DNA of 35,518 nucleotides. It comes from Venenivibrio stagnispumantis (GTDB taxonomy: Bacteria; Aquificota; Aquificia; Aquificales; Hydrogenothermaceae). This document shows, piece after piece, positions 1 to 35,518 of the stretch. Position numbers and translations under genes: made by a program. The stretch covers positions 1 through 35,518 of the forward strand of contig NZ_FXTX01000018.1 in NCBI RefSeq assembly GCF_900182795.1, written 5' to 3'. The number at the start of each line of letters is the position of its first letter. Within the stretch, counting starts at the first letter, position 1. A model generated the notes under the pieces. The model did not search any database. It was not told the origin of the DNA and was given only the letters and a program-made list of their open reading frames with translations.

Positions 1-44
1 CACTTTTGACATATTTATATGGTTTTGCTTTAGGTTTTTCTTTG

Positions 45-629
45 TTAAGAGGTATAAATGCTTCCCTTAGAATTTAATTTCTCACTCAAGGTATATATAT
101 ATTTTTCTATAAATCTGTCCCATGTAGCATCTTTCCATGTTGTAAGATAACAATATACAGAACCATCTAAATCTGTAATTGCTGACCTGTCTGATTGTAT
201 AACTTTATTTCCTACCGGTATGTCTGCATTTCTTTTAATCTCTCCCGGTTTTGTTTCTCTAAGCATTTCTTTTACTCTATCCGGATTTTTATGGAAAATA
301 TGGATTGATTGTCCAACTATATTATTACCGGATATATCATAGCCATAAAGCCTTCTTATATCTTCCCTCAATGAGTCTATTATCTCTTTTCCTCTTCTGT
401 TTACATAAATGAGTTTATTTCCTTCTCTTCCGGGTTTAAATTCGGTATCTGCACAAAATACACCTTCTTCTTGCAGATTTTCTATTATCTGCCAAGCTAT
501 ATGGTTTTGTCTTTTTATCTCCCGATACTCTTTTTCAATCTCTCTTAATCTTTCTACTTCCCTTTTTAGATTTTCAACCTCTTCATTAAATACCGGATTG
601 CTGTTTTCATTGCTTTTTTTCCAAAACAT
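45..629 (-). CDS. PAS-domain protein with N-terminal coiled coil, last gene of the chemosensory operon
   Basis: A 194-residue cytosolic protein with no signal peptide or membrane segment. Residues about 15-45 are charged heptad-like sequence (EVENLKREVERLREIEKEYR), a predicted coiled coil. Residues about 45-170 look like a PAS fold of the kind found at the N terminus of some chemoreceptors, with the recognisable stretch IHIFHKNPDRVKEML and a later strand pair around SVYCYLTTWKDAT. It starts 17 bases downstream of the cheY stop on the same strand, so it is probably co-transcribed with the che genes. Its likely role is a soluble sensor or adaptor feeding the array; the ligand is unknown. No catalytic domain is present. 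The assignment rests on fold-like pattern and operon context. Confidence 0.7.
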   Translation of the reverse strand: MFWKKSNENSNPVFNEEVENLKREVERLREIEKEYREIKRQNHIAWQIIENLQEEGVFCADTEFKPGREGNKLIYVNRRGKEIIDSLREDIRRLYGYDISGNNIVGQSIHIFHKNPDRVKEMLRETKPGEIKRNADIPVGNKVIQSDRSAITDLDGSVYCYLTTWKDATWDRFIEKYIYTLSEKLNSKGSIYTS

Positions 630-645
630 TTTTCATTCCTCCTTG

Positions 646-1038
646 TTATTTATTTAAACTTTCATATACTTTATCAAGTTTTTCTTTTAATGTTTCTGCA
701 GTAAATGGTTTTACTATATAGTTGTTGGCTCCACTCTGGATAGCAAGTAAAACATTTTCTTTTTTTGCTTCTGCCGTTACCATTATTACCGGAATATCTT
801 TTAGCTGTGGGTCGTTTCTTATCTCTTTAAGTAGAGTTATACCATCCATCTCAGGCATATTCCAATCAAGTAAAACAAGGTCATATTTGTTTTGTTTTAA
901 TTTGGAAAGTGCATCTTTTCCGTTTTCTGCTTCATCTACATTATTATAGCCAAGTTGATTAAGAATGCTCTTGATTATTCTTCTCATAGTTGCCATATCA
1001 TCTACCGTTAAAATTTTAATATCTGTTGGAAATCCCAT
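646..1038 (-). CDS. cheY: CheY chemotaxis response regulator
   Basis: A single receiver domain of 130 residues, the usual CheY length. The acidic pair D13/D14, phospho-acceptor D58 (LLDWNMPEMDG), T88 in MVTAE, Y107 and K110 in IVKPF are all in place. Phosphorylated by CheA, it should bind the flagellar switch and set rotation direction. The conserved tyrosine near position 106 and the lysine at 110 are typical of switch-binding CheY rather than a transcriptional regulator, and no output domain follows. It sits between cheZ and the distal PAS gene in the same operon. Confidence 0.95.
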   Translation of the reverse strand: MGFPTDIKILTVDDMATMRRIIKSILNQLGYNNVDEAENGKDALSKLKQNKYDLVLLDWNMPEMDGITLLKEIRNDPQLKDIPVIMVTAEAKKENVLLAIQSGANNYIVKPFTAETLKEKLDKVYESLNK

Positions 1039-1066
1039 TTATATTAAACCTCCTAATTTAATTTTT

Positions 1067-1621
1067 TTATAATCCAAGTTCTTTTAATATATTATCAACA
1101 TCTTCCTGAAATATTCTATCACCGGTTAGCATTTCAGTGGCTTTACCTATTACTTTATCTTTGTTTTCTACATGCAACGAACCTGCTTCTATTGAAGATA
1201 TTATAATTTTTATAAGTATCTTTTTAATATCTTCAAGAGCTTCTATAACATTCTTTATCTGCTGGGCAGACAAATCTTGAAAAGATAAAGTAGTATAAAC
1301 TAAAAGAATTTGGTTCATATTATCTTCATTTTTTTCTTTTATTAATTCCAGTTTAGATTTTATTGGTTCTATCGGATTTAATGATAAAAGCTCTTTTACG
1401 GTCTGGTTTATTACTTTATTATTTTCTTCTACTAAATCTAATATATCTATTATCTCTTTTGTCTTTTGCTCTGTAAATTTCATTACGTCTCTGAGACTAT
1501 CTGCAGCGGAAGGTAAAAAAGAAGATGCCTCTTCAATAGGTTTGGTGTTTTCTTCTATCTTCCCTTCTAACTCTTTTATCTTTTTTACAAGCTCATCTAA
1601 CTCTTTTTTAATATCTTCCAT
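1067..1621 (-). CDS. cheZ: CheZ-type CheY-P phosphatase
   Basis: A 184-residue, almost wholly helical protein. The sequence LSFQDLSAQQIKNVI (about 113-127) matches the CheZ active-site helix. D116 and Q120 have the same four-residue spacing as E. coli CheZ D143/Q147, where the glutamine positions the attacking water on phospho-CheY. The C-terminal DVDNILKELGL matches the CheZ tail that docks on CheY. Residues 1-30 are coiled coil. It is shorter than the E. coli protein (about 214 residues). The gene lies between cheW and cheY, which fits a phosphatase acting on that CheY. The overall sequence is divergent, so a generic search might leave it as hypothetical. Confidence 0.88.
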   Translation of the reverse strand: MEDIKKELDELVKKIKELEGKIEENTKPIEEASSFLPSAADSLRDVMKFTEQKTKEIIDILDLVEENNKVINQTVKELLSLNPIEPIKSKLELIKEKNEDNMNQILLVYTTLSFQDLSAQQIKNVIEALEDIKKILIKIIISSIEAGSLHVENKDKVIGKATEMLTGDRIFQEDVDNILKELGL

Positions 1622-1636
1622 TTTTTCTCCTCCTGT

Positions 1637-2101
1637 TTATTCTTTAAACACTTTACTTAAATCTAATATACTCATAAATCCGAAATTAGATAAGGCTACA
1701 TTTGATATATAATCACTATATATGCTTGTCATAGGATTTTGTTCTAAAGCATCTTCTTCTATCTTTGTGACACCTAAAACTGCATCTACCAATAATGCTA
1801 TTTTCCCCAGTTTTGTTTCTACTATCACAAGCCGGTTTGATGCCGTTTTTTCTTCAAGTCCTATCTTTTCTTTTAATGAAACTACCGGTATTATCTCTCC
1901 TCTTAGATTTATTACTCCTTTTATATAACTTTCTGATAAAGGCACTTCAAATATTTCAAGTAGTTTTGATATTTCCAAAACTTCTTTTAAAGATATTCCT
2001 ATTATCTCATCTTCCAGTTTTACTACTAAAAATTCAAGTATTTTTCCTTTTTTTTCTTTTAATATATCTTCTGCCATAGATTTAAGTTGTATTTCTGCCA
2101 T
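1637..2101 (-). CDS. cheW: CheW coupling protein
   Basis: A 154-residue CheW domain that couples the kinase CheA to receptor hairpin tips. Family features are visible: FLVVKLEDEIIGISLKEVLEI near the N terminus, the GVINLRGEIIPVVSL core, RLVIVE, and the ALLVDAVLGVTKI segment. It lies 11 bases downstream of cheA and 15 bases upstream of cheZ on the same strand, so it is an operon member. No extra domain is present. The window also encodes CheW-like modules in CheV and at the CheA C terminus. Confidence 0.93.
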   Translation of the reverse strand: MAEIQLKSMAEDILKEKKGKILEFLVVKLEDEIIGISLKEVLEISKLLEIFEVPLSESYIKGVINLRGEIIPVVSLKEKIGLEEKTASNRLVIVETKLGKIALLVDAVLGVTKIEEDALEQNPMTSIYSDYISNVALSNFGFMSILDLSKVFKE

Positions 2102-2112
2102 CTTCCTTACCT

Positions 2113-4071
2113 CTAAATCTTAATAATATTTCTGCTTTTGATAAGTTCTACAATATCAAGAATTAAAACTACTTTTCCATCTCCCGTTATTGTTGCTCCG
2201 GATATTCCTTTAATATCTCCGAATATTTTACCAAGTGGTTTTATAACTATTTCTTCATCTCCGAATAAATCTTCTACCGTAAATGCAATTCTTTGATTTC
2301 CGAGGATACAAACAATAACATAACCTACTTTACTTTTTTGAAGTTTAAGGATTTCCGAAAGGTCAAGTAAAGGTAATGTTTTTTCCCTTAGTAAAAGCAC
2401 ATTTCTGCCTGATAGATGTTTTATCTCTGCATTATCTGCAGATACTATCTCATTTACAAGGAATATAGGAATTGCAAATTTTTTACCACTAATAGATACA
2501 ATTAATGACCTTATTATTCCTACGGTTAGAGGGAATGCTATACTTATTTTTGTTCCCCTTCCTTTTTCTGACCATATATCTATCGTTCCTCTAAAATTGA
2601 GAACAGTTGTCATAACAACATCCATTCCTACTCCACGACCGGATATCTGGGATACCTGCTCTGCAGTAGAAAATCCGGGAGTAAATATGAGGGATACTAT
2701 TTCTTTTTCGGTCATTTTTTCAAGCTGGTCTTTTGTTATCAATCCTTTTTCTATTGCTTTTCTGGCTACTTTGTCAGGGTCTATACCTCTTCCATCATCT
2801 TCTATCTCTATATATACCCTATCTCCTTGATAGTATGCCCTTAAAATAATTTTACCTACCGGTGGTTTTCCAAGTCTCTTTCTTTCTTCCGGTGGCTCTA
2901 TTCCGTGGTCTAAACTATTTCTGATAATATGCACTAAAGGCTCTTCAAGTTTTTCAAGTATAGATTTATCCATTTCTGTATCTTCACCCTGTATTATAAG
3001 CTCTACTTCCTTACCTACTATTTTGGATAAATCCCTTACTACCCTGCTGAATTTTTGGAATAATCTTTTTACCGGTTGCATTCTTGTTTTCATTACTGCA
3101 AGTTGTAAATCTCCCACAACCCTATCTATGGAAGATGTAGCAGCCTCTATATCTTCTACCACTTTATCCTGATATTTTGCAACCAACTCATTTACTGCTC
3201 TTAGCAATCTATTTCTATCAAGGACAAGTTCTCCTACCAAATTCATCAAATCTTCTATTTTCTTTATATCTATTCTTAGAACCTTTTCCTCTTCTTCTAC
3301 TACCTTTTTTGTTGCCGGTTTTTCTGCCTGCTTTTGAGTAGTTTCTACTGCTTGTTTTTGGGTGGTTTCTACCGGCTTTTCTTCTTTATTATTTCCGTTT
3401 TCAGACAGGTCTTTTCCCGCAATCTCTTCTTCCACCATCTCAAGCATCTTTTGTGCTGCTTCTTCTTCTATCTTCTGAATAATTTGAGGTGGTGGAGTAG
3501 TTTCTTCAGGATTTAGTAATCTATCTATAAAATCTATTATCTCCTGAGGTCTTTTATGAGGTGGTAATAACACAAGCTCTTCAAGGATTTCTTCTATCGG
3601 TTTTCCTTTTAGATGAGATAATCCGTATTTATCAAGCAAGGATTCAAGGGTTATCTCTTTATTTTCTTTATTTGTTTCTTCTTTTTTTCCTCCGAGAACC
3701 GATTCAAGTTCTTTTATTATTTCTTCATCCACATTTGCAAATCCTTCCGTTTCATATCCGTAAAGGGCATTTTTCAGACTATCTACTGCTTTTAAAAGAA
3801 TATCTCCTATATCTGATGTAAATCTTATTTTTCCTTCTTTTATCTTGCCAAGTAAATCTTCTGCTTTATGGGCTACTTCTACTATTGCTGTTAGACCCAA
3901 GAACCCTGCACCACCTTTTAATGTATGCATACTTCTAAATGCAGAATTTATAAGTTCCTGATTTTCAGGGTCTTTTTCAAGCTGTAATAATGTATTTTCC
4001 AAATTCTCTAAATGTTCTTTTGCTTCTATCAAAAATTCTTCAAAAATCTCTCTCATATCTTCCGGTATCAT
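2113..4071 (-). CDS. cheA: CheA chemotaxis histidine kinase
   Basis: A 652-residue CheA. The N-terminal HPt domain has phospho-accepting H49 in RSMHTLKGGAGFLG. A poorly conserved region (about 135-265) includes a linker with VETTQKQA repeated twice in tandem. A dimerisation helix pair starts near 265 (IKKIEDLMNLVGELV). The ATPase has the N box (HIIRNSLDHGIEPP), G1 (IEDDGRGI) and G2 (GRGVGMDVV). A C-terminal CheW-like domain runs from about 510. The start follows an AGGGGGC Shine-Dalgarno. It phosphorylates CheY and probably the CheV receiver. Unlike epsilonproteobacterial CheAY, no receiver is fused. Confidence 0.96.
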   Translation of the reverse strand: MIPEDMREIFEEFLIEAKEHLENLENTLLQLEKDPENQELINSAFRSMHTLKGGAGFLGLTAIVEVAHKAEDLLGKIKEGKIRFTSDIGDILLKAVDSLKNALYGYETEGFANVDEEIIKELESVLGGKKEETNKENKEITLESLLDKYGLSHLKGKPIEEILEELVLLPPHKRPQEIIDFIDRLLNPEETTPPPQIIQKIEEEAAQKMLEMVEEEIAGKDLSENGNNKEEKPVETTQKQAVETTQKQAEKPATKKVVEEEEKVLRIDIKKIEDLMNLVGELVLDRNRLLRAVNELVAKYQDKVVEDIEAATSSIDRVVGDLQLAVMKTRMQPVKRLFQKFSRVVRDLSKIVGKEVELIIQGEDTEMDKSILEKLEEPLVHIIRNSLDHGIEPPEERKRLGKPPVGKIILRAYYQGDRVYIEIEDDGRGIDPDKVARKAIEKGLITKDQLEKMTEKEIVSLIFTPGFSTAEQVSQISGRGVGMDVVMTTVLNFRGTIDIWSEKGRGTKISIAFPLTVGIIRSLIVSISGKKFAIPIFLVNEIVSADNAEIKHLSGRNVLLLREKTLPLLDLSEILKLQKSKVGYVIVCILGNQRIAFTVEDLFGDEEIVIKPLGKIFGDIKGISGATITGDGKVVLILDIVELIKSRNIIKI

Positions 4072-4083
4072 TGCTATGCCCCC

Positions 4084-5022
4084 TTACTTTTTAGCATGTT
4101 TATTAATCATTTCAAGTATAGATTTTGCATCAAATTTCACTATAAAATCATCTGCTCCTACCGTAAATGCTTTTTGTTTATTTGCTTCATCTGATAATGT
4201 AGTATTGACAATAACCGGTAAATCTAAAAATCCCGGTGTATGTTTTATCAGATTTGTAAGTGTAAGCCCATCCATAGATGGCATTTCAATATCGGTAAGA
4301 ACTAAATCTATATAATCCCTTATTGATTTACCTTCTTGCTGGGCTTTTTGCAGTAATTCATTTAACTTATCCCATGCCTGTTTTCCATCTTCTGTGATAA
4401 TTACATGGTGTCCGGCAGATTCAAGAATATCTTTTATTATCTTTCTGGCAACCGGTGAATCTTCTGCTACTAAAATATTTAATTTATGAGGAACTTCTAT
4501 CTCTTTTACTTTTTCTACATCAAATACTTTAAGTAATCCCATATCATGAAGTATTCCTTCAAAATCAAGTATTAATAATAATCCTTCTTCCGTATCTACT
4601 ACACCGGTGATTCTGCCATTTAATCTTGTATTTAATACATCCGGTGCTTTTTTTATATCACTCCAAGAAATTCTTCTTATTCTCTTTGCAGCATGGATTA
4701 TTACACCTACTTTTTCCCTTAAAAATTCCATAAAAAGTAGATATTTTTTTCTTTCCGGTGGTTCATTTATTCCTATCCATTTTGCTATACTTACTACCGG
4801 TATAAGTTCTCCCCTTATTTCTGCCATTCCTTCTACTTCTTTTGGCATATTAGGAACTTTTGTAAGAGGTGGAGTTCTGAGAACTTCTTTTACCTTTGCA
4901 ACATTAACCCCCAGTATCCATTCATATAAACCATCTTCCCTATCCTCAAATATTCTAAAATCAATTATCTCAAGCTCATTTTTACCTGTTTTTAGAGTCT
5001 CCGGTAATCCATATTCTGCCAT
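4084..5022 (-). CDS. cheV: CheV: CheW-like domain fused to a receiver domain
   Basis: A 312-residue two-domain coupling protein. Residues about 10-165 are CheW-like (MAEIRGELIPVVSIAKWIG, GRITGVVDTEEGLLLILDFE). Residues about 180-312 are a receiver with the acidic pair in LVAEDSPVA, phospho-acceptor Asp in DLVLTDIEMPSMDG, and the conserved lysine in DFIVKFDA. CheV couples CheA to receptors, and phosphorylation of its receiver gives adaptation or acts as a phosphate sink. Because no cheR or cheB is seen here, CheV could carry much of the adaptation for this array. It starts 4 bases after the stop of the receptor-tip gene and ends 13 bases before cheA. Confidence 0.95.
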   Translation of the reverse strand: MAEYGLPETLKTGKNELEIIDFRIFEDREDGLYEWILGVNVAKVKEVLRTPPLTKVPNMPKEVEGMAEIRGELIPVVSIAKWIGINEPPERKKYLLFMEFLREKVGVIIHAAKRIRRISWSDIKKAPDVLNTRLNGRITGVVDTEEGLLLILDFEGILHDMGLLKVFDVEKVKEIEVPHKLNILVAEDSPVARKIIKDILESAGHHVIITEDGKQAWDKLNELLQKAQQEGKSIRDYIDLVLTDIEMPSMDGLTLTNLIKHTPGFLDLPVIVNTTLSDEANKQKAFTVGADDFIVKFDAKSILEMINKHAKK

Positions 5023-5025
5023 AGC

Positions 5026-5301
5026 TTACCCCTCTTCATCTAAATTTTTAATCTCATCTTCAAGTTTACTCATTAAAGCCTTTATCTCTATTGTTGTTTT
5101 ATTTATATTATCTGCTAATTTTCTAAATTCACTTGCCACAACCGAAAATCCTTTACCGGCTTCTCCTACCCTTGCAGCCTCTATAGCAGCATTTAGTGCA
5201 AGCAGATTTGATTGCTTAGAAATTTTTGAGATATTCTCTATCATCTGGTTTATCTGGTTAACCTGCTCTTTAAGTTGATTAATTACTTCTTTTTTATCCA
5301 T
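5026..5301 (-). CDS. Stand-alone chemoreceptor hairpin-tip protein (91 aa)
   Basis: Only 91 residues, consisting of little more than the kinase-contacting tip of a chemoreceptor signalling hairpin. Residues 30-62 ([15 protein letters not shown], then [18 protein letters not shown]) are the highly conserved tip that binds CheA and CheW. Short helical arms lie on each side (about 1-29 and 63-88). There is no sensor, membrane segment or HAMP, and no methylation helices of normal length. It lies between the CZB receptor and cheV with small gaps on the same strand, so it is expressed with the kinase genes. The frame is clean and the start is plausible, which argues against a random fragment. Role unknown: it could nucleate soluble arrays, act as an adaptor, or compete with full receptors. 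Confidence 0.8.
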
Positions 5302-5317
5302 AACTTATCCTCCGTTT

Positions 5318-6769
5318 TTATTTAATATTATACTCTTTTTCTGTATCTTCTATATTTTTATCTAACAATTTAAAGAGTTCATCACTTGCTTCTTCCATTT
5401 TTTCAAAGTTATAAATTATTTCTTCTTTATGTTTTACAACTTCAATTTCAGGGTTTGGAGATTCAAGATATTTTGCATTTTCATAAACATATTTATGGAC
5501 TAATTCATGTGGTGTTTCTATTCTGATAAAGTATTCATCATTTCCAAACTCTTTTTTACCGTCTGAGTAATACCATTTTCCGAATGCACATTCGGTATGT
5601 GGTTTATAGAAAGTCATAGGTTGTAAATGATATACAGAGCCGTAAGCTTTGTTTTTGAATATGATATGGTCAAGTTTTGATTTTGTTACAAATATAACTT
5701 TTTCAACAAGGTCTGCTATTTTTGATGTAATGTTGGCATTTTCATTAAATTTATATATTGTTGTTTTAAAGTTTGATACATACTGGGCTGAATTTCTTGC
5801 TATGGCTGTCATACTTTCTGATTTTTCCAGTGTATTTTTGCTTTCTTCTTTCAACTGGGTTAGACTTTGGGTTACTTCATCTGTTGCTTTTTGGGTTCTT
5901 TCTGCAAGTTTTCTAACTTCATCTGCAACTACTGCAAACCCCCTTCCCATTTCACCGGCTCTTGCTGCCTCTATTGCTGCATTTAATGCAAGTAAGTTTG
6001 TTTGTTCTGCTATATCTTTAATCAGATTTATAACAAGATTTACATTTTCAGTTTTTTCTGCAAGATGTTCTATTACTTTATTAGATTCTTCTATCAATGC
6101 AGTTAGATTATTAAGATTATTAACAATTTCTTCAAGTATTTTTACTCCTTCCTGCGAGGCAGATGCTGTTTCTTTACTTTTTTCTACTATCAATTTAGCC
6201 CTATCTATTGTTTTCAATAAATCTTGCTGAATAATTGTAAGTCCTGCAGTTATACCACCACCAAGTTCTCCTAATTTTGCATTCAGTTTAACCCTTTCTA
6301 TGAAAAATTGATTTTCTTTCATCTTTTCAAGAGGAATATTTAGGGCATCTGCTAATAATTTAAACTCTCCTTTAAATCCGTCTGACACAACTTTTCTATA
6401 AAATTTACCTTCTGCTGCATACTCTATAGGTGTTTTTATCTCCCTTAAAAATACTTCAACTTGGTCAAGAAAATCATTCAGATTATTAGCCATTTCTTTC
6501 ATTTCACCGCCATCTTTTAGTAAAACTATTCTTCCTTCAAGATGTCCTACTTTTGCATCGGATAAAATATTGGATACAATCTTCAATGTGTTTTGAGCTT
6601 TTCTGATATTTACGAATATAAGCCATGCTGTGATAAAATTAATAAAATTTAAAATCCTGATAAAATCAAATCCATGCTTATATATTTCTATTACCAAAGC
6701 AAAGCTAAAAAGGGCTATGGATATGATATTTAGATACTGAACTTTTTGTAATGAACTTATTTTTTCCAT
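5318..6769 (-). CDS. Methyl-accepting chemotaxis protein with C-terminal CZB zinc-binding domain
   Basis: A 483-residue receptor. Two membrane segments (about 14-30 and 36-54) have almost no periplasmic loop, so sensing is not periplasmic. Residues about 65-145 resemble HAMP-type helices. The signalling domain has its tip at about 254-292 ([34 protein letters not shown]). The C terminus is a chemoreceptor zinc-binding (CZB) domain with H368, C394 (in CAFGKWYY), H421 and H425. The spacing 26-27-4 matches the His-Cys-His-His zinc site known from E. coli DgcZ. It likely senses zinc or an oxidant acting on the zinc-bound cysteine. Its start overlaps the end of the upstream 67-residue membrane gene by 13 bases, indicating coupled translation. 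Confidence 0.93.
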
Positions 6770-6960
6770 CTCTTTCTTCCTCCAAATATATTTTTATATA
6801 ATATTCTTAAAAATCTTCCGGCATCGGAAGTGGTATAATAAGACCATATTAAAACGGCTAATACTACAAGAACTATAATAGAAACAATGAGAAAAAAGGT
6901 TAAAGGGTCTATTTTCCCCATTTCCTCAAAAACTTGAGATTTAGATTTTACAGCGTCCAT
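6757..6960 (-). CDS. Small single-span membrane protein between PAS and receptor genes
   Basis: A 67-residue protein with one clear membrane helix (about 20-42, [20 protein letters not shown]) and a basic C-terminal tail (GGRKRWKK) that predicts a cytosolic C terminus. It overlaps the PAS gene upstream by 13 bases and the CZB receptor gene downstream by 13 bases, so the three are likely translated together. No family recognised. From position alone it could anchor the PAS protein to the membrane beside the receptor, giving in pieces the PAS-membrane-signalling layout that Aer has in a single chain. That is inference. Confidence 0.75.
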
Positions 6961-7427
6961 ACGAACTCCTCATAACTCATTCCACTTTCATTTAATACCT
7001 GATTTAATAATCTTTCTCCTGCCTGCATTCCACCTATTTTTTCTGCTTCTAATATTTTCCTATAAAGAGCTTCTGCTTTTTCTACTGCTTCTCTTCTGGG
7101 TTTTCTTCTATCGGATTGGTATCCTATTATTCTTCTTCCGGTTTCATCATAAGATGGTGTAACATGGGCAAATACCCAGTAATAATCTCCATTTTTGGCT
7201 CTATTTTTTACATATCCCCAAAACTCTTTGCCTTCTTTGATAGTATCCCAAAGTAGTTTAAAAATTGTCCTTGGCATATCCGGATGTCTTACCATATTAT
7301 GATTTTTACCTACCAGCTCCTCTTCCGTATATCCTGATACCTTTATAAATGTTGTGTTTGCATAAGTAATAATTCCTTTTTCATTCGTTTTTGACACCAA
7401 AAACTCATTGTCCGGAACTTCTATCAT
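6948..7427 (-). CDS. Aer-like PAS-domain protein, first gene of the chemosensory operon
   Basis: A 159-residue cytosolic protein with one PAS domain (about 5-115) closely resembling that of the aerotaxis receptor Aer: VSKTNEKGIITYANTTFIKV, SGYTEEELVGKNHNMVRHPD, then KEFWGYVKNRAKNGDYYWV. In Aer this domain binds FAD and reports redox state. The tryptophan and asparagine-rich segments typical of that pocket appear present, but binding cannot be proven here. Residues 115-159 form a helical tail. A GGAGGT Shine-Dalgarno lies just upstream of the start. It has no membrane or signalling region of its own; those are supplied by the next two overlapping genes. Confidence 0.85.
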   Translation of the reverse strand: MIEVPDNEFLVSKTNEKGIITYANTTFIKVSGYTEEELVGKNHNMVRHPDMPRTIFKLLWDTIKEGKEFWGYVKNRAKNGDYYWVFAHVTPSYDETGRRIIGYQSDRRKPRREAVEKAEALYRKILEAEKIGGMQAGERLLNQVLNESGMSYEEFVWTL

Positions 7428-7455
7428 CCTTCATACCTCCTTTTTTAAAAATTAT

Positions 7456-7635
7456 TAGATATTTTAATGATGAATAACCTGTCCCGAAATCATCTATGGA
7501 TATTTTTACCCCTTCCATTCTTAATTTTTCTATCTTTTCTTTTCCTTCTACCATATCAACTAACTCTCTTTCTGTTATTTCAATTATTATACCAGAGATT
7601 TTTTCTAATTTTGATAAATCATCAATGATTTTATA
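7456..7635 (-). pseudogene. Remnant of an EAL (cyclic-di-GMP phosphodiesterase) domain
   Basis: The minus strand reads in one frame IIIEITERELVDMVEG, then KISIDDFGTGYSSLKYL. The latter is the conserved DDFGTGYSSL core of EAL domains and is very like the intact copy in the 956-residue protein at 17020-19890. Neither the upstream EAL/ExL catalytic motif nor the downstream KID/EGVE motifs are present, and no start codon with a ribosome site leads it, so this is a decayed internal fragment of about 60 codons. Its upstream end overlaps the last codons of ispD in a different frame. It fills the gap between ispD and the chemosensory operon, which suggests a deletion joined the two. Confidence 0.8.
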
Positions 7636-8282
7636 GTTAAAATACAGTTGGCAAGGGTTATATCTTCTTTTGTAGTAATTTTTATATTTAAAGGGGAGCC
7701 TTGGTTGATTGTTATTTTAAAACCTAATCTTTCCATCAAATAGCTATCATCTGTTGCTAATATATTATCTTCAATAGCTTTTTTATGGGCATATAATAAT
7801 TTATCAAAATCAAAAGTTTGTGGTGTTTGGATTATATATATTTCTTCTCTGTTTAATGTTTTCCGGACTATATTTTCTCTTACAACTTTTAAAGTATCCC
7901 TTGATTTGTAAGCTGTAATAGAGCCATCATATCCGGATTTTATATTATTTATTCCTTCTACGAAATAATCCTTTGTTGCAAATGGTCTTGCTGAATCATG
8001 GATTGTTATAATCTCAGCATTTTTTATTTTTTGCAATGCGTTATATACAGAAAACTGTCTTTCTGTTCCACCGGCTACTTTTATAACTTCTTTTTTTGTT
8101 TTAGGTAATTTTATACCTAAATCTTCCGGTGGTAAAACTAAATATATACAATCAATATTTTCTATATTATCAATAACTTCTATAGAATATTCAAACAGAG
8201 GTTTTCCATTTAACTTGAAAAATTGTTTCTTTTCTCCAAATCTACTGCCTTTGCCACTTGCCAAAATTATAGCTTTTATCAT
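7605..8282 (-). CDS. ispD: 2-C-methyl-D-erythritol 4-phosphate cytidylyltransferase (IspD)
   Basis: A 225-residue cytidylyltransferase of the MEP isoprenoid pathway that makes CDP-methylerythritol from CTP and MEP. The N-terminal nucleotide loop is ILASGKGSRFGEKKQFFKLNG, with the Lys and Arg expected for CTP binding. GGTERQFSV, HDSARPF, QTPQTFD and ATDDSYLMERLG are all standard IspD motifs. The normal family end is near ITTKEDITLANCIL. The last 11-12 residues run into DNA that also encodes the EAL remnant in another frame, so the tail may be acquired. An AAGGAG ribosome site precedes the start. It is transcribed divergently from the pentapeptide-repeat gene. Confidence 0.93.
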   Translation of the reverse strand: MIKAIILASGKGSRFGEKKQFFKLNGKPLFEYSIEVIDNIENIDCIYLVLPPEDLGIKLPKTKKEVIKVAGGTERQFSVYNALQKIKNAEIITIHDSARPFATKDYFVEGINNIKSGYDGSITAYKSRDTLKVVRENIVRKTLNREEIYIIQTPQTFDFDKLLYAHKKAIEDNILATDDSYLMERLGFKITINQGSPLNIKITTKEDITLANCILTIKSLMIYQN

Positions 8283-8342
8283 ATTTTAATTATCTCCTTT
8301 TGTTATATTTATTTTACTAAAAATTTAAAAGAGAGGTTTACA

Positions 8343-8966
8343 ATGGGAAAAATTACAAGAGAAGAGATTGAAAAAATGATAAAAGAAGGAAAAGATATTG
8401 ATTTAAGTTTTGAAGATTTATCCGGTCTTGATTTATCCGGTCTTGATTTAAGAAATTTTACTTTAACCGGTGCCAATTTAGAAGATGTAAATCTTGAAGG
8501 AGCAAATTTAGAAGGTTTATTTATAGCTGATGCAAATATGCAAAATGTAAATTTTAAAAATGCAAATTTACAAAGAGTTATATTTCAAAGAGTAAATTTA
8601 AGAAAATCAAATTTTGAAGGTGCAAATCTTTTTAGAGCAAGTATCCTCGTTTCAGATGTTTCAGATAGCTCATTTAAAAATGCATATATGGTAAATGTAA
8701 GATTAGAAGACAGCAAATTTTTACGCTCTAATTTTGATAATGTAGAGATGGTTTATTCTAATTTAAGAGGTTCTGATTTTAGTAATTCATCTTTTATAAA
8801 AACTAAATTTAGTTATAGTGATATGAGAAAATCAAGATTATCAAATGTATGGTTTGAAAATGTAGAAGCAGAAGAGGTATTGATTTACGGAAGAAAACCT
8901 TGGTTAGAAGGTAGCAAAGCAGATTTAAGGTATGACAAGATACTACCTTCTAATTTTGGTGATTAA
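8343..8966 (+). CDS. Pentapeptide-repeat protein
   Basis: A 207-residue protein. The ATG at 8343 is chosen because GAGAGG lies just upstream; an in-frame longer reading from 8223 would run through ispD and the intergenic promoter and is not credible. After about 20 charged residues it is built of A(D/N)LXX-type pentapeptides, for example DLSGLDLSGLDLRNF, GANLEDVNLEGANLEG and KNANLQRV, continuing to about residue 180. These fold as a right-handed square beta-helix. No signal peptide or membrane segment is seen, so it is probably cytosolic. Some relatives mimic DNA and protect gyrase, but nothing here assigns a target. It converges on a short Cys-rich ORF 10 bases past its stop. Confidence 0.88.
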   Translation: MGKITREEIEKMIKEGKDIDLSFEDLSGLDLSGLDLRNFTLTGANLEDVNLEGANLEGLFIADANMQNVNFKNANLQRVIFQRVNLRKSNFEGANLFRASILVSDVSDSSFKNAYMVNVRLEDSKFLRSNFDNVEMVYSNLRGSDFSNSSFIKTKFSYSDMRKSRLSNVWFENVEAEEVLIYGRKPWLEGSKADLRYDKILPSNFGD

Positions 8967-8976
8967 TTACCAATTT

Positions 8977-9111
8977 TTAACTCTTATTGAGTTTGCTATA
9001 ACAAATGCAATACTTAATACCACATTGAAAACATTCAGAATTGGCATCTTCTACCGGTTTATTACAATCACATTCTATTGTGATAGATGGCAACTTTTTT
9101 TCTATTTCCAA
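8977..9111 (-). CDS. Small cysteine-rich protein (44 aa, TTG start), in frame after the lapA-like stop
   Basis: A 44-residue ORF with cysteines arranged CDC, then CFQC, then CIC (residues about 14-37), a plausible zinc or iron-sulphur knuckle. The TTG start at 9111 has an AGAGGA ribosome site 6-7 bases upstream. The stop is TAA at 8977. It lies in the same frame as the preceding lapA-like gene, separated from that gene's TAG stop (9121-9123) by only three codons. It may therefore be an independent small gene, a reinitiation product, or the former C-terminal domain of a longer lapA-like protein cut by a nonsense mutation. No family recognised. Confidence 0.5.
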   Translation of the reverse strand: MEIEKKLPSITIECDCNKPVEDANSECFQCGIKYCICYSKLNKS

Positions 9112-9120
9112 TTTTTTCCT

Positions 9121-9429
9121 CTATGTTTGGGATTTTATTTTATCTAATTGAGATTTTAGATTTTCATTTTCTAATCTTAATTTCTCCATCTCTTTTTTTA
9201 TCTTCATCCATTCTAATTTAAAATTAATCCAATCTGTAATTGCAAGAATTAAAACAAGAACAGCACCTATAATAATACTAAAAATAATTACCAATGAAAG
9301 TGGCAATGGCATAGTTTGATAACCGGGTATTAGATTTACAACTACCTGAATTTGACTATTCATAGCCACAAAATAGGCTACAAGAAGCAAAATAATTAGC
9401 CAAAATAAAAGTTTTATTTTACTTAACAT
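9121..9429 (-). CDS. LapA-type (DUF1049) small inner-membrane protein
   Basis: A 102-residue protein with two membrane segments (about 5-25 and 43-66) and a charged cytosolic coiled coil (about 70-100, KKEMEKLRLENENLKSQLDK). The short loop between the helices contains the typical FVAMNSQIQVVVNLI pattern of the LapA/DUF1049 family. In enterobacteria LapA works with LapB to control LpxC and LPS supply. An lpxC gene is in this window at 23019, though not adjacent. Its start overlaps the stop of the HIT gene upstream by 11 bases. The TAG stop is followed in frame by the Cys-rich ORF at 8977-9111. Confidence 0.8.
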   Translation of the reverse strand: MLSKIKLLFWLIILLLVAYFVAMNSQIQVVVNLIPGYQTMPLPLSLVIIFSIIIGAVLVLILAITDWINFKLEWMKIKKEMEKLRLENENLKSQLDKIKSQT

Positions 9430-9907
9430 CTTTTAAACCTTCCTTTAATTTTAAATAAGTTTCTTTTAAATCATAAGATATAACCCTTGTTTCTCCCAAA
9501 ACCGGCATAAAATTTGTATCTCCAATCCATCTTGGGACGATATGATTATGTATATGTGTTTCCAGTCCGGCACCGGCAGCTCTACCGAGATTATAACCAA
9601 TATTAAATCCATCAGGTTTTAAAACTTTTTTCAAAAGCTTTACCATATCCTGTGTAAGAAGAGATATTTCACATAAAGTTTCTTTATCTAATGCTGTAAA
9701 ATCTCCAATATGCTGATTAGGGCAAACCATAAGATGCCCTGCATTGTAAGGATAAAGATTTAGTATAACAAAAGCCCTTTCTCCCCGATATAAAACTAAA
9801 TTTTTATCATCATCTTTTTCTTCAAATGCTTTACATAAAAAACATCCTTCTGATTTTTCAAGACCATCTATATATTGGGAACGCCAAGGAGAGTATAATC
9901 TTTCCAT
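9419..9907 (-). CDS. HIT-family nucleotide hydrolase/phosphorylase
   Basis: About 162 residues from the ATG at 9907, chosen because AGAGGTG sits seven bases upstream and the protein then begins MERLYSPWRSQYI, the standard start of this family; a longer reading to 9943 overlaps priA. The catalytic histidine triad is THIHNHIVPRW near the C terminus. CFLCKAFEE near residue 22 supplies the Cys pair often seen in this subgroup, and YNAGHLMVCPNQHI is the conserved beta strand. HIT enzymes of this type act on dinucleoside polyphosphates (Ap4A-like) or adenylylated nucleotides; the exact substrate cannot be told. It follows priA by 13 bases. Confidence 0.88.
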   Translation of the reverse strand: MERLYSPWRSQYIDGLEKSEGCFLCKAFEEKDDDKNLVLYRGERAFVILNLYPYNAGHLMVCPNQHIGDFTALDKETLCEISLLTQDMVKLLKKVLKPDGFNIGYNLGRAAGAGLETHIHNHIVPRWIGDTNFMPVLGETRVISYDLKETYLKLKEGLKDVK

Positions 9908-9920
9908 CTTCTTCACCTCT

Positions 9921-11909
9921 TTAAAATCTTTTTGGGTCAACATCTATTATTAATTTTATTCCTTTTGCAGTAGCTTCTTTATAGATTTGTGCAAGTTTTT
10001 GTTTATCTTTAAAATCTTTTAAAATAAAAGAAAATATATTTTTTCCTCTAACATGACTTTCATATTTATTTAATACATAACTTTCAAACTCTTTTACAAA
10101 TCCTGCAATATCTTCTAATTTTAAATTATTTTTTGAAAATTGTAAATATATTAATTTTGAAAATGGTGGAAGTGAGAAATCTTTTCTTATTTGAAGCTCT
10201 GTTTCAAAAGATTGTTTTATATACTTATAAAAATTATCTATCTTTATATCTTCCTGAGATATTATTATATATTTTATCAATGCTTTATATGCAGGTATAG
10301 TTAAAACTCTTAAAAATTTTTCACTGCCTCTAAAATCAGATATATTTAGCAAAAATTCCGGATAAAGATTTATAATATAATCATATTTATCTACGGAAAA
10401 ATCTTTATCTAAGATAGTTGTTTTTACATCTATTTTGTAATTTTTAAACTCTTTTTTTATAAACTCTTCAACTTTTAAACTACCAAATCCTATCTCCTTA
10501 AGCAAAAAATCACATCTTGGGCAATGTGTAATATATTCATAAATTTTATTGCATTTATCACATTTTAGATATTTTTTTTGATTTTCTTTATAAATTCTAA
10601 GTGGAACTTTGCAATCTTCACATAAAACCTCTTCATCACATCTTTCACAATAAAGCATTAAAGAATATGGTTTTCTGTTTGCAATTATCAGATATCTTTT
10701 GTTTTTTTCTGTTATTATTTTTTTGAGATTATCAAAAATCTCTTTTTTTGAGATATTTAATATTTCTATTTTTGCTTTTATTTTTGATTTTTCTTTTAAA
10801 GGTTTTATCAGATTTATTTTTTTACTATAAAAAATCTCTAAGGATGGTATCGTTGAACTAAAAATTACCGGTATATTTTTTTCTTTATGAATTTCATAAA
10901 CTACCCTTTTTGCTTCAATTCTTGGGGTTCTCATAGATTTATAACTATCTGAAGATGCATTTTCCAAAATAATTAAAGATAAATTTTTGATAGGTATCAT
11001 TAAAGAAGATATTGTCCCAAGTGTAATAGTGCCGGATAGATTTTTTAAATTAAACCATACTTTTTGTTGTAAAGCCTTTGATAAGGCATCGTGGTATATA
11101 AATAATTTATCTGCAAATATATTTTTCAGTTTTTTATATATTGCATCTATTTCGGATATAGAAGGAAAAACAACCAAAATGCTTTTATTTTGAGATAGAT
11201 AATATAAAAATAATTTTTTATAAAATTCCAATCTTTCTTCCGGATAAATATAATCAAGAGAATAAAGCTTATTTTCAAGATTTATCTGAAAGCCCTGATA
11301 TATATTTTTTTCTGTTTTTAAAATTTTCTCAGATTGGATTTTATAATGTAATCCTTCTAATCTTTTAATTAATGATTTTTTAACTAAAGCATTTATTATA
11401 CTTTCCGAAAAACCAATTTCTTTAATTTCTGATTTTGATATTTCACCTTTTTCAAGTATTATTTCAAGTAATTCTTTTTGTTTTTCTGTGATTTTTGGGA
11501 TATTATGTAGGGTTGCAACATTTGGGATATATATAATTTCTTCTCTTGCTTTACCCTGCCATTTATCATTTATTTTTTCCCATTTTAAAGAGTTAGGAAG
11601 GAAAAAATCTATAACAAGTCCGAGTGATGATACATAATAATCTGATATTTTTTTCATTATATTTATCTCTTTTTGGGTAAAAACCGGCTCTTTATCCGGT
11701 ATATCTTCTATATATTTTAGCTGAATATCATTTAGCTGTGGCTCTTCTTCCGATGCAGATATACAAACCCCGTAGGAAGACCAATTTTTAATAGGAACTA
11801 AAACTCTTCTACCTATTAAATCTTCTTTTTTGTAATTTCCTTCTACCTTATACCAAAATGTTTGGTATAAACTAACAGGTAAAGCAACTTCTATATATAA
11901 ATTATTCAA
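9921..11909 (-). CDS. priA: PriA-like primosomal protein with degenerate helicase motifs
   Basis: A 662-residue protein (PriA is usually about 730). It has the N-terminal 3'-DNA-end-binding domain (about 1-105, [15 protein letters not shown]). It also has the four-pair zinc insert of PriA with cysteines at 421, 424, 430, 433, 450, 453, 463 and 466. The ATPase core is broken. Where PriA has GVTGSGKT before its EVY helix, this protein has [11 protein letters not shown] (about 216-226). The DEEH box is replaced by ILENAS (about 314-319). The GTQMIAKGHDF-like motif is reduced to [13 protein letters not shown]. It likely keeps a structural role in replication restart without helicase activity. The frame is intact and the gene overlaps hslV by 8 bases. 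Confidence 0.85.
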
Positions 11910-12438
11910 TCTCTTCTACTATGATATTTTGGTTAGTATAAATACATATCTCTCCGGCTATTTTCATTGCTTGCTCTACTATTTCTCTTGCTGACATCTC
12001 TGTATTTCTATATAAAGCTAATGCTGCTGCCCTTGCATACTCTCCACCTGAACCTATTGCCAAAACCGGCTCATCCGGTTCTATTACATCACCATTGCCT
12101 GACAATAAAAGCATATTTTCCTTATCTGCTGCTACCATTACTGCTTCAAGTCTTCTTAAATATTTATCCATTCTCCAATCTTTTGCAAGCTCAACAGAAG
12201 CCCTTAAAAGATTTCCCCTGTGTTTATTTAGTTTTTCTTCTAATCTCTCCATTAATGCAAGGCCATCTGCTGCACTACCGGCAAATCCAACAACTATTCT
12301 TCCTTCATTTAATTTTCTTATTTTCTTTGCAGTTTCTTTCATTACTGTATGTCCTACCGTGACCTGACCATCTCCTGCTATAACTGTTTTTCCATATCTT
12401 CTTACTACACAGATAGTTGTGCTTCTAATTTTTTCCAT
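11902..12438 (-). CDS. hslV: HslV (ClpQ) proteasome-like peptidase subunit
   Basis: A 178-residue threonine protease of the HslUV complex, which degrades proteins unfolded by the HslU ATPase. The protein reads [27 protein letters not shown], so the catalytic threonine (T7) is exposed only after removal of a six-residue propeptide. Family motifs [42 protein letters not shown] and AGEICIYTN are all present. hslU is not in the window. It overlaps the NlpC/P60 gene upstream by 14 bases and priA downstream by 8 bases, so the three are probably one transcript. Confidence 0.95.
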
Positions 12439-13072
12439 ATAGATACTCCATTAAATCATCTGTTGAGCTAAATTCAGAATTATATTTTACTTCCGGCTCA
12501 AAATCTTTTGGAGGAATTCTTTTTGCAAATAAAAATCTTCTTTGATAATATTCCTGATTTATTGACGTTATTTCTACTCTATCACCTCTTGATGATGCAT
12601 GTATCATTTTTCCATCACCTATATATATACCAACATGGGAAGGATATCTTGCATAAGTTGCAAAGAATAATAAATCTCCCGGTTTTAGATTTTCTTTACT
12701 AACAAAATAGCCATATAAAGCCTGTTCTCTTGCAGTTCTTGGAAGCTCTATTCCTTCAAGCTTAAATACATTCTGAACAAAAGAAGAGCAATCTATACCA
12801 TTTATAGAACTACCACCAAATCTGTAATTAGTGCCAAGTAATCCTATGGCATATTTTACTACATTTTTATTAGCCGGTATATCGTCGTGGTAAACAATAT
12901 TTCCAATATGATAACTAACTTTTTGAATTTTTACTTTTTTATAATGTTTTTTTACTGAATGTTTCTTATGATTTGATATTTTTTTATGTTGTTTTGCTTC
13001 TGCTTTGACGAGAGGAATTAAGAATGTAAGGATAAAAATAATTAATAATCTGTAAATTTTTAATTTTTGCAT
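12425..13072 (-). CDS. Secreted NlpC/P60 cell-wall endopeptidase
   Basis: About 215 residues from the ATG at 13072, which is preceded by GGGGGTG and yields a proper signal peptide ([20 protein letters not shown], then a cleavage-like AEA). A very basic linker ([19 protein letters not shown]) follows. The C-terminal NlpC/P60 domain starts near residue 80. The catalytic Cys is in [11 protein letters not shown], the first His in [18 protein letters not shown], and the second near the MIHAS strand. It cleaves peptide cross-links or stem peptides of murein in the periplasm. It is the first gene of a probable transcript with hslV, priA and the HIT gene. Confidence 0.9.
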
Positions 13073-13179
13073 AGCTATGCACCCCCTATTTTGTTTAACC
13101 ATTAAAAAGGATACAATAAAAAAATTTTTTTTGCAACTTTTTTGTAAAATATATTAAAAATATCTAAGAGGTGATAAAT

Positions 13180-13386
13180 ATGATTGATGAAAAAAAATTA
13201 AAAAATGAAATACAAAACGATGAATGGCAACCGGTAAAAAATTTGGAAGAAGAAAAAATAAAATTGAAAAATGCACTAATAGAAAAACATAAGAAAAAAT
13301 CTATATCTATAAAAATAACCGAAAATGATATAAAGAAATTAAAGAAAAAATCTCTGGAAACAGGAATACTTTATTTTGCATTTTAA
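13180..13386 (+). CDS. Truncated CopG-type antitoxin-like protein
   Basis: A 68-residue ORF starting at ATG 13180, with AGAGGTG ending about seven bases upstream. The sequence NDEWQPVKNLEEEKIKLKNA, then SISIKITENDIKKLKKKSLETGI, matches a family of CopG-like antitoxins (often paired with BrnT- or RelE-like toxins). Those normally continue with a PYQTLISSILHKY-like helix. Here the protein ends abruptly with LYFAF. The following bases in another frame read TLFCILKLN, which could be the displaced remains of that helix, so a frameshift or small deletion is likely. No cognate toxin lies beside it. It lies directly upstream of vapBC on the same strand. Confidence 0.6.
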   Translation: MIDEKKLKNEIQNDEWQPVKNLEEEKIKLKNALIEKHKKKSISIKITENDIKKLKKKSLETGILYFAF

Positions 13387-13392
13387 AATTAA

Positions 13393-13418
13393 ATGTATAT
13401 ATTTTATAGTAAATACAT
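13393..13418 (+). promoter_or_regulatory. Inverted repeat upstream of vapB, probable autoregulatory operator
   Basis: ATGTAT and ATACAT form a 6-base inverted repeat separated by 14 AT-rich bases, ending 19 bases before the vapB start. VapB antitoxins of the AbrB/MazE type normally bind such dyads at their own promoter, with VapC as co-repressor. An AGGGG ribosome site follows at 13424-13428. Confidence 0.45.
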
Positions 13419-13437
13419 ACTTTAGGGGCGATGAACC

Positions 13438-13677
13438 ATGAAAAAAACTAAAATCTTTAAAAGTGGAAATTCTTTAGCAGTGAGATTACCTAAAGGCTAT
13501 CAGATAGATACAGAAGAAGTTTATATTACAAAGCAAGATAATAAATTAGTTATATTCCCTGAAAAAGAAAAATGGGATGTTTTATTTGAAATTTTAGAAG
13601 AATTGGAAGAGAAAGAAATTGAAAATTTCTTAAAAGATAGAAATCAACCAAAACCACAAGAAAGAGAATTATTTTAA
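13438..13677 (+). CDS. vapB: VapB-type antitoxin (AbrB/MazE fold)
   Basis: A 79-residue antitoxin. Residues 1-45 (TKIFKSGNSLAVRLPKGYQI, EEVYITKQDNKLVIFP) are the swapped-hairpin AbrB/MazE DNA-binding fold of VapB. The C-terminal half (about 46-79) is helical and charged, then disordered, suited to wrap the VapC active site. It has an AGGGG ribosome site, and its stop overlaps the vapC start as TAATG, the usual coupling. It should neutralise VapC and repress the operon. It is unrelated to the ribbon-helix-helix VapB-like protein in the cas operon. Confidence 0.92.
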   Translation: MKKTKIFKSGNSLAVRLPKGYQIDTEEVYITKQDNKLVIFPEKEKWDVLFEILEELEEKEIENFLKDRNQPKPQERELF

Positions 13678-14078
13678 TGATTTATATGCTTGATACAAAT
13701 ATTTGTAGCTTTATAATTAGGGAAAAACCATTATCTGTAAAAGAAAAACTTAAAATTGTAAGTAAAGATAATAGAGTTGTAATCTCAAGCATTGTAGCAT
13801 CGGAACTTTTATATGGTGCTTATAAAAAAGAAAGCCAAAAATTAATAACTACAATAAAAACATTTATAGATTTTTTTGAGGTTTTACCTTTTGATTTAAA
13901 TGCAGCTGAGGAATATGGAAAGTTGAGAGCTTATTTAGAAAAAACAGGAAATATTATTGGAGCTTATGACCTTCAAATAGCAGCTCATGCTTTATCCTTA
14001 AATGCTGTATTAGTTACAAACAATACAAAAGAATTTTCCAGAATCAAAAAATTAAAAATAGAAGATTGGACTACTTAA
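13677..14078 (+). CDS. vapC: VapC-type PIN-domain ribonuclease toxin
   Basis: A 133-residue PIN-domain RNase. The acidic metal-binding residues are visible: D6 in MLDTNICSF, the Glu in SSIVASELLYGAYK, the Asp in GAYDLQIAAHAL, and the NNTKEFSRI motif. VapC toxins cut tRNA or rRNA at specific sites when VapB is lost; the target cannot be predicted here. The protein is full length for the family and in frame, so the pair looks functional. CCGG, very common elsewhere in the window, is absent from vapB and vapC, which hints that the pair was acquired. Confidence 0.93.
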   Translation: MIYMLDTNICSFIIREKPLSVKEKLKIVSKDNRVVISSIVASELLYGAYKKESQKLITTIKTFIDFFEVLPFDLNAAEEYGKLRAYLEKTGNIIGAYDLQIAAHALSLNAVLVTNNTKEFSRIKKLKIEDWTT

Positions 14079-14102
14079 ATAACAAAAAATCATATTCATC
14101 TT

Positions 14103-14134
14103 AAAAAAAGAGCTACCGGTATAAACCGGCTAGC
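14103..14134 (-). terminator. Rho-independent terminator
   Basis: Read on the minus strand, GCTAGCCGGTTTATACCGGT continues to AGC and then CTTTTTTT. The stem is GCTA/TAGC plus CCGGT/ACCGG with one bulged base and a four-base loop, followed by seven T. It would end the candidate small RNA and also any read-through from the cyclic-di-GMP gene cluster. In the opposite direction a run of seven A precedes the stem and there is no T-run after it, so it is a minus-strand terminator. Confidence 0.7.
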
Positions 14135-14182
14135 AAGGAGATAAAGTAGATTATTCGGGATTTAAAAACTTAAAAAGAGGGG
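14103..14182 (-). ncRNA. Candidate small RNA (about 80 nt) with own promoter and terminator
   Basis: On the minus strand a promoter-like TTGACA (14212-14217), a 17-base spacer and TATTCT (14189-14194) predict a transcript start near 14182. The predicted transcript runs to a hairpin plus T-run terminator ending at 14103. No start codon with a useful frame lies between. The RNA would contain CCCCUC near its 5' end and UCUCCUU just before the terminator stem. Both are complementary to Shine-Dalgarno sequences, as in many base-pairing regulatory RNAs. It sits in the 302-base gap between vapC and the split cyclase. Prediction from sequence pattern only. Confidence 0.4.
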
Positions 14183-14188
14183 ATGAAA

Positions 14189-14217
14189 AGAATAAACTAT
14201 AAAAATTTCCATGTCAA
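14189..14217 (-). promoter_or_regulatory. Sigma-70-like promoter for the candidate small RNA
   Basis: TTGACA (all six consensus bases) at 14212-14217, a 17-base spacer, then TATTCT (4 of 6) at 14189-14194, on the minus strand. The only other TTGACA I noticed in a non-coding promoter position is the CRISPR leader promoter. Confidence 0.5.
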
Positions 14218-14380
14218 TGCTTAAAATAATATTATAAAATCAATATCTTATAAATCAAAAAATCTTTAACTCCTTATTATATAAGGAATTACCATAATGC
14301 TACTTTAAGGTAATGAGTTTTTCGGAAGTTTAGAAATTTTAAAATTTTTTGTGCTATGAACCAAGAGTTTACTAATAATT
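14218..14380. other. AT-rich non-coding stretch between the small-RNA promoter and the split cyclase
   Basis: No ORF with a ribosome site. It contains a short perfect hairpin, TCCTTAT/ATAAGGA around 14271-14288, followed by TTACC/GGTAA arms; neither has a T-run, so I do not call them terminators. Confidence 0.4.
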
Positions 14381-15431
14381 TTATCCATCTGCAATTACAA
14401 TATTTTTTCCACTTCTCTTTGCTTTATATAATAGTTCATCTGCCCTTTTTAGCAATGTATCAACAGTATCATCTTTCTTTGCTTGTGTAACTCCAAAACT
14501 GGCTGTATATTTAATAATTTTATCCTGATACCTTATTTCTCTATTTTCCATTACTTTTCTTATTCTTTCTGCAACTTTAACGGCATCTTCCAACTTTACA
14601 GGTATTAAAATAGCAAATTCCTCTCCACCTAATCTTCCTGCTATTGTATTTGCTCTTAAATAAAATTTTAAAACTGAAGCAACATCCTTTAAAACTAAAT
14701 CTCCAACATCATGTCCATAAGTATCATTTATTTTTTTAAAATTATCTATATCAAAAAGAATAATTGAAAAATCAATACCTTTTTCTTTGAGTAATTTAAA
14801 ATATTCTTCTAATGCTCTGATGAAACTTCTTCTATTAGGTAAACCTGTTAAGAAATCCAGATTTGCTTCTGTTTTTGCTTCTATTAATTCATCTTTTAAT
14901 TTTTTTTACTTCTTGATTATAATACTCTAATTTTTCCTTTAATTCTTTATTTTGCTCTCTTAAAAATCTTAGTTCTTCTAAAATCTTTTCTACATTTTCT
15001 CCTATTTTTTCAATATTAGCGTTATTCCATTCCTGTTCTATAGCTTTTTGGGAATTTTCTATATTTGTATCCCCTTGCTCTATAAGTTTGACAACCATTT
15101 CTAAATCTTCACTGATTTTATCTGCTATTTTTTCAAGTTTTTGCATTTGAAGCTGAGATTTAAAATTTTCTACTTTATCATCACAACAATTTTCTTCAAA
15201 GAAATTTTTATATATAGATACTGCATCTATATCTGTGAAATTCTGCTTATTTTCAAAAAGATAACAAAAAACAATAAACCAGTTTCTATAATTTGTTGGT
15301 AATAAAGGAATATTATTTCTTATCATAAATTTTATTTGTTCTTTCACTATCTTTGCAATAAAAGAGATATCTTCTTTTGTTAATTGATAACCATTATTAA
15401 ATTGCTCTAATAATTTACACTTTATTTCCAT
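14381..15431 (-). pseudogene. Diguanylate cyclase split by a frameshift at an A8 run
   Basis: Two ORFs that together make one cyclase. The first (ATG at 15431, GAGGT ribosome site) gives 180 residues: a helical N-terminal domain (NIPLLPTNYRNWFIVFCYLF) and a coiled coil, ending at TGA 14889. The second, open from about 14905 to 14381, is a full GGDEF domain (DFLTGLPNRRSF, DIDNFKKINDTYGHDVGD, GRLGGEEF, ADELLYKAKRSGKN). The frames differ by one base. Dropping one A from the eight at 14900-14907 (minus-strand sense) reads smoothly from QEVKK to LKDELIEAKTEANLDF, giving about 347 residues. The active-site GGEEF is intact; the inhibitory RxxD site reads RANT. It may be inactivated, phase-variable, rescued by slippage, or a sequencing error. 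Confidence 0.85.
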
Positions 15432-15745
15432 GTATTTACCTCAAGAAGATTTATATAAAGGTCTATGGAATAAAACATACTTTTTGGAGATATTCCCAAA
15501 TCAAAATGTCTTTTTGCCAATTTATATAATTCTTTTTTAACTTCTTCATCTTTATTTTCTTCAAGAGATTTAATCATATTAAAAAGAGCAACACTTTGTT
15601 TTTCTATTAATAACTCTACTTGCTTAAGGGATGTAAAAAATACTGAAGAATGGTCGTCATCATGTAAGGCACTATAAAATTCTATAAAAATCTCTTTAAG
15701 AGTATTAATTATTTCCGTTTCTCTGTTTTCATTTTTCTTTGTCAT
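15422..15745 (-). CDS. Globin-like sensor domain protein (107 aa)
   Basis: A 107-residue helical protein. The run IFIEFYSALHDDDHSSVFF, a central LKQVELLIEKQSVALFNMI helix and LAKRHFDLGISPKSMFYSID resemble the second half of sensor globins or protoglobins, where the His in the H..(I/L)G(I/L)... helix is the haem ligand. It lacks the first globin helices and is shorter than the usual 150-plus residues. AGGAGG precedes its start. Its stop overlaps the start of the split cyclase by 10 bases, so it may be an oxygen or NO sensor subunit for that cyclase. Its frame equals that of the detached GGDEF part, so an ancestral globin-GGDEF fusion is also possible. Family call tentative. Confidence 0.5.
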   Translation of the reverse strand: MTKKNENRETEIINTLKEIFIEFYSALHDDDHSSVFFTSLKQVELLIEKQSVALFNMIKSLEENKDEEVKKELYKLAKRHFDLGISPKSMFYSIDLYINLLEVNTWK

Positions 15746-15775
15746 AGGTAATCCTCCTTATTTACTAATATTAAT

Positions 15776-17017
15776 TTATCCTACTACCCTATCTCTACCG
15801 GAGGTTTTTGCTTTATATAGATTTATATCTGCTTGATTTAATAAATCTTTTATAGTTTTTGTGGTATCTTTAATCTCTTCAACTCCAAAACTTGCTGTAA
15901 CTTTTATTTCTTTATCTTCATATTTAATCACATTATTTTTTATCTCTTTCCTTAATTTTTCTGCAATATTTATAGCCTCTTCCTTGGTTGTGTGTGGAAG
16001 TAAAATGAGAAATTCTTCTCCTCCATATCTGAATATATAATCTGATTTTCTTATATTAGATTTTAATGTATTTGCTACTTCTTTTAAAACAATATCACCT
16101 ACTATATGTCCATAAGTATCATTTATCTTTTTAAAATGGTCTATATCTACCATAATTATGCTTATAGGTGTTTTTGTTAAATTGGCTATCTCTATATGTT
16201 TAAGAAGAATTGGTTCTAAATTTCTTCTTGTTAATACACCGGTTAATGGGTCAGTAGAATATTCTTTTACTACAACGATTGTGTTTAGATACATAAGTTC
16301 ATTTAAAAGCCAAAATGAAATTGCTTCCATATCTTTTAAAGAAAAGAAGGCTTTTTGATAATCTTTTTGTGTTATATAATTGTAAATCAAAAATGCCATA
16401 TCATGAAATTGTATATGATATTGTAATAAAACATCTATTATTCTCTTTTCTTCTACCAAACTTTTTGCTTCAAAATTTATCCATTCTGAAAGGCTACATT
16501 CAAAATGTTCTATTAGCTCAAAATTATTTTCTCCTCTTAATTTTCTTAAAAATCTAATAAAATAATCAAGATGTTGTATATAGGTATTTACTAAGAAATA
16601 GCCATCTTTATTTTTAGTAGATTCTTTTAGAAATATCAATTTTTCTTCTAACTGCTGAATATATTTTTCAAAATATCCTTTTATAAAATTATTCTTTAAA
16701 TCTTCAAATAACCTCTCTACTCTTTTTGCTTCCCTTATATCAACAGAAAGTGGTAAATGGGCTATAAAATTTTTTCTTAAAAAATCAAATATTGATATAC
16801 TTTCTACTAATAATATATTTTCTTCAAATGATTTTTCCCCGAGATTATAGTAATATTGTAGGCATTCTTCACCTTTTATACTTTCTTCTATGCAATGTTT
16901 TAAACCTGTTAAAAACTCTTTTGTTATTACTGATTTTGTATGCTTTTGAATATAGTTCTCTAATCTACTGAAAATTATATCTATCTTCTTATCTTTAAAA
17001 ATTTCATAAATGCTCAT
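15776..17017 (-). CDS. Diguanylate cyclase with CZB zinc-binding sensor domain
   Basis: A 413-residue soluble protein. Residues 1-130 are helical with no recognised family. Residues about 145-245 carry a CZB-type domain with H149, C174 (in ECSLSEW), H201 and H205. The spacing 25-27-4 nearly equals that of E. coli DgcZ and of the receptor at 5318-6769. The GGDEF domain (about 253-413) has DPLTGVLTRRN, DIDHFKKINDTYGH and active-site GGEEF at 332-336. A product-inhibition site RKSD lies five residues upstream. It should make cyclic-di-GMP when zinc is absent, as DgcZ does, although that regulation is inferred. AGGAGGT precedes the start, 3 bases after the stop of the PAS/EAL gene. Confidence 0.88.
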   Translation of the reverse strand: MSIYEIFKDKKIDIIFSRLENYIQKHTKSVITKEFLTGLKHCIEESIKGEECLQYYYNLGEKSFEENILLVESISIFDFLRKNFIAHLPLSVDIREAKRVERLFEDLKNNFIKGYFEKYIQQLEEKLIFLKESTKNKDGYFLVNTYIQHLDYFIRFLRKLRGENNFELIEHFECSLSEWINFEAKSLVEEKRIIDVLLQYHIQFHDMAFLIYNYITQKDYQKAFFSLKDMEAISFWLLNELMYLNTIVVVKEYSTDPLTGVLTRRNLEPILLKHIEIANLTKTPISIIMVDIDHFKKINDTYGHIVGDIVLKEVANTLKSNIRKSDYIFRYGGEEFLILLPHTTKEEAINIAEKLRKEIKNNVIKYEDKEIKVTASFGVEEIKDTTKTIKDLLNQADINLYKAKTSGRDRVVG

Positions 17018-17019
17018 GC

Positions 17020-19890
17020 CTACCTCCTTAATAATTTTTCTGCTTCTTCTTCCGTCATTGGTTTTGCAAGATAAAATCCTTGAATATAATCAGCATCCAT
17101 TTCTTTTAACATATCATACTGCTCTTTTGTTTCTACTCCTTCTGCTACAGTTTTCATTCCAAATTTATCTGCAAGAGTTATAATCATTTCTACTATTATT
17201 CTTGTTTTTTCATCTTCTAACATCTTTCTTACAAAGGATATATCTATTTTTATAACATCTGCATTTAAATCTTTTAGATAAGAAAGTGATGAATATCCGG
17301 TTCCAAAATCATCTATGGATATTCTTATGTTTTTGCATTTTTTTAGTTCTTCTATAATCTGTTTTGATTGCTCCGGATTATCCATATATAATCTTTCGGT
17401 TATCTCTAAAACCATAGGAGCAGGTAAACCTTTTGCATGCTCCAATACTTCCTGTGCAAATGAAGGATTTTTAAAAGACCTTGCAGATATATTAACACTT
17501 ATAGGTATATTCCATTTTTTTATCTTTTCAGAAACCTCTTTTAATGCCCATTTTTTAAATGAATTTAAATATTCAGATTGTTCAAGTAAATCTATAAAAT
17601 CTTTAGGATAATATATTTTTCCATCTTCATCTTTTATTCTAACAAGTGATTCAAACCCTGCTATTTTGCCTGTTTTTGTATCAAAATATGGTTGATAATG
17701 GAATATAAATAAATCTTTTTCTACTGCTTTTTGAAGTACATTTTCTGCTTTAAATAGGGATTCTATTTTCTCTTCCATCTCTTTACTATGAAATCTTATA
17801 ACATTTTCCCCTTCTTCTTTTGCATATTTTAATGCTATACTTGCACTTTCCATTATTTCTTTAAAATTTTTTCCATCGTCAGGATAAATTGATATACCTA
17901 TGTTATATCTTATAAAGATTTTCTCACCATCTAATTTAAATGCTAATTTTTCATTTAAAATAGTTTTTAATCTCTCAATTATCAAAGGTAAATTATTTTT
18001 ATTTTCTATATCTTTTAAAAATATTCCAAACTCGTCTGAACTGGTTCTTCCTATAATATTATCTTTTTTAAAATGTTTATTTAATATATCTGCTAAATAT
18101 TTTAAAATCTCATCTCCAACCTCTACCCCATATTTTTTATTAATAACGGAGAAATTATAAATATCTATCAAGATTAATGCAGATAGGTTATTCGGATTTT
18201 TGATTATATAATCTGCCACTTGCATTTGAAAGCCTACAAAATTATAAAGATTAGTTACTACATCATAATATCTTAATCTTTCATTTTCTTCAGATAAAAC
18301 TCTTTCTTTTGTTATATCTTTGCCTATACTTATAAATTTTAAAGAACCATTAGGAAGTTTTACAGGTATAATTTTTTCATCAAGATAAAATAAATCTCCA
18401 TCTTTTTTTCTATTTACAAAGATTCCATCAAACTCTTTTTCATTTTTTATTGTATTCCATAACTCTTCATAAAATTCCTTATCTTGATATCCTGATTTGA
18501 AAATTCTTGGATTTTTTCCTATTAATTCTTCTTTTGTGTATCCTGTAATTTCACAAACATAATCATTAACATACTCTATATTTCCATTTTCATCTGTACT
18601 AACAACCCATTGAGAAGAATTTTTTATTGCTTGATTTAAGATTATGCTATTTCTTATAGTTTCTATCTTTTCAATAGCAAATTGTAAATCAGATTGTAGT
18701 TCTTCTAATATGGTTTTATTTTCTTCTTCAAAATAAAATGGTTCTGTGGCATATATATTTAAAGTTGCTACTACTTTATCATTCTTTTTAATAGGTATAG
18801 ATGCAGAAGAGAGGAAATTTCTTTTGAGCATCTCTTCTTTCCAAGGTTTCATAAACTCTGTGGTTTTAGTATCCGGATTTATAATAATATTACCTGTTCT
18901 GAATGCTAAACCTGTTGGTCCTCTTCCTTCCGGCAGATTTTCTCCTACTGCTACTTTTATAACATCTAAATATCCCTCTTCTTCACCGCATTTATAAATG
19001 GTTTTAAAAAGATTTGTTTCTTTATCAGGCACTCCTATCCATACAAATTTTATATCAAGTTCTTTTACCAAGGCTTCACATATTACTTTATAAAGTTCTT
19101 CTTCCGTTAAGACGCTTATAATCGCTTTATTTACATTCCTAAGTGCTTTATATAATCTTTGTAATCTTACTTCTCTTGTAATATCAATGATAAATCCAAA
19201 GAAAGATGTTATATTTCCATTTTCATCATATACAGGAGTAGTTTGGTCTAAAATCCATACAAAATTACCTTTTTTAGTTTTTAATCTATAAGGTTTATGT
19301 ATCCAGAATTTCTTCTTTTCTCTTATACCTTCTTCAACTTCCTTTGCTACTCTTTCTAAATCTTGTGGATGAATTAAATCAGCATATAAGATTTTTCCTT
19401 CTGTAAAATCTTCAGCAGTGAATCCAACTATATCTTCTACATTAGTGGAAACAAATGCAACAGGCCAGTTTTGCTCATTTTTCCATAAAAATGCAACAAC
19501 TTTTCCTTCTTCAAATATTGGTCTTACTATCTGAAAATCAAAAATTATATCTTCTTTTTTAAAGATTTCATCTAAATCTATATGAAACTCTACAAAATAA
19601 TCACCCTCACGGGAAGCTAAAACATAAAAATATTTAGTACCTTCCTCTGTATAATGTTTATGAATAACTCCATAATGATTTTTTCCTGATTTTAACATCT
19701 CATTTACAGGGCAAGGATGTTCTTTAAAATGAAAACAGGGTTGATTAAAATAATGTGATATTTCATAACAATATTTTTTATCTGTTTCTCCGTAAATTTC
19801 TACTGCTTTTTTATTCATAAAAACAACATTAAAATCTTTGTCTATCACCAAAACCGGTTCTTGTATCCAATTTAAAACTTCAAAATCCAT
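17020..19890 (-). CDS. PAS-PAS-GAF-PAS-GGDEF-EAL cyclic-di-GMP phosphodiesterase
   Basis: 956 residues from ATG 19890, preferred because AGGGG lies about nine bases upstream; a longer reading to 19956 has no ribosome site. The first PAS (about 1-110) contains a Cys cluster (CYEISHYFNQPCFHFKEHPC). A second PAS_3-type follows (about 120-240), then a GAF (about 250-420), a third PAS (about 430-545) and a GGDEF-like domain. That domain's signature is degraded to SSDEF, so cyclase activity is unlikely. The EAL domain keeps the catalytic Glu (GFESLVR), ERLYMDN, DDFGTGYSSL, KIDISFV, EGVET and QGFYLAKPM, so it probably hydrolyses cyclic-di-GMP. No membrane segment. First gene of a four-gene cluster reading left. 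Confidence 0.9.
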   Translation of the reverse strand: MDFEVLNWIQEPVLVIDKDFNVVFMNKKAVEIYGETDKKYCYEISHYFNQPCFHFKEHPCPVNEMLKSGKNHYGVIHKHYTEEGTKYFYVLASREGDYFVEFHIDLDEIFKKEDIIFDFQIVRPIFEEGKVVAFLWKNEQNWPVAFVSTNVEDIVGFTAEDFTEGKILYADLIHPQDLERVAKEVEEGIREKKKFWIHKPYRLKTKKGNFVWILDQTTPVYDENGNITSFFGFIIDITREVRLQRLYKALRNVNKAIISVLTEEELYKVICEALVKELDIKFVWIGVPDKETNLFKTIYKCGEEEGYLDVIKVAVGENLPEGRGPTGLAFRTGNIIINPDTKTTEFMKPWKEEMLKRNFLSSASIPIKKNDKVVATLNIYATEPFYFEEENKTILEELQSDLQFAIEKIETIRNSIILNQAIKNSSQWVVSTDENGNIEYVNDYVCEITGYTKEELIGKNPRIFKSGYQDKEFYEELWNTIKNEKEFDGIFVNRKKDGDLFYLDEKIIPVKLPNGSLKFISIGKDITKERVLSEENERLRYYDVVTNLYNFVGFQMQVADYIIKNPNNLSALILIDIYNFSVINKKYGVEVGDEILKYLADILNKHFKKDNIIGRTSSDEFGIFLKDIENKNNLPLIIERLKTILNEKLAFKLDGEKIFIRYNIGISIYPDDGKNFKEIMESASIALKYAKEEGENVIRFHSKEMEEKIESLFKAENVLQKAVEKDLFIFHYQPYFDTKTGKIAGFESLVRIKDEDGKIYYPKDFIDLLEQSEYLNSFKKWALKEVSEKIKKWNIPISVNISARSFKNPSFAQEVLEHAKGLPAPMVLEITERLYMDNPEQSKQIIEELKKCKNIRISIDDFGTGYSSLSYLKDLNADVIKIDISFVRKMLEDEKTRIIVEMIITLADKFGMKTVAEGVETKEQYDMLKEMDADYIQGFYLAKPMTEEEAEKLLRR

Positions 19891-19993
19891 TTTAAATTTC
19901 CCCTGAATAAAAAGATTTTTACATAAAATTATACTTGATTTTTTAGTTTTCATCATTATTTTTTTTTATAAAACAATATAAAAGGAGCTAAAA

Positions 19994-20914
19994 ATGGCTA
20001 AGGTTGGATATATTTATGATGATATTTATTTAAAACATGATACCGGTGAAGGACATCCTGAAAGAAAAGAAAGGTTAATATCTATAAATGAGCATATAAA
20101 AGATTTAAAAGATAAGCTTATTTTTATATCTCCGAGAAAAGCCACCGTAAAAGAGATAACATTAATACATGATACATATTATCCGCAGGAAATTATGGAT
20201 TTTTGCAGTGCAGGTGGTGGCTATCTTGACCCTGATACAAAGGTAAGTGAGCTATCTTATGAAGCTGCAACTTATGCAGTAGGTGCAGGACTTGAAGCAA
20301 TTGATAAAATAAAAGAAGGAAAAGTTGAGAGAGTTTTTGCAGCTGTAAGACCACCGGGGCACCATGCTGAAAAATCTAATGCTATGGGTTTTTGTATATT
20401 TAATAATATAGCCATAGCCGCAAGATATGCACAAACAAAAGGTTATGAGAAGGTTTTTATTATAGATTTTGATGCCCATCACGGCAATGGAACCCAAAGG
20501 GCTTTTTATGAAGATGACACCGTATTTTATTTTAGCACCCATGAATATCCATTTTATCCCGGAACCGGCTCAAAAGATGAAAAAGGAGCCGGAAAAGGTT
20601 ATGGATACACCTATAATGTCCCTTTACCTGCCGGCACAGGTGATGAACTGTATTTAGATATATATCAAAATCTATTACCTGAGCTTGTAAAAGATTTTAA
20701 ACCGGATATAATACTTGTATCGGCAGGATATGATTTGCATAAAGATGACCCGCTTACATACCTTGAAGTATCTACAGAAGGAATAGGAGCCATTGTAGAA
20801 GCTATTTTAAAAACTGCTGATGTGCCGTTTTTATTTATGTTAGAAGGTGGTTATAACCTAAAAGCCCTCGGAGAAAGTGTAAGATTAACAATTGAAAAAA
20901 TGGTGGAAATATGA
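19994..20914 (+). CDS. Histone-deacetylase-family (AcuC/APAH-like) zinc deacetylase
   Basis: A 306-residue class II HDAC-like hydrolase, cytosolic. Signatures are clear: GHPERKERL near the start, RPPGHHAEKSNAMGFCIFNN (about 117-136), the metal site DFDAHHGNGTQ (about 158-168), then STHEYPFYPGTG, SAGYDLHKDDPL and EGGYNL. Bacterial members remove acetyl groups from acetyl-lysine (AcuC) or acetylpolyamines; the substrate cannot be fixed here. An AAAGGAG ribosome site precedes the ATG. Its stop overlaps the start of the next gene (ATGA). It is divergent from the PAS/EAL gene; an AT-rich TATAAAACAATAT stretch lies at 19967-19979. Confidence 0.92.
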   Translation: MAKVGYIYDDIYLKHDTGEGHPERKERLISINEHIKDLKDKLIFISPRKATVKEITLIHDTYYPQEIMDFCSAGGGYLDPDTKVSELSYEAATYAVGAGLEAIDKIKEGKVERVFAAVRPPGHHAEKSNAMGFCIFNNIAIAARYAQTKGYEKVFIIDFDAHHGNGTQRAFYEDDTVFYFSTHEYPFYPGTGSKDEKGAGKGYGYTYNVPLPAGTGDELYLDIYQNLLPELVKDFKPDIILVSAGYDLHKDDPLTYLEVSTEGIGAIVEAILKTADVPFLFMLEGGYNLKALGESVRLTIEKMVEI

Positions 20915-21765
20915 GAATATTAATAACCGGTGGAACCGGATTTGTAGGCAGGTATATAGTAGATGCTTTGGCAGATGATTACACTATAATATTACCTGTC
21001 CGCAATGTAGAAAAAATAAATAGATTATATAAAAAAGACAATATAATACCTATCCAATTTAAAGAAAACCTAAAAGATATTGTTATAGAGCAAAATCCGG
21101 ATATTGTAATTAATCTACTCGGTATATTAAAAGAAGAAAATGGGGCTACTTTTGAAAAAGTTCATTTTGAATATTCAAAAAAATTGATAGATGGAGCAAA
21201 AAATATAAAAATTAAAAAATTTATCCAGATGTCAGCCCTTGGAGCAGATATAAACTCAAAAAGTAAATACCAACAAACAAAAGCAAAAGCGGAAAAATAT
21301 CTGATAGAATCCGGTTTAGATTATGTGATTTTTAGACCTTCAATTATTATGGGCAAAGAGCAAAAATTATTTGAAGATTTTAAAAAATTTGCAAAAATTA
21401 CACCTATATTTTTAGCACCGGTAGATGCTAAGGTTCAGCCGGTTCATATATTAGATGTAAGAGATTGTTATATTAAAGCAGTAAAAACAGATATAAAAAA
21501 TGAGATTTTTGAACTTTGTGGAGATAAAATAATCAATTATAAAGAGCTTTTTGATTTTGCTTTAAGATATATAGGAATAAAAAGATTAGTTATCCCTGTC
21601 CCGAGAATATTTTTTAAACCAATAGCAGAGATATCTTCAATTTTGCCACAGGCACCTATCACAAAAGACCAATATTATATGCTTGAAAAAGACAATATAT
21701 GCTCCGGTAAATACAAAGGAGTAAAGGATTTATTAGGTAGCATCAGAAATCCTTTCTCATTCTAA
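20911..21765 (+). CDS. NAD(P)-binding atypical SDR, NDUFA9-like
   Basis: A 284-residue extended/atypical short-chain dehydrogenase-like protein. The N-terminal ILITGGTGFVGRYIVDAL is the GxxGxxG nucleotide-binding loop. FIQMSALGAD and KYQQTKAKAEKYLIESGLDYVIFRPS give a YxxxK-like motif (Y259-type position is replaced by KYQQTKAKAE). It resembles proteins annotated as complex I NDUFA9-subunit family or nucleoside-diphosphate-sugar epimerase-like. It overlaps the HDAC gene by 4 bases, so the two are coupled. It converges with and overlaps by 9 bases the zinc-ribbon gene on the other strand. Substrate unknown. Confidence 0.82.
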   Translation: MRILITGGTGFVGRYIVDALADDYTIILPVRNVEKINRLYKKDNIIPIQFKENLKDIVIEQNPDIVINLLGILKEENGATFEKVHFEYSKKLIDGAKNIKIKKFIQMSALGADINSKSKYQQTKAKAEKYLIESGLDYVIFRPSIIMGKEQKLFEDFKKFAKITPIFLAPVDAKVQPVHILDVRDCYIKAVKTDIKNEIFELCGDKIINYKELFDFALRYIGIKRLVIPVPRIFFKPIAEISSILPQAPITKDQYYMLEKDNICSGKYKGVKDLLGSIRNPFSF

Positions 21766-21957
21766 GGTAATTTTATAATCAAAACCATCCAAATCATCAA
21801 AATCAATAGTTTTTGTTATTCTAAGATTACATACCGGACATTTTATATCTAAAAATCCGGTTTTGTTCCATACAAGCAATGTTTCTGTTATTGTGTTTCC
21901 ACATTTACAAACAAATTTAATTGTTTTAAATTGAAGTTCTAAATCCTGCTTTAGCAT
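21757..21957 (-). CDS. Small zinc-ribbon protein
   Basis: A 66-residue protein with two Cys pairs, CKCG (about 17-20) and CPVC (about 40-43), separated by about 20 residues, typical of a zinc ribbon. GGAGGT lies just upstream of the ATG. No DNA-binding or enzyme domain beyond the ribbon. It is tail-to-tail with the NDUFA9-like gene, overlapping by 9 bases. Function unknown. Confidence 0.7.
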   Translation of the reverse strand: MLKQDLELQFKTIKFVCKCGNTITETLLVWNKTGFLDIKCPVCNLRITKTIDFDDLDGFDYKITLE

Positions 21958-22036
21958 AATCTTTTACCTCCAAATTTATTTGATAAAATATTACAGCAAG
22001 AAGATTAAAGGATTATGAAGATTTGATTAAAATAAA

Positions 22037-22882
22037 TTAAAGATTTTCGCCTTTTATTTTTTTGATAACTTCTTTTAAAAACTGCATAGAGTAATCTTTT
22101 ATATTTATCAAAATCTCATATAATTTAGCAGTATCTATCTCTTTTGTTGGGTCTGCAAGTATATCTTTTAAAGATACTATTTCCTGCAAATTTTTACCTG
22201 TTTCTTCTGATATAAAATTGTTTTCTGCAAGGGTTTGTAAGCAGTTAGAAGATAGTTTTAAATTTGCCTGCCTTACAATATGTCGGCATATCCAGTTTAT
22301 ACTATCTATAATCATTACAAGATAATATCTTGTCCTATCTATTGCATAACTACTATTTTTAAACTCTTCTTCTTTATAATTTTGAAATGTTTTCAATTTG
22401 TGAAGTGAAGAGTTTATTGCATTAAGGTATTGATTAAATTTTTTTACATTTATATTAATTGCAAATTTAGGCTCTTTTTCTTTAAGTTCTTTTACTACTG
22501 TTGCAAGCTCTTTTAAAAATAAATTATCAAGAGTTGTGTATAACTCTTTTGTAAAGCTGTATAATTCTTTGTCTGAATAGCTAAAATTTTCCTGAAATAA
22601 TTTTTCTCTTAGATGGATTAAATCTAAAAATGTTCTTGTTAATTTTGCAGAAAATAATTGCTCTTCTGTCAGTTTTTGCAAACAATTTTCTTTTATTTTA
22701 AGCAAATGACAGGCTACTTTTTCAAGCTCATCATATAAAAGCATTAGATAATATTTAGTTCTATCCGGATACATTGGTGTTTTTATAAATGTTTCTTCTC
22801 CAAAATCTATTATCTGTTTTAATTTTTTTAAAGTAGATTTTATCTTTGTTGCCCTCTCATTTAGATATTCTATATCTATCAA
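22037..22882 (-). CDS. Tandem HepT/DUF86-like helical protein lacking the HxY motif
   Basis: 281 residues from a TTG start at 22882 with GAGGT nine bases upstream; no ATG gives a sensible alternative. The protein is an internal duplication. YPDRTKYYLMLLYDELEKVACH (about 38-59) matches YAIDRTRYYLVMIIDSINWICRH (about 179-201), a period near 142 residues. The DRTRYYLxxxIDxxxxxxxH pattern is that of HepT/DUF86 proteins, the RNase-like partners of MntA nucleotidyltransferases. The catalytic RX4-6HXY motif is missing: the equivalent places read LREKLFQENF and LKDILADPTK. No mntA lies beside it. It may be a structural or RNA-binding derivative. Family call is from pattern only. Confidence 0.6.
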   Translation of the reverse strand: MIDIEYLNERATKIKSTLKKLKQIIDFGEETFIKTPMYPDRTKYYLMLLYDELEKVACHLLKIKENCLQKLTEEQLFSAKLTRTFLDLIHLREKLFQENFSYSDKELYSFTKELYTTLDNLFLKELATVVKELKEKEPKFAININVKKFNQYLNAINSSLHKLKTFQNYKEEEFKNSSYAIDRTRYYLVMIIDSINWICRHIVRQANLKLSSNCLQTLAENNFISEETGKNLQEIVSLKDILADPTKEIDTAKLYEILINIKDYSMQFLKEVIKKIKGENL

Positions 22883-23018
22883 ATCACTTACCTCAACTTT
22901 TGGTATTTTTGCAAAAATGCAAAAGCTACATTAAAATATATGCAGTTTCTACAAATATTTTTAAATGGCATAAAATTTGCATCAATAATTTTAAACTAAA
23001 TTAATAAGGAAGAGTTAA

Positions 23019-23903
23019 ATGATTTGTCAATTTCAAAGGACTATAAAGAATGAGATTGAGATAAAAGGAATAGGAGTCCATTCCGGTGAGATAACAAAAA
23101 TAAGATTAATACCGGCAAAAGAAAATGAAGGTATAAATTTTATAAGAAAAGATGTTATCATTCCTGCAAAAATTGAGTATGCCCATTCTTTTGATTTTGC
23201 TACATCTTTATATAAAGATGAAGTATCTGTAAAAACAGTAGAGCATCTTTTAGCCGCATTATATTTTACCGGTATAGATAATTTATATATAGAAATAGAT
23301 AATGAAGAAATGCCTATTTTAGATGGTAGTAGCAAAGGTTTTGTAGATAAAATAAAAGAAGCCGGAATATTAACATTAAATGAAGAAAAAATTTATGCAG
23401 TTTTGGATAGATATATAAAAGTAGAACTTGGAGATAAATATATAGAAGCAAAGCCATCTGATAATTTAAAAGTAACATACAAAGCAGAATATAATAACAA
23501 TATAATAGGGAATAAATCTTTTACTTATGTAGCTGACAACAAAGATTCATTTATGGGAGTTTACACAGCAAGAACTTATTGCTTTTTAGAAGAAGTGGAA
23601 TATCTCAAAAGTATTGGTCTTGCAAAAGGTGGCTCTCTTGAAAATGCTGTCGTATTTAGTAATGATAAAGTTTTAAATGCAGAAGGGCTTAGATTTGAAG
23701 ATGAACCGGTTAGACATAAAGTTCTTGATTTAATCGGTGATTTATATCTTCTTGGATATCCATTAATAGCAGAAATTTTATCTTTCAAAGGCGGACATAG
23801 ATTAAATGCAGAATTTGTCAGAACATTACTATCAGAAAAAGCTATCTCTTTAAAATATGCATCTGAAATTTATAATCCGGATAAATTGGCAGTTAATTTT
23901 TAA
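23019..23903 (+). CDS. lpxC: UDP-3-O-acyl-N-acetylglucosamine deacetylase (LpxC)
   Basis: A 294-residue zinc deacetylase that commits UDP-acyl-GlcNAc to lipid A. Typical motifs: GIGVHSGEITKIRLIPA, VKTVEHLLAALYFTGIDNLYIEID with the first zinc His, PILDGSSKGFVD, RTYCFLEEVEYL, RHKVLDLIGDLYLLGYPL with the second zinc His and Asp, and FKGGHRLNAEFVR with the catalytic His. Length is normal. AAGGAAGAG precedes the ATG. It shows that the organism makes lipid A, consistent with the lapA-like gene at 9121. It is divergent from the HepT-like gene, with about 136 bases between. Confidence 0.96.
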   Translation: MICQFQRTIKNEIEIKGIGVHSGEITKIRLIPAKENEGINFIRKDVIIPAKIEYAHSFDFATSLYKDEVSVKTVEHLLAALYFTGIDNLYIEIDNEEMPILDGSSKGFVDKIKEAGILTLNEEKIYAVLDRYIKVELGDKYIEAKPSDNLKVTYKAEYNNNIIGNKSFTYVADNKDSFMGVYTARTYCFLEEVEYLKSIGLAKGGSLENAVVFSNDKVLNAEGLRFEDEPVRHKVLDLIGDLYLLGYPLIAEILSFKGGHRLNAEFVRTLLSEKAISLKYASEIYNPDKLAVNF

Positions 23904-23980
23904 CCTATTTATCAAATCCGAAAAAATCTTCCTTTTCAAAATAATAAAAAGTTACAAAAACTATAGAAAATATTTTTTTA

Positions 23981-24013
23981 TTGTTTTATAATAAAACAAT
24001 GTTTTATAAAACA
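23981..24013 (+). promoter_or_regulatory. Two abutting palindromes over the -10 of the sdhA/frdA promoter
   Basis: TTGTTTTATAATAAAACAA (23981-23999) is a perfect dyad with a three-base centre; its core contains TATAAT at 23987-23992, a consensus -10. It is followed directly by TGTTTTATAAAACA (24000-24013), a second perfect palindrome, then the AGAAGGAG ribosome site. A repressor binding here would block the promoter. The regulator is unknown. Confidence 0.5.
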
Positions 24014-24029
24014 GAAGGAGGCATAAAAA

Positions 24030-25736
24030 ATGTTAAAGTATGATGTTTTAATTGTAGGAGCCGGTGGTGCCGGTTTAATGGCTGCCCTTGAAGCAAGTAA
24101 AGCAAAGGATTTAAAAATTGGAGTAATAACAAAGGTTTATCCAACCCGCTCTCATACCGGAGCGGCACAGGGTGGTATAAATGCAGCCCTTGCAAATGTT
24201 GACCCTTCTGACAATCCGGAAGTTCATACTTTTGACACAATAAAAGGTAGTGATTATCTTGGAGACCAAGATGCAATTGAATTTATGTGTTATGAAGCTC
24301 CAAAAAGAATATATGAACTTGAACATCTTGGAGTTCCTTTTTCAAGACTTGAAGATGGAAGAATAGCCCAGAGACCTTTTGGTGGTGCAGGATTTCCAAG
24401 AACATGTTATGCAGCAGATAAAACAGGACACGTTATATTACATACATTATATGAACAATGCTTAAAAAATGATGTTGAATTTTTAAATGAATGGTTTGTA
24501 AAAGAACTTATTATTGACAATAATGAAGCTAAAGGTGTAATAGCAATAGATATAAGAAATGGTGAAGTCCATGCAATAGCAGCAAAAGCTATTATCTTTG
24601 CAACCGGTGGATATGCAAGGGTTTATTGGGTAAGAAATACAAATGCTATCGGTTCAACCGGTGATGGAATGGCAATATGTTATAGAGCAGGTATTCCTCT
24701 TAAAGATATGGAATTTGTCCAATTCCATCCAACAGGGCTTCGTTCAACCGGTATATTGGTAACAGAAGGAGCAAGAGGTGAAGGTGGATATCTAATAAAT
24801 AACAAAGGCGAAAGATTTATGGCAAGATATGCTCCTCAAAAGATGGAACTTGCACCAAGAGATTTAGTAGCAAGGTCTATAGAAACGGAAATTTTAGAAG
24901 GAAGAGGATGGGGAGAAGGTATGATGGCTTATGTCCATCTTGACCTTAGACATCTTGGTGCTGAAAAAATCAAAAAGAAACTTCCTCAAATAAGACAACT
25001 TTGTATAGATTTTGAAGGAGTTGACCCTATAGAAGAACCAATTCCTGTAAGACCAACAGCCCATTATTCTATGGGTGGTATAGATGTTAGAGATTACAAA
25101 ACAAGTATGACAGGTGTCAATGGCGTATTTGCAGTTGGTGAATGTGCTTGTGTATCTGTTCACGGAGCAAACAGATTAGGTGGAAACTCATTACTTGATT
25201 TAGTAGTATTTGGAAAACCTGCCGGAGCAGCAGCAGTAGAATATGCAAGAAATAAATCCGAAAGCAATTATAACCTCAAAGCAGAAGAAGAAAGAGCAAG
25301 AAAAGAGATAGAAGAGCTACTCAGAAAAGAAAGCAAAGAAAATATAAATAATATAAGAATGGAAATGGCACAGACTATGTGGGACAAAGTAGGTATATTT
25401 AGAGAAGAAAAACCTATGTTAGAAGCAATAGAAAAGATAAAAGAGTTAAAAGAAAGATACAAATTATTAGCTCCGGGAGATAGTGGAAGATTATTTAATA
25501 CTGCTTTAATTAATTATATAGAGCTTGGATATCTATTAGATTTAGCAGAAGCAATTGCAGTAACTGCTGTCCTTAGAAAAGAAAGTAGAGGAGCCCATGC
25601 AAGAAGAGATTATCCTAACAGAGATGATGAAAATTTCCTCAAACACTCCCTTGCATATTACACTCCTGAAGGTCCTAAAGTAGAATACTCAGAAGTAAGA
25701 ATAACAAAATATCAACCACAAGAAAGAAAATATTAA
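24030..25736 (+). CDS. sdhA: Succinate dehydrogenase/fumarate reductase flavoprotein subunit
   Basis: A 568-residue FAD protein, full length. The N-terminal dinucleotide fold is [35 protein letters not shown] holds the His (H42) that normally bonds FAD covalently. [36 protein letters not shown] and [13 protein letters not shown] line the dicarboxylate site, and [18 protein letters not shown] closes the FAD domain. It interconverts succinate and fumarate; in an autotroph using the reductive TCA cycle it would run as fumarate reductase (inference). A terminator follows at once, so the iron-sulphur and membrane subunits are encoded elsewhere. AGAAGGAG precedes the ATG. Confidence 0.94.
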
Positions 25737-25745
25737 AAAAATTAT

Positions 25746-25770
25746 CTCCCTCCTTATCGGAGGGAGTTTT
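25746..25770 (+). terminator. Rho-independent terminator after sdhA
   Basis: CTCCCTCC and GGAGGGAG form a perfect 8-base stem around the loop TTATC, followed by TTTT. It starts 10 bases after the sdhA stop, so sdhA is a single-gene transcript. Confidence 0.88.
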
Positions 25771-25774
25771 AAAA

Positions 25775-25964
25775 ATGGAAAAATTTATTATATACGCTGC
25801 ATTGTTTATAACATTTACAACTGCATTAGGTTCTGTTTTTTGCCGTTATATTTAAAAAATTTCCGGATTGGTGGCTTGATGTTAGCTTAGCATTTAGCGG
25901 TGGAATAATGCTTGTTGCAAGTTTTACCTCTCTTATTTTACCATCTATAAAAATTGGCAAGGTA
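25775..25964 (+). pseudogene. 5' remnant of a ZIP-family metal transporter gene, cut off by the CRISPR array
   Basis: Starting at ATG 25775 the sequence reads MEKFIIYAALFITFTTALGS, then hits a run of six T where the frame breaks to a stop. Removing one T gives VFAVIFKKFPDWWLDVSLAF, then SGGIMLVASFTSLILPSIKIG. This is the first two membrane segments of a ZIP (ZupT-like) zinc/iron transporter, whose SGGIMLxASFxSLxxPA pattern is distinctive. Reading stops where the first, degenerate CRISPR repeat begins (about 25965). The rest of the transporter is not found on the other side of the array. So the gene carries both a frameshift and a 3' deletion. Confidence 0.8.
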
Positions 25965-26648
25965 CCCACATAGTTCAGATAAAACTTGAAGTAGCTCACA
26001 AAGTTTTTAGTCCTGTATTAACTTTCTATCCCACATAGTTCAGATAAAACTGGAATACTATGAATTTAAATTTTTCGTAACTTTTGCTTTCTATCCCACA
26101 TAGTTCAGATAAAACAAGTTGATTTGTATTCTGACTCGGAATATGTAGTAAGCTTTCTATCCCACATAGTTCAGATAAAACCCCTTCTTACAAACCTTGA
26201 TTTAAAGCCACATTTCTAACTTTCTATCCCACATAGTTCAGATAAAACAAAATAGTCCGAGGTCGGACTAATTTGATATAAAAAGCTTTCTATCCCACAT
26301 AGTTCAGATAAAACAATTGGAAGTGGGATGATTATTCACGTGAAAACAGTCCTTTCTATCCCACATAGTTCAGATAAAACTCTCCAGTCTGACAATGACT
26401 GAAAAAACAAACATCTATCTTTCTATCCCACATAGTTCAGATAAAACTCTCCAGTCTGACAATGACTGAAAAAACAAACATCTATCTTTCTATCCCACAT
26501 AGTTCAGATAAAACTCTCCAGTCTGACAATGACTGAAAAAACAAACATCTATCTTTCTATCCCACATAGTTCAGATAAAACTCTCCAGTCTGACAATGAC
26601 TGAAAAAACAAACATCTATCTTTCTATCCCACATAGTTCAGATAAAAC
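25957..26648 (-). CRISPR. CRISPR array, 11 repeats, 10 spacers, subtype I-B type repeat
   Basis: The 29-base repeat, read in the cas direction, begins GTTTTATCTGAACTATGTGG and ends GATAGAAAG. Ten copies are identical (26022, 26087, 26153, 26220, 26286, 26352, 26419, 26486, 26553 and 26620 starts). The eleventh, at 25957-25985, keeps only 21 bases and marks the leader-distal end. Spacers are 36-38 bases. The leader and cas2 lie at the high-coordinate side, so the youngest spacers are at 26381-26619. Those four spacers are identical to one another. The spacer at 26249-26285 contains a perfect 18-base palindrome. I saw no match of any spacer elsewhere in the window. Confidence 0.98.
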
Positions 26649-26669
26649 CCGTCAATTTTTATGTAAAAA

Positions 26670-26698
26670 ATAATAATGAAATTTTTTAATTTTGTCAA
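26670..26698 (-). promoter_or_regulatory. CRISPR leader promoter
   Basis: On the minus strand TTGACA (26693-26698), a 17-base spacer and TATTAT (26670-26675) give a near-consensus sigma-70 promoter. The expected start near 26663 lies about 15 bases before the first repeat, so the pre-crRNA would begin almost at the array. Confidence 0.75.
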
Positions 26699-26774
26699 GA
26701 GGTTTTTAGCAAAAATTAGTTTAAAACCGAATAACCGGAAATTAATATTTTTTGCATTGAACCTTTAATAATGC

Positions 26775-26845
26775 AAATATATTTTCTGTTATATTCTCGC
26801 TAATCATTGATACAAGCCAAGTCAAGCAGAAATATATTTTCTGTT
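26775..26845. repeat. Direct repeat pair inside the leader
   Basis: AAATATATTTTCTGTT occurs twice, 55 bases apart start to start (26775-26790 and 26830-26845). The spacing is about five helical turns, so two protein molecules could bind on the same face. Could be a binding site for an integration host factor-like protein or a regulator; unproven. Confidence 0.6.
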
Positions 26846-26965
26846 GAAAATGCAAAATTTTTCAAAAAATAAAACAGCGTTTGATTAATAGACTTATCTT
26901 TCTCCTTAAAAATAAGAAAGAAAGCCTATCCTTTTATTCTGTTGCCAAGTAACAAAAATATTATA

Positions 26966-27232
26966 TCATAAAAAATTGTCTATATGACCTTTTTCTATTC
27001 CTAAAACATTTTTTTCTAAATTCTTCGGATTTTCTACCTTATAAACATAAACACTATCTTCTTTTATTTCTATAACATTATTAACTTCTGCCATGCATTT
27101 TGAAAGTTTTCCCTCTGATATTTCACCTTCAAAAGTTGAAAGTTGCGTCCAATAAAGATATTTTCTTAAAATCTTTCTGACCTTATTTAACCTTTTATCA
27201 TCGGTTATATCATAAGTGATAATCACATACAT
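26966..27232 (-). CDS. cas2: Cas2 adaptation protein
   Basis: 88 residues from the ATG at 27232, preceded by GGTGG; the protein then begins MYVIITYDITDDKRLNKVRK, the standard Cas2 N terminus with the conserved Asp of the ferredoxin-like fold. It forms the Cas1-Cas2 integrase that inserts new spacers. It starts two bases after the cas1 stop and is the last cas gene before the leader. The length is normal. Confidence 0.96.
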   Translation of the reverse strand: MYVIITYDITDDKRLNKVRKILRKYLYWTQLSTFEGEISEGKLSKCMAEVNNVIEIKEDSVYVYKVENPKNLEKNVLGIEKGHIDNFL

Positions 27233-27234
27233 AT

Positions 27235-28230
27235 TTACCACCAAGCTTTAAATGGTTTATATTCTTCATCTCCTATAAGATGTTTTATTAGCTTGTAGCA
27301 TTCTAATCTTATTAAATATCCATAAGATACATTTCTCTTTAATTTTCTATGTTTTATTGTTTTTGATAATCTCTCTTCATAAGCCTTTAAAAATTTTTTT
27401 CTTCCTTCTTCATTTAGATAAACATAATTTAAATTCTCATCAAAATCTTGTTTTGTTATCTGTTTTGTATTAATTAGACCAAATATAATTGGGTCTATTA
27501 TAAATGTTTTAAAAATTTCCGATAAATCTAAGGACAAGGAAAATCTTTTTTCTTGTGGTGAGTGTAGATAGCTAATTGTAGGGTCAAGCTGTGTTCTATA
27601 AATTTCTGTCAAGACGGTGTTATACATAACAGAGTTTCCAAAGCTGATTAAGGCATTTATAGGGTTGGTTGGTGGCCTTTTTTCTCTTTTTTCCATAAAG
27701 AAATCATCATTTTTTATAATTTTATTGAAAAGTTGATAATATCTATCTCTTATGTTTCCTTCTATTGCCATTAATTCTTCCGGTATTTTTGTTTTAAAAA
27801 TTTTCGGTAAAAGTTCTTTTTCTATATCTTCATAATCTTTTGGATTTATATCATTTTTCCTTAAATTTCTTAAAATATGATGGACTGCTCCTTCTATAAA
27901 GCTTATTGCAAGATATTGTCTTTTTCCTTCATCTATATGGTGTTTTACCTGCTCAACTAATAAATATCCGGAAATATTTTTCTTTCTTGGCAAAAAACTT
28001 CCGGAATAAAATCCATAATAATTGTAAATATGAACCGGAATATCAAATTGAGAAAGATAATTTAAAGCTTTTGTATTAAAATCCACTTCGCCAAATATAT
28101 GTATAGAATCTATATCATTTATAGCAAGTGGTTTTTTTATTACTTCACCATCTTTTTCTGTTTCAAAATATATAGTATTTTCAGCTCTTTTTATTCTACC
28201 ATTTGAATTAATATAAAATCTTCTTGCCAT
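27235..28230 (-). CDS. cas1: Cas1 spacer integrase, I-B type
   Basis: A 331-residue Cas1b. The N-terminal beta domain runs to about 75 (RFYINSNGRIKRAENTIYF, VHIYNYYGFYSG). The catalytic helical domain has the metal-binding Glu in AIEGNIRDRYYQLF, the His in ISYLHSPQEKRFSL and the acidic residue in LDLSEIFKTFIIDP. The stop is TAA directly before the cas2 start. It catalyses spacer insertion with Cas2; Cas4 upstream would help choose protospacer ends. All active-site residues are present, so adaptation should be competent. Confidence 0.97.
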   Translation of the reverse strand: MARRFYINSNGRIKRAENTIYFETEKDGEVIKKPLAINDIDSIHIFGEVDFNTKALNYLSQFDIPVHIYNYYGFYSGSFLPRKKNISGYLLVEQVKHHIDEGKRQYLAISFIEGAVHHILRNLRKNDINPKDYEDIEKELLPKIFKTKIPEELMAIEGNIRDRYYQLFNKIIKNDDFFMEKREKRPPTNPINALISFGNSVMYNTVLTEIYRTQLDPTISYLHSPQEKRFSLSLDLSEIFKTFIIDPIIFGLINTKQITKQDFDENLNYVYLNEEGRKKFLKAYEERLSKTIKHRKLKRNVSYGYLIRLECYKLIKHLIGDEEYKPFKAWW

Positions 28231-28233
28231 ATT

Positions 28234-28746
28234 TCACCCGTAGCAAAATTCGTAATATGCACATTTTTTGCAATAAGGAGCATCTATAACAGTCGGTGGC
28301 TTATCTTTTTTCAAAATTTTATTTATTTCTGCCAAAATTTCTTCTATCTTTTTTTCATATTCCGGTGTTAGCTCTATATATTCTTTTTTCTTCTGCTTTG
28401 GATAATTTATTATGCCTTTCTTTTCTATACCAAGTCTTTTAAGATAATAAAGATAATATAAAATCTGCATTTTATCTGCTTCTTCCATTTTGTCCGAATA
28501 TTTCACTTCCCTTATATTAAGGTTATCTACTATATCAATAGAGATAAGATTATCTATTAAAATCTCCTTTGCATTTTCCCTTTTATAACTTTCTTCATGA
28601 AGCAAAATACCGAGTAAAACCTTATCAGATTTATCTTCCATAGAAATTTTCCTATCAAAAAGCCATAATTTCCTCTGACAAATAAAATAATAATTAACTT
28701 TTATTCCATTAACTTTAAGCTCTTCAAAATTTATCTCTTCCATCAT
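28234..28746 (-). CDS. cas4: Cas4 RecB-like nuclease
   Basis: A 170-residue Cas4. C23 in FICQRKLWLF and the C-terminal trio C159, C162 and C168 (CKKCAYYEFC) are the four ligands of the iron-sulphur cluster. The RecB-type nuclease core shows GILLHEESYKRE and the acidic/Lys motif in IREVKYSDKM. It trims and orients pre-spacers for Cas1-Cas2. It is spaced 3 bases from both cas3 and cas1. Confidence 0.94.
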   Translation of the reverse strand: MMEEINFEELKVNGIKVNYYFICQRKLWLFDRKISMEDKSDKVLLGILLHEESYKRENAKEILIDNLISIDIVDNLNIREVKYSDKMEEADKMQILYYLYYLKRLGIEKKGIINYPKQKKKEYIELTPEYEKKIEEILAEINKILKKDKPPTVIDAPYCKKCAYYEFCYG

Positions 28747-28749
28747 AGA

Positions 28750-31032
28750 TTATATAAAAATCTCCTCATCAAATTGATAATTACCTAAAATCTCTTTATC
28801 TATTCTAATACCAAGCTCATCATCATAAACAAAATATTTTGCAAGAAGATATATATCTAAATCCCTATCTAAAATTTCATAAGGATTTTTATCTTTTATT
28901 TTCTCATTTAAAACCCAATAAACCGGAATTGGAACTTTTAAATCATTTATCTGTCTTAAAATATCTATTCTTTTTAATCTTTTTTCTTCTTTATCCTGAA
29001 TATTTTTTAGCTCTTTATATTTATTTATTAAATCTTCAACTTTATCTTTGAATATACAAGGAATAGCTTCAAAGCTAAATGTATCTCTAAAAATAAGTTG
29101 TGTTTCTTTTTTAAATAAATAATCCCAATTGGAATTTAAAACCTTTTCAACTTCTTTCCATTTTTCAAAATATTCAGAATTTAATCTTTTTAGATTTTCT
29201 CTTGAATAAAGAATTTCAACAATTTTTCTTTTTTCTTTTGAAAGTAGATAACCTTCTTTATCCAAATATTGCTGTATTAATTTTATACTTTCATCTCTTA
29301 AAACTTTTTCATATATATCTTTTTTTTCATCAACTTCTGAAAGTATATAAATATTTGGTTCTCCGGTATAATCTTCTTTTCTGTGTCTCCATATTCTTCC
29401 CATTCTTTGAATTAGACTATCTGCCGGTGCAACTTCTGTAAATAAAATATCAAAATCTATATCAAGTGAAGCCTCTACAAGCTGTGTTGATACCCAGATT
29501 TTTCCTTTGGCTGTCTGATAATCATTTTTTATTTGTTCCTCTTTTTTTCTTCTTGCTTCCCATATAAACCGGCTATGAAGAAGATTTTTATCTTTATAAT
29601 CAAGATTTTTATATATTTCCTGTGCTGTGCTTACCGTATTTGTCAAAACAAGAACATTTTTATTATTTTTTGCTTTTTCTACAATAATATCTAAAATATC
29701 AAAAATATTTTTTTGTAAGATTTCTATTTTATGCCTTTTTGTATTATCTATTGTTAATGGGTCATCTGTTTTTATTTCAAATCCGAGTTTTTCAAGCTCT
29801 TCTTTTATTATCTGTGGAAGTGTAGCCGTTATTATGAGATATTTTGCTCCGAGTTTTGTTGTTTCTTCTATCTGCTTTAAAATCGGAACTATTTGAGATG
29901 GGTCAAAACCTTGAATTTCATCAATTACTATATCAGAATAAGATAAAGTGGCATATATTTTTTCATAAGTTGGATATTTAAAAACTGCTGTAAAAAGCTG
30001 GTCAGCAGTAGATATTGTAATAGGTTTTGATAAATTTTTAGTATTATCATAATCTCTAAGGATTGTAAAATCTTCTGTATCTTTATTGGCAAAAATATAA
30101 AATAAACTGGTTGAATGTAAAAGTCCTACTTTTTCTTTACCAAATATCTGTTTCATTGTCTCAAACATTGCATTTGTAGATGTTCTATTTGGTAATACAT
30201 AAAACATTTTTCTTTTGCTCCATAATGTAGCAAGTCCTGTTTTACCAAGTCCGGTATCTGCTACTAAAACGAGATTCTCTCTATCTTTAAATTTTTTCTG
30301 AAAATCTCTTAAATTTCTCGGTTTATTATTTTTTTCAAGATAATTTAAAAATAAATCTTCCCTATTTTCTTTTATAGGCTCTTCTTCTATTATCAAATCT
30401 TCTCCGGAAGCTGAATGGTCTATCCTAATAAGTAATCCGGATATTTTTATAACTGATTTTACAAAATTATCATTATTTTTCAATTTATCATTTAATTTTT
30501 TTATATCTCCTATGTTATCAATAATATATTCAAAACGTTTTTTATAAAAATTGGCTGTTTGTGGAGTTAAACTATTTATTCCTATATGGGAGAAAAAATT
30601 GGAGATATTTTTTCCTATTTCATCAATTAAAAGTTTTATACCAACATTATTTAAATATTCTCTACCTCTGGCGTGGTGGTTTATTATGGAGTATATGATT
30701 ATAGATAGCTCTTGAAGGTTAAATTTATCTTTAAGATTTTCAAGGAATAATGGAGATAGATATTGGTGGGGTATTTTATCATCTTTTTCTTTGCTACATT
30801 TAACGGGTTTTAATTTTGGATTTGCAGGAAGTTTGCACTGAAAAAGTTTATTTAATTTTCCATAATCATGATACTCAATAGCTACTTTCAAAAGCTCTTT
30901 CTCTTTTTCTGTCAAAACTTCCGGATAATGATTAATAAAAATATTAAATTGTTTAAATAAATCATCTATATGCTCTCTTATAGTAGTTCCATCAGATTTA
31001 GCAAGATGTGTTTTTAAGTGGTTATTTAACAA
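28750..31032 (-). CDS. cas3: Cas3 HD nuclease-helicase
   Basis: A 760-residue fused Cas3. The N-terminal HD nuclease has IREHIDDLF, EYHDYGKLNKLFQ (the HD pair), IPHQYLSPLF and IINHHARGREY. The helicase has Walker A VADTGLGKTGLA, a DEIQGFD box in place of DEVH, ITATLPQII, and motifs V/VI VEASLDIDFDILFTE and QRMGRIWRHR. It unwinds and degrades DNA bound by Cascade. All nuclease and helicase residues I can check are intact. It ends 4 bases before cas4. Confidence 0.96.
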   Translation of the reverse strand: MLNNHLKTHLAKSDGTTIREHIDDLFKQFNIFINHYPEVLTEKEKELLKVAIEYHDYGKLNKLFQCKLPANPKLKPVKCSKEKDDKIPHQYLSPLFLENLKDKFNLQELSIIIYSIINHHARGREYLNNVGIKLLIDEIGKNISNFFSHIGINSLTPQTANFYKKRFEYIIDNIGDIKKLNDKLKNNDNFVKSVIKISGLLIRIDHSASGEDLIIEEEPIKENREDLFLNYLEKNNKPRNLRDFQKKFKDRENLVLVADTGLGKTGLATLWSKRKMFYVLPNRTSTNAMFETMKQIFGKEKVGLLHSTSLFYIFANKDTEDFTILRDYDNTKNLSKPITISTADQLFTAVFKYPTYEKIYATLSYSDIVIDEIQGFDPSQIVPILKQIEETTKLGAKYLIITATLPQIIKEELEKLGFEIKTDDPLTIDNTKRHKIEILQKNIFDILDIIVEKAKNNKNVLVLTNTVSTAQEIYKNLDYKDKNLLHSRFIWEARRKKEEQIKNDYQTAKGKIWVSTQLVEASLDIDFDILFTEVAPADSLIQRMGRIWRHRKEDYTGEPNIYILSEVDEKKDIYEKVLRDESIKLIQQYLDKEGYLLSKEKRKIVEILYSRENLKRLNSEYFEKWKEVEKVLNSNWDYLFKKETQLIFRDTFSFEAIPCIFKDKVEDLINKYKELKNIQDKEEKRLKRIDILRQINDLKVPIPVYWVLNEKIKDKNPYEILDRDLDIYLLAKYFVYDDELGIRIDKEILGNYQFDEEIFI

Positions 31033-31045
31033 TTTTTCTACCTCT

Positions 31046-31684
31046 TTAAATATAACTGATTATATATTTACCATCAAAGATATTTGTATATTTTGCTCCG
31101 GTTTCTGCTCTCGTATAAATTAAATTAACAGGTTTATAATCAATTATCTTTTTATTTTCATCAACGATGGTATCAAGAGCCATACTAAAAATACTTCCTT
31201 CTTGACCTTGTGATTGCTCCCATTTTAAATAGATATTTGTTTCTTCCTCATAAATATCTTCATATTTATTAAATGGTAATTCTTCCAATCCTTCCTCAAT
31301 AGTGATATCTATTATTAAATCCTCTTGTCTTCCAAGTCTGAAAATTTTCGGAGAGTATTTTATAGCTTTTATAATCTTTTCTTCAAATGGAGATTTTATA
31401 TGAATAATCCATCTGCATTCGTGGAGTTTCTGGATTGGTATAATATCTCTTTCTGAAGAACCTTTACGAATTTTGATTAATCGCTCTTTTTCAATAGAAA
31501 TACTTTTATAACTACCTTGGATAGAAAGTTTTGTATTTTCAAAATTTATACTTTCATAATCTGTTATTGCCCTTAAAAAACCATAAATTGTAGATGGTGG
31601 TGGGAGTAGGTAGCTTAGATAAGGATTTCCCACCGATGGAATTCTAAAATGTGCTGTTTCCTGATATATTTCAAGTCTTATCAT
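31046..31684 (-). CDS. cas5: Cas5 Cascade subunit
   Basis: A 212-residue Cas5 of the I-B (Tneap) type. The N-terminal RAMP strand RLEIYQETAHFRIPSVGNPY, followed by the glycine-rich PPPSTIYGFLRAI, is characteristic, as is GAKYTNIFDGKYIISYI at the end. It caps the 5' handle of the crRNA in Cascade. It lies directly downstream of cas7, with only 2 bases between, and upstream of cas3. Confidence 0.92.
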   Translation of the reverse strand: MIRLEIYQETAHFRIPSVGNPYLSYLLPPPSTIYGFLRAITDYESINFENTKLSIQGSYKSISIEKERLIKIRKGSSERDIIPIQKLHECRWIIHIKSPFEEKIIKAIKYSPKIFRLGRQEDLIIDITIEEGLEELPFNKYEDIYEEETNIYLKWEQSQGQEGSIFSMALDTIVDENKKIIDYKPVNLIYTRAETGAKYTNIFDGKYIISYI

Positions 31685-31686
31685 TT

Positions 31687-32664
31687 TTAACTCTCTTTAA
31701 ATATTTCTTCTATAAGCTCATTTATAACCTGATTATAATTCATAAAATCTGCTGTTTTTATTATTTTTTCTTCGGAATTTGCAAACCTTTCAAGCAGTTG
31801 TGATAGTTCCTCTGTATCCAAATAACCACCTTCGGATAATTTTTCTTTTAAAAACTTTTTAATAATCATAAAATATTTTGGTGCTATATAATCAAGAGAA
31901 AAAGCACTGAAAAATGGAGTTAAATTTCTTTCGGAGCCTTCTATTCTTTTAGCAAGCTCTCCCATTCCTTCCAGTAGCTGTTTAATTCTTTTTTTTCTTT
32001 CTTCTTTTTTTAGCATTATTTTTGTTATTTTCTTATTTTTATCATAATCTATTGTTTCAATAATATTAAGCCAGTTTTTAATTTTCTCTTCTGATAGCTC
32101 TTTATCAAGACCTAAAACTTTATATATTTTCTTTATTTTTTCTTCTAAGTTATCATTTTCGCTGATTTTTGTGTCTATGGTAGATATTTCCTGAACTCCA
32201 ACTCTGTCAATTTCTATTCCAAAAGGCATAATATATATTCGGTAAAAATTTTCTTTATTTATAATGTTTGCTTCATTTTCTCCGTATAATTTGGAGATTG
32301 CCATATTTGTCATAAATTCCATATCTCCAAAATAATTATTAATTGATATTCCATTATCAACTAAAAAAGTTGCCGGTCTTTCATATTTTGGTTTTGCTAT
32401 CATTGTTCCGGCAAAATCAAATTCTTCGCTGTCTATGATTGTTCCGGTTCTTTGGACAACCCCACCTTCTTTTGTAACAAAAGGAATAGACCAACCTTTA
32501 TTTCCTTGCAATGCTGTCCATAAAGCTCTTTTGTAAGAAACCGGAGAAAAGAAAACTTTTATACCTTCCGGAGTGGATATTTTCTTAACTGTAGCTATAT
32601 TACCTAACCCATCTCCTCTATTTACAACTCCTGTTTCAATAACAAAAACACCTGTAAGCTTCAT
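31687..32664 (-). CDS. cas7: Cas7 (Cst2/DevR family) Cascade backbone
   Basis: A 325-residue Cas7 of the Cst2/DevR family: LTGVFVIETGVVNRGDGLGN, then SPVSYKRALWTALQGNKGWS, and a C-terminal region with TPFFSAFSLDYIAPKYFM. Several copies coat the crRNA spacer in the type I-B effector. It lies 16 bases downstream of the VapB-like gene and 2 bases upstream of cas5. The length is normal for the family. Confidence 0.93.
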   Translation of the reverse strand: MKLTGVFVIETGVVNRGDGLGNIATVKKISTPEGIKVFFSPVSYKRALWTALQGNKGWSIPFVTKEGGVVQRTGTIIDSEEFDFAGTMIAKPKYERPATFLVDNGISINNYFGDMEFMTNMAISKLYGENEANIINKENFYRIYIMPFGIEIDRVGVQEISTIDTKISENDNLEEKIKKIYKVLGLDKELSEEKIKNWLNIIETIDYDKNKKITKIMLKKEERKKRIKQLLEGMGELAKRIEGSERNLTPFFSAFSLDYIAPKYFMIIKKFLKEKLSEGGYLDTEELSQLLERFANSEEKIIKTADFMNYNQVINELIEEIFKES

Positions 32665-32680
32665 CTTTTTTTACCTCCAT

Positions 32681-32959
32681 TTACATAAGTTCTTCTTTAT
32701 CCATCATTGGATAATGTTTTTTATTTAAAGCTCTTTCTCCTTTTCTCAAATTCCTTAAAAAATTTTCTACATCATCAGTTTGATAACTCCATATACCTGC
32801 CACTTCTTTTATAGCTTTTAAAAGAGTTTCCTTATTTTGGTCAATCTCTTTTCTTAGCTTTTCTCTAATAAGTTCTGAAATTGTTTTGCCCGTTTTCAAA
32901 CTTTCTTCTTTTAAATATTTATAAATTTCTTCATCTAAATATATCTGCGTTCTCTTCAT
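32681..32959 (-). CDS. VapB-type ribbon-helix-helix antitoxin-like protein inside the cas operon
   Basis: 92 residues from ATG 32959; GAGGTG lies seven bases upstream, so I reject the in-frame GTG at 32968 that overlaps this site. The N terminus MKRTQIYLDEEIYKYLKEES, then GKTISELIREKLRKEI, is a standard ribbon-helix-helix DNA-binding fold. The C-terminal IKEVAGIWSYQTDDVENFLRNLRKG matches the toxin-binding tail of VapB antitoxins. No VapC follows: the next gene is cas7. Such a protein is not part of a normal I-B operon. It could repress the cas promoter or restrain a VapC elsewhere. The spacing (27 bases after cas8, 16 before cas7) shows it is a cistron in the operon. Confidence 0.85.
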   Translation of the reverse strand: MKRTQIYLDEEIYKYLKEESLKTGKTISELIREKLRKEIDQNKETLLKAIKEVAGIWSYQTDDVENFLRNLRKGERALNKKHYPMMDKEELM

Positions 32960-32986
32960 AACTAACACCTCAAGTATTTATATACA

Positions 32987-34567
32987 TTACAAACTATTCT
33001 CTTTTACAGTTTTTTCATTTTCCTTCTCAACTTTCTCTTCCGGTTTTCTTGTCATTACTGAAAGAGCAATAGTTGTTGCAATATCTTTATAACTATCTTT
33101 TCTTATCATACTTAATAGATTGCTATCTATCGGGGCATCATAACTTATCATAACTCTTGTTAAAGTTTCCATAAACTGGTCAAATGTTCCCTTAGAAGCA
33201 TCTAAGAAAGAATTAGCAAGCGAAATAATCTTATTATTGAAAGTATTCCAATTTATATCTCCATCTTCCGATAAAGATGAATAAACTCTTCCTCTTAAAA
33301 ACTGTCCGTATTCCTTAAAGCTATCATACATATCCATACCCAAAGCCTCCTCTAAGATAAAATGCATTTTTAAAATATAAAGTAATACATCTATATAAAA
33401 CCCTTTTACCGGTGGATTTTTGACATTTTTTTGTCTGAAATTTTCGGACATTAATGCAAATTTTAAAAATTTTTGAACCAATATTATTAATTTTTGATTA
33501 TTCGCAATAGCATTTAATATTTCTTTTGAAAGATTTACAACCTCATATCCTTTTTTAGATTTTACATATCCAAAAAGGCTGTTTTTATAATTGGTATAAA
33601 GTTTTTCAAGCTCATTTTCCAATTTTATTAAATTTTTAATTGTTTTTTCTGTAAGAAAATAAAAATCCAACTTAGGATTTTGAGAGTCAAGATAAAATTC
33701 CAATATTTGTAGCTCTTTAATAGAACCATCTTTTTTTAGCTTTAATTTTTCATAATCAATAATTCTTTTTGTAATCTCTCCAATATCCGAAATCTTAAGC
33801 CCTTCATTTAGATTTTCTAAATCATTTAAATTTGTTCTATAAATCACAACAGCATTTAGCTCATTTCCCAAGAAGGTAAAAGATTGAGTAATAGCAAGAT
33901 TAGATACCAAGCAATAAGGACATATAAAGATAGACGGCTCGCCAAACCAAAAAGCATTAAATTGAGCAGGAGCAAAGAAAAATGTGTCTCTTGTTATTCT
34001 TTTCCCTTTATGTTGCTGACAAAAAGAGCAAGTTTTATCTTCTATATCTTTATACAATTTATTAATAGCTTTTTGTAAAGTATCCTCACCTCTAACATTC
34101 ATATCTGCTTGAAAATTTAAAAGAATATTATTTAATAAATTTACAGCTTTATTCCAAAGAATATCTTCTATATCTTTTTGTGAAAAACTTTTCTCCGTGA
34201 GATTTTCAGATAAAAATTTATAGATTGGTAAAGATAGATTTTTTATAACATCTTTTAAATTTTTCTTATTTTTTACAACTTCTTCAAGATTTAAATCTAT
34301 AAAAGAAACCGTTTTTTCTTTAAAAATTTTTTCAACTTTTTTATTATCATCTTTAAATAAAGTAGATGCTACTTTTTCTAAAAAATAATTTCCGGATTTT
34401 TGAGAGACTAACCTTAATATAATTAGCTCTAAAATCTCTTCCGGTTTTTTATCTATTTCTATATAAAAATCATCTGATTGATAAGGCTCTCCAAAGAAAT
34501 CTAATATTTTTTTTAATCCATATACTCCAAGGTCATATTGAAAATTACCGGTTAAATAATATCTCAT
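32987..34567 (-). CDS. cas8b: Cas8 (Cst1-type) large subunit of type I-B Cascade
   Basis: A 526-residue protein with the Cst1/Cas8b1 N terminus (MRYYLTGNFQYDLGVYGLKKILDFFGEPYQ within the first 30 residues). It has a zinc-finger-like pair, CSFCQQHKGKR (about 181) and CPYC (about 216), and a mostly helical C-terminal half. The C-terminal stretch about 480-515 (MISYDAPIDSNLLSMIRKDS) carries a small-subunit-like helical bundle. The large subunit recognises the PAM and supports Cas3 recruitment. Its ATG overlaps the cas6 stop as TAATG. It is divergent in sequence from better-known Cas8 types. Confidence 0.88.
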   Translation of the reverse strand: MRYYLTGNFQYDLGVYGLKKILDFFGEPYQSDDFYIEIDKKPEEILELIILRLVSQKSGNYFLEKVASTLFKDDNKKVEKIFKEKTVSFIDLNLEEVVKNKKNLKDVIKNLSLPIYKFLSENLTEKSFSQKDIEDILWNKAVNLLNNILLNFQADMNVRGEDTLQKAINKLYKDIEDKTCSFCQQHKGKRITRDTFFFAPAQFNAFWFGEPSIFICPYCLVSNLAITQSFTFLGNELNAVVIYRTNLNDLENLNEGLKISDIGEITKRIIDYEKLKLKKDGSIKELQILEFYLDSQNPKLDFYFLTEKTIKNLIKLENELEKLYTNYKNSLFGYVKSKKGYEVVNLSKEILNAIANNQKLIILVQKFLKFALMSENFRQKNVKNPPVKGFYIDVLLYILKMHFILEEALGMDMYDSFKEYGQFLRGRVYSSLSEDGDINWNTFNNKIISLANSFLDASKGTFDQFMETLTRVMISYDAPIDSNLLSMIRKDSYKDIATTIALSVMTRKPEEKVEKENEKTVKENSL

Positions 34568-35364
34568 TACCCAAGAACCTCCACCATACCAAAGCCTTGA
34601 CCGGTTCTATTGCCTATGCCGATTTTATATAAAATTTCTAAATCTTTCTGATGTCCAGTTAATCTGAATATTCCGGAGTTTGAAGTTAAATACATTATTG
34701 GCTTTCCGGTTTTTTCTCTAAAATCCTTTAATGTATGTTTTATAACCTGTTTCTCCATTTTGATAGGCTCAAATTTTAATGGTTTTTCTAAGCCTTTACC
34801 TTTTATATGTGGAGATTTTAAAATTTTATCTGTTATCTGATTTAGATGAAACTCAAAATCTTTATCTGAAAATAAAACCGGATTATCATTTTCATCTTCT
34901 ACTATTATTGGCGAATTTGTTTTAAATACTATATCCTCCGATTTTATAGGTCTTTCATTTAATGATATAACTTTTTCTATCTGCCATACTATTTTTTCTC
35001 CATTTATTAACATATTTTTATCAGAGCTAAAATCAAAATTTTTTAATCTTTTCAATCCATTAAAAACACTTATCAAAAATCTATAATCCAAAGCAGAAAT
35101 AAATAAAGAAAGATAACCTCCTTCTATATTAAAAACTGTGTCTTCTATGACAAAATTTTCATCTATTTGGATTTTGGCTTTTTCCGGTTTTTTCTCTTTT
35201 GGTAAAAGAAGATTAAAACTAAAAGGCTTTGTTATTTTACCATTATAAAGAAACTCTTTATAATCTTTATCTGCTTTTTTCAGAGCTTCTTTAAAAAGAG
35301 ATATTACCCTATGCCTATAAATAATTGGTATTTTGTTTGTTTTAATCAGAACTTTTATTCTCAT
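34567..35364 (-). CDS. cas6: Cas6 crRNA-processing endoribonuclease
   Basis: A 265-residue Cas6. Tandem RAMP folds with IPIIYRHRVISLFKEALKKA near the N terminus (the His there is a candidate catalytic residue) and the C-terminal glycine-rich loop GIGNRTGQGFGMVEVLG, the family hallmark. It cuts pre-crRNA within each repeat, leaving an 8-base handle; with this repeat the handle would be AUAGAAAG. GGTGG precedes the ATG. It is the first gene of the cas operon, which runs without gaps to cas2. Confidence 0.92.
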   Translation of the reverse strand: MRIKVLIKTNKIPIIYRHRVISLFKEALKKADKDYKEFLYNGKITKPFSFNLLLPKEKKPEKAKIQIDENFVIEDTVFNIEGGYLSLFISALDYRFLISVFNGLKRLKNFDFSSDKNMLINGEKIVWQIEKVISLNERPIKSEDIVFKTNSPIIVEDENDNPVLFSDKDFEFHLNQITDKILKSPHIKGKGLEKPLKFEPIKMEKQVIKHTLKDFREKTGKPIMYLTSNSGIFRLTGHQKDLEILYKIGIGNRTGQGFGMVEVLG

Positions 35365-35396
35365 TTTTCTCCACCTTTCTTTTTTATTTAAAACGA

Positions 35397-35412
35397 AAAT
35401 TTTATAAAATTT
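35397..35412 (-). promoter_or_regulatory. Perfect palindrome upstream of cas6
   Basis: AAATTTTATAAAATTT is a perfect 16-base palindrome 33 bases upstream of the cas6 ATG; it includes a TATAAA that could serve as the -10. Its core TTTTATAAAA is shared with the second palindrome upstream of sdhA (24002-24011). It could be the operator of the cas operon. Confidence 0.4.
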
Positions 35413-35434
35413 CTGACTTTATTTGAGGCTGTTT

Positions 35435-35460
35435 GAAAAATCCCAAATAGTTGATTTTCC
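35435..35460 (-). other. CRISPR-repeat-like element upstream of the cas operon
   Basis: On the minus strand AACTATTTGGGAT differs at one base from the 13-base repeat core AACTATGTGGGAT. It lies in the same orientation as the true array, about 70 bases upstream of cas6. The flanks are diverged, with a GTTTTA some 20 bases upstream. A match of 12 in 13 could be chance in this AT-rich sequence, but the place is where autoregulatory crRNA-like elements and CreA-type antitoxin RNAs occur in type I-B loci. Confidence 0.35.
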
Positions 35461-35518
35461 TTGTTTCTAAAACTGACTTTAAAAATAACCAAAAAATAAG
35501 GAAAAAAATAATTTTCGC

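Follow-up and report, generated by a model that had tools for sequence, protein, structure and literature searches.

A vapB-vapC' fusion gene in a Venenivibrio type I-B cas operon: probable relict of a toxin-antitoxin module

The small gene between cas8 and cas7 of the type I-B cas operon studied here is probably the relict of a vapBC module that lost its toxin by deletion, most likely without a role in CRISPR. It lies in the window, meaning the whole stretch of DNA analysed: the 35,518 nucleotides of contig C18 in the 1.56 Mb draft genome of Venenivibrio stagnispumantis (99.9% complete, 41 contigs). An earlier note, made from this sequence, had described an orphan VapB antitoxin gene and offered two functions for it: repressor of the cas promoter, or antitoxin half of a guard for the operon.

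The fusion gene and its place in the cas operon

The contig ends in the cas operon, which is on the minus strand and reads cas6, cas8b, fusion ORF, cas7, cas5, cas3, cas4, cas1, cas2. Named relatives, Persephonella and other Hydrogenothermaceae, possess the same operon; a contig survey for such operons, run with narrow search patterns, reached eight loci.

34567..35364, minus strand: cas6, first gene of the operon (TIGR01877, E 1e-29)
32987..34567, minus strand: cas8b of the Cas_CXXC_CXXC type, upstream neighbour of the fusion ORF (family match)
32966..32971, minus strand: Shine-Dalgarno-like GAGGTG of the fusion ORF, 6 nt upstream of its ATG (sequence)
32681..32959, minus strand: vapB-vapC' fusion ORF, 92 aa (ATG start, Pfam match, alignment with relatives)
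32732..32959, minus strand: VapB-derived part, codons 1-76 (alignment with VapBs of relatives; AlphaFold2 helices)
32681..32731, minus strand: VapC-derived tail ALNKKHYPMMDKEELM, codons 77-92 and stop (match to vapC 3' end)
31687..32664, minus strand: cas7 (Cst2/DevR), downstream neighbour (TIGR02585, E 6e-29)
31046..31684, minus strand: cas5 (family match)
28750..31032, minus strand: cas3 (family match)
28234..28746, minus strand: cas4 (family match)
27235..28230, minus strand: cas1 (family match)
26966..27244, minus strand: cas2 (named by position and sequence, not by family search)
25957..26648, no strand assigned: CRISPR array of 11 repeats CTTTCTATCCCACATAGTTCAGATAAAAC, after cas2 (sequence)

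Elsewhere in the window, positions 13438-14078 on the plus strand hold an intact pair of a MazE-type antitoxin and a PIN toxin.

The fusion ORF follows cas8 after 28 nt and precedes cas7 by 17 nt on the same strand. Its match to RHH_1 (PF01402; 30.4 bits against a cut-off of 20.5, E 3e-7) shows that an N-terminal RHH domain is present, while VAPB_antitox matches only below Pfam's cut-off. No toxin gene was found downstream. An RHH gene of the VapB type inside the cas operon, with its own ribosome site and no accompanying toxin, is what the earlier note had described, and to this extent its description was correct. Since the ORF is open, has a ribosome site and is located within the operon, it is probably translated along with the cas genes.

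We found related RHH genes in 18 of the 101 related genomes searched. In at least eight Hydrogenothermaceae genomes, the same RHH gene is the vapB of an overlapping vapB-vapC pair, whose second gene encodes a PIN toxin. The close relatives are followed by an overlapping PIN-domain VapC gene, which identifies the RHH gene as vapB. Residues 1-76 of the ORF are 66-79% identical to the VapBs of close relatives, after which the homology ends, leaving out the last four of ~80 VapB residues. As judged by alignment, this part takes in the RHH DNA-binding domain and almost all of the C-terminal region expected to bind toxin; over residues 40-76 it aligns with VapBs that adjoin PIN toxins, and toxin binding is predicted from this homology. 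An AlphaFold2 model built from 12 sequences has helices at residues 10-23 and 27-79 and low confidence at residues 78-92, with the VapC-derived tail predicted to be disordered (pLDDT <50). Comparison of the fusion protein with solved structures returned weak RHH matches only.

The last 16 residues, ALNKKHYPMMDKEELM, match the C-terminus of VapC, which in relatives ends in FKLWTLNKKHYPMMNDKELI or similar. The tail DNA and the vapC 3' ends of relatives are identical over as many as 28 consecutive bases, the 28-nt run being with locus L012. Its ungapped scores against vapC 3' ends were 18-28, and the best was twice the best shuffle score (maximum 14; 300 shuffles per comparison). Relative to L012, ~326 bp are deleted in frame, and CTT at the junction may be a microhomology. 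What remains of vapC in the window is its last ~15 codons, fused to vapB, and no full vapC for a PIN toxin is adjacent. The conserved acidic residues of VapC fall in the deleted part. On this comparison vapB has survived not as an intact orphan gene but as part of a vapB-vapC' fusion. The VapC-binding tail assigned to it by the earlier note holds up to residue 76, where there is VapB homology, but not for the last 16 residues, which are the C-terminus of VapC itself. That the toxin was deleted from the cas8-cas7 spot was a point invisible to that note's reader.

We propose that a vapBC module entered the cas8-cas7 junction of the type I-B operon. Sequence comparison shows that an internal in-frame deletion of ~326 bp then took the end of vapB and all of vapC except its last ~15 codons, leaving 76 of the 80 VapB residues joined to a C-terminal stub of VapC. 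The resulting fusion ORF most likely plays no part in CRISPR immunity or its regulation. Its persistence may mean either that an in-frame ORF does no harm in a polycistron or that the deletion happened recently. Counted against the relict reading is that the exact fusion is carried by one genome only. An assembly artefact, with an intact vapC in the organism, might be suspected in a draft genome of 41 contigs, yet the junction lies well inside the 35.5 kb contig, the reading frame is open, no long repeat borders the junction, and the upstream operator is independently damaged. We therefore regard an artefact as extremely unlikely.

Operator and partner toxin

Repression of the cas operon by the RHH protein, as an autoregulator, would fit its intact RHH domain. 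Antitoxins of the RHH/VapB type repress their own operons, and the relatives have a conserved operator: the palindrome TAATGTATATATACATTA, or a form of it with one or two changes, is located upstream of vapB in nine of nine relatives. In the window, however, this operator is damaged.

32972..32989, minus strand: damaged VapB operator TAATGTATATAAATACTT; the left half, over the cas8 stop codon, is preserved and the right half changed

No intact copy (up to 3 mismatches) occurs in the window, and the 154 bp upstream of cas6 contain no operator; the contig ends there, and a more distant site beyond it is possible. The genome as a whole offered no convincing site either, the best being within the coding sequence of a UvrD-type helicase. 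The damaged operator and the lack of one upstream of cas6 make autoregulation at the cas promoter unlikely. With the toxin gone, the reason for autoregulation is gone too, and most sister operons are without the gene. Altogether, we consider it very unlikely that the protein represses the cas operon.

The guard proposed by the earlier note would work at a distance: loss of the cas operon would remove VapB and thereby free a VapC encoded elsewhere. Intact toxin-antitoxin pairs within other cas operons of the Hydrogenothermaceae make an addiction role of the ancestral module conceivable. Against such a guard in the present genome, however, stands the search for its toxin, which turned up nothing related to the cognate VapC, although the assembly is 99.9% complete. 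The best match (E 0.014) was a PIN toxin with a MazE-type antitoxin of its own. Seven of the eight PIN toxins adjoin a small gene in the antitoxin position, a candidate antitoxin, and the eighth is at a contig start. Moreover, the toxin is deleted at this very locus. With no VapC relative in the genome and a candidate antitoxin beside seven of the eight PIN toxins, there is no support for a guard that works through a distant VapC, and we give it almost no credence.

The earlier note had called such a guard a protein analogue of CreTA, the CRISPR-regulated toxin-antitoxin RNA guard. Both are toxin-antitoxin elements in a CRISPR-Cas locus, but the element in the window is a protein and not an RNA, with neither a degenerate repeat nor a toxin, and without a sign of Cascade dependence. 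At up to 10 mismatches, no repeat-like sequence was found at the cas8-cas7 slot, the nearest being ~1.2 kb off inside cas5, and a CreTA-like crRNA antitoxin is therefore not indicated there. Because the operator is damaged and absent from the cas promoter, and because there is no relative of the cognate VapC, neither autoregulator nor guard is supported. An attractive but mistaken candidate for a protein guard of CRISPR is thereby set aside.

The cas8-cas7 slot and the vapBC family in relatives

We compared the slot in 11 operons with this type of Cas7, including that of the window. The slot is empty in six (G001, G011, G003, G061, one of three in G017, and L046), so that VapB is not a required component, and VapB is not conserved at this position in other I-B loci. 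This and the lack of a partner VapC are the two outcomes that the earlier note had named as refuting its proposal. A complete MazE-MazF pair fills the slot in one operon (L048 1663-2228, contig G009:C73). The vapB-vapC' fusion is unique to the window among the 11, and a 70-aa chimeric antitoxin fills the slot in the remaining three operons (G023:C96 and two in G017).

L033 1272-1484: orphan chimera in the cas8-cas7 slot
L039 2562-2774, reverse strand: orphan chimera in the cas8-cas7 slot
L038 1-144: orphan chimera in the cas8-cas7 slot

The chimera resembles the RHH of VapB over its first 38 residues; over its last 38 it resembles the end of a Phd/YefM antitoxin that is paired with a RelE/YafQ-type toxin. 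No toxin was found beside it. Of three pairwise dN/dS values for the chimera, two are 0.09 and 0.18; the third, 0.42, comes from the closest and least informative pair. The chimeric orphan is thus apparently under purifying selection, which suggests that orphans in this slot can be useful and counts against the relict reading.

Modules of the same vapBC family also occur in other operons. They lie between hypD and hypE (hydrogenase maturation) in G039, G001, G027 and G023, and after secF in G022. This indicates that the module tends to enter operons in general, and that its presence in a cas operon is no link to CRISPR. The vapBC loci embedded between hypD and hypE are L010, L011, L012 and L014. 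vapC is frameshifted in G001; among these loci, the frameshift is in L011.

Of the alternatives to a relict, the best is that the orphan antitoxin, made from the cas operon, has been kept by selection as an anti-addiction protein that would neutralise the VapC of incoming plasmids, phages or other modules of its family. Chromosomal ccd is an established case of this principle (PMC2654758), and vapBC of this family is widespread in relatives. Selection would also fit the survival of 76 of 80 VapB residues and the chimeric orphan that apparently evolves under constraint in the same slot of G023 and G017. The dN/dS of the window's VapB part against relatives is 0.05-0.15, similar to that of intact vapBs among themselves. 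This shows no relaxed constraint, a point against the relict reading, and is consistent with either a recent deletion or continued selection. However, the low dN/dS of the window gene may predate the deletion, a stub of VapC has taken the place of the last four VapB residues and may affect binding, and the plasmid and phage collections searched contained no related VapB at E 1e-3. The same fusion was likewise not found in viral contigs. We regard anti-addiction as an unlikely explanation and favour a relict without a CRISPR role.

Toxin-antitoxin modules across the cas operons of the family

Toxin-antitoxin modules recur in the cas operons of the Hydrogenothermaceae, often as an antitoxin stripped of its toxin. 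The source genome itself provides another example in its second cas locus, on contig C3, where cas7 and cas5 flank an orphan MNT antitoxin whose HEPN toxin is deleted.

L081 (G000:C3) 3457-3750, minus strand: second cas locus of the source genome
L081 (G000:C3) 2766-3464, minus strand: second cas locus of the source genome

Here cas5 begins with the first codons of HEPN (ATG-TCT-AAA), joined to its own body (MSK-KTLIFDIWG). This HEPN-cas5 fusion was also found in G023 and G024 (loci L110 and L113), while G034 and G011 keep an intact HEPN gene. HEPN-MNT pairs are found in the cas operons of G011, G030 and G034. The interleaving of these loci in a cas5 tree suggests recurrent excision of HEPN at the same point. 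Together with the frameshifted vapC of G001, the HEPN loss in the second cas locus is a parallel to the window, in that a toxin was lost and its antitoxin kept. Orphan MNT antitoxins in cas slots have dN/dS values of 0.09-0.12, which would speak for anti-addiction, though a cas5 tree suggests that the toxin losses were separate, in which case part of the constraint predates them. In the cas5 tree, loci with and without HEPN are interleaved. The HEPN losses are therefore probably recurrent, and the MNT comparison is not a clean test of selection after toxin loss.

Several modules occupy other junctions. Intact Phd-RelE (YafQ-like) lies between cas5 and cas3 in G030, G034, G023 and G011, and between cas7 and cas5 in G002. 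These Phd-RelE pairs in I-B cas operons are at loci L105, L109, L110, L111 and L085. In G020:C1, a VapBC made up of a PIN toxin and a CcdA-like antitoxin is inserted between cas5 and cas3 (L108 11382-12030), and between cas4 and cas1 the same locus has a TumE toxin preceded by a small ORF (L108 6564-7140). A Fic/Doc toxin preceded by a small RHH-like ORF takes the cas4-cas1 position in G014 (L097 11560-12139).

Enrichment differs by gene family, measured against a genome-share expectation for which the cas span is somewhat underestimated. Only one of 143 PIN toxins in 41 genomes falls within a cas operon, matching the expectation and showing no general enrichment of PIN toxins. ParE-like toxins (4 of 41) are above expectation, with copies that are not independent, as are MNT genes (10 of ~172, counted by hand), with copies that share ancestry.

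A broader scenario is that toxin-antitoxin modules repeatedly settle in I-B cas junctions of the Hydrogenothermaceae as addiction locks that make losing the operon costly, after which the toxins are excised and the antitoxins, the window's among them, are kept by selection because they immunise against related toxins of invaders. We consider this scenario rather improbable at present. If true, the cas operon of the Hydrogenothermaceae would double as an antitoxin store.

Decay and anti-addiction of chromosomal toxin-antitoxin systems are established ideas (PMC2654758). Like the decaying ccd of that study, the window's gene belongs to a chromosomal system without addictive character, whose antitoxin could act in trans; it differs in being located within a cas operon, and its neutralisation in trans is putative. 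Compared with VapBC (RHH VapB plus PIN VapC), the VapB domain and upstream region are alike, but vapC is cut to a C-terminal stub on VapB, the operator is damaged, and the location is a cas operon. Makarova et al. (2012) stated that typical antitoxins seem not to be encoded in immunity loci (PMC3506569). Toxin-antitoxin pairs in type I cas loci, including Fic/Doc, Phd/YefM, MazE and others, appear in the portion of a 2013 survey drawn on here (PMC3936711). Unlike the pairs in that portion, the window keeps the antitoxin half only, and its sequence still records the deletion by which the toxin was lost. The Hydrogenothermaceae set of VapBC, MazEF, Phd-RelE, HEPN-MNT, Doc and TumE also exceeds the examples in that portion. 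Our literature search found no paper on toxin-antitoxin modules in Hydrogenothermaceae cas operons.

We read the window gene as the remnant of a module already known in kind, not as a new CRISPR guard or regulator, and it shows how such orphan antitoxins originate, by deletion of the toxin in place. The family-wide pattern is more interesting than the gene and merits a study of its own. Within one family it offers a natural series of empty slot, intact pair, lost toxin and chimeric antitoxin. With this series one can test whether toxin-antitoxin modules protect cas operons against loss or are passengers, and whether stranded antitoxins are selected.

Cargo of other kinds was also seen at cas junctions. 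L042 4415-6774 encodes DUF6236 and an MBL-fold protein, L047 4653-7279 a UvrD-like helicase and a 207-aa protein, and L044 and L045, between cas6 and cas8, a 311-aa protein with a weak match to the Card1 nuclease. In another family of the order, a 70-aa RHH gene precedes cas1 and overlaps its start (L024, G054:C214, 1369-1581).
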